DNA from: a virus
IMG/VR virus record: IMGVR_UViG_3300035670_000382
Location: 1 to 45,788 of that record
Length of the DNA: 45,788 nucleotides
Reading direction: 5' to 3' (one strand)
In this document: positions 1-45,788 of the stretch, piece by piece
Numbering within the stretch: the stretch's first letter is position 1
Layout of the letters: each line of letters begins with the position of its first letter
Translations under genes and position numbers: made by a program
The notes under the pieces: model-generated
Told to the model about the DNA's origin: nothing
Database searches by the model: none
Seen by the model: only the letters and a program-made list of their open reading frames with translations

Positions 1-5
1 CGAAG

Positions 6-55
6 TGTGAATAACGGGGTCACAAATTCACATAAAGCCAACTAAGTGTGAATAA
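6..55. repeat. TGTGAAT iteron cluster
   Basis: TGTGAATAA occurs at 6-14 and 47-55, with the inverted core ATTCACA at 26-32 between them. The roughly 20-base spacing fits a protein-binding array such as an operator, origin or packaging site. Copy 2 near the right end has GCGTGAATAA as its third element. Function is inferred only from the arrangement. Confidence 0.45.
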
Positions 56-79
56 AAAAGAGCCGGGATGACCGGCTCT
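54..79 (-). terminator. Intrinsic terminator of the leftward small-gene operon
   Basis: An 8-bp stem (AGAGCCGG at 59-66 with CCGGCTCT at 72-79) and 5-base loop are followed, reading leftward, by a run of six T (54-59 on the plus strand are A). It lies just after the stop codon of the leftward gene ending at 87. The right end carries the same hairpin at 45615-45635. Confidence 0.8.
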
Positions 80-86
80 GGTTGTT

Positions 87-461
87 CTATCTGTCGCCGG
101 TTGCCCAATCTTTCAGAACGTTGAAGATATAGTCATAATCACCGGAAACAAACGCTTGTGGAAGTTCCATGTTACTAACCGCAAGCTGTGACCAGCTACC
201 CGGTGCGCTGTTCTGGAAATCATAGAAGTAATGTTCCTGTGCTCCATCTGAATCTTTATCGCACTTGCGCCAAATCTGTATTGGCCCGTATTGAGGCTCC
301 CACTCTGCGGCAACCTTACCAGCGTCATACAAAAAGGACATGTGCGCCGTTACCTGAAACTCTCCGAATGTTTCTTTCGGGTCGCGCCGTGTTGCGCTTA
401 CCAGGATGTAGCAATTAGGCTTATACAAGGCCCTACAAACCTTCTTTTGATTTTTGTTCAT
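87..461 (-). CDS. Hypothetical protein (124 aa), last gene of the leftward operon
   Basis: I do not recognise the family. The 124-residue protein is soluble in appearance, rich in aromatic residues, with no signal peptide or membrane segment. Its start has a clear AGGAG ribosome site 9 bases upstream. It is the last of eight small leftward genes and is followed directly by an intrinsic terminator. The same gene begins again at the right end of the window, where its C-terminus reads ATNR instead of ATGDR. That in-frame change suggests both versions are functional. Confidence 0.75.
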   Translation of the reverse strand: MNKNQKKVCRALYKPNCYILVSATRRDPKETFGEFQVTAHMSFLYDAGKVAAEWEPQYGPIQIWRKCDKDSDGAQEHYFYDFQNSAPGSWSQLAVSNMELPQAFVSGDYDYIFNVLKDWATGDR

Positions 462-469
462 GTCGTCTC

Positions 470-655
470 CTATCTAGATTCTTTCGTGACTTCCCCGCTT
501 GACCCTACCCACCAATACCTACCGCCGAGCCGTATCTCGGCCCCGTGCGCGCCGTCAGCGATCATGGCGTAGGCCGTACCGATGGCCTCGCCCAGGCTGC
601 GGGCGTGGGATGTTTCGGTGATACCATTGATGGTGGCGGTGATGTGGTAAAGCAT
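470..655 (-). CDS. Small hypothetical protein (61 aa)
   Basis: The 61-residue product has no family I recognise. It has an alternating hydrophobic N-terminus (LYHITATINGITE), an Ala/Gly-rich middle and a short C-terminal segment with paired Trp. It starts 1 base after the stop of the upstream gene (657-899), which suggests translational coupling within the leftward operon. The AGGGATG stretch before the start overlaps that upstream stop. Confidence 0.6.
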   Translation of the reverse strand: MLYHITATINGITETSHARSLGEAIGTAYAMIADGAHGAEIRLGGRYWWVGSSGEVTKESR

Positions 656-656
656 G

Positions 657-899
657 TCATCCCTGCCCGAACTTCATAATCATATCAATCATTTCAGCAT
701 CGTGGTCTCGCTCATCAAGAAACCATTGTGCGGCGTTTTCTGCCTCTTTTTTGTCAGTGTAAAATGCGTAAATGCTTTCCGGTTCAAGGCCGCCCTTGAA
801 TTGTTTGGCGAGTGATACCGCATCCACAAAAAAGCAGATGTCTTGCAGGGTACTGGACTGTGTTGGTATGGTTACAACCCAAATGCGATTGAGTTTCAT
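657..899 (-). CDS. Small hypothetical protein (80 aa)
   Basis: The 80-residue product is unassigned. A hydrophobic first half (KLNRIWVVTIPTQ) is followed by an acidic C-terminal helix with several Asp, Glu and Met. It is preceded by the operon's standard leader, with AAGGAG about 5 bases before ATG. The gap upstream holds one copy of the repeated intergenic hairpin (917-979). Confidence 0.65.
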   Translation of the reverse strand: MKLNRIWVVTIPTQSSTLQDICFFVDAVSLAKQFKGGLEPESIYAFYTDKKEAENAAQWFLDERDHDAEMIDMIMKFGQG

Positions 900-916
900 G
901 TCATCTCCTTATGATA

Positions 917-979
917 CCCATCCCCGCGCCCGGCTTGCACGGGCTGGCTCTTGCGCTCCTCGGCGGCGGCGGGGATGGG
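917..979 (-). repeat. Intergenic hairpin repeat, copy 1
   Basis: An 11-bp inverted repeat (CCCATCCCCGC at 917-927 with its complement at 969-979) encloses a 41-base GC-rich loop. It lies between leftward genes 987-1229 and 657-899, just upstream of the AAGGAG leader of the latter. There is no T run, so it is not a classic terminator. Placement suggests an mRNA processing or stability element. Confidence 0.6.
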
Positions 980-986
980 GTGATGC

Positions 987-1229
987 TTAGTTTTCCAGCT
1001 TGTCGGTCAGAGCCTTGATGATGATTGCGATGCCGGATTCTTCGCCGTTCCCGGTTGTAATTTCATGGATGCTGTCAATATAATATTTTGCTTCTTCGCA
1101 GGCCATATCTGGATCAGCTGAGATCTTTGAAAGTTCTATCATGGCTATTCGGAGGGAACTTACAGCAGAACTCCATAGCTCCCTTTCCTTATAGATTTTG
1201 TAGTAGTCTTGCGTCTTTTTGGGCGCCAT
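987..1229 (-). CDS. Small hypothetical protein (80 aa)
   Basis: The 80-residue product is unassigned and mostly alpha-helical in appearance, with charged N- and C-terminal segments and a central acidic stretch. Its leader AAGGAGATGAAACG directly before ATG is shared by the genes starting at 1643 and 2187. Here the intergenic element is a short form without the hairpin (GATGGGGTGATGC at 1248-1260). Confidence 0.65.
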   Translation of the reverse strand: MAPKKTQDYYKIYKERELWSSAVSSLRIAMIELSKISADPDMACEEAKYYIDSIHEITTGNGEESGIAIIIKALTDKLEN

Positions 1230-1260
1230 CGTTTCATCTCCTTATCTGATGGGGTGATGC

Positions 1261-1422
1261 CTATTGGTTTTTGTATTCAGCGATTATAGCTAGGGCCTTA
1301 ACGGCCCTTTCGTTTTCGGCGTCGAGTTTGTCTTGATTTCCTGAGCGCATGGCATTGATGGATTCGGATTGCGCCTTTTCGAGTTGCTTGCGGGCCTGTT
1401 CGTATTGCTTTTTAGTAATCAT
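1261..1422 (-). CDS. Small coiled-coil-like protein (53 aa)
   Basis: This 53-residue frame starts MITKKQYEQARKQLEKAQSE and ends AEYKNQ. It is highly charged and almost free of helix breakers, as expected of a single helix or coiled coil. AAGGA lies 8 bases before ATG. It fills an otherwise empty gap between two leftward genes with the same spacing as its neighbours, which is the main support for it being real. Confidence 0.6.
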   Translation of the reverse strand: MITKKQYEQARKQLEKAQSESINAMRSGNQDKLDAENERAVKALAIIAEYKNQ

Positions 1423-1436
1423 TGTATTATCCTTCT

Positions 1437-1643
1437 TTATCTCACCATGATTGTTGAGCCGGTTGCGTATTTTTTGACGGCGTCGAGGTCAACGCGCCAT
1501 CCCTTAGACTCTGCGTCCCATTTGCCGCCGAGATACCGCTTGATAAATTCTTTTACCTTGAATGTGTCGCCGGTCAAAATGTCGCCGTTCAGATTTACTT
1601 TGTGCCATCCATTGCACTTGATGTCGTACTGTTTTTGTGTCAT
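1437..1643 (-). CDS. Small hypothetical protein (68 aa)
   Basis: The 68-residue basic protein resembles small phage proteins with a beta-hairpin followed by a helix (KVKEFIKRYLGGKWD), and ends in a dipped-in beta segment with an Arg C-terminus. I cannot name a family. The start is preceded by the shared leader with AAGGAG. The upstream gap holds the second intergenic hairpin at 1664-1721. Confidence 0.65.
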   Translation of the reverse strand: MTQKQYDIKCNGWHKVNLNGDILTGDTFKVKEFIKRYLGGKWDAESKGWRVDLDAVKKYATGSTIMVR

Positions 1644-1663
1644 CGTTTCATCTCCTTATGATA

Positions 1664-1721
1664 CCCATCCCCGGCCTTCCAATCCGGGACGGACAACCGA
1701 TTTCACGGGTTCGGGGATGGG
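1664..1721 (-). repeat. Intergenic hairpin repeat, copy 2
   Basis: CCCATCCCCG at 1664-1673 pairs with CGGGGATGGG at 1712-1721 around a 38-base loop unrelated in sequence to that of copy 1. As with copy 1, the right arm is followed by GTGATGC next to the stop of the upstream gene, and the left arm by TATCATAAGGAG before the next start. Only the arms and flanks are conserved, which supports selection for the stem. Confidence 0.6.
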
Positions 1722-1733
1722 GTGATGCCTGAT

Positions 1734-1886
1734 TTATGCGCGCCCTAGTACAACCTCCATTACAACCCTTTCAGACGCGCCAGTGAGTTGCGAGATTTCC
1801 CAGACATTCTTGCCCATTTTCCACCAGCGTAAAATCTTTGTCTTGAGCTTCTTGGATACTTTGGTTACACATTCGCTCTCGTTCAT
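1734..1886 (-). CDS. Small helix-turn-helix-like protein (50 aa)
   Basis: The 50-residue frame starts MNESECVTKVSKKLKTKILR. Its second half (WWKMGKNVWEISQLTGASERVV) has the spacing of a helix-turn-helix: a helix, a turn containing Gly, then a Ser/Glu-started recognition helix. GGGAG lies 5-6 bases before ATG. Being promoter-proximal, it could regulate the divergent control region at 2188-2395. DNA binding is inferred from pattern only. Confidence 0.55.
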   Translation of the reverse strand: MNESECVTKVSKKLKTKILRWWKMGKNVWEISQLTGASERVVMEVVLGRA

Positions 1887-1902
1887 TTTGTCTCCCTTTT
1901 TA

Positions 1903-2187
1903 TTATTTATACTCGATGGTTAGTTGCTCGGTTGCCAATCCGAGGTAGACGTCAAATTTCTTGAATGTATATTCTTTTCCGGTTTCGTTACGGAACTTGA
2001 TCGTGTTCAGGTCTTTGGCAATGATTGTCAGCCGTCCGGCTTTTTTGCTTACAATCACACGACCAACTTCCACCTTCCAGCCAATTCCTACCTTTTCCCA
2101 GTTGCTATAATTCTTGTCGGCGAAGGCTTTCTTTTGTTCTTCTTGGATTTTGATTTGGCTATCAGTGTAGTACATTGGGCTTGTCAT
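1903..2187 (-). CDS. Hypothetical protein (94 aa), first gene of the leftward operon
   Basis: The 94-residue protein is unassigned. A charged N-terminal helix (residues 8-30) precedes several beta-strand-like segments that alternate hydrophobic and charged residues. It begins after the shared leader (AAGGAGATGAAACG then ATG). It is the first gene after the leftward promoter at 2212-2240, so it is probably expressed earliest and most strongly of the block. Confidence 0.7.
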   Translation of the reverse strand: MTSPMYYTDSQIKIQEEQKKAFADKNYSNWEKVGIGWKVEVGRVIVSKKAGRLTIIAKDLNTIKFRNETGKEYTFKKFDVYLGLATEQLTIEYK

Positions 2188-2211
2188 CGTTTCATCTCCT
2201 TATCTGATACA

Positions 2212-2240
2212 AGCATACAACTTTCGGCGGTCGGTTTCAA
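2212..2240 (-). promoter_or_regulatory. Leftward promoter of the small-gene operon
   Basis: Reading leftward, TTGAAA (2240-2235) is separated by 17 bases from TATGCT (2217-2212). The -35 matches consensus at five of six positions and the -10 at four. Transcription would start near 2205, leaving an 18-base leader before the gene at 2187. Confidence 0.6.
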
Positions 2241-2274
2241 GTGAGTAATGTCACGATTCGCCTATTACAGTATA

Positions 2275-2303
2275 TGATAAAAGTCACATTCTCATGGTAT
2301 AAT
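2275..2303 (+). promoter_or_regulatory. Rightward extended -10 promoter
   Basis: TGGTATAAT at 2295-2303 is a perfect extended -10. The -35 position (TGATAA at 2275-2280, spacer 17) is weak, as is usual for extended -10 promoters. The same nonamer occurs at 15788 and 16995. It faces away from the leftward promoter 58 bases to its left, making 2188-2395 a divergent control region. Confidence 0.65.
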
Positions 2304-2313
2304 GCGGTATAGT

Positions 2314-2373
2314 CGCCCTGCGCTGACGGTATTTAGGCGCTCGTTCGGCGCAAATAACAGCGGGCGCAGGGCG
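2314..2373 (+). promoter_or_regulatory. Structured 5' leader of the rightward transcript
   Basis: CGCCCTGCGC at 2314-2323 pairs perfectly with GCGCAGGGCG at 2364-2373. The enclosed loop contains a further GCGC...GCGC pairing near 2336-2351. The stem would begin within a few bases of the predicted RNA 5' end and closes 22 bases before the first ATG. It may protect the transcript or control translation. Confidence 0.5.
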
Positions 2374-2395
2374 CATTATCGAGAAAGGAAAGGCG

Positions 2396-2629
2396 ATGCA
2401 CAAACCACCTGAGAACGAACTAGAAGGCATGGCCGAGGAGATAGCCCAGCAACTTGTTTTGGAGTGGCTCAACGGGGGAACGCCGCACTACTCCGAGCAG
2501 TTCACCGGGCTGATAGGCTTGCCCAAAGATGCCAGGGTGTTGGTTGAGGTGCGGCTTGTCCAGCCGTTGCGCGTCGAGCAACTCGCCGGTGGAGTTACCT
2601 GGCGGCTACCTGTGGGGACGGGAACATAA
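2396..2629 (+). CDS. Hypothetical protein (77 aa)
   Basis: The first rightward gene encodes 77 residues with no family I recognise. An acidic N-terminal helix (ELEGMAEEIAQQLVLEW) is followed by a beta-rich second half. AAAGGAAAGG lies just before ATG. The stop overlaps the next start as TAATG, indicating coupled translation. Confidence 0.65.
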   Translation: MHKPPENELEGMAEEIAQQLVLEWLNGGTPHYSEQFTGLIGLPKDARVLVEVRLVQPLRVEQLAGGVTWRLPVGTGT

Positions 2630-2889
2630 TGGACATACACGCGAGAGACCCTATTGCCAGTTGGGTGATTTGCACACTCGATGGAAAAGACGTAACCAGA
2701 GATTGTGTATTCGCATCGGAAGAACGCGGATTTGCAGAATTGATAATGTATGAAAAATATAGAATTATGAAAGTGTGTAATGGTGAGGTCTTGACGAAAG
2801 ACGTATTCGGCAAAGTCGAATTTACGCTCAAAGAAGATGCGCCAGAATATGCGCGGAAACTGTTTCAAGAGGCGAGGGCGGGAACATGA
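2629..2889 (+). CDS. Hypothetical protein (86 aa)
   Basis: The 86-residue soluble protein is unassigned, with two Cys near the N-terminal half and a helical, acidic C-terminus. It overlaps the upstream gene by one base (TAATG) and the downstream membrane protein by four (ATGA). This chain of overlaps is strong evidence that all three are translated together. Confidence 0.65.
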   Translation: MDIHARDPIASWVICTLDGKDVTRDCVFASEERGFAELIMYEKYRIMKVCNGEVLTKDVFGKVEFTLKEDAPEYARKLFQEARAGT

Positions 2890-3023
2890 CCGTTGTCTGG
2901 CTCGTCATCCTGGGGGCGGTGCTTATCGGCGCTCTTCTGTGGCTGGCGAAGTTCATCCTGCCGCCGCTGGGGATGCGGTCAAGACAGAAATGGATCGAGG
3001 AAAATGAGCGAACAGAAGGGTGA
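2886..3023 (+). CDS. Small membrane protein (45 aa)
   Basis: The frame starting MTVVWLVILGAVLIGALLWL encodes one N-terminal membrane helix of about 22 residues and a basic-then-acidic tail ending NERTEG. It overlaps the previous gene as ATGA and the next start (3004) by 20 bases. Function is unknown. Its position between soluble early genes makes a host-membrane role plausible but unproven. Confidence 0.6.
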   Translation: MTVVWLVILGAVLIGALLWLAKFILPPLGMRSRQKWIEENERTEG

Positions 3024-3657
3024 GTACAAGGTCGAGGTCAAGCGGCTGGATGAGGCCGTCACGCCAGACCCGAACAACGTAAACAAGCACACCCAGCGCG
3101 GGCAAACCCTGGTTGAGAACTCGCTCCGCAGGCGCGGGGCGTTCCGGGGCATCGCCGCCGCCGGGAAGAACGCCGAGACCCCGGTGGTGTACGCTGGCAA
3201 CCTGACGCTTGAGCAGGCCGCCGCCGCAGGGTTCGAGGAAGTGATACTCGTTCACACGGACGGGCGGCAGTTGGTGGTCACGGTCAGGGATGATGTGGAG
3301 CCAGGTTCACCCGAGGCCATCGCCCTGGGGCTGGAAGATAACGAGAGCGCAAAGCAGTCGTACAACCCGGATGTGGACGTGCTGGCTGCGCTTGCGGCAG
3401 GGAATGAGGCGGTGTTATCGGCGTTCAAGGAAGAAGATAAGATATTCGGCGGGATGCTTGAGAACATTATAAACCCATCATCTCATTATGTTCCAGACAC
3501 AATGAAAATTAAGCCCGTGACCCAAGAGGACATTATTCGAACTACCAATGCAGGATTCTATCCTGACGGGAGTAAGGTTAGAATAGAGGTAATTTGTCCA
3601 AATTGTGCCACAAGATTTGAAGTTGATAAAACTGCATCTGGACTCGGTAATGATTGA
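3004..3657 (+). CDS. ParB-like N-terminal domain protein (217 aa)
   Basis: Residues 1-150 follow the ParB/sulfiredoxin-like pattern of phage proteins near terminase: a DPNNVNKHTQRG opening, a helix with the segment NSLRRRGAF, a beta-rich core and the LGLEDNESA element. Family roles include nuclease or DNA-binding activity, so the role here is not certain. The start at 3004 is chosen because GAGG lies 5 bases upstream. The last 60 residues carry a CPNC pair and are encoded by markedly AT-richer DNA, as if the 3' end were exchanged at about 3465. Confidence 0.65.
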   Translation: MSEQKGEYKVEVKRLDEAVTPDPNNVNKHTQRGQTLVENSLRRRGAFRGIAAAGKNAETPVVYAGNLTLEQAAAAGFEEVILVHTDGRQLVVTVRDDVEPGSPEAIALGLEDNESAKQSYNPDVDVLAALAAGNEAVLSAFKEEDKIFGGMLENIINPSSHYVPDTMKIKPVTQEDIIRTTNAGFYPDGSKVRIEVICPNCATRFEVDKTASGLGND

Positions 3658-4030
3658 TTTTGATATTTCAAGATGTAGTATAGCCGATATAGAATTTCTG
3701 TTTAACGATGCCAGAGCAGAGGGAGTATTGATAAGCAGCGATTTACTTACTTTTGCATGTCGATCCAATGCTATTATTATAGGGTTCTGTGGCCTTAAAA
3801 TACTTAATGAAACCGCTTGGCTGAAAATGGACTATGTTATACCAGAAGCTAGAAGGCAAGGGATACTATCTGCCATGATACAAGCCCGACTTGATGAGAT
3901 TTATGGGGTTTGTAAGAAGGCGGTATATGCGAATGTAACGCAAGCGGCTCTTGGCGCACACCTTAAAATGGGAGCATTTATTGTTCGTACATACAAAAAT
4001 GGAATAACAAGGGTTCAATATCGTGTCTAA
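3650..4030 (+). CDS. GNAT-family N-acetyltransferase (126 aa)
   Basis: The sequence has the GNAT fold order. A central strand (WLKMDYVIPEARRQGILS) carries the RRQGIL acetyl-CoA loop, followed by the motif B helix (NVTQAALGAHLKMGAF). At 126 residues it is a minimal single-domain enzyme, and its substrate is unknown. The start at 3650 overlaps the previous stop by 8 bases; an in-frame ATG at 3605 would add 15 residues. It is AT-rich and linked to the IbrA/IbrB-like pair, suggesting one acquired cassette. Confidence 0.7.
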   Translation: MIDFDISRCSIADIEFLFNDARAEGVLISSDLLTFACRSNAIIIGFCGLKILNETAWLKMDYVIPEARRQGILSAMIQARLDEIYGVCKKAVYANVTQAALGAHLKMGAFIVRTYKNGITRVQYRV

Positions 4031-5138
4031 TATTCGCATTTACTACACTGATAAGAATGTTTTTGATGCTGCCATTGAGCGAATCGAGTATCTATTTAGC
4101 GAATTCGAAAACGTTATTGTTAATATTTCTGGTGGTAAAGATAGCACTGTTATTCTTAATTTATCTCTAATGGTTGCACGTAAACTCAATCGCCTTCCAT
4201 TGGCGGTTATGTTTTTAGACCAGGAGGCCGAATGGGAGTGTGTAATTGATTATATCAGGACGATAATGTATGATGCGCAGATTACCCCTTATTGGCTACA
4301 AGTTCCTATTCGATTGACAAACGCGACATCTACTAGTGCCCCATATTTGTGGTGCTGGAGGGATGGAGACCGATGGTTGAGAGATAAGGAATCAATTAGC
4401 ATTCATCAAAACAAATATGGAACGGACAGATTCCACCCAATGTTTAAGGCTTTTATAGATGCGGAGTTTAAAGAAAGGAAGGCTTGTTATATAGCAGGCG
4501 TTAGGTGTGAGGAAAGTCCTGGGAGACAACTTGGGTTAACAACTTCTCTCAAATATAAACATATTCCCTGGGGGAAAATCTTGAATAAAAGGCAACAACA
4601 TTACTCGTTTTATCCGATATATGACTGGAGCTATCGTGATGTCTGGCACGCTATAGAGGATAACGGATGGAGGTACTCAAAGATTTATGATTATCAATTT
4701 CAGTATGGTCTTCCGATACATCAAATGAGGGTTTCAAACGTTCATCATGAAACGGCATTATACAGCCTTTTTTATATGCAGGAGATTGAGCCAAATACGT
4801 GGAATAAATTAACGGAGCGACTGGCAGGAGTTCACACTGCTGGGCAGCTGCAATGGGATAATTTTTGTCCGCCCCAATTGCCGTATATGTTTAATACGTG
4901 GTACGAGTATCGAGATTATTTAGCCGATAATCTGATAACGGACCCCAAAATACGGGATTTACTCAAACGAGAATTTACAAAAGATGATACCGGGTTTGTC
5001 TCGTCTATACACAAATCGATGATTACTCGCCATATCAACGCTATTCTAGTTAATGATGTTGACTTAACCAGAATGGGGACGTGGCGAGCAGCACATCTAA
5101 ATTTTCGAGTAAGGAAAGGTGAAAATGAGTATATCTGA
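4023..5138 (+). CDS. PAPS-reductase-fold protein, IbrA-like (371 aa)
   Basis: The PP-loop SGGKDST is at residues 36-42. A later segment GVRCEESPGRQ matches the second conserved region of phosphoadenosine-phosphosulfate reductase/DndC-like proteins, and the length fits the DUF3440 (IbrA) group. Such enzymes bind a nucleotide and often activate or transfer sulfur. The start is GTG, overlapping the GNAT stop by 8 bases. The next gene is ParB-like, as in the enterobacterial ibrA-ibrB pair. The biochemical reaction of IbrA is not established, so phosphorothioation or another DNA-directed role is inference. Confidence 0.75.
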   Translation: MSNIRIYYTDKNVFDAAIERIEYLFSEFENVIVNISGGKDSTVILNLSLMVARKLNRLPLAVMFLDQEAEWECVIDYIRTIMYDAQITPYWLQVPIRLTNATSTSAPYLWCWRDGDRWLRDKESISIHQNKYGTDRFHPMFKAFIDAEFKERKACYIAGVRCEESPGRQLGLTTSLKYKHIPWGKILNKRQQHYSFYPIYDWSYRDVWHAIEDNGWRYSKIYDYQFQYGLPIHQMRVSNVHHETALYSLFYMQEIEPNTWNKLTERLAGVHTAGQLQWDNFCPPQLPYMFNTWYEYRDYLADNLITDPKIRDLLKREFTKDDTGFVSSIHKSMITRHINAILVNDVDLTRMGTWRAAHLNFRVRKGENEYI

Positions 5139-5664
5139 CCATCCGGTAAATAAGGTTATCTGGGTTCCGCTCGAAAAAGTAGAACCTAATGGATACAATC
5201 CAAATCGCGTGGCGCGCGAGGAAATGAATCTATTGTATTTATCCATCAAAAAGGATGGATATACACAACCGGTTGTTACTGTTTTCGACGTAGAGCGCGA
5301 CAAGTATATTGTTGTTGATGGTTTCCATCGATACTATGTTTTGAAATCGTTTGATGATATTTATCAGTCTACTGAGGGCCTGTTGCCTATTGTTGTTATT
5401 TCTGGTAGCACGAATGATTTAATGGCGTCCACAATTAGACATAACCGAGCAAGAGGAAAACATACTGTTCAAGGAATGTCAAGTCTAGTGTTCTCTTTGC
5501 TAGAGAACGGATGGAAGGATGAAGACATTTGTAACGAAATTGGGTTAGAGCCGGAGGAATTACTGAAATTAAAGCACATCACCGGCTTCTCTAAACTATT
5601 CAAAGATATTGATTATGGTTCTGCGTGGGTTTCAGCAAGGGAAATAGAAGCCAAGAATGAATGA
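5125..5664 (+). CDS. ParB-like protein, IbrB-like (179 aa)
   Basis: The protein has a ParB N-domain core: LEKVEPNGYNPNRV, then SIKKDGYTQPVVT, then VVDGFHRYYVL. A helix-turn-helix-like half follows, containing ASTIRHNRARGKH and the GLEPEELLKLKHITG segment. This order is the IbrB pattern as I remember it. ATG at 5125 is preferred over the in-frame GTG at 5119 because AAGGAAAGG sits 5-6 bases before it. It overlaps the IbrA-like gene by 14 bases, so the two are co-translated and probably act together. Confidence 0.75.
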   Translation: MSISDHPVNKVIWVPLEKVEPNGYNPNRVAREEMNLLYLSIKKDGYTQPVVTVFDVERDKYIVVDGFHRYYVLKSFDDIYQSTEGLLPIVVISGSTNDLMASTIRHNRARGKHTVQGMSSLVFSLLENGWKDEDICNEIGLEPEELLKLKHITGFSKLFKDIDYGSAWVSAREIEAKNE

Positions 5665-6064
5665 CGATACAGGGAGTTTGCAGGGAGATTACGAGGTCGG
5701 CAATAAGAAGCCGCCCAAAAATAGACGCTTCGGGCAACCGGAAGGCAACCGCCGCAACGTCAAGGGCGCGCCGAAGGATACCATTGCGCTCCGCAAGTTG
5801 GTGCGCTCTATCGGCGCGGAGAAGCTGCAACTGCCATCGAAGGACGGGCAGAGCGCGGAGGAGATCCGGCGCATCGTGGCGATGATAACCGCGATGTACT
5901 CCAGCCGCAACCCTGCGGACCGGCAGGCGATTATCAAAATGGGCTGGCCGGGTGCGCTGGCCGAGCAGTTGAATATCGGCGGCGAGGACGGCGGGCCGAT
6001 AGAGTTTGTTATCAAGCGCGGGAAGGATGAAGAAGGAAATAACACTATACCCGACGCAGGATGA
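5657..6064 (+). CDS. Putative small terminase subunit, DUF5681-like (135 aa)
   Basis: The N-terminal motif NKKPPKNRRFGQPEGN resembles the DUF5681 opening found in phage proteins beside large terminases. A helical centre (EEIRRIVAMITAMY) follows. The gene overlaps the start of the large subunit, the usual place for the packaging recognition subunit. No helix-turn-helix is obvious, so the assignment rests on the motif and position. GC content returns to the genome norm here after the AT-rich cassette. Confidence 0.6.
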   Translation: MNDDTGSLQGDYEVGNKKPPKNRRFGQPEGNRRNVKGAPKDTIALRKLVRSIGAEKLQLPSKDGQSAEEIRRIVAMITAMYSSRNPADRQAIIKMGWPGALAEQLNIGGEDGGPIEFVIKRGKDEEGNNTIPDAG

Positions 6065-7193
6065 TTTTTTCCTTTGCCAAGACCGCTTTACCGCCTTTAT
6101 CGGCGGGATTGGTTCGGGAAAGTCCTACGTTGGCGCGCTAAAAGGGATTCACAATTCCAGGCCCGGAACATACGGGTTGGTGGTATCCCCGACTTATCCG
6201 ATGCTCAGGGATGCGACGCTGATTTCATACCTTGAGTTGCTTGGCCCTGAAAACGTGATACAGTTCAACAAATCCGAAATGACGCTTATCGTCCCTGGTG
6301 GTGGTGTGATCCTGTTCCGCTCCGCAGACAATCCCGACCGGCTGCGCGGTCCCAATATTGATTGGGCGCATATTGATGAAGGCAGCCTTTGCCCGCGTGG
6401 AACGTGGGATATTGTTATAGGCCGCTTGCGTGGGCATGGCGGGGCAGGCCCGTGCTGGGTTACGACCACCCCAAAAGGGCGCAACTGGCTGTATGAGCGC
6501 CAGGGCGAAATGACCATCTTCCGGGCATCGACAAAAGACAACCCCTATCTTTCACCTGAATTTGTGCAAAGCCTGGAGCGCAGTTATACGGGCAACTTTG
6601 CCCGCCAAGAATTGTACGGCGAGTTTGTGGCCTTTGAGGGGTTGGTCTATCCGATGTTCAGCCGGGATACACACGTATGCCGCAGGATGCCAGAGGACTT
6701 CATTTATCATATTTTAGCCAATGACGAGGGCTATACTAACCCGTCCGTGATACTGGATGTGGGTGTGGATGGCGACGGGCGGCTGCACGTGTTCCAGGAA
6801 TGGTACAGGCGCGGCCAGTTGCAAGATACGGTGGTATCACAAAACCGGGCATGGTATGACGAAATCATGCCGCGCTCTGATGTGGTGGATGCGAGCGCCG
6901 CCGGACTGATTGCAGCATTACAGGCGGCAGGGATACCCGCAAGCGCGCACAAGGGTAGGGTCCAGGATGGGATTGCCAACATCCAGAACCTGCTGGCGAT
7001 TGCGGGCGATGGTAATCCACGCCTGACCGTTGACCCGTCGTGCGTCAATACGATTTCGGAATTTGAATCATATTGTTGGAAAGAAGGGCGGGATGAGGTC
7101 GTGAAACAGAACGATCATGCTATGGATGCGCTGCGCTATGCAGGCGATGAAATCAACATGCCAACCGCCGCTTCTTTGGTTGACTTCGGATAA
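6027..7193 (+). CDS. terL: Large terminase subunit (388 aa)
   Basis: This is the DNA-packaging motor. Walker A GGIGSGKS is at residues 26-33 and Walker B ends in Asp117-Glu118 (WAHIDE). A C-terminal RNase H-fold nuclease shows the expected acidic positions: VILDVGVDGDG, a central VVDASAAG, and the late HAMDALRY motif. The ATG at 6027 gives a compact N-terminus (MKKEITLYPTQ); the frame is open a further 7 codons upstream. It overlaps the small-subunit gene and is followed by the portal with only a short gap. Confidence 0.92.
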   Translation: MKKEITLYPTQDDFFLCQDRFTAFIGGIGSGKSYVGALKGIHNSRPGTYGLVVSPTYPMLRDATLISYLELLGPENVIQFNKSEMTLIVPGGGVILFRSADNPDRLRGPNIDWAHIDEGSLCPRGTWDIVIGRLRGHGGAGPCWVTTTPKGRNWLYERQGEMTIFRASTKDNPYLSPEFVQSLERSYTGNFARQELYGEFVAFEGLVYPMFSRDTHVCRRMPEDFIYHILANDEGYTNPSVILDVGVDGDGRLHVFQEWYRRGQLQDTVVSQNRAWYDEIMPRSDVVDASAAGLIAALQAAGIPASAHKGRVQDGIANIQNLLAIAGDGNPRLTVDPSCVNTISEFESYCWKEGRDEVVKQNDHAMDALRYAGDEINMPTAASLVDFG

Positions 7194-7206
7194 ACAGGAG
7201 GGCATC

Positions 7207-8769
7207 ATGCCAATCTTGGGACTATACAGAAAAGGGGAGATCGAGCAGGTGGTTGAAGCCGCGCTCAAGAAGGCGGGGAAAAGCGAATACGCCGCCTGGC
7301 TATTGGAGACCGCAGAATCGGCGCGCTTCGATATGCCCGACCTGGAAGTGTACGAGAACCAGGCCAACTTATACAGGCAGTTGTCGTGGGTGCGAATCGC
7401 GGTGAATATCGCCGCCCGGTCAGCGTCAAGCGAACCGCTGAACGTGTACCGCCAGCGGGGCGAGAAGTTGCGTGACATTCCCAACCATGAATTTGAAGAA
7501 CTACTTAATAGACCCAACCCGCTGGACTCGCGGGATGAGCTGTTATTCGCCATCTTCGCATCCCTGCTTATCAACGGCAACGGGTATTGGTGGCTCAATC
7601 GTGAGGACGAGAACGCAAAGCTGGATGAAATCTGGTTCATCCCGCCGCACATGATAGAGCCGGTCCCCGATGAGCGCTTGTATCTCAAGGGCTACGCATA
7701 TTACCCCGGCGGGGGTATCACCATCCCAATGGAGCCGCATGAGATACTACACCTGCGGACATTCAACCCGCTCAACCGTTTCGTTGGCCTGTCGCCCATC
7801 GAGGCCCTGGCGACGCAATCGGTCGGGGATCTGAAAGCGCAGGATTGGAATACGCGGTTATTCGCTGAGAACAACGCCCGCCTTCCGGGTATCCTGGCTT
7901 TCAAGCAGTTCATCAATAATGACGACTGGGATAGGCTCAAGCAGGAAGCCCGCTCCAGCGCCGCCAAGCGGGACATGCTCATGTTGCGCGGCGCGGGCGA
8001 TGGGGTGAACTGGATGCAAGCTTCCGCCAGCCAGAAGGACATGGAATTTCTCGAAGGGCGCAACTTCACGAAAGAGGAAATTTGGGCGGTTATCGCGCCC
8101 GGCCTGTCATCCATGCTGGCGGTCAATGCGACCGAAGCCAACGCGGTGGCGGGTTCTGCTACATTCAACAGCCAGACCATTTACCCGCTCCACCGGGCGC
8201 TGGCGAGCAAGATAACAAACGTTATCCTGCCTGCTTATGGGCTGAAACTCGTTGCGGAGTTCGATGATGTGCGCTGGCAGGATAGGCAGTTGGAGATCCA
8301 GGAAATTGACCAATACGCAAAATACCATACCCTGAAAGAAGTGCGCGAAAATAAATATAATGACGACCCGCTTGGCGATGAACGTGACGACAAGATAGCG
8401 GGTGGCAATCTTGGGCAGGGCGACCCGACCCAGGTACAGCCCGTGACCGAGCCGCCGATGAACCCGGACGAGCAGGTGGACGACGAAGAAAACCAGGCAG
8501 AATCCACGCAAGCCAACGAAGAACTGGAGAAATTCCAGCGCAAATCGCTAAAAGCATTGGAGCGCGGCAAATCCCCGGCGGTGGACTTTTTCAGCAACGT
8601 TTTGCCGGTCCAGCAGGTGATGGGACTGCAAGCCAGCCTCGCCACGTGCAAGACCGCTGACCAGGTGCGGGCGGTGTTCGGGGCGGTGACACCCAGGACG
8701 GAAGCCGCCGTCATCCTGGAGGCGATGCGGCTGGAGGTGGCAGGAATAAAGGCGGCTGCCCGTGCTTAG
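7207..8769 (+). CDS. HK97-type portal protein (520 aa)
   Basis: The dodecameric head vertex ring, recognised by the HK97 portal pattern. A helical N-terminus leads to the conserved wing/stem segments around FVGLSPIEAL and RLFAENNARLPGIL, and then the LMLRGAGDG and NATEANAVAGSATF region. The acidic, Gln-rich C-terminus from about residue 420 is probably the flexible crown. The start at 7207 has AGGAGG 6 bases upstream; the frame is open further left. It overlaps the next gene by 8 bases. Confidence 0.9.
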   Translation: MPILGLYRKGEIEQVVEAALKKAGKSEYAAWLLETAESARFDMPDLEVYENQANLYRQLSWVRIAVNIAARSASSEPLNVYRQRGEKLRDIPNHEFEELLNRPNPLDSRDELLFAIFASLLINGNGYWWLNREDENAKLDEIWFIPPHMIEPVPDERLYLKGYAYYPGGGITIPMEPHEILHLRTFNPLNRFVGLSPIEALATQSVGDLKAQDWNTRLFAENNARLPGILAFKQFINNDDWDRLKQEARSSAAKRDMLMLRGAGDGVNWMQASASQKDMEFLEGRNFTKEEIWAVIAPGLSSMLAVNATEANAVAGSATFNSQTIYPLHRALASKITNVILPAYGLKLVAEFDDVRWQDRQLEIQEIDQYAKYHTLKEVRENKYNDDPLGDERDDKIAGGNLGQGDPTQVQPVTEPPMNPDEQVDDEENQAESTQANEELEKFQRKSLKALERGKSPAVDFFSNVLPVQQVMGLQASLATCKTADQVRAVFGAVTPRTEAAVILEAMRLEVAGIKAAARA

Positions 8770-9673
8770 TATCGTCATCCCGGCCAATAAGGAAATATAT
8801 CTGCAAGAAACCATTGACGATGTGTTGGTGAAGGCGGCTGGCGAAATCGAGATAATCGTCACGCTGGATGGCTACTGGCCCCGCCAGGTGCTAAAAGATG
8901 ACCGCCGCTTGACGCTTATCCACCGGGATCGGCGCGGGATGCGGGATAGCATCAACGACGCAATCCGCATTGCGAAGGGCGAGTACATCATGAAGCTTGA
9001 CGCTCATTGTATGATGTGTGAAGGCTTCGATGAAATCTTATTGTCAGAGATAGAGGATAACTGGATTGTAGTACCCCGCCGTTATGGACTGGACGCGAAA
9101 GAGTGGCGGGTGCGAACAGACAAAGACCCGATAGACTACGAGTACCTGGCGTGGCCGTATAACTGGAAGTTCATGAAGTCCGGGCGGCACGGGATGCACG
9201 GGATGCCTTGGGACGAGCGCACGAATAACCGGATAGACAGAACGCTGGACGAGAATATGACTTTCCAGGGTTCGTGCTGGGTGATGGCGAAAGAGCATTT
9301 TATCAAGCGCATTGGCTGGATGGATTCTACCAACTATTACACATTTTCCAGCGAGGCGCAAGAGTTAGGGATGCCGACCTGGTTGGGTGGCGGCAAGATC
9401 ATCACGAACAAGCGCGCCTGGTACGCCCACCTGTGGAAGGGGCATGGGTACGTTGTACTTTACAGGGAGATGTTTGGCGAGAGATACGCCAGGCAGGGGC
9501 GGCAGTCCGCAAAGAAGGGGCAGCAATACACTATAGATTACTGGCTGCACCGTACCGACCTGCCGTACAAACACAGGAGTATTGACTGGCTCATAGAGCG
9601 CTTCTGGCCCGTCCCCGGATGGCCGAGCGACCCCGCTAAATGGCGGGAGATACCAAAAGATTACAAGATGTGA
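8762..9673 (+). CDS. GT-A glycosyltransferase with DxH motif (303 aa)
   Basis: A family-2-type nucleotide-sugar transferase opening LSIVIPANKE with the acceptor/donor aspartate region TLDGYW. The metal-binding motif is Asp-Ala-His (residues 80-82) followed by Cys, as in polypeptide GalNAc-transferases rather than the usual DxD. A QGSCWVM segment and a later LGGGK match that family's second half. The GTG start overlaps the portal stop by 8 bases. It resembles the gene at 11213. No membrane segment is present, so it acts in the cytoplasm. The target is unknown; the Ser-rich virion proteins downstream are the obvious candidate. Confidence 0.8.
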   Translation: MLSIVIPANKEIYLQETIDDVLVKAAGEIEIIVTLDGYWPRQVLKDDRRLTLIHRDRRGMRDSINDAIRIAKGEYIMKLDAHCMMCEGFDEILLSEIEDNWIVVPRRYGLDAKEWRVRTDKDPIDYEYLAWPYNWKFMKSGRHGMHGMPWDERTNNRIDRTLDENMTFQGSCWVMAKEHFIKRIGWMDSTNYYTFSSEAQELGMPTWLGGGKIITNKRAWYAHLWKGHGYVVLYREMFGERYARQGRQSAKKGQQYTIDYWLHRTDLPYKHRSIDWLIERFWPVPGWPSDPAKWREIPKDYKM

Positions 9674-9682
9674 AAGGATTTC

Positions 9683-10171
9683 ATGAATATTTCGCAAGGA
9701 TTGTTCTCCCACCTGTACGCACTCATGCGCGTGATGCCCATCACCACCGGGCCAGTCCTGGAAATGGGCGTTGGTATCGGCTCCACGCCCTTCCTGCATT
9801 GGGCCTGTTATGAGAAGCGGCGGTTAGTGTCATACGACAACAATGAGAAGTATTATCACCTGATGCGTGGGCATAATTACGGACTGCACGAAATGCACCT
9901 GGTGGATGATTGGGACAAGGCTGATATTTTGCACCCCTGGGACGTTGTGTTTATTGATCATGCCCCGAACGAGCGGCGGCATATAGACGTGCTGCGGCTA
10001 AAAGACCTGGCGAAGTACATCGTCATCCACGACACAAACCCGCGCTATGATGACCGCTATCACTACTCCAGGATATACCCGGAGTTCAAGTATATCCGGC
10101 TGTACCATGTGGCCCGAACTCACGTGGGTGTGTTGTCTAACTTCAAAGACCTTTCGAGGCTGCTAGACTAA
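9683..10171 (+). CDS. Class I SAM-dependent methyltransferase-like protein (162 aa)
   Basis: The SAM-binding core is visible: motif I VLEMGVGIGSTPFL, the acidic end of strand 2 (VSYDNN), motif IV WDVVFIDHAP and the following strand IVIHDTNP. It is short (162 residues), with little room for a substrate domain. AAAGGA lies 8 bases before ATG. Placed between two glycosyltransferase genes, it may decorate a sugar, but DNA or protein substrates cannot be excluded. Confidence 0.6.
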   Translation: MNISQGLFSHLYALMRVMPITTGPVLEMGVGIGSTPFLHWACYEKRRLVSYDNNEKYYHLMRGHNYGLHEMHLVDDWDKADILHPWDVVFIDHAPNERRHIDVLRLKDLAKYIVIHDTNPRYDDRYHYSRIYPEFKYIRLYHVARTHVGVLSNFKDLSRLLD

Positions 10172-10185
10172 AGAAAGGAAGTAAT

Positions 10186-10383
10186 ATGGTTGAGCTATTT
10201 GATATAAACACGTTTAGGACTGATTGGAACGAGATTCCATTCGATGTTGAATTTGATGTACTTGTTACAACAGAACAAGGAGGATTCGGAATCGTAAGGG
10301 CATGGGTAGAGGGCGGATGCTTTATAAGTGAATCATTTTGTGGCGGCGAAGAAGTTGACGATGTTATTGCGTGGCGCAAATGA
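10186..10383 (+). CDS. Small hypothetical protein (65 aa)
   Basis: The 65-residue product is unassigned. It is acidic, with a beta-strand pattern in the middle (VEFDVLVTTEQGG). GGAAG lies 6 bases before ATG and the stop overlaps the next start as ATGA. It is AT-richer than the glycosyltransferase genes on either side. Confidence 0.55.
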   Translation: MVELFDINTFRTDWNEIPFDVEFDVLVTTEQGGFGIVRAWVEGGCFISESFCGGEEVDDVIAWRK

Positions 10384-11225
10384 ATGTATTCTTTGACCTG
10401 CCGAACAAGTCGCGCGGCATGGGGCGGGTGGTGGATAACCTCGACAAATACATACCCGCCAGCCTGACCCGCGTTAGCGACCCGGACGAGGCCGATTTGA
10501 CCGTGATACACGTCAACGGGCGGCATGACCACCGGACGATCCAGGCGCGCAAGATAACGGAGAGTGGCAGGAAGTACGCTGTTATTCAATACGTGTTGCA
10601 GTCCTGCCGAAACCCTAACCCGCTGGACTGGCTGGAGTTGTGGGGCGGCGCGGTCTGCATGTGGAGCTATTATGACCTACGCGAGTATTGCCCCGGCATG
10701 TATCTCGCGCCGCTTGCGGCTGCCCCCGATGTGTTTCATACGGAAAGTGTCAACAAGGAATATCTTGTTGGCACATTGGGCAGGGACTACAAAAAAGAAT
10801 GCGTTGGCGAAACAAGGCTGGCGGCGTTCAAGCTGGGAAGGACGGTCCACATCGGGCCGGAGTTCATCAAAGACCCAAACAATGACACGTTCCAAAACCT
10901 GACGGATGACCAGGTAAGGAACGTTTACAACCAGTGTCAATGGTTTTCAGTCCTGCGGCGGGAGGATGGCTTCGAGATGCCTGGGCTAGAGGCGGCATTG
11001 TGCGGCGTGCGTCCAATAATGTTCGACACACCGAACTACCGCCAATGGTATGACGGGATAGCGGAGTTCATCCCAGAAGATAACCCGTCAAAGGTTGTTG
11101 GCAGCCTAAAAAACCTGCTCGCGCATGAACCGCGCCCGGTCACGGATGCGGAGATAGCAGAAATAAAAACCCGCTTCGATTGGAAGCAGATTGCTGAGGA
11201 GTTCTGGAATAGATGCCAGAATTGA
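10380..11225 (+). CDS. GT-B glycosyltransferase (281 aa)
   Basis: A GT4/GT1-type fold. The N-terminal half has a Gly-rich segment (NKSRGMGRV) and the C-terminal half shows the donor-sugar signature, with REDGFEMPGLEAALCG and the following RPIMFD, equivalent to the EGFGLPxxEAMA-G-xPV motif. At 281 residues it is compact. The ATG at 10380 overlaps the previous stop as ATGA; an in-frame GTG at 10371 is possible. It overlaps the next glycosyltransferase by 13 bases, so the three transferases are probably made together. Confidence 0.7.
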   Translation: MNVFFDLPNKSRGMGRVVDNLDKYIPASLTRVSDPDEADLTVIHVNGRHDHRTIQARKITESGRKYAVIQYVLQSCRNPNPLDWLELWGGAVCMWSYYDLREYCPGMYLAPLAAAPDVFHTESVNKEYLVGTLGRDYKKECVGETRLAAFKLGRTVHIGPEFIKDPNNDTFQNLTDDQVRNVYNQCQWFSVLRREDGFEMPGLEAALCGVRPIMFDTPNYRQWYDGIAEFIPEDNPSKVVGSLKNLLAHEPRPVTDAEIAEIKTRFDWKQIAEEFWNRCQN

Positions 11226-12106
11226 GTATCCTTATTCCGGCCCGCAACGAGATGTTCCTTGCACGCACCATCCAGGACATTCTCGAAAACTCGGAGGCCG
11301 ACACCGAGATTGTCGCCGCGCTGGATGGTCAATGGGCCGACCCGCCCATCCCCGACCACCCCCGCCTGACGCTCATATACCACTCGGAGAGCATCGGGCA
11401 GCGGGCGGCCACCAACGAGGCGGCGCGGTACAGCAAAGGAAAGTATCTGATGAAGGTGGACGCGCATTGTGCGTTCGCCAAAGGATTTGACAGAGTGATG
11501 ATTGCAGATATGCAGCCAGATTGGACAATGGCCCCGCTCATGAAAAACCTGCACGCCTTCGATTGGGTATGCCCTGAAGGGCATCACCGCTACCAGGGGC
11601 AGTCTGGCCCGTGTACCGAGTGCGGGAAAGAAACGCACCGGGAGATGGTCTGGAAGCCGCGCCAGAACACGCCCAATTCGAGCGCATATCGCTTTGACAA
11701 GCAGATGCACTTCCAATACTGGCAGGAATACAAGGCGCGCCAGGTTGGCGAATTGGTTGAGAGCATGAGCCTGCAGGGGTCTTGTTTTATGGTGACACGC
11801 GAGAAATATTTCGAGTTGGATTTGTGCGACGAGCAGCACGGAAGTTGGGGGCAGCAGGGTACAGAAGTGGCCTGCAAGACCTGGTTATCCGGCGGGCGGG
11901 TGATCGTCAACAGGCGCACGTGGTATGCCCACCTGTTCCGCACCCAGGGCGGGGACTTCGGTTTTCCCTACCCGAACCCGGGGATCAAGCAAGCGCGGGA
12001 GTACAGCCAGGATTTATGGCTGAATGACAAGTGGGAGAAGGCGATCCACCCGCTTTCGTGGCTGATTGATAAGTTTTCACCTGTTCCTGGGTGGAGCGAG
12101 GCATGA
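11213..12106 (+). CDS. GT-A glycosyltransferase with DxH motif and Cys/His insertion (297 aa)
   Basis: Like the gene at 8762, it opens LSILIPARNE, has ALDGQW and a metal motif Asp-Ala-His at residues 83-85 followed by Cys. After the motif lies a Cys/His-rich insert (CPEGHHRYQGQSGPCTECG) that looks like a zinc ribbon. The C-terminal part has SLQGSCFMV and a TWLSGG segment, similar to the wGxEN/WxcGG region of GalNAc-transferases. It is co-translated with the GT-B gene. The shared plan suggests the two GT-A genes arose by duplication and diverged. Confidence 0.8.
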   Translation: MPELSILIPARNEMFLARTIQDILENSEADTEIVAALDGQWADPPIPDHPRLTLIYHSESIGQRAATNEAARYSKGKYLMKVDAHCAFAKGFDRVMIADMQPDWTMAPLMKNLHAFDWVCPEGHHRYQGQSGPCTECGKETHREMVWKPRQNTPNSSAYRFDKQMHFQYWQEYKARQVGELVESMSLQGSCFMVTREKYFELDLCDEQHGSWGQQGTEVACKTWLSGGRVIVNRRTWYAHLFRTQGGDFGFPYPNPGIKQAREYSQDLWLNDKWEKAIHPLSWLIDKFSPVPGWSEA

Positions 12107-12378
12107 TAGGGATTCGCAGGACATTTACCGACCGGGACGCAGCGCCGCAAGCGGATAAGATCATCATAGAACTGACAGACGGCACAACGTACAAAGTGCG
12201 CGCCAATGTCGTGTCTGGAAAGACCGAACAGCAGTTGAATGATGCGCTCAATCTATGGCTGAGCGCCAATCGCCCGGAGCTAATCGGGTATGTTGGGGTG
12301 CATTTGAATCGGGATGGCTCGCTGTGCTTGTGGACGGGCGAATTACCAACCGAATGGCCAGAGGATAGAGTGCAATGA
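12103..12378 (+). CDS. Hypothetical protein (91 aa)
   Basis: The 91-residue soluble protein is unassigned, with alternating beta strands (ADKIIIELTDGTTYKVRA) and an acidic C-terminus. ATG at 12103 overlaps the glycosyltransferase stop as ATGA; the frame also offers a GTG at 12091. The stop overlaps the Ser-rich protein start, again as ATGA. It may be an adaptor or structural accessory of that protein. Confidence 0.55.
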   Translation: MIGIRRTFTDRDAAPQADKIIIELTDGTTYKVRANVVSGKTEQQLNDALNLWLSANRPELIGYVGVHLNRDGSLCLWTGELPTEWPEDRVQ

Positions 12379-13676
12379 GCGTAATTATTGACATCGACCA
12401 CGAAACTAATGACCTTAGTCAATATACCTCATCTGTTACGGACAGCGGCGATTTATCGGTAGCTGCCGCCGCCGCTCTGGTTGGTAGTTATGGGCTGATG
12501 GCTGTCCTAGACGATACCACAGCGATATACGGGTATAAGGATTTCTCGACCGCGCCCAGCCTGAGGGCGAGATTTTATATTGACCCCAACACGCTTACAA
12601 TGTCGGACGGCAACTGGTTGATAATTAACGAGGTCCAGGATAGAACCGGTTATATTAATTATATTGTCGTTTATTTATACAAAACTTCTGGAAATTATGT
12701 TCTGTCGTTCAGGGCGAAGAACGACGCGAACACGGAACATTTCACAGATACTTGTATAATTTCTGACGCGCCGCACTATGTTGAATATGGCATGACCCGT
12801 GCGATCGGGGAAAGCACGAATGACGGAACGGTGGAATGGTGGGTGGATGGGGTTTCGCAAGGCTCAACCGCAAACATTGATAACTATACAATACTCGGAA
12901 CTGCAACGTCGAGAATGTATCTGGGGGCCATTCTTCTGTCGGGTTCATCCGTTTACGATACGATTTATTTCGATGATCTAAAGGCCAACGATGATGGATC
13001 GGAGATAGGACCAGCCAGCGGAGGGGAAAGCGAATCTCCATCAGCATCGGAAAGTACAAGTCCATCTGTTTCTCCCAGCGCATCCGAATCGGCTTCAATC
13101 AGCCCTTCGGCCTCAGAAAGTACCAGCGAATCGGCTTCGATCAGTCCATCAGCGTCCGAATCTGCAAGTCCTTCTGTTTCACCGTCCGCAAGCCAATCAG
13201 CCAGCGAATCAGCATCCGTAAGTCCTTCGGCTTCGGAGAGCGCTTCGGAAAGTGCCAGCCCGTCAACTGGATATGCAGACTTCACACGCGGCGATTACGC
13301 CGCCCTGCCTGGGGATGACACCGACCTGGAGACCGCCTACACCGGGCAGGATGAAACCGACGTTGCAACAGAGAACTCGGTCTATGTCGGGCAGACCATG
13401 ATGGGTGAATATGCCATCCACCAATTCAAGAACTTTGTCGGCGGCAATACCACCTGCTCTATTACCTGCAAGGGGCGGTCAGACCTTGCCCCATCATCTT
13501 CTACGGTTACCCTAGAGATATACAACCGCATCACGACCACCTGGGATGAACTCGACACGGAAAGCGGGGTAGGGGCGAGCGAGGTTTTCACCCTATCGGC
13601 AAACGTGCCGGATCTGACGAATTATAAGGATGCCAGCAACGTGATTTCGTGCCGCGTCTGGCAATTAGGAATCTAA
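12375..13676 (+). CDS. LamG-like protein with Ser-rich repeat (433 aa)
   Basis: Three parts. Residues 1-215 have a beta-sandwich look of the LamG/concanavalin type ([41 protein letters not shown]). A roughly 85-residue Ser/Ala/Glu/Pro repeat follows. A 130-residue C-terminal beta domain ends [11 protein letters not shown]. The repeat resembles stalks of SRR adhesins such as GspB, so a virion fibre or decoration is likely. There is no signal peptide, consistent with assembly in the cytoplasm. It ends in a TAATG overlap with its larger relative. Confidence 0.65.
13021..13265 (+). repeat. Ser/Ala/Glu/Pro repeat, first copy
   Basis: In-frame units of the SASES and SPSAS type cover about 80 residues. 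Serine codons switch freely between AGC/AGT and TCN, so the repeat is conserved as protein, not as recent DNA duplication. Confidence 0.8.
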
Positions 13677-15520
13677 TGGCAACCTCAACGGGAGCAAAAC
13701 CACCTCAATCAGCCGCAAGCGCTACCTACTCAACGTGGGACGATCTTGATTGGGTCAGCGCCACTAACATCCTGAGCGATAACGGCACGGATGCCTATAT
13801 TGATGATAACGCCTATGATAGTGGCGTAAAATCATACATTATCAAGGCGTACAACTTTGACCTGTCCTCAGTCCCTGACGGGGCGACCATCCTGGGGGTG
13901 ACGGTTGTTGTCAATGCCTATTATTCGGTAGGTGCTAACTCCCTCTCCCTGGCGATGCTGCTTGACACGAGCGGCGCGCCCGTTGGCACGAACCTGAGCG
14001 AAACACCCGACGCGCTGGGTACAGTTACATCGGGAACAGTTACAAAAGGCTCGACCAGCAACTTATGGGGGAACGAACTTACGCCTACATGGGTAAAAAA
14101 TTCCAACTTTGGTGTGGCACTGGGTTTCACCGCAACCGGGAACAACTCCAACGTATATGTGGATTTTGTTTCGCTGGCCGTGCAATACTCCGTAGAGAGC
14201 GCGAGCGAATCGGCCTCCGAAAGCGCGTCCGAGAGCGCAAGTGCATCGGTATCTCCAAGTGCAAGTGAGAGCGCATCGATTAGCCCTTCGGCTTCTGAAA
14301 GTGCCAGCGCGTCAGTATCCCCAAGCGCGAGCGAATCGGCTTCCATCAGCCCATCGGCAAGTGAAAGCGCCAGTCCTTCGGTTTCAGAGAGCGCAAGCGA
14401 ATCCGCAAGCGAAAGCGCCAGCCCGTCATCCGTGCAATATACGCTGGAGATCGATTACTGGAATATCTCGCAGCCTTCCGAGAGTGCAAGCCCGTCAACA
14501 TCCGAATCGGCTTCCGAAAGTGCGTCTATCTCACCGTCCGCAAGCGAGAGTGTCAGCCCCTCGGCTTCTCAAAGTGCATCCGAAAGCGCAAGTCCATCGG
14601 CTTCAATGTCGGCCAGCGAAAGCGCATCAGAATCGGCTTCCATTTCTCCGAGCGCATCCGAAAGCGCCAGCCCATCCACGAGCGAGAGTGCATCCGAATC
14701 GGCAAGCATTTCCCCTTCCGCAAGCGAATCGGCCAGTCCATCGGCCTCGGAGAGTGCCAGTATTTCCCCTTCCGCTTCCGAAAGTGCCAGCCCCTCTACG
14801 TCGGAATCGGCAAGCGAGAGCGCGAGCGTTTCGCCATCTGCGAGCGAATCGGCCAGCCCAAGCGCGGGAACATCCGAAAGCGCCAGCCCGTCAACTTCGG
14901 AGAGTGCATCCGAAAGCGTGTCACCGTCCGTAAGTGAGAGCGCGTCTATCAGTCCATCGGTTAGCGAAAGTGCATCTCCAAGCGCCTCGGAAAGCGCGAG
15001 CATTTCCCCGTCAGCGTCCGAATCTGCCAGCCCTTCGGTCAGCCCCAGCGCTTCCGAGAGCGCATCTGAATCCGCATCCATCAGCCCAAGTGCGAGTGAG
15101 AGCGCAAGCCCATCCGAAGGGGCGAGCGAATCGGCTTCGCCGTCCGCATCTGAATCCGCTAGTCAATCGGTTTCGCCCTCGGCTTCTGAAAGCGCAAGTA
15201 TCAGTCCATCGGCAAGCGAATCGGCATCCATCAGCCCGTCAACTTCCGAAAGCGCATCCATCTCTCCAAGCGCGAGCGAAAGTGTATCCCAGAGCGCATC
15301 CGAATCAACATCTGAAAGCGCAAGCATCAGCCCGTCGGCCTCAACGTCCGCTTCGCCTTCCGTTTCACAATCTGCAAGCCCTTCGGTGTCCGAGAGTGCC
15401 AGCGAAAGCGCATCCGAAAGCGCCAGCCCCAGCGACATAGCCCTGGCGCTTGAGGAAACGCACCGAACATTACATAGGTTGGTTCATCAGACCGAGCCAG
15501 CCGGGAGTGACAAAACATGA
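13676..15520 (+). CDS. Large Ser-rich repeat virion protein (614 aa)
   Basis: Residues 1-170 form a beta-rich head domain ([19 protein letters not shown], ending [12 protein letters not shown]) with the feel of a phage jelly-roll. About 415 residues of SASES/SPSAS repeat follow, broken by one short insert containing [13 protein letters not shown] that echoes the end of the head domain. A 28-residue helical tail ([19 protein letters not shown]) could trimerise or anchor it. ATG at 13676 overlaps the previous stop. I infer a long mucin-like fibre attached near the head or tail, probably O-glycosylated by neighbouring enzymes. Confidence 0.7.
14194..15436 (+). repeat. Ser/Ala/Glu/Pro repeat, long array
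   Basis: About 415 residues of SASES/SPSAS units, with a short non-repeat break near 14431-14480. Roughly half the residues are Ser, and Thr is rare. Synonymous codon diversity is high, indicating old repeats under protein-level selection. The GC-rich bias keeps long reverse-strand frames open by chance. Confidence 0.85.
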
Positions 15521-15795
15521 AAGTATATTATCTACAACCATTCACCACAACCGAAAAACGCCCGCTTACCGTCCACGTGGTTGACCTGCAAAGCGGCGAG
15601 ACGGTCTCCAGCGCAACCGTGACCCACACCCCGCCAAGCGGGAGCGCCCTGGCAATCAGCCCGACCGTATCCACGCCCTATGTCAACTTCCTAGCCGGGG
15701 CATTTACCGCAACCGGGCGGCATCAATTGCAGGTGCAGGCGACCGGGAGCAATGGGTCAAAGCCCGAAGTCCGCTATATCTTCGACGTGGTATAA
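15517..15795 (+). CDS. Small beta-rich protein (92 aa)
   Basis: The 92-residue protein has the strand pattern of a single Ig-like domain ([21 protein letters not shown], then [12 protein letters not shown]). ATGA overlap with the Ser-rich gene suggests stoichiometric expression. It may cap or attach the fibre. The coding end contains TGGTATAAT (15788-15796), which could also be the -10 for the next gene. Confidence 0.5.
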
Positions 15796-15803
15796 TTTCG
15801 GCA

Positions 15804-16478
15804 ATGAGCAAATACCCTGCCCTGGAAACAGCGGTCGCATACTGCCGCCGCAACGAAATAAAACTACCTCCTGATTTAATTGGAAGTCTTGAGGAATTAG
15901 GGATTAAGGCCGCAACATCCCTTTCTCAAATTTTATCCGATTATCATACTCGAATTGTCCAGGCAATCATTGATTTCTTCACGGGCGCAAGATTGCAAGA
16001 TGCCAAAGGTAGGTATAAACGAGCCACCTCAACGGCTTTTATTGAGGCGTTTGATTTAGGATATAGGGAATCCAGCGGCGGAGAACCAGAACAGCAAGAC
16101 GCCGAATGGTTGGCCGCAAGGCAGGCTGAGGAATTTGGATATATTGACCAGTTGTTTTTGCAAATGCGAGAGTTGCGAAAAGAAGAAGATTTTGATTACT
16201 TTTCTTGGGCCGGGGCGCGGGCTGATGGATATAAAAACAGCCTGAAAATTGTATATAACGAAGGTAAAATGCGTGGAGCAAGAAACAAAATGCTGACCTT
16301 TGTCGGAGATGACGGGATGGAGTCCTGCAAGGATTGCCAGAAGTACAAGGGAAAGAGACACCGCGCCTCTTGGTGGATTAGCCACAACGCCATCCCGCCT
16401 AACCGGGATTTCGAGTGTCACGGGTACAGGTGCGAGCATTACCTGGTGGATGATAACGGCGTGAGGTTCACGGGATGA
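15804..16478 (+). CDS. Minor head protein, Mu F/SPP1 gp7-like (224 aa)
   Basis: The C-terminal 60 residues have the Cys/His metal-site pattern of the Mu F-like head domain: a MESCKDCQKYKGKR segment, a Pro-rich stretch and the CHGYRCEHY motif. The N-terminal half is helical and encoded by AT-richer DNA. Such proteins sit near the portal in the procapsid. It follows the accessory block, and in related phages this gene usually sits next to the portal, which marks 8762-15795 as an insertion. ATG at 15804 would be almost leaderless if the -10 at 15791 is used. Confidence 0.75.
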   Translation: MSKYPALETAVAYCRRNEIKLPPDLIGSLEELGIKAATSLSQILSDYHTRIVQAIIDFFTGARLQDAKGRYKRATSTAFIEAFDLGYRESSGGEPEQQDAEWLAARQAEEFGYIDQLFLQMRELRKEEDFDYFSWAGARADGYKNSLKIVYNEGKMRGARNKMLTFVGDDGMESCKDCQKYKGKRHRASWWISHNAIPPNRDFECHGYRCEHYLVDDNGVRFTG

Positions 16479-16981
16479 TAAAGCTAACCCAGCGCGGCAT
16501 CCCCGAAATTAGAGCCTTCCTTGATACCGTGAAATGGGGTTTCAAGGACGTGGCCGCGAAAGCCTACACGGAATATATCATCGGCATGGATCAGGGCAGC
16601 AGCGGGATGCACACTCATGGCCTGATGCACTACCCGATGTATAAATATATTTCTATGGAGCAGGCTTACGGCGGATTCAAAACGGATAAGCAGCGCCGAT
16701 ATGTGATGGCGGCGATCCGTGACGGCAGGATAGACCCTGGCGCGCCGCACAGGACTGGAGAATTGCAACGCGGCTGGACCTACACCGGGAAGGATACCCG
16801 CTACACCATCAAGAACGAAACGAGTTATGCCGAGCATGTGATGGGTCAAAACCAGGCCAACATGATGTATAAGATCGGGTGGCGCAAGGCTCTTGACGTT
16901 GCCCGTTCGAACATGGCCGGGGCCGCCAGGCACGCGCGAGCAAAAGTAAAGCAATGGATCAAGGAACACAGGAAGGCTTGA
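16475..16981 (+). CDS. HK97 gp10-like head-tail joining protein (168 aa)
   Basis: The middle and end (APHRTGELQRGW, then KNETSYAEHVMG and a basic C-terminal helix) match the gp10-like pattern of a tail completion protein. It overlaps the minor head gene as ATGA. A long N-terminal segment with Met/His-rich stretches is less typical. The stop codon lies inside a possible -35 element of the downstream promoter. Confidence 0.55.
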   Translation: MIKLTQRGIPEIRAFLDTVKWGFKDVAAKAYTEYIIGMDQGSSGMHTHGLMHYPMYKYISMEQAYGGFKTDKQRRYVMAAIRDGRIDPGAPHRTGELQRGWTYTGKDTRYTIKNETSYAEHVMGQNQANMMYKIGWRKALDVARSNMAGAARHARAKVKQWIKEHRKA

Positions 16982-17003
16982 CAATCTAAAAAGGTGGTAT
17001 AAT
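16978..17003 (+). promoter_or_regulatory. Extended -10 promoter before the structured RNA
   Basis: TGGTATAAT at 16995-17003 is a perfect extended -10, identical to that at 2295. TTGACA at 16978-16983 lies upstream but with a 14-base spacer, shorter than ideal, so recognition probably rests on the extended -10. Transcription would start near 17010. Confidence 0.65.
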
Positions 17004-17009
17004 ACGAAC

Positions 17010-17115
17010 AATTGAATAACTGCCGAAGATAGCGCAGAGGCCGGAAGGCGCGCGAAAAGCGGCTCAAGTACAGAAGGCTTGTAAGCGGTACGTCGATTTG
17101 ACGTACCGCTTTTTC
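17010..17115 (+). ncRNA. Structured ~105-nt leader RNA or sRNA
   Basis: Between promoter and terminator lies a compact fold. GCCG (17022-17025) pairs with CGGC (17060-17063). GCGC (17032-17035) pairs with 17050-17053, stacked on GCC/GGC (40-42 with 47-49 of that stretch) closed by a GGAA tetraloop. CAAG (17065-17068) pairs with CTTG (17078-17081). I match no known riboswitch class. It may be a free sRNA or an attenuator for the protease-capsid operon 18 bases later. Confidence 0.5.
17084..17115 (+). terminator. Intrinsic terminator upstream of the protease gene
   Basis: An 11-bp perfect stem (17084-17094 with 17100-17110), a 5-base GATTT loop and a TTTTT tract (17110-17114). It lies only 18 bases before the protease start, so it must be read through or relieved for the operon to be expressed from upstream. 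Confidence 0.85.
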
Positions 17116-17132
17116 GTTTATCAGGAGGCACG

Positions 17133-17900
17133 ATGCCCTGGAACATTCAACAGAATAACGGCAAGTTTTGCGTTCACAAGGAAAACGAACCCGACCCGCT
17201 CCATTGCTATGATACGGAACAGGAGGCGAAAGATTATCTCGCCGCCCTGTACGCCAGCGAGAAGGCGGTCAAGGCGGTCGGGGATTGGGAATTGGAAGTA
17301 TGTGCTGTTCCATTCGGCCCTGACCGTGATAAACAGTCATTTGACGCTGACACGGATTTTATGCTGGGCGAGTTCCCTACCCCGGTGATAACCTACCATC
17401 ACGGCATCGAACCCGGAAAGCAGGGCATCCAGGGCAAGCCCGCCATCATTGGCAAAACAACCAGGATAGAGAAGCGTGCAGACGGGATCTGGATTCGTGT
17501 CCTGTTAGACAAGGCGCTGGATTTAGCCAAGCGGGTGTGGGAAGCCGCCAAGCAAGGATTGGTGGTTGCGTCATCCGACAGCATCGCCCACCTTGCGCGG
17601 CTGGACGTGAACGGGAAAACAAGGATGTATGACAAGGGAACACCTGGCAGGATCGGCGTTTGGCCGTTGGCGGGCGTGAGTTTATGGGATGCTGTTCCCG
17701 GCAACTTCCAGCCAGCCAGCCCGAACGCAATCGCACTACCAGTCATGAAAGCAGTTTACAGGGAAGCCGGATTGGATTTCCCTGAGATTGACAGCACCGG
17801 CGGCGACCCAGGGGCCGAAAAAGCGGCGGGACGTGCGCGGGCAGAACAGGCGAAAGCCAAGAAAATCCTATCAAAAACCAAGAAATTAATCGAGGTGTAA
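17133..17900 (+). CDS. HK97-type prohead protease (255 aa)
   Basis: A Ser protease of the S78/HK97 type that matures the capsid. The catalytic His region (TPVITYHHG) and Ser region (VVASSDSIAH) are in the family order, followed by WPLAGVSLWDAVPGNFQPASPN. The N-terminal segment (CVHKENEPDPLHCYDTEQE) is the extra domain seen in many such proteases. A strong GGAGG precedes ATG. The Lys-rich C-terminus is typical. The capsid gene follows after 2 bases. Confidence 0.85.
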   Translation: MPWNIQQNNGKFCVHKENEPDPLHCYDTEQEAKDYLAALYASEKAVKAVGDWELEVCAVPFGPDRDKQSFDADTDFMLGEFPTPVITYHHGIEPGKQGIQGKPAIIGKTTRIEKRADGIWIRVLLDKALDLAKRVWEAAKQGLVVASSDSIAHLARLDVNGKTRMYDKGTPGRIGVWPLAGVSLWDAVPGNFQPASPNAIALPVMKAVYREAGLDFPEIDSTGGDPGAEKAAGRARAEQAKAKKILSKTKKLIEV

Positions 17901-17902
17901 CA

Positions 17903-19450
17903 ATGAAAGAGGAACTAATTAAGAAACTTGCCGAAGCCCGTAAGGGGATGAAGGCATATCTCGGACGCGACCTCACCGAGGAAGAGACCGAGAAGCTGGC
18001 CGGGTTGAACGCCGATGCTGCAAAGTACGCCGCTCAAATCGAAGCCCTGACCCAGCAGGAAGCCGCAGAAGCGGAAGATGAGGCCCGCATCAAGCGCGAG
18101 CGGGATGCAGCCGTCAAGGCCGCCCGCGATGAGGAACGCGCCGCTGCCCGTCGGTTGGCATTCGAGGGCGCGCCCTATGTCGCCAAATTTGCCGACACCA
18201 ACAAATTCGACAACCTGAGCGCATCCGAGACCGCCCTGGTCATTGATGTGCTGAAATCGCAGCGGGTTGAACCCTCCCCCGCCGCATTCAAGGCGCTCTC
18301 GCTCAAGGTCGCCGCACTCTCTGAAGAAGATCGGTATGTCAAGAGCGCATTCAAGGCCTCCACCAATATTGAGCCAACCAAAGACGCGATCGAAGCAGCC
18401 GTCAAGGCTGCCACAGACCCGATGTACTCCACCGGCTCTACCATCGGTTCGGATTGGGTAGGTACAGCCTACTCGAACGAAATCTGGCGCAAGATCCGCG
18501 CCGAGAATGTGGTACTCAGCCGCATCCCCGAAGATGTGGTCCCCGATGGGTTCTCCAGCAAGTACTGGCCGCTGGAAAGCACCGACCCAACCTGGTACAA
18601 GGTGAGTGAGGCAACCGCCGCAGATGCAACGATGGGCGTTCCTGTTCCTACCGTGACCGCCTCCCAGGTGGCAACCGCCAATAAACAAATCACGCTCGGC
18701 AAGCTGGGCGCGCGCATCATGTATACCCAGGAATTGCTTGAGGATTCGCTTGTCAATACTGCCTCGCAGTTGCGCGAGCAGTTGGTTGCGTCCGGCATGG
18801 AGATCCTGGAGCATGTCGCCATCGATGGTGACACCAACGTTTCCACCAATACCAACATCAACGATATCGGCGGTAACCCTGCCGGGACCGAGCCTTTCCT
18901 GCTGGTTGACGGATTCCGCAAGTTGCCGCTCATTACCAACTCAGCCAACTCCCGCAGCGCAGGCGGTGCGTTCGTTGTCGAGGATTTCCGTGACACCCTG
19001 AAACTGCTCGGCGCGGCTGGCGTGAACGCTGACCCAACAAAGGTTTCTTTTGTCATCGACTATAACACCATGTGGGCCGCAATGAGCCTGCCCGAAATCA
19101 AGACCCGCGACGTATTCAGCGCCGCAACCCTTGAGAACGGCGTATTGACCCGCGTCTACAATTACCCGGTTATCAATGCAAATCAGATGCACCGCCTGGC
19201 ACCGGCTGGGTACGAGCGCAAGGCAGACAGCGCCGGGAAAGTCAACCAGGATACCGCAGCCAACAACGCTTACGGCGCAATCCTGGCGGTTCGTTTCGAC
19301 CAATGGCGGCAGGCTTTCAAGCGCCGGATGACAATCGAAACCACCCGCATTGCTAACGCTGACTCCTGGGAAATCGTTGCCCTGCTCCGCTGGGGCATGG
19401 CCTACCGGGATACCGAAGCCAGCGCCATTACTTACTATGTCGGCGTGTAA
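17903..19450 (+). CDS. HK97-fold major capsid protein (515 aa)
   Basis: The N-terminal ~150 residues form a charged helical delta/scaffold domain (EETEKLAGLNADAAKYAAQIEA). The HK97 fold begins near residue 165 (DPMYSTGSTIGSDWVG) and runs through the E-loop and P-domain helix (TQELLEDSLVNTASQLREQL) to the C-terminal VRFDQWRQAFKRRMTIE region. The scaffold is probably removed by the adjacent protease. AGGTG lies just before ATG. Codon bias is strong, as expected for the most abundant virion protein. Confidence 0.92.
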   Translation: MKEELIKKLAEARKGMKAYLGRDLTEEETEKLAGLNADAAKYAAQIEALTQQEAAEAEDEARIKRERDAAVKAARDEERAAARRLAFEGAPYVAKFADTNKFDNLSASETALVIDVLKSQRVEPSPAAFKALSLKVAALSEEDRYVKSAFKASTNIEPTKDAIEAAVKAATDPMYSTGSTIGSDWVGTAYSNEIWRKIRAENVVLSRIPEDVVPDGFSSKYWPLESTDPTWYKVSEATAADATMGVPVPTVTASQVATANKQITLGKLGARIMYTQELLEDSLVNTASQLREQLVASGMEILEHVAIDGDTNVSTNTNINDIGGNPAGTEPFLLVDGFRKLPLITNSANSRSAGGAFVVEDFRDTLKLLGAAGVNADPTKVSFVIDYNTMWAAMSLPEIKTRDVFSAATLENGVLTRVYNYPVINANQMHRLAPAGYERKADSAGKVNQDTAANNAYGAILAVRFDQWRQAFKRRMTIETTRIANADSWEIVALLRWGMAYRDTEASAITYYVGV

Positions 19451-19475
19451 ACTCCGATACGATAGCCTGATGATA

Positions 19476-19498
19476 GGGCGGGTGTAACCCACCCGCCC
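19476..19498 (+). terminator. Hairpin downstream of the capsid gene, possible attenuator
   Basis: GGGCGGGTG (19476-19484) pairs perfectly with CACCCGCCC (19490-19498) around a 5-base loop. There is no T run afterwards, so it is more likely a stability or processing element lowering downstream expression than a full terminator. Confidence 0.45.
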
Positions 19499-19525
19499 AA
19501 CTCGGAGGCAAAGGAGAACTAAAAA

Positions 19526-19942
19526 ATGGCAGACCCGAAAGTTAAATACCCTTACACCGGCAGGGGCGATCAGCGCATCGCCTGGTTCCGCTCCAAGACC
19601 TTCAATATCGACAACGGCTCAGGCACAACGGATGACGATATCATCCTGTCCGATCTGGACAAAGCCGCTTATGTTGTGCATGTGCGGGCCGTCTATGTTG
19701 AGGCAACCGATACAGCCGGTGCGGCCTCGGCAACCTTCGGTCTCGGCACCGCGGTTGGAGGCGTGACCGTAGTCGCCGCAACCGCCTTGGAAGTGTCAAA
19801 GGCCGTTGGCTCTGCGACTATTGCAACCGTTGTGGCTGGATTGGTTCCGGCAGGCGGGGCGTTGTTCGCCCGTCATACCGGCATCGCCGCAACCGACGCG
19901 GGGCAATACTACCTGCAAGTTGGCGTTTTGCTCCAGCCGTAG
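19526..19942 (+). CDS. Probable capsid decoration or structural protein (138 aa)
   Basis: A 138-residue Ala/Gly/Val-rich protein with repeated beta-strand segments, lying directly after the capsid gene where decoration or head-stabilising proteins are common. AAAGGAG lies 8 bases before ATG. I cannot name a family, so the role is from position and composition. Confidence 0.55.
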   Translation: MADPKVKYPYTGRGDQRIAWFRSKTFNIDNGSGTTDDDIILSDLDKAAYVVHVRAVYVEATDTAGAASATFGLGTAVGGVTVVAATALEVSKAVGSATIATVVAGLVPAGGALFARHTGIAATDAGQYYLQVGVLLQP

Positions 19943-19944
19943 AA

Positions 19945-20589
19945 GTGCAGAACTTTTACAACTCACAAAGCGGAACCTGTTTATTGGTGGGGAATGGGCC
20001 TAACCTGTCCCTTACACCGCCCCATTGGTTCGAGTTTCCATCCTTCGGGATGAATACGATTTTCATGCTTGAGGGATGGAAACCAACCTATTATGTGGCT
20101 GTAGATAGTCGGGTAATGCGGGAGTTTTCGGAAGCAATCAACGAAAAATTCGGAGAAATTCCGAAATTCCTACCAACACCCAACTTGGATAAATGGCAGG
20201 GGCCGAACATCTACCGCTTCTATCATCGCCCCGGCTTACTCTGGCCTTGGGGAGCGCTTCCGCTCTGGCCCTCCGGCTTGATGACTGAGCAAGGGATAAC
20301 CTATGGGAACGTGATGCACGTTGCAATGCAAATCGCCTATTACATGGGTTTTCGTAAGATGCTCATTATCGGGATGGAACACCAAAAATTCAAGGCGCAA
20401 GAGCATTTCTGGGGTGTGGACCACGCCACGAGCGCGAATGCGCCAATTGACGAATGGATGGCAGGCTACAAAACGATTCGAGAGGGTATGGGTGTTGAAA
20501 TGCTGAATATCAGCCCTTATACCCATGTCCCCGAGGACATTTTGCCAACAGATGACTGGATGAAGTATGCAACTAAGCGACTTCTATAA
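19945..20589 (+). CDS. DUF115/GT42-like glycan enzyme, copy A (214 aa)
   Basis: The N-terminus has the GxGPNL nucleotide-binding pattern (CLLVGNGPNLSLTPP), then the FGMNTIF and PTYYVAVDS elements and a late helix with AMQIAYYMGFRKMLIIGMEH. That order is shared by MptE/DUF115, Maf flagellin transferases and GT42 sialyltransferases. The start is GTG 2 bases after the previous stop, without a clear ribosome site. It is a paralogue of the next gene. Sugar transfer is inferred. The residue AVDSR fits a donor-binding site. Confidence 0.6.
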   Translation: MQNFYNSQSGTCLLVGNGPNLSLTPPHWFEFPSFGMNTIFMLEGWKPTYYVAVDSRVMREFSEAINEKFGEIPKFLPTPNLDKWQGPNIYRFYHRPGLLWPWGALPLWPSGLMTEQGITYGNVMHVAMQIAYYMGFRKMLIIGMEHQKFKAQEHFWGVDHATSANAPIDEWMAGYKTIREGMGVEMLNISPYTHVPEDILPTDDWMKYATKRLL

Positions 20590-21211
20590 CCTGCACGCTG
20601 GCGAAACCTGCTTGATTGTTGGGATCGGCCCGAACTTGAAACTCACCCCGCCGGAGTGGTTTGATTATCCGTCTTTCAGCGTCAACACAATCTACAAATA
20701 CGAAGGCTGGAAGCCGGATTATTGGGTGGCGGTTGATTTGCGAATTAGAAACAGGTGGCACACCGTCAAACTGCCAGAACATTACAAAGACGTGGCAAAG
20801 TTTATACCGTCACCCGATTGGGACGTAGTGCCAGGCGATTTCTACCGCTTCCGCCGCCGCCCTGGGTTCGATATATTCCTGGGTGGGCAACTACCGAACC
20901 AGCGGCAGGTCATGACACAATGGGGCATCAACTATCGCCGGGTCATGGATGCGGTTCTGCAAATCGCCTGGCACATGGGTTTCAAGACCATGCTGATGAT
21001 CGGGATTGACCACAACCCCGCGAACAGGCTCGCCCATTTCTGGGGCGATAATTCGTGGGACGTGGCAAACAGCTTTATCTGGGAAGAACGCGGCATGGAA
21101 GAATGCCGCCGGACCATGAATGACGTAACGATGCTGAATATCAGCGAGAATACATATTTGCCTGAAAGCGTGATACCCCGCGATGACTGGCAGAAATGGA
21201 GAAACAAATGA
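20567..21211 (+). CDS. DUF115/GT42-like glycan enzyme, copy B (214 aa)
   Basis: Same length and motif order as the previous gene: CLIVGIGPNLKLTPP, FSVNTIY, PDYWVAVDLR, and ALGF-like AWHMGFKTMLMIGIDH. It overlaps copy A by 23 bases. The two diverge clearly outside motifs, so the duplication is old. Alternatives are a pterin-kinase-like enzyme or a structural scaffold. The genes lie inside the head-connector operon rather than beside the glycosyltransferase block, so virion modification is plausible. Confidence 0.6.
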   Translation: MQLSDFYNLHAGETCLIVGIGPNLKLTPPEWFDYPSFSVNTIYKYEGWKPDYWVAVDLRIRNRWHTVKLPEHYKDVAKFIPSPDWDVVPGDFYRFRRRPGFDIFLGGQLPNQRQVMTQWGINYRRVMDAVLQIAWHMGFKTMLMIGIDHNPANRLAHFWGDNSWDVANSFIWEERGMEECRRTMNDVTMLNISENTYLPESVIPRDDWQKWRNK

Positions 21212-21492
21212 TTGTGCTAATGATTGAATTTGTGCAGGGGCGCAACGTATCGGGAACAGACACTCAGACCGGCGACCATGCCGAAGCCCTCGCCCAGGGG
21301 CGGGAATATGAAGTATCGGAAGAATTGGGAAAGTGGCTGCTGGAAACACGCAAGGCGCATGCCGTCACCAAGACACCCGCCCCCGTGTTCGAAGAAGTTA
21401 TCATCGAGATCGAACCCGATGCAGCCCCGGAAGAAGAACCCGCAGAAGAATCCGAACCGGCGAAGACACCGCGCCGAAGGAGTAAGAAATGA
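21208..21492 (+). CDS. Small acidic head-region protein (94 aa)
   Basis: The N-terminal 50 residues fit a small beta-grasp-like pattern seen in phage head-region proteins (a segment like REYEVSEELGKWLLE). The C-terminus is Glu/Pro-rich with a basic end (PRRRSKK). ATG at 21208 overlaps the previous stop as ATGA and GGAG lies 7 bases upstream. Function unknown. Confidence 0.5.
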   Translation: MIVLMIEFVQGRNVSGTDTQTGDHAEALAQGREYEVSEELGKWLLETRKAHAVTKTPAPVFEEVIIEIEPDAAPEEEPAEESEPAKTPRRRSKK

Positions 21493-21845
21493 ATGTTATT
21501 CGATTATCGCTCACAACCAATTCAGGCGGCGCGGCTACGACCTCTCATACCGCGCACGTGACCGGGCGGCTGTATGCCGTGCAATGTATTGACGGCGATC
21601 TGGCAGATGGCGTTGACCTGACCCTGACCGCAGAGCATGGAGAATTGTCTATCCCCTTGCTTATCAAGGCCGATTGGAACAGCGACCAGATGATTTACCC
21701 GCGTGTCCCATGCGCCGCGATTGCGGACGGAAGCGCCCTGACCTGGTATGACCTGCCGCTTGTGAACGGGAAACCGAAGGCGGTACTCGCCCAGGGCGGG
21801 GATACCAAGACCGGCGCAATCGTGCTGTATATTCAGGACATCTAA
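21489..21845 (+). CDS. Conserved phage virion protein (118 aa)
   Basis: A beta-rich protein with the arrangement GRLYAVQCIDGD, LTLTAEHG and MIYPRVP typical of a conserved structural family near capsid genes in siphoviruses. Roles in head-tail completion or decoration are reported for neighbours, but I cannot assign this member. It is chained to both neighbours by ATGA or 1-base overlaps. Confidence 0.55.
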   Translation: MNVIRLSLTTNSGGAATTSHTAHVTGRLYAVQCIDGDLADGVDLTLTAEHGELSIPLLIKADWNSDQMIYPRVPCAAIADGSALTWYDLPLVNGKPKAVLAQGGDTKTGAIVLYIQDI

Positions 21846-22681
21846 TGACCATCACGAACGGCTACGCAACCCTGGCGAACCTGAAAGACTGGCTCACCAC
21901 GCGCGGCGGGCAGCAGTCTTATGATAGCGCCGATGATAGCATGATAGAACAGGTTATCGAAGCCGCATCCCGGTACATCGATTCCGAAACGGGGCGTACC
22001 TTCTACCCCCGCGTAGAAACGCGCTATTACGACCTGCCAGACGGGCGCGAGATTTGGCTGGATGATGACCTGCTGACCGTGACCACGCTCACCAATGGCG
22101 ACGGCACGGTGCTGACAACCACGTATTATTACCTATACCCCAAGAACCGCTCGCCCAAGTGGAAGATCGTTATGAAGGAATCTTCCACCTACTCCTGGAG
22201 CTATGACGGGTATGGGAATACCGAAGGCGTGATAACCGTTGTCGGGACGTGGGGCTATCACGACAACTACACCCAGCGGGGGTGGTTTGCCGCATCTACC
22301 ATTGCAGAGGATCTGGATATCAGCGAAACCGCCTGGGATGTGGCAAGCGGGATTGCGTACTCGCCGGGCCAGATAGTCAAAGTTGACAGCGAGATGGCGA
22401 TTGTATCGAGCATTTCCGGCAACACGGTAACGGTTGTCCAGCGAGCCGAGAATGGGTCAACAGCCGCAACCCATACCAGCGGGGCAACCCTGTATAGGTG
22501 GGTCCCGATGGAGAACATCCGTCACGCCACCCTATTGATTGCTCAAAATGTGTATTCGTCACGCAGCGGGCAGACATCCGGCGGGCGAATAACCATCACC
22601 GCCGCCGGGATCGTTATCAGGCCGGAAGATGTCCCACCGCTTGCGCTGGCGACCATCGAGAAATACAGGGAGCATGTATGA
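21845..22681 (+). CDS. Head-tail connector/adaptor protein (278 aa)
   Basis: The opening (YATLANLKDWLTTRGG, then a helix IEQVIEAASRYIDSETG) is the gp6-like connector pattern that builds the ring below the portal. A beta-rich insert occupies residues 60-220, and the C-terminal part returns to helices (ENIRHATLLIAQNVYSSR). It is longer than the usual 100-150 residues because of that insert. Confidence 0.6.
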   Translation: MTITNGYATLANLKDWLTTRGGQQSYDSADDSMIEQVIEAASRYIDSETGRTFYPRVETRYYDLPDGREIWLDDDLLTVTTLTNGDGTVLTTTYYYLYPKNRSPKWKIVMKESSTYSWSYDGYGNTEGVITVVGTWGYHDNYTQRGWFAASTIAEDLDISETAWDVASGIAYSPGQIVKVDSEMAIVSSISGNTVTVVQRAENGSTAATHTSGATLYRWVPMENIRHATLLIAQNVYSSRSGQTSGGRITITAAGIVIRPEDVPPLALATIEKYREHV

Positions 22682-23145
22682 CCACCGAAACCCTGTTTCT
22701 GGATGTAACCGAAGGTATTGCAAATTTATCCATTCCCGGTGTGGCCGTGCTGGACGTTGACCGCGTGACGACTTCAAAGGTCATGTCGCCCGGTTCGCTT
22801 TGCCCCATTCCTGATAACTTCGTTTCTAACATCGTTTACACGCCTGATAGTTTCGGGGTTGGCACAAGCCGGAAGGGGACGCTCGCCTATACGCTCAACT
22901 ACCGCTATTATCACAGCGCGATTGGGGCTGAATTATCGGGCGTGTATCCCGTCATGCTGGAAAGGCTCAAGGCTATATTGAATAAGGTGCTTTCTACCGA
23001 GAGCATAGCGGACAGCGATGGGGACGCAATCGCCGTATCTTTTGACCTGGCTGGGATTGGCAAGATCGGGCCGGTCTATGACCCGGCGGGCAACACGTTT
23101 CACGGCGTTGATATTTCATTTCGGATTCAGGAGTTCATAAACTGA
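22678..23145 (+). CDS. Probable head-tail completion/tail terminator protein (155 aa)
   Basis: ATG at 22678 overlaps the connector stop as ATGA, which argues against the longer frame beginning at 22498. The product is beta-rich with a central helix (VMLERLKAILNKVL) and ends SFRIQEFIN, resembling small ring proteins that sit between head and tail tube. The family is not certain. Confidence 0.5.
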   Translation: MTTETLFLDVTEGIANLSIPGVAVLDVDRVTTSKVMSPGSLCPIPDNFVSNIVYTPDSFGVGTSRKGTLAYTLNYRYYHSAIGAELSGVYPVMLERLKAILNKVLSTESIADSDGDAIAVSFDLAGIGKIGPVYDPAGNTFHGVDISFRIQEFIN

Positions 23146-23345
23146 TGAAAATAAGGATACTTTTTGCGGGCAATTTCAACATCGGGCCGAAGGCTATCCA
23201 TTGCGAGGCTGGCGAGATCCTGGAAGCAGATGTCAGCGATGCATATCGCTTAATCGAGGGCTTGTGCGCTGAGGCCGTTTTGGAAGATGACCCGCCAGAG
23301 GAACCGCCGAAGCTAAAAGGAAAGGTGAAACATGGCGACGGGTAG
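23145..23345 (+). CDS. Small hypothetical protein (66 aa)
   Basis: The 66-residue protein is basic at the start (MKIRILFAGNFNIG) and acidic and Pro-rich at the end. It resembles the opening of the small protein at 21208. TGATG overlap with the previous gene and a 14-base overlap with the next. No family recognised. Confidence 0.5.
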   Translation: MKIRILFAGNFNIGPKAIHCEAGEILEADVSDAYRLIEGLCAEAVLEDDPPEEPPKLKGKVKHGDG

Positions 23346-24102
23346 GACTGTCTTTCAAAAATATAACCGGGTGTATGTCAACGGTTACGACCTGAGCGGG
23401 TATTCCCGCGACATCGGGCCGCTTACAACCGAATTTGATGTGACTACCGATGCCGCTATGTCGGATGCCATCAAGGGCGGCTTGCCGGAGTTGGCTAATA
23501 TCAATGTGGGAACGCTGAACGGCTTCCTTGATAATACAGCAACAAGCGGTCTGCATGTCCTGGCAAATACCGCAACCGGAACGAAGAACGTTCTGGTTGC
23601 AGTCGGTATCCGCGCAGCGCCCGCCCAGGGCGACCCGGCGTTCTGCGCGGTGGTTGAGCAAAAGAACTATCTTGCTCCCGTGACAATGAGCGGGATGAAT
23701 AACGTATCCATTGAATATGCTGGAACGTCTGTCACATCCACTATCAAGGCATACCAAAAGGCCTGGGGGTTGCTTTTGCGCCCGCTTACGGCGACAACGG
23801 CGGTCAACGCGGCGGCGGGTGTGGACCACCCAGGCGCGGCAGAGACTACCGCCGGGGCTTATATGATGTATCAGGTGACAGCCGGAAATGGCAATGCGAC
23901 GATCAAGGTACAGGACAGCGCCGACAATTCGAGCTTCTCGGATGTGGCAAGTTTAACTTCCGGCGTTATTGACTGCTCGGCGGCAACGTCTGGAGTAATC
24001 GCAATCGGAACAACTGCAACCGTGCGGCGCTATCTGCGCTGGCAAATCGTGCTGGATACAGCGACTACGGTTACATTCGCCCTGGCGTGTGTTCGGGGCT
24101 AA
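23332..24102 (+). CDS. Major tail protein/tail tube-like (256 aa)
   Basis: The N-terminal 160 residues have the tail-tube layout: an opening GRTVFQKYNRVYVNGYDLSG, a helix in the middle, and a second half of alternating strands. The C-terminal 90 residues form an additional Ig-like beta domain (ATIKVQDSADNSSF) often displayed on the tube surface. AAAGGAAAGG precedes ATG. Confidence 0.6.
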   Translation: MATGRTVFQKYNRVYVNGYDLSGYSRDIGPLTTEFDVTTDAAMSDAIKGGLPELANINVGTLNGFLDNTATSGLHVLANTATGTKNVLVAVGIRAAPAQGDPAFCAVVEQKNYLAPVTMSGMNNVSIEYAGTSVTSTIKAYQKAWGLLLRPLTATTAVNAAAGVDHPGAAETTAGAYMMYQVTAGNGNATIKVQDSADNSSFSDVASLTSGVIDCSAATSGVIAIGTTATVRRYLRWQIVLDTATTVTFALACVRG

Positions 24103-24121
24103 TTGATAAGGAGTATAAACT

Positions 24122-24601
24122 ATGGCAGCAAATACAGGACGAACCACTTCCAAGTGGGTAACATTCAATGTTGACGATTCGGCGGGAACTCTACGCACCA
24201 TCCCGGTATCGTCCATCAATGGGGTCGGGCTGGACTATGATAATGTTGACCTGACCGCCTTTATGGATGCAATCAAGGGCTACTTGCCCGCGCATGCAAA
24301 TTGCACCATTGACATCACCGGCCCATTCGATACAACCGCCGCCGCAGCCGCAGGATCGTTGTCCGGCTCTCATACGGTGCTGTATAACCTGCCGGGTGGT
24401 GTCACCCCCTTGACGCTGGATGTCAAGTTTGGTGTCCGTCATGCCTGGGACACCGAACCACAGTTCGGCATCACGTCAAGCGCAACGGATGGATTCCTCT
24501 GCAAGTCGTACATCGTGAACCCGGATGGCACGTACAGCGCATCATTCTATGTCGCCGCAGGAAGCGCCGCGCCCGCCTGGGGTACTGCCGCCGAGACCTA
24601 A
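24122..24601 (+). CDS. Second tail structural protein (159 aa)
   Basis: A 159-residue beta-rich protein between the tube-like gene and the chaperones. The opening TTSKWVTFNVDDSAG and the strong Ala/Gly/Ser bias suit a virion protein. It could be a tube paralogue or a tail decoration. GGAG lies about 9 bases before ATG. Confidence 0.5.
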   Translation: MAANTGRTTSKWVTFNVDDSAGTLRTIPVSSINGVGLDYDNVDLTAFMDAIKGYLPAHANCTIDITGPFDTTAAAAAGSLSGSHTVLYNLPGGVTPLTLDVKFGVRHAWDTEPQFGITSSATDGFLCKSYIVNPDGTYSASFYVAAGSAAPAWGTAAET

Positions 24602-24621
24602 ACCAGTAGAAAGGATTTCCT

Positions 24622-24963
24622 TTGAGCAAGCGATTTGAAACCCCGAAAGACTTCAAGAAGTTTTGCGGATATGTTGAAATTTACGATCCCCTTCCCCTTG
24701 CGTCCGTTATGGCGTGGGAAGAAGCCATCGAAAGCGTGAGGAATGTCGAAGGCAAGACCATTGCCGGTCAGCACTTTGCCATTCTTCCCGCGCTCCTGCA
24801 ATGCGTGGAAACCTGGCACATTGACGGGATAGAGAACCCCACCCCGCAGAACTTCCCCGGCACGCCGAGAATGGAAGCGGCGCGGTTGTTTGCATGGCTG
24901 ACAAACTGCGTCATGGAGATTTATCGCGGCGAGGAATTGAACGAGGCAGACCCAAACGAGTAG
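24622..24963 (+). CDS. Tail assembly chaperone, G-like (113 aa)
   Basis: Helical 113-residue protein in the position of lambda gpG. The start is TTG, 8 bases after AAAGGA. The heptamer CCCAAAC at 24951-24957 is in the correct X-XXY-YYZ register (codons CCA then AAC), four bases before the stop, so a minority of ribosomes can slip back into the second frame. Confidence 0.75.
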   Translation: MSKRFETPKDFKKFCGYVEIYDPLPLASVMAWEEAIESVRNVEGKTIAGQHFAILPALLQCVETWHIDGIENPTPQNFPGTPRMEAARLFAWLTNCVMEIYRGEELNEADPNE

Positions 24964-25241
24964 CGGCGCGCACCTATGCGTGGTTGCAGGACGACGCGCC
25001 GCAACCAAAGGAAGTTAGCATTCGGCAGTATATCGAGATGTACGGCGTGATGGCTGTAACAGGGCGGGACGTGTTAGCGCCCCGCCTTGCCAAAGATATG
25101 ACCATCGCCCGCAATGTGCAGGTCGCCTTTGAATCCCGTTCCCGTTCGGAAAATTGGGGCGCGTGGGAAATGGACATAAATAATAAAGACCTGGCGGCAA
25201 TATTGCGGAATGCACACAAGAGTTATGCAGACGGTGAATAA
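24894..25241 (+). CDS. Tail assembly chaperone extension, T-like frame
   Basis: This frame is reached by -1 frameshifting from the G-like gene, not by its own ATG at 24894. The useful part runs from 24957 to 25241 (94 residues). It contains helices with Arg/Ala (ARTYAWLQDDAP, then IEMYGVMAVTGRDVL) that would bind tape measure. It ends in a TAATG overlap with the tape measure gene, the standard order in siphoviruses. Confidence 0.75.
   Translation: MADKLRHGDLSRRGIERGRPKRVAARTYAWLQDDAPQPKEVSIRQYIEMYGVMAVTGRDVLAPRLAKDMTIARNVQVAFESRSRSENWGAWEMDINNKDLAAILRNAHKSYADGE
24951..24957 (+). other. Minus-1 ribosomal frameshift site CCCAAAC
   Basis: Heptamer C-CCA-AAC, read in the G-like frame. After slippage the next codon is CGA and the reading continues into the second frame as KRVAARTYAWLQ. 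The G stop (TAG, 24961-24963) is bypassed. Predicted fusion is about 206 residues. Confidence 0.8.
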
Positions 25242-27133
25242 TGGGCGATATTGATTTTGTAATTGAGGCGATAGACCAGGCGACAAAGGTTCTGGATGGT
25301 GTCAAGGCAAAGCTGGGGGACACCGATGCCGCCGGAACGAGCGCCGCGTCTGGAATCGAAAAGACCAACCAGGCGCTAGAGAAACAGGCCGCTTCTGCTA
25401 AAAAGAGCGAGAGCGGCTTAAAGTCGCTTGTAAAGTCTTACACCGATGTAATGAACATCGTTCGAAACGTTGCACAGGTCATGAAGAAGGCCTGGGAATT
25501 TGCGCGTGAGGGGGCTGAACTGGATTATGCAACCATAAAATTTGACCGCCTGGCGATGTCCATCGATACAACGTCAGACGCTATGCTCAAGAAGCTGAAA
25601 GCCGCCACACTTGGCACGCGCTCCGATATGGAGCTAATGGCGACCGCCGCCGATTTTGTTGGGTTGGGGTTGGCGAAAACAGAAGATCAGGTTGTGCGGC
25701 TATCCACCGTTTCGGCCGCGCTCGGAATGGACATGAACCAGTTGGTTTTGACGCTGGCGAACCAGACCACCATGCGCTTTGACCAGTTGGGGGTTAGCAT
25801 TGATGGGTTCGATGAAAAAGTAAAGAAGCTCGAAGAATCGGGATTGTCCGCGAGTGAGGCGTTTACTGAGGCATTTTTACAACAGGCCGAAGAACAAGTT
25901 GATAAGGTTGGCAATGCTGCCGATACTACGGTAGGTTCATTCCAGAGACTAGAGGCGGCTGTCGAAAACTGGACGGATGCAATGAAGACCGCCACCGCCC
26001 AGGCGACGGCGGGATTTGCCGATGAAGTGGCAACAGAATTAACTTATCTGACAAAGGTAACAGAAGTTCAATCCCGCCTTGCTGAGATTGGGCTGGATGC
26101 TTCAAAGTATATGAAGCAGGGATTTGGGCGCGAAAGAACATTCGACATTGAAGCCGCAGAAATGGCGCTGGGTGGTGTTGCCACAAATCTAAATGACATA
26201 AAGCAAGAATTTCAAGGGATGCCGCAGGATGTATTTGAGCGTATTTTCGGAACGCTCCCGGAAGTCCAGGAAGATTTGCAGGATACCGTTATCCAACTAT
26301 CTGACCTGGCGCAAGCGATACAGGATACTGGCGGCGGCGAGTTCAAGCTAAACTTCCTCATGGATTATGCCGAGAATTATGATACTGTGCAGGAGAAAAT
26401 CAAGGAGAAGGAAGCGGAACTGGCGGCGGCCCGCGCCGCAGGCTGGAGTGAAACCGGGAGCAAGGTCACGGGGCTAAAGTCTGACATTGACGAGCTGTAC
26501 GCCGGGATGGATGCGGCGGCTAATAAGATGGTTTTCGATTTCGCGGTTGCTGCCGCTATTGCAGACGGGATACAGCCAGGCGAGATTGAGAAAATTATGG
26601 GCCTGGGTGTCGAAATGGGCATGTGGAGTGAGGAAGCGGCGGGGGCAGCCGTGACCGCCTGGACAACTTTCACGACCGAAGCAGATACCGCTATGACAAC
26701 TCTATCCGGAGACACCGAGACAACCTGGAGAACCACAACCGATAATATCATTGCGATGCTTGACGAAATCCCCGATAAGGTGACCGTTGTTGTAGAACAA
26801 CAGGGCGGCGGGGGTGGAGGTGGAGGCGGCGGGAATAACAGCGAATGGCAGGGCGAGGGCGGGAATTATGCTTCCGGCGGCTCGTTCTCTGGCTGGGGCG
26901 TGGTAGGGGATGCGCCCGGCGGCAGATGGACACCCCACACAGAATTGGTCTATGCCCCACACGGCGCGCGGGTTTACAGCGCCGCACAATCCAGGGCGAT
27001 GCGGCGCGGTGGAATGCCGCACTTTGCCGAGGGCGGCACGATTGGCGGTGAAAATTTTGCGGCGATGTTTGACCGCTTCATCCGGGCCAATGCCATTGCC
27101 GTTCGTGATGCCGTCCAGCAGGTTATGGGATGA
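25241..27133 (+). CDS. Tape measure protein (630 aa)
   Basis: A long, mostly helical protein that fixes tail length. The N-terminal 250 residues have coiled-coil and TMP-like helices (ALEKQAASAKKSESG, GLGLAKTEDQVVRLS, LANQTTMRFDQLG). A 10-residue poly-Gly stretch near residue 525 and a Gly-rich C-terminus (FAEGGTIGG) follow. At about 0.15 nm per residue it predicts a tail of about 95 nm. No lysozyme or peptidase domain is visible. Confidence 0.85.
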   Translation: MGDIDFVIEAIDQATKVLDGVKAKLGDTDAAGTSAASGIEKTNQALEKQAASAKKSESGLKSLVKSYTDVMNIVRNVAQVMKKAWEFAREGAELDYATIKFDRLAMSIDTTSDAMLKKLKAATLGTRSDMELMATAADFVGLGLAKTEDQVVRLSTVSAALGMDMNQLVLTLANQTTMRFDQLGVSIDGFDEKVKKLEESGLSASEAFTEAFLQQAEEQVDKVGNAADTTVGSFQRLEAAVENWTDAMKTATAQATAGFADEVATELTYLTKVTEVQSRLAEIGLDASKYMKQGFGRERTFDIEAAEMALGGVATNLNDIKQEFQGMPQDVFERIFGTLPEVQEDLQDTVIQLSDLAQAIQDTGGGEFKLNFLMDYAENYDTVQEKIKEKEAELAAARAAGWSETGSKVTGLKSDIDELYAGMDAAANKMVFDFAVAAAIADGIQPGEIEKIMGLGVEMGMWSEEAAGAAVTAWTTFTTEADTAMTTLSGDTETTWRTTTDNIIAMLDEIPDKVTVVVEQQGGGGGGGGGGNNSEWQGEGGNYASGGSFSGWGVVGDAPGGRWTPHTELVYAPHGARVYSAAQSRAMRRGGMPHFAEGGTIGGENFAAMFDRFIRANAIAVRDAVQQVMG

Positions 27134-28647
27134 CCGCGCTAACCTGGGATATTCAGTTATATATCGGCTCGTGGACTTCCGTAAAAGAGGACACGGTGTT
27201 AGTTGTTCCTGTTGAATGGAGCGGCGGGGCCACGTCATCCGATCCGGTGGGGGTGAGAATAGCCGGAACGGGCGTGTTGTCTTTTGCCTTGGATAACTCA
27301 AGTTCCAATTCGGGAGGCCTGCAAGGATACTACTCGCCAGGGCATACCAACTGCCGCGCCGGTTTTGCGCGTGGGACAAAGGTGAGGGTATCCTTGACGA
27401 GCGGAGGCACTACCCGATACTGGAAATTCAAGATAGTGGATGCCATCCCAATGCCGGGCATATACAGGGAGCGCTATACCAGCGTGACCGCCGTTGATTA
27501 CATAAACGAATTGGCAAGTCGCAGGGTTGAAAGAATCCCGGTCCAGACAAACGTAACATCAGACACGCTTTACCAGGCATTGATTGACAACCTGCCCGCC
27601 GCGCCGGATAATACCGATTTCGGGGTTGGGGTGGATACGTTCCTCTATGCCTTCCACGATATACAGGACGAGCGCAGCACGGCTTACAGCGTGGCGCAAA
27701 AGGTCGCATTATCCGGGCTGGAATACTTCTACCTGACCGGCGACGCAACGGACGGCGAAACGCTGGTCAGCGAATCCCGCCATGCCCGACTGGTACGAAC
27801 AACCGATGAAGCCACGTTCTCGAATACGATGGTGGATATGGCCTATCGCCAGAGCATTATATACAACATCGTGCGCGCAACCGTCCACCCGGCCTACCTG
27901 GACACAAGCCCGGAAACCATTCTCGCAACCCTGCAGCGGGAGATCCAGATTGGAGCCGGGGCGACACTTGACCCGATTATCTTCCGTTATCGTGACCCCG
28001 ATGGGGCATCTTCCCGCATCGCCGGGCTGGACATGCAAACGCCAGTCGCCGGGACGGATTACAACATGAGTACATATAGCGGCGGCACGGGAAACGACCT
28101 GAATGCGAATTTATCGCTGACGGTTGATTTCGGCGGGAACTCCGCATCCGTTACGCCTGAGAACACCGGCGGGACGCGCGGCTTTATCAATACGCTGAAC
28201 CTGCGCGGGCGCGGGTTGTACCTGTACGACCCGATAGACGTTGTGGCCGAGGATAGCACGAGCATCACCGCCAATGGCCCGAATGAATTGTCATTGAACC
28301 TGGCATATTGCAGCAATCCGAGCGTCGGGCAGGATTTTGTCGATTGGCTTTTGTCAATCTGGAAAGACCCGCAAGCGCCGGACGAGATCGAAAGCATCAC
28401 ATTTGTCGCCAACCGCAATTCAACGTTCATGGGATATGGTTGCTCGCTGGATGTTGGGAGCCGAGTTGTCATCAGCGAGACGGTGGGGGGCGCGTCTAAT
28501 GATTTCTTTGCCAACCGGGTATCGCGCCGCATCGAGCCGGGCAACATCCTGAAAGTTACGCTCAGTTCGCTTGAACTGGCTCAGAGCGTGGGCGATTGGC
28601 TGATACTGGACACCGGGCGGCTCGATCAAAACAAGTTAGGAGTCTAA
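27130..28647 (+). CDS. Putative distal tail/baseplate protein (505 aa)
   Basis: Follows the tape measure with an ATGA overlap, the usual position of the distal tail or hub protein. It is beta-rich, with a likely hub segment (GIYRERYTSVTAVDYINELA) and a C-terminal strand-rich half. I do not recognise a named family. It ends in a TAATG overlap with the zinc-ribbon gene. Confidence 0.55.
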   Translation: MTALTWDIQLYIGSWTSVKEDTVLVVPVEWSGGATSSDPVGVRIAGTGVLSFALDNSSSNSGGLQGYYSPGHTNCRAGFARGTKVRVSLTSGGTTRYWKFKIVDAIPMPGIYRERYTSVTAVDYINELASRRVERIPVQTNVTSDTLYQALIDNLPAAPDNTDFGVGVDTFLYAFHDIQDERSTAYSVAQKVALSGLEYFYLTGDATDGETLVSESRHARLVRTTDEATFSNTMVDMAYRQSIIYNIVRATVHPAYLDTSPETILATLQREIQIGAGATLDPIIFRYRDPDGASSRIAGLDMQTPVAGTDYNMSTYSGGTGNDLNANLSLTVDFGGNSASVTPENTGGTRGFINTLNLRGRGLYLYDPIDVVAEDSTSITANGPNELSLNLAYCSNPSVGQDFVDWLLSIWKDPQAPDEIESITFVANRNSTFMGYGCSLDVGSRVVISETVGGASNDFFANRVSRRIEPGNILKVTLSSLELAQSVGDWLILDTGRLDQNKLGV

Positions 28648-29102
28648 TGGAATATATATCCGTTTCACCTTACATGAATTGGGGGCGTTGGCTGATTGCT
28701 TGCCCCAAATGCGGAACAAAGTTTTCGGTTAGAAAAAGAGATACCGAATTCACCTGCTCTGTCTGTCACCCCGATTTGATGGCTGTTGCCTATAACCGCG
28801 TGATTGATAGCCGGGGCAGAGAGATATTTCGCCCCGTTGACGATGATGATTTACGCATGGAAGCAAGAGAAAAGGCGAAGAAAATTGGCGAATCTTACCC
28901 GATAGCATGGCCGCAAAACCTGAAAGAAATTGAGGCTATTTTATTGATGCGCCCCAATAAAGCCAATCGAAACTGGAAAACAGAAACGCCAGACGAATTA
29001 AGAGCCGAGAATCTAGCGCACGGCTGTATGCTGGACAAAGGTGGCAAACTATCACAGGAAATGGTTAGCAGTCTCTTTGTCGGCAAGGGAGGTTGGTCAT
29101 AA
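28647..29102 (+). CDS. Zinc-ribbon protein (151 aa)
   Basis: An N-terminal zinc ribbon (CPKCGTKFSVRKRDTEFTCSVC) of two CxxC knuckles, then a helical region with KKIGESYPIAW and a basic segment (MRPNKANRNWKTE). ATG at 28647 overlaps the previous stop; the frame extends upstream without need. It is AT-richer than its neighbours. The C-terminal CPNC segment of the ParB-like gene (3004) resembles one knuckle. It might be a tail-tip or regulatory protein. Confidence 0.5.
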   Translation: MEYISVSPYMNWGRWLIACPKCGTKFSVRKRDTEFTCSVCHPDLMAVAYNRVIDSRGREIFRPVDDDDLRMEAREKAKKIGESYPIAWPQNLKEIEAILLMRPNKANRNWKTETPDELRAENLAHGCMLDKGGKLSQEMVSSLFVGKGGWS

Positions 29103-29590
29103 TGGCCTGGACTACTCCGAGAGATTTTAACGCGAATGATATTTTGACCGCCGCGCAGATGGATGAAATCAGCGCGAATCTTACGTTCCTGCAATCAAGG
29201 GCATGGAGCGGGGAAATCGTGTATGCAACCACCGCCCTGGCAACCGGAGACGCAAAAACTTATATTCCTATTCCGGCAATCGTGAACGGCTACAACCTGA
29301 CCGGTGTGCAGATCATGGTGTTCGCCAAATCGACAAGCGGAACTCCTACCGTAATGTTGGCCAGGGGCAGGCAGGCAAACGCCACAACCGCTCACGCATT
29401 CAGCGATATGCTCTCTACGTCCCTGACCATCGACGCAAACGAATTTTCGAGCGCGGACGCAGCGACGGCGGCGGTCATCAATTCGAGTTATGACGACCTG
29501 GCGACCGGCGACTTAATCCGGGTAGATTGTGACGTGGCCGGAACAGGAACGACCGGGTTGTATCTCATGCTCCAGGCGGATTTGCCATAA
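29102..29590 (+). CDS. Tail-tip/collar-like protein (162 aa)
   Basis: The opening AWTTPRDFNANDILTAAQMDEISANL is the pattern found at the start of many phage tail collar or fibre proteins. The rest is beta-rich with Ala/Thr bias. TAATG overlaps link it to both neighbours. A receptor-proximal role is plausible. Confidence 0.55.
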   Translation: MAWTTPRDFNANDILTAAQMDEISANLTFLQSRAWSGEIVYATTALATGDAKTYIPIPAIVNGYNLTGVQIMVFAKSTSGTPTVMLARGRQANATTAHAFSDMLSTSLTIDANEFSSADAATAAVINSSYDDLATGDLIRVDCDVAGTGTTGLYLMLQADLP

Positions 29591-30201
29591 TGCCAGTTAC
29601 TACCGTCACCCTCCAGCCCGCAGAAGCGAGCGCCTTTGACAGTTACATGGACCAGGATAATGCTACGACCAACTACGGAACGAACGCGCTCTTGAAGGTT
29701 GGTACATTTGGCATATCGAGCCACATTTACACATCGGCGCTAAAGTTCGCGCTTACAACCATCCCGGCGAGTGCCAGCATTCTATCGGCTACCATGTCGT
29801 TATATATCGCCGCAGATAACGCATCCGGCGCGCAGAGTGTTTATGCCTACCGTTGTTTGAGGGATTGGGTGGAAGCCCAGGTGACGTATAACATTTACAG
29901 CACAGGCAACAACTGGACTTCAGGCGGTGGGTTGGGATCTGGCACAGATTACACGACAACCGGGGGAGCCTTGTGTGCTTTTACGGCTACCCAGGTGAAT
30001 GGCGACGAGAAGCAATGGAACCTCAAGACGCTTGTCGAAGGATGGGTCAGCGGGGCGAATGCCAACTATGGCGTGTTGCTGATACAGGTTGCGGGTACTG
30101 CGGATTATTGGGATCTGCACTCGTCATCCAGTGCAACGGCTGGCTATTACCCGAAACTGACCGTCACCTACGCCACGCCCGGCGGGTCTGGCTGGTGGTA
30201 A
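29590..30201 (+). CDS. DNRLRE-like carbohydrate-binding tail protein (203 aa)
   Basis: The sequence has the DNRLRE domain layout: an early NYGTNALLKVG, the SALKFALTTIPASASILSA strand, a central CLRDWVEAQVTYN with aromatic spacing, and a late tryptophan-containing strand (LVEGWVSG). Such domains bind polysaccharides at the tail tip. The whole protein is essentially one domain. It overlaps the previous stop as TAATG. Confidence 0.65.
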   Translation: MPVTTVTLQPAEASAFDSYMDQDNATTNYGTNALLKVGTFGISSHIYTSALKFALTTIPASASILSATMSLYIAADNASGAQSVYAYRCLRDWVEAQVTYNIYSTGNNWTSGGGLGSGTDYTTTGGALCAFTATQVNGDEKQWNLKTLVEGWVSGANANYGVLLIQVAGTADYWDLHSSSSATAGYYPKLTVTYATPGGSGWW

Positions 30202-30202
30202 G

Positions 30203-30520
30203 ATGCGGGGGATCAGGGTAATCCAGGTTATACTAATTTGGGTTATCCTGTCTAACCTCGCTTTCGGCGCGACCATTATCCCCGGATGGCGCAATATGGC
30301 AATGCCGGGAATTATCATGCTCAAGCCGGGAATGACCCCGGCAGAACTGAGCGGCGCAATGGTTCACGAATTATGCCACATCCAGCAGATGCGCGCCGGG
30401 CGCGCGGGCGAGGATGTCACCCTGCTTGAACTGGAATGCTCATGCGCTGAGTACTTCCACTACGAGCGCATCGGATACCAGCCGGGAATGCAAAAAGTTT
30501 TACATTATAAAATTCCTTAG
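30203..30520 (+). CDS. Signal-peptide zincin with HELCH motif (105 aa)
   Basis: An N-terminal hydrophobic stretch (residues 4-21) ending before ALAFG-like LAFG suggests export or membrane insertion. HELCH at residues 55-59 is a zinc metallopeptidase core. A downstream ELECSCAEYF segment (about residues 76-85) could supply the third ligand. At 105 residues it is very small. It might act on the cell envelope or on a host protein, and is a candidate for the missing lysis enzyme. The start has little ribosome-site support. Confidence 0.5.
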   Translation: MRGIRVIQVILIWVILSNLAFGATIIPGWRNMAMPGIIMLKPGMTPAELSGAMVHELCHIQQMRAGRAGEDVTLLELECSCAEYFHYERIGYQPGMQKVLHYKIP

Positions 30521-30533
30521 AGGAGAAAACGAA

Positions 30534-31835
30534 ATGAAAAGATTATCAACCATTATCATCCTGATTCTGCTGGCCTCGTTCGTTTCGCACGGCGCGGCGC
30601 AATCAGCCAATTACTATGTATCCCCCACCGGGAACGATAGCAACCCAGGGACTTTAGAAGCGCCCTGGCTGACAATCCAACACGCCATAAACGTTGTACC
30701 AATCGGCGCGATAATAACAGTTCAGGACGGGGAATACGAAGAAAATCTGAATGTTTGGAAATCTGTTACTCTTGCCGCTCAGCCGGGGGCCGAGATCATT
30801 GGCGTTAAGTCCAGTTCTCCAACACCATGCATAAAAATAAGCGCGAGTAATGTCACCATTCAAGATTTCATAATTCGCGATTGTTACGGATACGGAGTTT
30901 TTACCAGCGCTGACAAAACCAACATTATCGGGAATACTATTACAAATGCGGTGGGATCTGGAATATACATGGATGGAGATTATCTAGTCGCTGATGGGAA
31001 CGAAATCAGCGTTATCAGGAACTACCTTTATCCAGAGTCATCTTACCGAACCGACGCAGATGGGATCCGCTTTTTTGGGTCGCACCACGTGATAGTCAAT
31101 AATTATATTCACGACATAAACCATAAAGACCTGATGCACTATACAAATTGCTCAGATAGTCAAGCGCAAATAGACGAAAACTGCTGGGCGCACATTGACG
31201 GATTCCAAACATGGAGAAGTGCGGTTGACATTCTATTTGAAAATAACACCGTTATTCTTCCGTATAACACTTTACCGGATGGAACGCTACTCAAGAATCT
31301 AATGATTAAGTACACGATGATTGAGCGAAATTCATCTAGTTATACTGTCAGCAATATTATTTTCAGGAACAACACATTTATATCTTATGCCATCACCTCT
31401 TGGCATCCTGCGCAAATAGGACACAATGCCTGCTCTTCGTCTTATCCTATCACAGACGTGCTGTTTGATGGAAATACTTTTACCGGGAATGGAACAATGG
31501 CCGTTCTGCTTCAATGTATAAATGGGATAACGTTCCAGGGGAACACTTATTCGGGATATTCCAGACATTACTGGATACTCAAGAGCGTTATCAATCTTGT
31601 GGATAACGATGGCAGCACCACGCCCCCAACCAATACGCCCGCGCCGCTTCCAACCTACACCCCAACCAGGACACCCCAACCAACCCCGACACGAACCCAA
31701 GCGCCAACCCCGACAAGCATCCCACCCACCTACACCCCGACCGCAACCCCGACCGAAACGCCCGATTTCCCCGAAACCCTGCAATGCGTGGTCATTGACC
31801 GGGATGCCGAATATATATATCTGAAATGCAAATAG
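30534..31835 (+). CDS. Secreted right-handed beta-helix protein with Thr-Pro linker (433 aa)
   Basis: A signal peptide (KRLSTIIILILLASF, cleavage near Ala-Gln-Ser) precedes a pectate-lyase-like start: NYYVSPTGNDSNPGTLEAPW. Repeated strands with NNTF and NTIT motifs form the helix. A Thr-Pro linker of about 50 residues (residues 375-425) and a short C-terminal domain with two Cys follow. It is preceded by AGGAG. Virion tail spikes lack signal peptides, so this is probably exported by the infected cell. The linker style is typical of Anaerolineae. It is AT-rich in the helix part. Confidence 0.7.
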   Translation: MKRLSTIIILILLASFVSHGAAQSANYYVSPTGNDSNPGTLEAPWLTIQHAINVVPIGAIITVQDGEYEENLNVWKSVTLAAQPGAEIIGVKSSSPTPCIKISASNVTIQDFIIRDCYGYGVFTSADKTNIIGNTITNAVGSGIYMDGDYLVADGNEISVIRNYLYPESSYRTDADGIRFFGSHHVIVNNYIHDINHKDLMHYTNCSDSQAQIDENCWAHIDGFQTWRSAVDILFENNTVILPYNTLPDGTLLKNLMIKYTMIERNSSSYTVSNIIFRNNTFISYAITSWHPAQIGHNACSSSYPITDVLFDGNTFTGNGTMAVLLQCINGITFQGNTYSGYSRHYWILKSVINLVDNDGSTTPPTNTPAPLPTYTPTRTPQPTPTRTQAPTPTSIPPTYTPTATPTETPDFPETLQCVVIDRDAEYIYLKCK

Positions 31836-31873
31836 CGGATAATGTAAAAAAACTGTAAGGATAGTTACGCCCT

Positions 31874-31894
31874 TTTGCACCCACCTTTGCACCC
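31874..31894 (+). repeat. Tandem TTTGCACCC repeat
   Basis: TTTGCACCC occurs at 31874-31882 and 31886-31894, a 12-base spacing, just before the coiled-coil/membrane gene. It may be a binding site. No convincing -10 sits at the right distance. Confidence 0.3.
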
Positions 31895-31908
31895 TGGAGC
31901 ATGATATT

Positions 31909-32205
31909 ATGACTACGTCGAAAACCCCTAACGCAGTACTGGCGAGGCTTGACCGATTGGCCGAGAATCAGGGTGAGATTATGGAAACACAGAAGGACAC
32001 AAACAGGGAGATCCGGGCGCTGGCCGATAGAATGACGGCGCTCGAAACGGCGTTTAAGGGGCGCTGTGATTTGATTGATGAACGGTTCGAGGGGGTCTAT
32101 GATGACATTGCAGAGAACAAGCGCAAGAGCGCGATTGTGGAGACTATCACGGGGATTGGTGCGATTTTCGCAGCTATATTGGGGGGATTGGGGCTGACGA
32201 AGTAA
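31909..32205 (+). CDS. Coiled-coil protein with C-terminal membrane segment, XhlA-like (98 aa)
   Basis: Residues 1-70 form a charged coiled coil (ARLDRLAENQGEI...MTALETAF) and residues 73-95 a membrane helix (SAIVETITGIGAIFAAILGG). That plan matches XhlA-type holin partners, and the position after the tail genes and before the terminator fits lysis. No adjacent endolysin is seen, so the assignment is moderate. Confidence 0.5.
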   Translation: MTTSKTPNAVLARLDRLAENQGEIMETQKDTNREIRALADRMTALETAFKGRCDLIDERFEGVYDDIAENKRKSAIVETITGIGAIFAAILGGLGLTK

Positions 32206-32211
32206 AACAAA

Positions 32212-32236
32212 ACAGCCCTGGCGCGGGGCTGTTTTT
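32212..32236. terminator. Bidirectional terminator between convergent operons
   Basis: ACAGCCC (32212-32218) pairs with GGGCTGT (32226-32232), loop of seven, followed on the plus strand by TTTTT and on the minus by TTTTGTTTT. It separates the rightward late genes from the leftward replication operon. Confidence 0.85.
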
Positions 32237-32238
32237 GT

Positions 32239-33252
32239 TTAGAACAATTCGACCTGTTCCGCTTTATCGGCGGTTTCTTCCCTGAATAACGGCGGCTGGA
32301 GTTGCGCCTCGGCTATCCGCTTCTCAGCAATGGCGAAGTATTGCGGATTGTTATCGCATCCAATAAATGGCCGCCCCAATTCCACACAGGCCACGCCCGC
32401 CGTACCGCTTCCCATACAGCAATCCAGAACAACTTGGCCGGGGTTGGTGATGACCGAAACAATCCGGCGGCAAAGTCCGAGCGGCTTTGTGGTTGGGTGG
32501 TCTGTGTTTTCTCCACCTCCAACAATCGGCCATTCGATAACATCCCGGGTTTGTGTATCTGCATTGAACGGGCGGCGCAAGGCTTCGTATTCCTGGCGCA
32601 AGGCTTCGTATGGTATAGGGCAAATTCCTATCTTTTGTAAGGCTTCGTACTTTTCTTGTGTTGGAAAACTCCAGCCATCTTTATATGATGTCAATATGTT
32701 TGAGGCCATGCCGCCACCATTGGAAGCCGTACCAAAGCATAGCTCGTTTATTTCTTTATAACTCAAGCTGGTTTTATTACGCTCATCCTGAAAATAATCT
32801 CTAATCTTTTTGAATGTTGCCATATCATTCATGACTGCTTGTAAGCCTGTGGGGTCTGCGCGAGGGTCGGCTGTTGCGTAGAATAACGCCCTCTCGGTCA
32901 TTGGCGCGAACGTTCTCAGCATGTGGGCGTTTTTCTGTGGCAAGTTGTTTGGCTTGAACCATACGATTTTATTGAGCAATAAAAAGATTTCATCAAGCCT
33001 AACCTGGATGTATGCCTCCATCTTCTCGTCACAGAACAGGAAAATGCTTGAGTTGTCTTTGGTGATCCGCTTCCACTCATGCGCCAGGGATACAATCCAA
33101 TCCAGATAATCGGCGCGGGTTTTCCATTGGTTGTCCCAATCTGCTTTGACTATCTCGAAGTATGGCAGGTCTGTAAACACACAATCCACACTCCCCGCCT
33201 CCATCCCGCGCATGAAGTCTAGGCAGTCGCCCAAGTGCAATGTAACCGTCAT
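32239..33252 (-). CDS. DNA methyltransferase, N6A/N4C type (337 aa)
   Basis: Motif IV is present as DLPYF (a DPPY-type variant) near residue 30. The SAM-binding motif is near the C-terminus (VLDCCMGSGTAGVAC), with motif X-like HPTTKPLGLCRRI just before it. The order IV then I marks the beta class. The ATG at 33252 overlaps the upstream stop as ATGA. No matching restriction gene is present, so it is probably an orphan enzyme protecting phage DNA or regulating host genes. Confidence 0.85.
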   Translation of the reverse strand: MTVTLHLGDCLDFMRGMEAGSVDCVFTDLPYFEIVKADWDNQWKTRADYLDWIVSLAHEWKRITKDNSSIFLFCDEKMEAYIQVRLDEIFLLLNKIVWFKPNNLPQKNAHMLRTFAPMTERALFYATADPRADPTGLQAVMNDMATFKKIRDYFQDERNKTSLSYKEINELCFGTASNGGGMASNILTSYKDGWSFPTQEKYEALQKIGICPIPYEALRQEYEALRRPFNADTQTRDVIEWPIVGGGENTDHPTTKPLGLCRRIVSVITNPGQVVLDCCMGSGTAGVACVELGRPFIGCDNNPQYFAIAEKRIAEAQLQPPLFREETADKAEQVELF

Positions 33253-33431
33253 TCTTCCTCTACTTCTTTTGCCTCTATGTAAAACATCCATTGTTGTCCA
33301 CAGTTGCTACAAGTGAATACTTGTTCGTCGCCGTCACAAATTTGGATATATTCTCCGCAATAGCAATGGAGTTCTATGTCTATATTCAGCCACCAACCAT
33401 ACTTGTGTTTGCTTTTATCTACGAATGTCAT
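33249..33431 (-). CDS. Small zinc-ribbon protein (60 aa)
   Basis: Two Cys pairs (CYCG and CSNCG) spaced for a zinc ribbon, with an acidic C-terminus (AKEVEEE). AGGAG lies 6 bases before the ATG at 33431, the preferred start over the longer frame beginning at 33488 that would overlap the HNH gene. It probably binds DNA or protein next to the methyltransferase. Confidence 0.55.
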   Translation of the reverse strand: MTFVDKSKHKYGWWLNIDIELHCYCGEYIQICDGDEQVFTCSNCGQQWMFYIEAKEVEEE

Positions 33432-33439
33432 TCTCGCTC

Positions 33440-33757
33440 CTATATCGGCGGCGACAACTTCGCCGCTTTGTGCCGTGCCGCGTGACACCCCATGCAGAGC
33501 GTCACGAGGTCGCTCATTCTCTCCCGCCCCAGGCGCTCATACGTCAGGTGATGGACTACCCACCCGTCCGCGCCGCAGTCCTGGCAGGTGTAGTCATCCC
33601 GCATCCGGACCCGGCGGGAGATGTCCTTCCAATGGGCTGACACCAAATAGCGGCGATAACTTACGTCACGCCCGTGCAGCCAATAGCGGCGGCGCACCCA
33701 CTCCGAGAACATGATCAGGGTGATGAACCCGGCCAGGATGACGGCGCACTCAGTCAC
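33440..33757 (-). CDS. HNH endonuclease-like protein with N-terminal membrane helix (105 aa)
   Basis: Residues 2-21 form a probable membrane helix (TECAVILAGFITLIMF). The second half has the HNH nuclease core: CQDCG, HHLTYERLG, then CMGCH. The start is GTG, overlapping the upstream stop as GTGA. Membrane-linked HNH proteins are unusual. It might nick DNA entering or leaving at the membrane, or be a mobile homing-type enzyme. Confidence 0.6.
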   Translation of the reverse strand: MTECAVILAGFITLIMFSEWVRRRYWLHGRDVSYRRYLVSAHWKDISRRVRMRDDYTCQDCGADGWVVHHLTYERLGRERMSDLVTLCMGCHAARHKAAKLSPPI

Positions 33758-33993
33758 GGGGCGGTCACTCCTCTTGGGCGGTGGTAAACATTGATTTTTG
33801 ACTTTCCGGGCATCTGCATAGTGGTGACGGCAAGAACGCCACTTTCCAAAAGGTTAGTAAGCACCTTCTCGGCTGCTCCCCTGCTGCAATGGTTATATTC
33901 TGCGTATTCATCCAACGTGAACCCGTACCCATCGGGGCGCATCGGGGTTGGTCGGATTACTTCATCCAGTTCTTTGAGCAGGGTTACATCCAT
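33754..33993 (-). CDS. Winged-helix DNA-binding protein (79 aa)
   Basis: The pattern TLDEYAEYNHCSRGAAEKVLTNLLESGVLAVTT is a helix-turn-helix plus wing of MarR/replication-initiator type. It overlaps the exonuclease gene by 10 bases and the HNH gene by 4. It is probably a regulator of the leftward operon. Confidence 0.6.
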   Translation of the reverse strand: MDVTLLKELDEVIRPTPMRPDGYGFTLDEYAEYNHCSRGAAEKVLTNLLESGVLAVTTMQMPGKSKINVYHRPRGVTAP

Positions 33994-34586
33994 CGTCTTA
34001 TAATCCCCTTGTAGTCATACGGCATGAGCATTTCATAAACTCCCATGTTCATTCTAACATCGCGCTCGCAATGGTCGATGATGTCTTTCATTGCTTCCTC
34101 GCGCTTTGCGGCATTTCCCCATATCGTCATCCAATGCGAGGCGGGATAAATCTTCGTCTTGAGTTGGTCGAGTTGCAACAAGTCAGCGATCATGTCCAAG
34201 CTCTTGGTTGGCTTGCCAAACCCGTTATTGACCGTGCGGAACTTAGTTCTCCCAAACAGGCGCATGGTATCATACACAAAGGGCATCAGGTCGCAATCCA
34301 GCCCGCGCCGGTATGCCCGCGTTCGGATAAACGGAAGATCAAACATTTCTATATTATGCCCAATCAATAAATCGTATGTCGAAAGTTCAGCGATAAACTC
34401 TTTCAGCATTTCGGTTTCTTCGACTTCCAGAAAGCCGGTTTCTTCCTGCTTCCATTCCTTCTGATACTTGACCCTGAATGTCCTTGTTCGCTTTGTCGCC
34501 AGGGGGCGAACGCAAGCGCAGAGCATGATCCCCGCTCCAATCGCTTCGAGTGCCGTTGTTTCAATGTCGAAAACTGCTGATTTCAT
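33984..34586 (-). CDS. DnaQ-like 3'-5' exonuclease (200 aa)
   Basis: RNase H-fold exonuclease with the acidic motifs in order: FDIETT (ExoI, residues 5-10), NIEMFDLPF (ExoII) and HCERDVRMN (ExoIII region). It matches the proofreading domain of DNA polymerase B-type enzymes, but no polymerase domain is attached. ATG at 34586 has GGGAG 7 bases upstream; an earlier ATG in the same frame lacks one. It probably trims or processes ends in recombination with the SSB and annealing protein downstream. Confidence 0.75.
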   Translation of the reverse strand: MKSAVFDIETTALEAIGAGIMLCACVRPLATKRTRTFRVKYQKEWKQEETGFLEVEETEMLKEFIAELSTYDLLIGHNIEMFDLPFIRTRAYRRGLDCDLMPFVYDTMRLFGRTKFRTVNNGFGKPTKSLDMIADLLQLDQLKTKIYPASHWMTIWGNAAKREEAMKDIIDHCERDVRMNMGVYEMLMPYDYKGIIRRWM

Positions 34587-34679
34587 GTTATCTCCCTTAC
34601 AATAGGACGCGCCCACACCCTAACGGTGTAGGCGCGCTTATTCAGTTGTTATGCTCCATCAAATTGTGTTGGTAACCTC

Positions 34680-35048
34680 CTATTCCTTCGGTAAGGCCCG
34701 AAGCCAATCCTTGACGGCGACCAAGATGGAAATGCCCTGGTGCAGAATATTCTCTCCAAGAGCGACCAGGAAAGCCATCACAAGGTAACCGGCCCAAAGC
34801 GGGGCGTTGAAGATTTGCAGCGGTTCGAGTTGCAGGTATGCAGATGCACCAAACCCAATCAAGGCCGCAACCACCATATAAACAGCGGTCATAACCTTGT
34901 CGCGCAGATCGGCATCCTTGATGAACTCGCCAATCTTTGTCAATAGCGGCTTGAATGCGGTCACGGCTCCCCAAACTGCCACCGCCAGGGGAACAGCAGA
35001 AACTAAGAGGGCTTGCGCCCAATCCAACAGAAAGTCCACATCGAACAT
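34680..35048 (-). CDS. Holin-like membrane protein (122 aa)
   Basis: Three or four predicted membrane helices (VSAVPLAVAVWGAV, VMTAVYMVVAALIGFGA, AGYLVMAFLVALG) with a charged C-terminus. AAGGAG lies 8 bases before ATG. The overlapping 201-residue frame at 34642-35247 lacks such features and is rejected. The profile fits a phage holin of the LLH type, but it lies in the replication operon rather than the late region. Confidence 0.55.
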   Translation of the reverse strand: MFDVDFLLDWAQALLVSAVPLAVAVWGAVTAFKPLLTKIGEFIKDADLRDKVMTAVYMVVAALIGFGASAYLQLEPLQIFNAPLWAGYLVMAFLVALGENILHQGISILVAVKDWLRALPKE

Positions 35049-35086
35049 TTGTCATACTCCTTTGCAAAGAAGAATAGGTTACGTTC

Positions 35087-35095
35087 ATTTTACCA
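35087..35095 (-). promoter_or_regulatory. Possible leftward extended -10
   Basis: TGGTAAAAT, read leftward, resembles the extended -10 motif found at 2295, 15788 and 16995. There is no good -35, and it lies 39 bases before the holin-like gene. Confidence 0.3.
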
Positions 35096-35131
35096 CAATT
35101 TTCTCGCCGCTCCCCCTCTGCGGCGGGGTGG

Positions 35132-35314
35132 TTAGAATGGAATATCATCTCGTTCATCTTCTGCGTGTTCTTCCGATTCGTCGCGATATTTTGCAACAAG
35201 TTTACGGATAAACGCAACGATATTTTCGGTAATTGCTCTGCGAGCAACAGAGCCTTTTGATGCCACTAAATCGCCGAGAAAATCCCGCAACAATTCTTCT
35301 TCGTTCTTATTCAT
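35132..35314 (-). CDS. Small protein with SSB-type C-terminal tail (60 aa)
   Basis: A helical, charged 60-residue protein (KNEEELLRDFLGDLVASKG opening) that ends DERDDIPF. E. coli SSB ends DDDIPF, the tip that docks many replication and repair proteins, and this phage's own SSB, the next gene upstream, ends QDDVPF. There is no OB fold. It could occupy SSB partner sites or link a nuclease or helicase to them. The upstream region has only a weak ribosome site. Confidence 0.55.
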   Translation of the reverse strand: MNKNEEELLRDFLGDLVASKGSVARRAITENIVAFIRKLVAKYRDESEEHAEDERDDIPF

Positions 35315-35341
35315 TTTTTTGTTCTTTCTGCGCTTATGCGC

Positions 35342-35749
35342 TTAGAATGGCACATCGTCTTGTTCAAGGCGCTCAAGCTGGTTTTCTTCTGCGTGAGCCG
35401 CTTCCGCTTTGGTCAGGAAGCGCACGGTGGAGGCGGTCACCTCGAAAGATGCGCGCGCCGTTCCGTCTTGCCCGGTCCATGTGCGCGGCCCTCCGGTTGC
35501 GGGGTCTGCGGTCATCCGTCCTTCGACATAGACCAGCATCCCCTTCTTCACGTACTCGTTGCAAATCTCCGCGAGTTTGCCCCAGGATGACACGCTGAAC
35601 CAGACGGTTTCTTTGACCTTTTCTCCCGCGCCGTTGGTGTACTGCCGGTTGGTGGCGACGGAGAAGGATGTCACGGCTTGCCCGTTGGGGGTGTAGCGCA
35701 TCTCGGCATCTTTGCCAACGTTGCCAACGATGATAATGGTGTGGTGCAT
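35342..35749 (-). CDS. ssb: Single-stranded DNA-binding protein (135 aa)
   Basis: Classic SSB: the OB-fold opening (TIIIVGNVGKDAEMRY), the T..FSVATNR element, WFSVSSWGKLAE, the conserved GMLVYVEGRMT, and an acidic tail ending LEQDDVPF. It coats single-stranded DNA during replication and recruits partners. The gene is next to the annealing protein in the same direction, a 1-base overlap, as in many phages. Confidence 0.92.
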   Translation of the reverse strand: MHHTIIIVGNVGKDAEMRYTPNGQAVTSFSVATNRQYTNGAGEKVKETVWFSVSSWGKLAEICNEYVKKGMLVYVEGRMTADPATGGPRTWTGQDGTARASFEVTASTVRFLTKAEAAHAEENQLERLEQDDVPF

Positions 35750-36504
35750 TATAATTCTCCCTTCGAGTACAGGTCATTGGCGTAATCGGCGGCTTCGGGT
35801 GCGGTCATCTCTGTCCTAACCTTGCGGTACGCCTTGCCCCAGGCAATAATGATACTGTCGTGCGCCTCGCCTGGCAGGTTGGATAGGCCGAGCATCCCTT
35901 TGGCGGCATAGTCATTCTTTGCCAACCCTGCGGTGATAAGGGCGTTCTTCTGCGCAGCGCTCCAAACGTTGCTGTTGTTCTGCGGGATCTTCTCCTGTTT
36001 CTGCAAAGATGCCTCAATCTTTTCGACGCTTGGAAATCCATCATCGTTCAGACTTGGATTGAGCGCCCGCAATACCATAGCGCGCAACCTGCTTTCTTCT
36101 CCATCTGCAAGAACAAACGTCTTACCGATTGGGCGAACTTTTGCCCACATTTTCGGCAGGTCATACAGGAAGCGCCCGACCCCAAACTTCACGGCGGCGC
36201 GCTTGAAAGCGTCCGAATAAGCCGATTTCTCCTGCTCATTCTCGTTGTCATCCTTGCCAACATCCCGGCGCGTAACTCCAAGAACAGTCAGGGAACATTC
36301 CAGCCCACCACTAACGGCGGCGGCGTACGAATCTGACCATTCACCGCCTACAACATCATCGAGGCGATCCATAACGACGCGGGCATCAATGTATGCAACA
36401 ATTAGCGAGTTTCCATTTTCGCTTGGTTTCGTCTGAACCTTGAAACTGATTTTCTCAACGGGGAATGGTTCTTTGAGTTTCGGTAAAACTTCTGTTAAAT
36501 TCAT
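35749..36504 (-). CDS. Rad52/Sak-like single-strand annealing protein (251 aa)
   Basis: The N-terminal core (residues 10-140) has the Rad52/22 pattern: FSFKVQTKPS-like ISFKVQTKPS, the YIDARVVMDRLDDVVGGEWSD helix, and SAYSDAFKRAAVKFGVGRFLYDL. The C-terminal half is Glu/Gln-rich, probably flexible. It anneals complementary strands and works with the SSB. The start overlaps the small upstream frame as ATGA, with AAGGA nearby. Confidence 0.8.
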   Translation of the reverse strand: MNLTEVLPKLKEPFPVEKISFKVQTKPSENGNSLIVAYIDARVVMDRLDDVVGGEWSDSYAAAVSGGLECSLTVLGVTRRDVGKDDNENEQEKSAYSDAFKRAAVKFGVGRFLYDLPKMWAKVRPIGKTFVLADGEESRLRAMVLRALNPSLNDDGFPSVEKIEASLQKQEKIPQNNSNVWSAAQKNALITAGLAKNDYAAKGMLGLSNLPGEAHDSIIIAWGKAYRKVRTEMTAPEAADYANDLYSKGEL

Positions 36505-36689
36505 TTCCTTGTTCCTTTCGGGTGATCTGCGGCTATCCCGTCCGCAGTTTGTTGGATGCGCTGGCCGGGCGCCATTGGCCTGCTCCTTTCATCGGTCGCT
36601 CTCCCTCGCCTGCCCGTCTCGCCGCTATCCCTACGGGTCATCAACGGGCAGGGAGAAGGAGGAGCATGAAACGCCATCACGGCGATCAT
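36501..36689 (-). CDS. Small uncertain protein (62 aa)
   Basis: A frame starting at 36689 with TGATG overlap with the upstream gene and ending in an ATGA overlap with the annealing gene. Composition is Pro/Arg-rich and not obviously folded. An internal ATG at 36575 with AAGGAG 8 bases upstream could give a 24-residue leader peptide instead. The overlaps are the main argument for expression. Confidence 0.4.
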   Translation of the reverse strand: MIAVMAFHAPPSPCPLMTRRDSGETGRRGRATDERSRPMAPGQRIQQTADGIAADHPKGTRK

Positions 36690-36958
36690 CACAATAAGAA
36701 TGTCCGCATCGCTTGCGGCTCGTTGTCAGCGTGTTCGGTGTACCACGCCTGCCGTTCGTTGCAGTATGCCCAGGCCTCTTCGACTTTGGCGCGGGCTTGC
36801 AGCGTCTTGGCGGTCTGCCAGTATTCCTCGGCCAGTTCCCGGTCGCCTTCGACCGTCTGGCAGTAAAGTTGCTCATAGTGTTCGGCGCGGCTTCTCAGCC
36901 ATTGCGCTTCGGTTGTGGTATGGGTGGGGCGTTGGTCGTGCCAGGTGGTTGTATCCAT
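36689..36958 (-). CDS. Hypothetical protein (89 aa)
   Basis: A helical 89-residue protein (HTTTEAQWLRSRAEHYEQLYCQTVEGDRELAEEYWQT) rich in Glu, Gln and Arg, probably a coiled coil. AAGGAGAGAGCG precedes the ATG at 36958; an earlier ATG in frame has no site. It is the first gene after the promoter at 36979-37007. Confidence 0.6.
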   Translation of the reverse strand: MDTTTWHDQRPTHTTTEAQWLRSRAEHYEQLYCQTVEGDRELAEEYWQTAKTLQARAKVEEAWAYCNERQAWYTEHADNEPQAMRTFLL

Positions 36959-36978
36959 GTCGCTCTCTCCTTGCACTT

Positions 36979-37007
36979 ATATTACCACTTTAGGCATATT
37001 AGTGCAA
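36979..37007 (-). promoter_or_regulatory. Leftward promoter with extended -10
   Basis: Reading leftward, TTGCAC (37007-37002), 17-base spacer, TAATAT (36984-36979), preceded by TGG as in other extended -10 sites. It would drive 36689-36958 and the recombination genes below. Confidence 0.6.
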
Positions 37008-37025
37008 TAACTTTTGTAATAACTT
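37003..37025. repeat. Tandem 11-bp repeat overlapping the promoter
   Basis: TGCAATAACTT (37003-37013) and TGTAATAACTT (37015-37025) are direct repeats, 12 bases apart, overlapping the -35. The spacing suggests an operator bound side by side. Confidence 0.45.
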
Positions 37026-37290
37026 AGGAGTGACTTTTATCACATTCGGGTTCGGTATGATTCCGAACCTCCACATCTTCAACGCCGATCCACAAATGAC
37101 CCGGCAGGATGGTTTTGCAAGAACGGATGGTGATATTTCCCATCACTTCTCCAATGGTAGTGTTAGGGTTTACAAGGCAAATATCCGGTGTTCGCCCATA
37201 CTTGGCGCGGTAGTATTCAGCGGCGCGGGCTATCTTAGTTGCCAGCGATGTTTTGGGATCATTATCGAACCACATCATTCCGATATTCAT
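37024..37290 (-). CDS. Conserved hypothetical protein (88 aa)
   Basis: Residues 5-50 (MMWFDNDPKTSLATKIARAAEYYRAKYGRTPDICLVNP) look like a small protein I associate with mobile elements, but without a known function. ATG at 37290 overlaps the upstream stop as ATGA. It ends HTEPECDKSHS. Confidence 0.5.
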   Translation of the reverse strand: MNIGMMWFDNDPKTSLATKIARAAEYYRAKYGRTPDICLVNPNTTIGEVMGNITIRSCKTILPGHLWIGVEDVEVRNHTEPECDKSHS

Positions 37291-37733
37291 TTCCACCAAT
37301 ACGCCTTTCTACCGCCTGGGTTATCGGTTTGCAATATTCCCTTGAGCGACTTTTCCGCTTTCCTTATCCGGTACTCTGACCATCCCAGCCGTTCCCGAAT
37401 GTCTTTGTACCATTGCGGCTTGTCGGTCAGGGCTTCCAATAGCGCTGCATTATCCGCTTCCTCGCATATCATGTGGCGCGGGTACTTCCTGCGCTTTGGC
37501 GTTACGCACCACTTGGCGTTTAGTTGCTCATGCTTTGCGCCAAGATATTTGGCCGCCATATACTTCATTTTGTTTTGAGCGTACAGCGCCGCTTTTTCTT
37601 CATCCGTCTGGAGTTGTTCCGCTTTCCACGCCAGCACCACCAGGGTATCAATGCGATGGATGGTTCGGTTGGATAGTGGCACATCTGCGAATGATACGCC
37701 GTCACCAGGGCTTGATGGGATGTATTGGTTCAT
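37287..37733 (-). CDS. Hypothetical protein with C-terminal helix-turn-helix-like segment (148 aa)
   Basis: N-terminal helices with Lys and Ala, a Cys-containing centre, and a C-terminal segment (PQWYKDIRERLGWSEYRIRKAEKSLKG) resembling a winged helix. It overlaps both neighbours as ATGA. No named family. Confidence 0.5.
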   Translation of the reverse strand: MNQYIPSSPGDGVSFADVPLSNRTIHRIDTLVVLAWKAEQLQTDEEKAALYAQNKMKYMAAKYLGAKHEQLNAKWCVTPKRRKYPRHMICEEADNAALLEALTDKPQWYKDIRERLGWSEYRIRKAEKSLKGILQTDNPGGRKAYWWK

Positions 37734-37966
37734 GGTCGCTCCGCTATCTTATCGCTCAGTATCCATCCGAGCGTGTCCCGGCTGTTACCGATGAGCGACC
37801 ACTCGTTATATGTGTCATACAGCCAGTATGTATCCCCGCTGTGCGCCTGCAAGACTATCTCGGCGGCGATCTGCGGCGCGGCATACACCGGGGCCGCCTC
37901 GAACCCGGCGCGGTGGTATCCCATCCCCGCCCCGCCTGCTCCACAAAACAAGTCTAATAGTTTCAC
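37730..37966 (-). CDS. Truncated cytosine-methyltransferase-like protein (78 aa)
   Basis: The first 22 residues are motif I of C5-cytosine methyltransferases (LDLFCGAGGAGMGYHRAGFE), but the PC catalytic loop and target region are missing. The rest (AAPVYAAPQIAAEIVLQ onward) looks unrelated. GTG start with AAAGGATAAG upstream. It is either a decayed gene whose start was retained or a small SAM-binding-like protein that no longer methylates. Confidence 0.6.
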   Translation of the reverse strand: MKLLDLFCGAGGAGMGYHRAGFEAAPVYAAPQIAAEIVLQAHSGDTYWLYDTYNEWSLIGNSRDTLGWILSDKIAERP

Positions 37967-37969
37967 CGC

Positions 37970-38194
37970 TTATCCTTTCATCACTACCGCGCCCGGCCCG
38001 AATAACTCCGCTACCAGCTCATCGGCTATCAGGGCCGGGTTGCAAATGTTACACGTCTCCCGGTGTGCTACTTCTTGGCGCATGAGTTCGAGATACCGTT
38101 CCCGGTTGGTATTGCCCCACTCGTATGACTGCCTGAGCAGGATGCGCTCCAGGTCAAGGCATTTGACAAGGTGACCGTTATTCATTTTTGCCAT
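37970..38194 (-). CDS. Small CxxC protein (74 aa)
   Basis: A helical protein (LERILLRQSYEWGNTNRERYLELMRQE) with a CNIC pair in the centre and an acidic/hydrophobic C-terminus. Start MAKMNN; ATG at 38194 overlaps the upstream gene by 17 bases. Unknown function, possibly zinc-binding. Confidence 0.5.
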   Translation of the reverse strand: MAKMNNGHLVKCLDLERILLRQSYEWGNTNRERYLELMRQEVAHRETCNICNPALIADELVAELFGPGAVVMKG

Positions 38195-38762
38195 CGCTCA
38201 ACTTTCCGGCGATCTTCGCCATTTCGATTTGCGCCCGCTGGTTATCAACGAACTCACGAACGCGCGGAAGCATGGTGTCCTCTATCCGCATCGTTTCGAG
38301 CCGCTCATTGTACGCCCTCACAAAGTGCGCCCGGTCTGTGGATGGGTTGTCACCTGGGAACTTCCCCGGCCAGCCCAAGTCCCGCGCCACTTCCTCGATG
38401 AGCGGGTGCGAGAATTTCAAGTGGTGGTGAATTATCTCGTTCCCGGCTTCACTCTCTACCACCTGGACCCGCTCCATATCGGCGGGCATTTCGAGCAGTT
38501 CTCCCCAGGCTTTGAACGCATCCGGCACACCCGCCGCCATCCTTCGCAGGCGGGATACCATCGCCCGGATTTCCGAGATAGACGGCGGCCAGGGAGAGTT
38601 GTTCGTAGTGATCCAATGCAGCGCGGCGGCTTGCAACTCCTCCCCGTTGACATCTTCGAGCAGGATGGCCCAACTCTTAGCCGTGTCGGTTTCGGGCGTC
38701 CAGCGCGGGAACGATGCCCGCAGGAGCCTTAGGGTTATGTGTATTTCCTCAAGCGTTGCCAT
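38178..38762 (-). CDS. Helicase-loader-like protein (194 aa)
   Basis: The first half (TLRLLRASFPRWTPETDTAKSWAILLEDVNGEELQAAALHW, then PPSISEIRAMV) matches the G39P/helicase loader pattern, in which the protein recruits the replicative helicase. No helicase gene is present in this window, so the loader would use the host DnaB. It overlaps the replication-initiator gene by 14 bases. Confidence 0.6.
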   Translation of the reverse strand: MATLEEIHITLRLLRASFPRWTPETDTAKSWAILLEDVNGEELQAAALHWITTNNSPWPPSISEIRAMVSRLRRMAAGVPDAFKAWGELLEMPADMERVQVVESEAGNEIIHHHLKFSHPLIEEVARDLGWPGKFPGDNPSTDRAHFVRAYNERLETMRIEDTMLPRVREFVDNQRAQIEMAKIAGKLSDGKNE

Positions 38763-39615
38763 TTAGTACCGCGTCCCTTTCTGCTATGAGTTTAGCGAAT
38801 ACCTCGTCCACCGGGTCCACCCCGCCGCGCCCGTTGCCCTTCGGTGTCCACGCCTGGGCGATGAGCCAGTTATCCTTGACCTGGTCGGGATAACTGCGCG
38901 CCTTCGTGGGGCTAAAGTCCGAGTAGGGACGCTTTGACCATTCGGCAAACTTGCGGATTTCCTCGACCGGCTTCGATACCAGGAACCGGCGCAGCTTGTC
39001 CAGCTTCGGCTTATCCCATGGCAGCGGCGGGTAGTTCATCGCCCGCTCGTATTCATCGAGCAGGGCGCGCTCGGCCTGGAGTGCCGCCAGTTGTTCGGCG
39101 GGGATGTCCTCACCGGCGGCGACTGCCCAGCCGAGATCGGACTTTTGAAAATCGAAATTTACACCCTTTTTAATCTCTGTTGTAGTCTGTGTCGTAGTCT
39201 CTGATTCATTTAACGAATGTGGAACTTCCTCATTCCCGAATGAGGTTTTATCACATTCGGGAGCGTTACTGTTGCACGTTCGCGAACTTGACCAAAACTC
39301 ATTTAGGACATCCCAGAGAACCCGGTAATACATCTGATGGTCAAGCCGCCTGTATTTCTCCTCAAGCATCCCGCGCGCCCGTAGTTCCTTCCTGGCGCTC
39401 TTTTGCTCATAATAGGATAGGCCGGTTTCTTCTTCCAGTTCATCGGATGTCTTGTATATCCATCCTTCGGGATCTGCTTGCTTTCCGTGCCAATAGGCGA
39501 GTTGGCAAATAAAAACGGTTGCCTTGACACCCAGCAATTTAGCAAGGCTGGGATAGTAAGCAACCGGGCGACCGAGCTCGATAAGATATTCAGATAGTCT
39601 CATGCTGTTATCCAT
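38749..39615 (-). CDS. Replication initiator/organiser protein (288 aa)
   Basis: Residues 10-110 are a winged-helix DNA-binding domain (PSLAKLLGVKATVFICQLAYWHGKQ, DELEEETGLSYYEQKSARKEL). An acidic, Gln-rich middle follows, and then a DnaD-like helical C-terminus (LRRFLVSKPVEEIRKFAEW). It is the first large gene after the strong promoter at 39728-39756. ATG at 39615 is 10 bases after GGGAG. It probably binds an origin within or near its own gene. Confidence 0.65.
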   Translation of the reverse strand: MDNSMRLSEYLIELGRPVAYYPSLAKLLGVKATVFICQLAYWHGKQADPEGWIYKTSDELEEETGLSYYEQKSARKELRARGMLEEKYRRLDHQMYYRVLWDVLNEFWSSSRTCNSNAPECDKTSFGNEEVPHSLNESETTTQTTTEIKKGVNFDFQKSDLGWAVAAGEDIPAEQLAALQAERALLDEYERAMNYPPLPWDKPKLDKLRRFLVSKPVEEIRKFAEWSKRPYSDFSPTKARSYPDQVKDNWLIAQAWTPKGNGRGGVDPVDEVFAKLIAERDAVLNGNA

Positions 39616-39715
39616 AAATAACAAACTCCCTTTCATCTGGCTTTCGGCCTGCGGTGGAGGTGACAGGTTCTCCTAGCCTCAAGCCAGACAAAAGGGGGCT
39701 TATTCCTGTCATCAT
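39608..39715 (-). CDS. Short leader open frame (35 aa)
   Basis: ATGATG at 39715 opens a 35-residue frame (MMTGISPLLSGLRLGEPVTS opening) with GGAG 9-10 bases upstream. It ends with a stop inside the ATGGATAA of the initiator gene start, so it could couple translation to that gene. No folded domain is evident. Confidence 0.35.
   Translation of the reverse strand: MMTGISPLLSGLRLGEPVTSTAGRKPDEREFVIYG
39636..39688 (-). promoter_or_regulatory. Leader hairpins before the initiator gene
   Basis: TCTGGCTT (39636-39643) pairs with AAGCCAGA (39681-39688), and TGACAGG (39661-39667) pairs with CCTGTCA (39705-39711). These two pairings overlap and compete, as in an attenuator or switch. Both lie in the transcript leader. 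Confidence 0.4.
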
Positions 39716-39727
39716 TTCCGCATCTCC

Positions 39728-39756
39728 ATTATACGCTAAACCTGCACGGAGGTCAA
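39728..39756 (-). promoter_or_regulatory. Strong leftward promoter of the replication operon
   Basis: Reading leftward, TTGACC (39756-39751), a 17-base spacer and perfect TATAAT (39733-39728). This is the best sigma-70-type match in the window. Start near 39720. Confidence 0.8.
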
Positions 39757-39980
39757 GCGCGGATTTCGATTTCATCTGACATCCCGATTGTTACAATTTC
39801 TTGGTAAGAATCTTTTAGATGCAGCCTAAATTGCTGAACATAGCATCCATTATATCCATCAGAGTTATGTGGTTCTTCAATCCCAATGACTAAAAACCAG
39901 TCATCCGGGCTTGAGGAGTTTTTGATTTTCACAAAACTGCCTAAAAGAAGTTTTCTTATTATCTTGGATAACGTTGTCAT
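39753..39980 (-). CDS. Hypothetical protein (75 aa)
   Basis: The 75-residue protein has a basic N-terminal helix (TLSKIIRKLLLGSFVKIKNS) and beta strands after it. Its stop overlaps the -35 of the replication promoter. GGAG lies 9 bases before ATG. No family recognised. Confidence 0.6.
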   Translation of the reverse strand: MTTLSKIIRKLLLGSFVKIKNSSSPDDWFLVIGIEEPHNSDGYNGCYVQQFRLHLKDSYQEIVTIGMSDEIEIRA

Positions 39981-39983
39981 CCT

Positions 39984-40340
39984 TCACTCTCCTTTGTCAA
40001 GCGCGGCAAGTGCGGCGCGGCAGATCGCAAGGGGGGCGGTTTCTGCGCGCACCATCTTTCCACCAAATTCAGCGTACCAATTTGGGGATATGACTGTTGT
40101 TCTAGCAATCTGGAAAAACCATTCGTCCGGCTCTGCTTGCATCTTCTCCACCACCTCGAAGGCGCAGGCGATGTCGGTGGAGGGCGACCATGACCAGACG
40201 GGGCGGTAATAACCGTTACCAGCATCCCAAGCCGTAATATATGCATCACTCAAAAAGACTTGTTTTAGTTCCCACCCCATCACCTGCTTAGCCATGAGCG
40301 CGTCCAGTTCCGGGCTGGGGGGCATGTTGGTAATATCCAT
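39984..40340 (-). CDS. Phage ABA-sandwich-like protein (118 aa)
   Basis: The arrangement LDALMAKQVMGWE, WSWSPSTDIACAFEVVEKM, and ETAPLAICRAALAAL is the DUF2591/ABA-sandwich pattern found in many phages, function unknown. ATG at 40340 has GGAGG 5 bases upstream. It is preceded by a small membrane protein with an overlapping stop. Confidence 0.7.
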   Translation of the reverse strand: MDITNMPPSPELDALMAKQVMGWELKQVFLSDAYITAWDAGNGYYRPVWSWSPSTDIACAFEVVEKMQAEPDEWFFQIARTTVISPNWYAEFGGKMVRAETAPLAICRAALAALDKGE

Positions 40341-40341
40341 C

Positions 40342-40500
40342 TCAACCTCCACAAAACCATTGTGCGGGGAACATCCCGCAGGATTGACTTACGCCCCACG
40401 CAAGCAGGGCGATCAGCAGCCCAACCGGGATGCCGATCATCAGAATAACGGCGAACAGGCCGACGATATTATGCGCCATGTTCTGCGGTTCTTCGGTCAT
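40342..40500 (-). CDS. Small membrane protein (52 aa)
   Basis: A frame MTEEPQNMAHNIVGLFAVIL continuing through about 25 hydrophobic residues (a membrane helix), then a Cys-containing tail. It overlaps the upstream stop as ATGA and ends just 2 bases before the next start. Function unknown. Confidence 0.55.
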   Translation of the reverse strand: MTEEPQNMAHNIVGLFAVILMIGIPVGLLIALLAWGVSQSCGMFPAQWFCGG

Positions 40501-41147
40501 AACTCTTCTCCCAACATCTCAAACAACTTATTGACTTGTGCCGCCCCTACCGAATCCCTTGCCGCATACCATGCCGCATACCTTACCGCAGCCCCTGCCG
40601 CATACCATGCCGCAGCCCTTGCCGCAGCCCCTGCCGCATCCCATGCCGCAGCCCATGCCGCAGCCCTTGCCGCAGCCCCTGCCGCATCCCTTGCCGAATC
40701 CCATGCCGCAGCCCTTGCCGCAGCTAATTCTTCGTCCGTTGCCTCACCGTTTGCGTAGCGTTCGGCAACGTCACAAGCGGCAATACTGCGCGGGTCGGGG
40801 TTATCCACCAACTTCAATGCTTCCCGCGCACACCAGACGGCGAACAGGCGAGCCGTTTTTTCGTTCCACGTTTCGATCTTGCGAACGAACCGCACTTTAT
40901 ACCCCGCTACCTTATCATCGTCAGCCTTGATATGCCCAGAGAACTCGACCTCGTACATTTCGGCGTTTATCCACTCCAAGACATCTTCGCGCTTGCAGGC
41001 GTGATACCCATTCTCGCAAATCACGATGTCTGAATATTTCAGCGCGGGTAGCCACTTCCCAGGCTTGTCGGTTGGCAGGTATTCGGTGTAGTCGAAATCC
41101 GAATATGGGCCAAGATGATCCTTTGTCAAAAACTTGTAGTATTTCAT
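40497..41147 (-). CDS. DUF7666-like protein with Ala-rich tetrapeptide repeats (216 aa)
   Basis: Residues 1-140 have a phage domain with YKFLTKDHLGPY, the NGYHACKREDVLEWI segment (Cys/His pair) and KIETWNEKTARLFAVWC. Residues 142-201 are fifteen tetrapeptide repeats, with Ala at most positions and Trp, Gly or Arg in the fourth. The tail is short (KLFEMLGEEL). The N-terminal family is only tentatively matched. The repeats probably form a helix with the Trp/Gly/Arg column on one face. Confidence 0.65.
   Translation of the reverse strand: MKYYKFLTKDHLGPYSDFDYTEYLPTDKPGKWLPALKYSDIVICENGYHACKREDVLEWINAEMYEVEFSGHIKADDDKVAGYKVRFVRKIETWNEKTARLFAVWCAREALKLVDNPDPRSIAACDVAERYANGEATDEELAAARAAAWDSARDAAGAAARAAAWAAAWDAAGAAARAAAWYAAGAAVRYAAWYAARDSVGAAQVNKLFEMLGEEL
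40545..40724 (-). repeat. 15 x 12-bp repeat, Ala-rich tetrads
   Basis: Fifteen contiguous 12-base units on the minus strand, mostly (G/T)(C/A)T-GCG-GCA-(T/G/A)GG. The fourth codon is always NGG and the first mostly GCT, GAT or TAT. Confidence 0.85.
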
Positions 41148-41150
41148 GGT

Positions 41151-41255
41151 TTATCCTTTCCACGTCGAACAAACCAGGATTGTGATGCCTATGATTATCA
41201 GGCATCCGGCCAGCAGGCCAGTCAAAACGGATAGAATAATAGTCTTGTTGCTCAT
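41151..41255 (-). CDS. Small membrane protein (34 aa)
   Basis: The frame MSNKTIIL continues as one membrane helix with one Cys (LLAGCLIIIGITILV) and ends STWKG. It ends 4 bases before the start of the repeat-protein gene, sharing its AAAGGATAAACC ribosome site. Function unknown. Confidence 0.5.
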   Translation of the reverse strand: MSNKTIILSVLTGLLAGCLIIIGITILVCSTWKG

Positions 41256-41275
41256 GCCTTACATATACACCAAAA

Positions 41276-41345
41276 GGGCGAAAAATAAAAGTAATATACG
41301 TAACCCGCAAAAGGTGATAAATGTTACTTTCGCCCGCAGTTTTGG
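41276..41345. promoter_or_regulatory. Inverted repeat in the divergent gap
   Basis: GGGCGA (41276-41281) and AAGTAA (41289-41294) pair with TCGCCC (41340-41345) and TTACTT (41334-41339). The gap 41256-41360 separates leftward and rightward genes and must contain two promoters. I see only weak -10 candidates (TGGTATGGT at 41348-41356, rightward). Confidence 0.45.
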
Positions 41346-41360
41346 CGTGGTATGGTTGGG

Positions 41361-41588
41361 ATGATGTATAACCTGACCTACTACTACCAGACAAGCGGCG
41401 GGGCGGTGTCTAACACCGTTCCGCTTTGCGCGGGCCATCTGCTCATGGCGGTGATTGCCATCCTGCACAATACCTGGGATGACGGGTTCCCGATGTTTGA
41501 GCGCAGATGGCATATTGACCACATCCCCGGCCATGACTGCCGGGCGTGTGGATTGATAAGAGCGGCTAAATTGCCGCGAGAGGAGTAG
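41361..41588 (+). CDS. Hypothetical Cys/His protein (75 aa)
   Basis: A mildly hydrophobic N-terminus (MMYNLTYYYQTSGG), then CAGHLL and HDCRACGL segments that could bind zinc. It starts right after the divergent gap; ATG at 41352 is an alternative. Ribosome-site support is weak (GGTTGGG). No family recognised. Confidence 0.5.
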   Translation: MMYNLTYYYQTSGGAVSNTVPLCAGHLLMAVIAILHNTWDDGFPMFERRWHIDHIPGHDCRACGLIRAAKLPREE

Positions 41589-41589
41589 C

Positions 41590-41829
41590 ATGAAAGTCAT
41601 TCTAATTCCCCTCGGAACGCTTCTATTTATGGTGTTCGTGATCGGCCCGCTTGTGGGCAATAACGAAATCGCAAACGGGGTTATCTATCTCACCACCACG
41701 CCCGAAGGGGTAGTGGTTGCGCTCAAGGGCATCGGGCTTGCCATCGTTGGCATCCTGGTCATGCTGGGCGCTCATTGTATCCGGGTCCGCAAAGACAACG
41801 AATGGAGCAATGGTCACAATGAACAATAA
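41590..41829 (+). CDS. Small two-helix membrane protein (79 aa)
   Basis: Two membrane helices (ILIPLGTLLFMVFVIGPLV and ALKGIGLAIVGILVMLGAH) with a basic C-terminus. AGAGGAG lies 4-6 bases before ATG. It opens a run of small membrane genes. Confidence 0.65.
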   Translation: MKVILIPLGTLLFMVFVIGPLVGNNEIANGVIYLTTTPEGVVVALKGIGLAIVGILVMLGAHCIRVRKDNEWSNGHNEQ

Positions 41830-41932
41830 CGATAATGATAGCCTTCGAGCTGCATCTGGGATCTTGCTTGGTCTGTTTATCACCTGCATGGCGATTATTT
41901 GCGGCGGGCTTCTCTGGCTGGTGTTGCGATGA
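41819..41932 (+). CDS. Small membrane protein (37 aa)
   Basis: A frame MNNNDNDSLRAASGILLGLF with one helix ending LLWLVLR. It overlaps the previous gene by 11 bases and the next as ATGA. One of three consecutive single-helix or double-helix proteins. Confidence 0.5.
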   Translation: MNNNDNDSLRAASGILLGLFITCMAIICGGLLWLVLR

Positions 41933-42045
41933 TACTCAATATTCCTGCTATAATGGTGATTGGCGCGGTTGTCGTTTTGATCTTGGGCTGCTTGTATGGC
42001 GGCATTGAGGACAACATGCCCGGAAAGGATGATAAAAATGTGTAA
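41929..42045 (+). CDS. Small membrane protein (38 aa)
   Basis: A frame MILNIPAIMVIGAVVVLILG with one membrane helix and an acidic tail ending DDKNV. It overlaps the next gene by 8 bases. Its coding sequence contains TGCTATAAT at 41946-41954, which could be a -10 for the following gene. Confidence 0.5.
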   Translation: MILNIPAIMVIGAVVVLILGCLYGGIEDNMPGKDDKNV

Positions 42046-42739
42046 GTTTTTTAGCTTTTGCATGGATGAATATGGAAAGAAATATTATTTCGACTGGGAG
42101 CAGCGCAAGGCCGAGAATTTCGGCGATGGGTGCGACAGTCATTCGCACATTTCCAAACACTACGGCCTGGATGAAGATGAGCTAAACAAGTACGAGTACA
42201 ACCCGCTAACGAAAGTGTTCGAGGTTGACCAGATCAATACGATTGACAACCGCATCCAGGCCGAGGAGTGGGTGAGAAAGTTGGACTGGAAAAAGATAGT
42301 CGAGCCGCTTATCATCAAGCCGATAGTCAACCCGCTTAGCGGGCGAGCCAAGAAGCCAAATGTCGATCGTGTTCAAATGCTCAAGGAGTGGGCTACGGTC
42401 TGGGATACGGTCGGGGCTACGGTCTGGACTACGGTCTGGACTACGGTCGGGGCTACGGTCAGGGCTACGGTCTGGGATACGGTCTGGGATACGGTCAGGG
42501 CTACGGTCTGGGATACGGTCTGGGATACGGTCGGGGCTACGGTCTGGGATACGGTCGGGGATACGGTCAGGGCTTATGTCTCATCGTTCTTCGATGTCAA
42601 ATATCAATATGATTTTTCGCCCTGCGTTCGTCTCTGGGATGCCGGATTTGTTCCATCGTATGACGGCGAAACATGGCGGTTACACTCAGGCAATAACGCC
42701 AAAATCGTGTATGAGTGGAAACCCGGAAAGGATGAATGA
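42038..42739 (+). CDS. Phage protein with Thr-Val tetrapeptide repeats (233 aa)
   Basis: Residues 1-115 form a domain (KFFSFCMDEYGKKYYFDW, DSHSHISKHYG, FEVDQINT) of a type seen at the start of phage repeat proteins. Fifteen 4-residue repeats follow (ATVW, DTVG, ATVR and variants). The C-terminal 55 residues contain VRLWDAGFVPSYDGETW. ATG at 42038 follows AAAGGA. Function unknown. The same period, column choice and repeat number as the protein at 40497-41147 are striking. Confidence 0.65.
   Translation: MCKFFSFCMDEYGKKYYFDWEQRKAENFGDGCDSHSHISKHYGLDEDELNKYEYNPLTKVFEVDQINTIDNRIQAEEWVRKLDWKKIVEPLIIKPIVNPLSGRAKKPNVDRVQMLKEWATVWDTVGATVWTTVWTTVGATVRATVWDTVWDTVRATVWDTVWDTVGATVWDTVGDTVRAYVSSFFDVKYQYDFSPCVRLWDAGFVPSYDGETWRLHSGNNAKIVYEWKPGKDE
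42392..42571 (+). repeat. 15 x 12-bp repeat, Thr-Val tetrads
   Basis: Fifteen perfect 12-base units (G/A)(C/A)T-ACG-GTC-(T/G/A)GG. The ACG-GTC pair never varies. The first codon is GCT, GAT or ACT and the fourth TGG, GGG or AGG. Confidence 0.9.
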
Positions 42740-42832
42740 GTGAAGCGAGTACGAATTGAAACCGTCATAATTTTGGTGTTGTCTCTTGGGGCAATCGCCC
42801 TGTCAATCCTGCTTATCTTGAGCGACTTATGA
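42740..42832 (+). CDS. Small membrane protein (30 aa)
   Basis: A GTG-started frame MKRVRIETVIILVLSLGAIA with one membrane helix ending ILSDL. AAAGGATGA lies before it. It overlaps the next start as ATGA. Function unknown. Confidence 0.5.
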   Translation: MKRVRIETVIILVLSLGAIALSILLILSDL

Positions 42833-43425
42833 CTGAGCGATTATGGCAAGCCGCCGCCGCAGGCATCCCCGGCGCGGGGTTCCTGGTAGGCGGGTGGGCT
42901 GTGGATAACGTCTATTTCCAGACGTTCTTGCTCATCTCTGGCGGGATCTTGCTCGCGATAGCGGGCGCTTTGTTGCTGGCGTGGCTTGCGTTCCAGGCCG
43001 CAGAAGCCCGTCATGATTGGGTGCGGGCTAATTCATGGAATGTGGAGTGTACGCTCTTGCATGAGCGGCGGGAATTGACCCTTGACCTGCGCGGGGTGGA
43101 TGAACTGACGAAGCAGATCATCATCCAAAATGGGGTGCTGGGGGTATCCTATCGGCTGTTCGATGATATACCCCGCGTCGCCCTGCAAAATGACCCGACG
43201 TATGAATTTCTTTATGAGTTCATCGAGGCGAGCAACGATGTGTTTTTATGCCCCATCGGGGCGTACTCCGAAGGGTCCGAAGAGCGAGCCTGGGCGCAAG
43301 CGCTGACGGCGTACTTTGTCAGGATCGGGGAGGCAGAACCGGCGCGGGGCAATATGTCGGCGCGCTGGAAGTCTGCTGAGATATTCAGACAGTATGAACT
43401 GCTGGCAAAACATGAAAATCAATAG
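42829..43425 (+). CDS. Membrane protein with soluble C-terminal domain (198 aa)
   Basis: Two membrane helices (residues 5-22 and 30-57: VYFQTFLLISGGILLAIAG) followed by a soluble, acidic domain (ELTLDLRGVDELTKQ, FLYEFIEASNDVF). It starts as ATGA after the previous small protein. No family recognised. Confidence 0.55.
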   Translation: MTERLWQAAAAGIPGAGFLVGGWAVDNVYFQTFLLISGGILLAIAGALLLAWLAFQAAEARHDWVRANSWNVECTLLHERRELTLDLRGVDELTKQIIIQNGVLGVSYRLFDDIPRVALQNDPTYEFLYEFIEASNDVFLCPIGAYSEGSEERAWAQALTAYFVRIGEAEPARGNMSARWKSAEIFRQYELLAKHENQ

Positions 43426-43439
43426 AGAAAGGAAATAAA

Positions 43440-43727
43440 ATGTACACAGATCAAGAAAAACAGCAACCAAATAGAGAGAAATCCGTTCGAGTTCTCGCGG
43501 AAAAATTAAACAAGAACGTTCAAGAACAGGCTTCCGAAATCGGTAAATTGCTGGAAGAACTTTCTTGGGTGTTGCTTCCAGAAGACTCTGTTCCAGAACT
43601 AATGGACGGAGAAACAAAGAATCCCGTCCCAGAGCCGGAATTGGTGCAGCTCTTGATGGAGATTAATTCCCGTGTCGGTAATAACAATAGGAAGTTGCGC
43701 GATATAATCAGCCGATTGGCGGTATAA
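43440..43727 (+). CDS. Helical hypothetical protein (95 aa)
   Basis: A 95-residue acidic protein with a coiled-coil-like first half (NREKSVRVLAEKLNKNVQEQASEIGKLLEEL) and a Pro-rich centre. AAAGGAA lies 7 bases before ATG. No family recognised. Confidence 0.6.
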   Translation: MYTDQEKQQPNREKSVRVLAEKLNKNVQEQASEIGKLLEELSWVLLPEDSVPELMDGETKNPVPEPELVQLLMEINSRVGNNNRKLRDIISRLAV

Positions 43728-44393
43728 ATGACCTCCTCCCCACCGCAGAAAGGCCCCCCCACCGTGAAAAATGATACCAAACCGCACGCACACAGGCGCA
43801 AAATGGGCGTGAGTGGGGTGGTTCTCGCCCTGCTTGCCACCGCTCAAGCTCTTCAGGTCGGGCATAGCGGCTACACATACATCGGCGTTATCGGCGGTGT
43901 TATCGGCGGTTTGATAGGGGCGGGCATTACGCTGTCCGTCACCCGTGCCGCCGCCAACATCGGGGCGGTCCGCAAGCGGGGCAAGGCGCGCTACAACCTG
44001 GCGCTAGTCGGGTTGGTCGGGCTGATGGCGATCAACCCGTGTCTTATCTTCCCCGGCGCCTATCAGACGTTCGACATTCACACGCCCTGGATGCTGGTCA
44101 TGGCGGCGATTGCGTGGGCAGTTGCGCCTGACCTGTCGATGGTGCTGGCCGGGGCTATCACAGGAACGGGGATGTTTGCTCAGGAGCAGCAAGAGCCGCC
44201 GCAAAGCAAACCGCAAGCGGAGCCGGTGCGGGGCAAAGCGAAGGCGAGCAAAGTCGCCTGCCCGCATTGCAAGAAGATGTTTTCGCAAAGCGGGCTGAAT
44301 GCCCATGTTGCGTACTGCGAGAAGAACCCGGCGCGGCGCTCGAAGTTTTCGGTATTAATTAGTGAAAGGATAGAAAATGGCAGGAAAAATTAA
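43728..44393 (+). CDS. Membrane protein with C-terminal zinc finger (221 aa)
   Basis: Three to four membrane segments (GVSGVVLALLATAQAL, YIGVIGGVIGGLIGAGITL, LALVGLVGLMAINP, MLVMAAIAWAVAP). A Gln/Pro/Lys-rich linker and a C2HC finger follow (CPHCKKMFSQSGLNAHVAYC). A membrane-anchored finger could tether DNA or a protein. It begins directly after the previous stop. No known family. Confidence 0.6.
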   Translation: MTSSPPQKGPPTVKNDTKPHAHRRKMGVSGVVLALLATAQALQVGHSGYTYIGVIGGVIGGLIGAGITLSVTRAAANIGAVRKRGKARYNLALVGLVGLMAINPCLIFPGAYQTFDIHTPWMLVMAAIAWAVAPDLSMVLAGAITGTGMFAQEQQEPPQSKPQAEPVRGKAKASKVACPHCKKMFSQSGLNAHVAYCEKNPARRSKFSVLISERIENGRKN

Positions 44394-44613
44394 CGCAGTC
44401 AAATTGATGAAACGGCATCGAATGATGCTGGAATTTCAGGAGCAAATAAAACCGTTTACGCCAACCGTTCGAGAGTTGATGGAGTTGTGGGGTGTAAATA
44501 CTACAAGTGCCGTTTGTCTCGCTCTTGGTAGGATGGAAGAGTTGGGGATTGTGGTAACTCGTAGGCATGGCGAAAGGCAGGATAGTTATTATGCTATCGA
44601 GCCTTGGATATGA
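44377..44613 (+). CDS. LexA-type winged-helix regulator-like protein (78 aa)
   Basis: The segment FTPTVRELMELWGVNTTSAVCLALGRMEELGIVVTRR is a winged helix of the LexA DNA-binding type, with the wing at the C-terminus. No protease domain is attached, so it cannot self-cleave. AAAGGA lies 9 bases before ATG. It is the best candidate for a phage transcription regulator here. Confidence 0.65.
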   Translation: MAGKINAVKLMKRHRMMLEFQEQIKPFTPTVRELMELWGVNTTSAVCLALGRMEELGIVVTRRHGERQDSYYAIEPWI

Positions 44614-45158
44614 ATGACCTGGTAGAAATCGCCGCGAAAAAAGCGATAAGGCTGCCGGACCAAGCCTTAAACATCATCCGGCAATTCCGAGGCTTTGGGG
44701 ATGCGGAAGCCTGGGCGCTGGGCGAATTATCAGCCGCGCTTGTTGACGAATTGGGGCGGGAGCATGGACGGGCGGCGATACGTATCGCTGTCGCTGACGA
44801 GTGGGGCGGGACCGCCTCCACCGTCAAGGATTACGAACTTACTGCCCGCTATTACCCGCCAGACAAGCGAGATTTCGACAACCTGACCTGGTGGCACTAT
44901 CGCCAGGCGCGGGCGGCTGGGGATCTGGATACCTCGCTGGACTATCTCAGGCAGGCGGTCGAGAGTGCGGACCAATACGGCGGGCGACCGATGCCTGTGC
45001 GGGTGCTGGCCGCCAAGATGAAAACGAACGGGCATACAAAGTCCAGCACACTCGAAAGATTGCTCAGGGTGCTGGATGGGGTAGTCAGGGGATTGCTTAC
45101 GCTGGACATCCCCGAAGATTTGCGGGCGTGGCTGGAAGCCATGCCGGGTGATAGATAG
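44610..45158 (+). CDS. Hypothetical DNA-binding-like protein (182 aa)
   Basis: A helical, acidic protein with a helix-turn-helix-like segment (WGGTASTVKDYELTARYYPPDKR) and WWHYRQARAAGD after it. The rest has Leu/Arg-rich helices (SSTLERLLRVLDGVV). ATG at 44610 overlaps the previous stop as ATGA. No family named. Confidence 0.5.
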   Translation: MNDLVEIAAKKAIRLPDQALNIIRQFRGFGDAEAWALGELSAALVDELGREHGRAAIRIAVADEWGGTASTVKDYELTARYYPPDKRDFDNLTWWHYRQARAAGDLDTSLDYLRQAVESADQYGGRPMPVRVLAAKMKTNGHTKSSTLERLLRVLDGVVRGLLTLDIPEDLRAWLEAMPGDR

Positions 45159-45179
45159 ATTGGCGAAGGTGAGGGAACA

Positions 45180-45521
45180 ATGAACAAGGATAAGGCGGTA
45201 ATTTGGCTGCACTACTGGAACACGCAGAATGGTATTCATGGCGGCTATTACACCTGGGAGCCGGAGTACAATTTCGACAAGGAATTAGGGCGAAGGCATC
45301 GCTTTGATTGGGCTTTGCCCCTGCTCCGTGTTGCTGTCGAGATTGACGGCGGAGGATGGATGCCACGCGGCGGGCGGCATGGAACAGACAAAGACCGGGA
45401 AAAATTGAACATCGCCGCCGCGCTTGGTTGGCTTGTGTTCCGCTTCAGCGAGGCCATGCTTGAAGCAGATCCCTACGGGTGCGTTATGCAGGTGTATAAC
45501 GCCATCCAACTAAGGAAATAA
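45180..45521 (+). CDS. PD-(D/E)XK endonuclease-like protein, VSR/DUF559 type (113 aa)
   Basis: The core reads GRRHRFDWALPLLRVAVEIDGGGW, with Asp in RFDWA and Glu/Asp in VEIDGG as catalytic candidates, followed by a HGTDKDREKLNIAAALGW helix and a FRFSEAML strand. This layout fits short nucleases related to VSR/DUF559. It is the last rightward gene and is followed by the repeat and terminator copy. A role in resolving recombination or packaging intermediates is possible. Confidence 0.7.
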   Translation: MNKDKAVIWLHYWNTQNGIHGGYYTWEPEYNFDKELGRRHRFDWALPLLRVAVEIDGGGWMPRGGRHGTDKDREKLNIAAALGWLVFRFSEAMLEADPYGCVMQVYNAIQLRK

Positions 45522-45609
45522 ATCCAACTACGCTAATATGCTGTTGGCAAACTATCGAAGTGTGAATAACGGGGTCACAAATTCACATAAAGCCAACTAA
45601 GCGTGAATA

Positions 45610-45635
45610 AAAAAAGAGCCGGGATGACCGGCTCT
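45610..45635 (-). terminator. Intrinsic terminator, second copy
   Basis: AGAGCCGG (45615-45622) pairs with CCGGCTCT (45628-45635). Reading leftward it is followed by seven T. Same hairpin as at 54-79, after the stop of the partial leftward gene. Confidence 0.8.
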
Positions 45636-45642
45636 GGTTGTT

Positions 45643-45788
45643 TTACCTGTTGGTTGCCCAGTCTTTCAGAACGTTGAAGATATAGTCATAATCACCGGAA
45701 ACAAACGCTTGTGGAAGTTCCATGTTACTAACCGCAAGCTGTGACCAGCTACCCGGTGCGCTGTTCTGGAAATCATAGAAGTAATGTT
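45643..45788 (-). CDS. Partial second copy of the leftward gene, 3' end only
   Basis: The frame enters from the right edge without a start and ends at 45643, with the C-terminus DWATNR instead of DWATGDR. The rest of the visible sequence matches the gene at 87-461. If the unit is circular this is the same gene seen again, from a slightly different variant. Confidence 0.7.
   Translation of the reverse strand, partial: HYFYDFQNSAPGSWSQLAVSNMELPQAFVSGDYDYIFNVLKDWATNR

What the first reader, a model, noticed from the sequence alone, without database searches (positions are those of the whole stretch)
40545..42571. Two unrelated proteins with matched 15 x 4-residue hypervariable repeats
On the minus strand 40545-40724 encodes fifteen AAAW/DAAG/AAAR-type tetrads; on the plus strand 42392-42571 encodes fifteen ATVW/DTVG/ATVR tetrads. 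In both, codon 4 is TGG, GGG or AGG and codon 1 is mainly GCT or GAT (plus TAT or ACT), while codons 2 and 3 are nearly fixed. The same variable columns, period, unit count and base choices in different host domains suggest a common repeat origin or a common selection on display of Trp/Gly/Arg and Ala/Asp patterns.
Basis: partly seen in the sequence, partly recalled or inferred. Interest (0 to 1): 0.8.

Follow-up and report, generated by a model that had tools for sequence, protein, structure and literature searches.

The report
Tunable four-residue repeat arrays in phage
Two unrelated phage proteins each carry a fast-changing run of four-residue repeats built to one shared design, and the best-studied protein of this kind lets a mycobacteriophage retune its escape from bacterial defences by changing the number of repeats.

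Summary
Gene 1 (40497-41147, minus; DUF7666 domain plus Imm5-like helices) and gene 2 (42038-42739, plus; no family) each hold 15 in-register tetrads at the stated coordinates. The matched count of 15 is coincidence: relatives have 3 to 28 units. The matched columns are not. At least 75 other viral contigs carry the same 12-nt design in at least seven protein clusters, with different fixed cores (AA, SV, TV, QV, KV, NL, NI, AT). In each array about ten of twelve nucleotides, synonymous sites included, are frozen. The second base of codon 1 (Asp/Ala) and the first base of codon 4 (Trp/Arg/Gly) vary in nearly every array. The two arrays here do not descend from one recent cassette. Near-identical relatives of both genes have very different arrays. 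The design also links to described systems: gene 1 shares its N-domain with Bordetella phage BPP-1 bbp36 (variable region VR2), and a sister family is homologous to mycobacteriophage Tweety gp54, whose tetrapeptide copy number is reported to tune counter-defence. Best reading: recombination-shuffled, probably helical arms in early phage proteins, kept mixed by selection and likely used to retune binding to host or prophage defence factors. The function is inferred for this phage.

The parts
40497..41147 (-). Gene 1, 216 aa: DUF7666 domain, Imm5-like helical segment, 15-tetrad array, C-terminal helix
   Evidence: ORF and translation; Pfam DUF7666 E=3.9e-7, 30.9 bits against a cut-off of 27; Imm5_like E=0.0013, below cut-off; phrog_18326 E=2.6e-18
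40869..41096 (-). DUF7666 domain of gene 1, also found in Bordetella phage BPP-1 bbp36
40725..40865 (-). Imm5-like helical segment immediately before the array (RTARLFAVWCAREALKLVDNPDPRSIAACDVAERYANG type)
   Evidence: 466 relatives in IMG/VR found with this segment; alignment A5
40545..40724 (-). Array 1: 15 tetrads, framework GMT GCG GCA DGG, core AA
42038..42739 (+). Gene 2, 233 aa: N-domain (MCKFFSF...), 15-tetrad array, C-domain
   Evidence: no Pfam, PHROG, NCBIfam or PADLOC match
42038..42391 (+). N-terminal domain of gene 2, found in 58 IMG/VR loci
42392..42571 (+). Array 2: 15 tetrads, framework GMT ACG GTC DGG, core TV
42572..42736 (+). C-terminal domain of gene 2 (SFFDVKYQ...LWDAGFVPSYDGETWRLHSG), beta-rich in the model
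   Evidence: alignment A3; AlphaFold2 pLDDT about 93
35749..36504 (-). Erf-like single-strand annealing protein, a possible agent of unit shuffling (inference only)
   Evidence: phrog_1097 E=3e-32

Best explanation
Both proteins are early, non-virion phage proteins in which two folded parts (gene 2), or a folded part and a C-terminal helix (gene 1), are joined by an expandable, probably alpha-helical arm made of 12-nt repeat units. Shown: units are gained, lost and replaced in near-identical relatives with almost no change in the flanks, and the framework of each array is homogeneous. Inferred: this happens by recombination or slippage between units. Inferred from the pattern: selection keeps units mixed at two adjacent residues (Trp/Arg/Gly at position 4; Ala/Asp at position 1 of the next unit) and conserves a small-residue core. 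Inferred by analogy with Tweety gp54: changing the length and make-up of the arm retunes the protein against changing host or prophage-borne defence factors, so these are candidate tunable counter-defence proteins.
For: Arrays of this design occur across many phages and at least seven host-protein clusters. In 77 arrays, nucleotide positions 2 and 10 of 12 are polymorphic in 97% each, while synonymous positions 3, 6 and 9 are monomorphic in 82-92%. In a sample of gene 2 relatives recruited by the N-domain and not by the repeat, the figures for positions 2 and 10 are 83% and 98%. Arg codons AGG and CGG exclude each other within arrays: 2 arrays hold both, about 40 expected, so units spread by copying. 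Repeated 4-6-unit blocks are 8-10 sd above shuffles. Strain-level change: mycobacteriophages Tweety, Taj, DeadP and KristaRAM have 0 of 543 flank differences but 16 to 48 units; SG4 and CaptainTrips have 0 flank differences but in-register unit replacements. Gene 2 family: L392/L393, 0 of 348 flank differences, arrays diverge. Gene 1 family: L484/L486, 1 of 222 flank differences, arrays very different. AlphaFold2 models gene 2 as two confident domains joined by helix 109-182 and gene 1's array as helices. Function: Tweety gp54 escape mutants that overcome prophage Phrann defence change tetrapeptide copy number (PMC9262239, PMC8549241). Tweety gp54's N-domain is homologous to the family-2 proteins that carry exactly [AD]AA[WRG] arrays (hhalign 95.8%, E=7.5e-9). 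Early-region position is shared with Tweety and BPP-1.
Against: Neither gene 1 nor gene 2 was found homologous to Tweety gp54 outside the array, so function is carried over by architecture only. The arrays are modelled with low confidence (pLDDT 34-71). Unit order is close to random with no useful lag signal, which does not point to a specific recognition code. PADLOC finds no defence link for these two proteins. IMG/VR contigs can be misassembled inside repeats; the mycobacteriophage isolates are the safer evidence.
Confidence: 0.55

Rival explanations
1. Structural spacer, like the variable helical repeats of TolA: the array only sets the distance between the domains, copy number drifts by slippage, and the mixed residues merely keep a long Ala-rich or Val-rich helix soluble and unaggregated.
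For: Helix predicted. Unit order near random. Wide range of lengths. The review of the Tweety work suggests that juxtaposition of the N- and C-domains matters.
Against: A plain spacer does not explain why Trp stays at about a third of column 4 and why the same two columns and residue sets recur in unrelated proteins with different cores.
Confidence: 0.3
2. Targeted mutagenesis: a mechanism such as a diversity-generating retroelement mutates two positions of each unit directly.
For: Variation sits at two nucleotide positions only and unit order is near random.
Against: No reverse transcriptase in the contig. AGG and CGG exclude each other within arrays, and the third base of codon 1 is nearly always single within an array. 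Replacements such as CGG to GAG in Tweety relatives change two bases at once.
Confidence: 0.04
3. One array cassette was copied between the two genes of this phage and then drifted.
For: Both use GMT and DGG and differ at only 3 of 10 framework positions; 13% of AA against xV array pairs are that close.
Against: Each array is closer to arrays in other phages of its own gene type (0 to 1 differences).
Confidence: 0.05

Closest known systems
Mycobacteriophage Tweety gp54 (and Che8 gp57, PMC gp51): tetrapeptide-repeat counter-defence protein
   Same: 12-nt units, two fixed Ala, two variable columns including Trp/Gly/Arg at the NGG codon, array between unique N- and C-terminal parts, extreme copy-number change between close relatives, early-region gene
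   Different: Column 1 is Ser/Tyr there and Ala/Asp here; the flanking domains of gene 1 and gene 2 are not homologous to gp54; gene 2's core is TV. Counter-defence is reported for gp54 and untested here
Bordetella phage BPP-1/BMP-1 bbp36, variable region VR2
   Same: Gene 1 and bbp36 share the DUF7666 N-domain, followed by a variable tandem array
   Different: VR2 units are 24 nt (GTATAGYR type); here units are 12 nt
DUF6745 phage proteins with SV, QV, KV, NL or NI tetrad arrays (L026, L049, L007 and others)
   Same: Same 12-nt design, same two variable positions
   Different: Different flanking domain (DUF6745, E=1e-69)
TolA domain II variable repeats of E. coli (PMC3477136, title and abstract only)
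   Same: Copy-number-variable coding repeat; a long Ala-rich helix (own knowledge)
   Different: Cell-envelope protein; no two-column hypervariability known to me

Membership tests
Tweety gp54-type tunable counter-defence protein | 12-nt tetrad array with two fixed core residues and two variable columns | tested here: met
Tweety gp54-type tunable counter-defence protein | Homologous N-terminal domain (GSH...C..M...D.P.C...ND) | tested here: not met
   hhalign of Tweety-like N-domains with the gene 1 family gives 0.04%. No hit of the family-2 HMM to either window gene.
Tweety gp54-type tunable counter-defence protein | Array differs strongly between relatives with near-identical flanks | tested here: met
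   L392/L393, L422/L424, L484/L486; Tweety relatives
Tweety gp54-type tunable counter-defence protein | Copy number tunes escape from a defence system | not testable with these tools
   Reported for Tweety in PMC9262239 and PMC8549241
DUF7666 (PF24703), gene 1 | Match above the curated score | tested here: met
   30.9 bits against 27
Imm5_like (PF21805), gene 1 | Match above the curated score | tested here: inconclusive
   19 bits against 25 for gene 1; relatives L108, L111 and L138 pass
Diversity-generating retroelement variable region | Reverse transcriptase in the same genome | tested here: not met
   No RVT_1 match in this contig; the contig may be incomplete
Bordetella VR2 | 24-nt unit (19-bp repeat plus 5-bp spacer) | tested here: not met
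   12-nt unit here; bbp36 unit GTATAGYR

The most novel reading that the evidence does not exclude
Many unrelated early phage proteins have converged on one shared device: a helical arm whose two adjacent residues per four-residue unit form a shufflable surface, so that a phage can retarget several counter-defence proteins at once by unit recombination, without a dedicated mutator.
Probability: 0.25. Interest if true: 0.85.

Novelty: new variant of a known kind. Interest (0 to 1): 0.66.

Why it matters
A single mycobacteriophage oddity (Tweety gp54) and an older Bordetella phage curiosity (VR2) appear to be two cases of one widespread phage strategy. The pattern of frozen synonymous sites beside hypervariable coding sites makes shuffling plus selection directly testable. 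It also flags hundreds of unannotated early phage proteins, including two in this window, as counter-defence candidates with a built-in tuning knob.

Tried and rejected
Diversity-generating retroelement: no reverse transcriptase and wrong substitution pattern. Cassette copying between the two genes: nearest frameworks lie in other phages. Meaning of the number 15: about 6% chance of equality, and relatives range from 3 to 28. Arrays as general domain-swap joints: suspected for L111 and L089, but profile searches did not confirm those mosaics; only L113 (gene 2 C-domain with another N-part) and L080 (DUF6745 after an AA array) remain as hints. Lag or neighbour code in unit order: none of weight. 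Structure searches: no usable PDB match for either model, no sequence match for gene 1. NCBIfam hits to Sdr adhesins and FliH for relatives are low-complexity matches. Cellular genomes: most pattern hits there are unrelated Gly- or Pro-rich repeats; only a handful of true arrays. No literature was found on DUF7666 or DUF6745, and none prints these repeat sequences.

Full report
OBSERVATION. The window is an IMG/VR virus record of 45,788 bases with portal, major head, tail, DNA methyltransferase, Erf-like annealing and O-like replication genes. Gene 1 (40497-41147, minus) and gene 2 (42038-42739, plus) lie divergently between the replication genes and small plus-strand genes. Each holds 15 four-residue units at the stated coordinates. 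In array 1 the unit is GMT GCG GCA DGG (with TAT three times at codon 1, TCG twice at codon 2 and GTA twice at codon 3). In array 2 it is GMT ACG GTC DGG (ACT twice at codon 1). Three-unit matches number 17 against 0 in shuffles.

HOST PROTEINS. Gene 1 has a DUF7666 domain (E=3.9e-7, above cut-off), then an Imm5-like helical segment (below cut-off for gene 1 itself), then the array and a short C-terminal helix. Gene 2 has no family match. The two families show no detectable homology. AlphaFold2 (41-sequence alignment) gives gene 2 confident N- and C-domains joined by a helix over residues 109-182, with pLDDT 56-71 in most of the array. For gene 1 the array is helical but poorly determined, down to 34. 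No fold match in the PDB.

A WIDESPREAD DESIGN. A second scan that leaves columns 1 and 4 free also reached its limit. Extracting coding arrays gave 93 with Ala/Asp-type column 1 and Trp/Arg/Gly-type column 4, with cores AA, SV, QV, AT, NL, NI, KV, SA, GV, QL and TV. They fall in seven protein clusters with two or more members, plus singletons; one cluster is DUF6745 (E=1e-69). In 77 arrays of ten or more units, nucleotide positions 2 and 10 are polymorphic in 97% each; the other ten are mostly monomorphic, including synonymous positions 3, 6 and 9 (82%, 86% and 92% of arrays). Arg is AGG only in 75 arrays and CGG only in 11, with 2 holding both, against about 40 expected if codons mixed freely. 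The 83 arrays of nine or more units use 37 different ten-base frameworks. Because both scans hit their limits, true prevalence is unknown.

CHECK FOR ASCERTAINMENT. Because the scans used the pattern, gene 2 relatives were recruited again by the N-domain alone (58 loci). Of 53 readable, 48 carry eight or more units. L380 is degenerate, L425 carries a different, leucine-rich-like repeat, and the rest are short, interrupted or cut. Position 2 is polymorphic in 83% and position 10 in 98%; mean minor fraction is 0.34 and 0.50, against about 0.04 at synonymous positions. Unit number in complete genes runs from 3 to 28. Gene 1 relatives recruited by their helical segment (best 80 of 466) nearly all run into Ala-rich repeats, with more varied alphabets and some register shifts; in the 35 with eight or more in-register units, positions 2 and 10 again stand out (91% and 80%).

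TURNOVER. Within arrays, repeated blocks of 4-6 units are far above shuffles, although lag correlations and column cross-dependence are weak. Among relatives with near-identical flanks the arrays differ sharply: L392/L393 (0 of 348), L422/L424 (8 of 348), L484/L486 (1 of 222), L493/L501 (7 of 222). Assembly error cannot be excluded for single metagenome contigs, but isolates agree. Tweety, Taj, DeadP and KristaRAM share 543 identical flank bases yet have about 48, 30, 38 and 16 units, and SG4 and CaptainTrips, with identical flanks, differ in the array, including Arg-to-Glu (CGG to GAG) replacements in register. Copying of units explains frozen synonymous sites and codon exclusivity; drift alone would not keep the same two non-synonymous sites diverse, so selection for mixture is inferred.

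LINK TO KNOWN SYSTEMS. Tweety gp54 was described in 2007 as a tetrapeptide-repeat protein and compared with Bordetella VR2 (PMC2884959). Reviews of later work report that Tweety escape mutants that overcome prophage Phrann defence have more or fewer repeats in gp54, that is, a tunable counter-defence (PMC9262239, PMC8549241); a look-up of what I believe is the primary paper found it not held. Here Tweety's N-domain aligns with the family-2 proteins whose arrays are [AD]AA[WRG] (hhalign 95.8%, E=7.5e-9; HMM E=2.5e-9). BPP-1 bbp36, the VR2 protein, has the same DUF7666 domain as gene 1 (E=1.7e-10). So the two proteins of this window sit in the same class by array design, gene 1 is tied by domain to the VR2 protein, but neither was found to be a gp54 homologue.

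VERDICT. Observation confirmed. Equal unit number is chance; shared columns are a class property. A common recent cassette is not supported. Common selection is supported. Counter-defence tuning is the most likely role but is inferred.

Noticed in passing
L425:3001-3406: A gene 2 N-domain (HMM E=4.4e-35) followed not by tetrads but by 20-residue leucine-rich-like repeats (GCDLKGITLPTSVGGSLGLS), so the same domain carries a different repeat type; cut by the contig end.
   Followed up: no
L380:3001-3783: Gene 2 relative with intact N- and C-domains but an eroded, non-homogeneous spacer in place of the array.
   Followed up: partly
L030, arrays near 2393 and 3655: Two paralogous genes with arrays of different frameworks (GMC GCC GCA and GMA GCG GCC; Asp/Ala versus Glu/Ala).
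   Followed up: partly
L113:8687-9511 and L080:5863-6741: Possible mosaics: the gene 2 C-domain joined to another N-part, and DUF6745 after an AA array; arrays may also act as recombination joints.
   Followed up: partly
window 39984-40352, minus: Phage ABA sandwich domain protein (E=7e-15) just downstream of gene 1.
   Followed up: no
window 4023-5138, plus: Phosphoadenosine phosphosulfate reductase-like gene (phrog_2302, E=2.9e-78) upstream of the portal gene.
   Followed up: no
window 42360-42743 plus and 40538-40930 plus: Both arrays are also open in other frames (GYGLGYGR, RSGIRSGL, PQPLPH types); probably a by-product of the 12-nt unit lacking stops.
   Followed up: no
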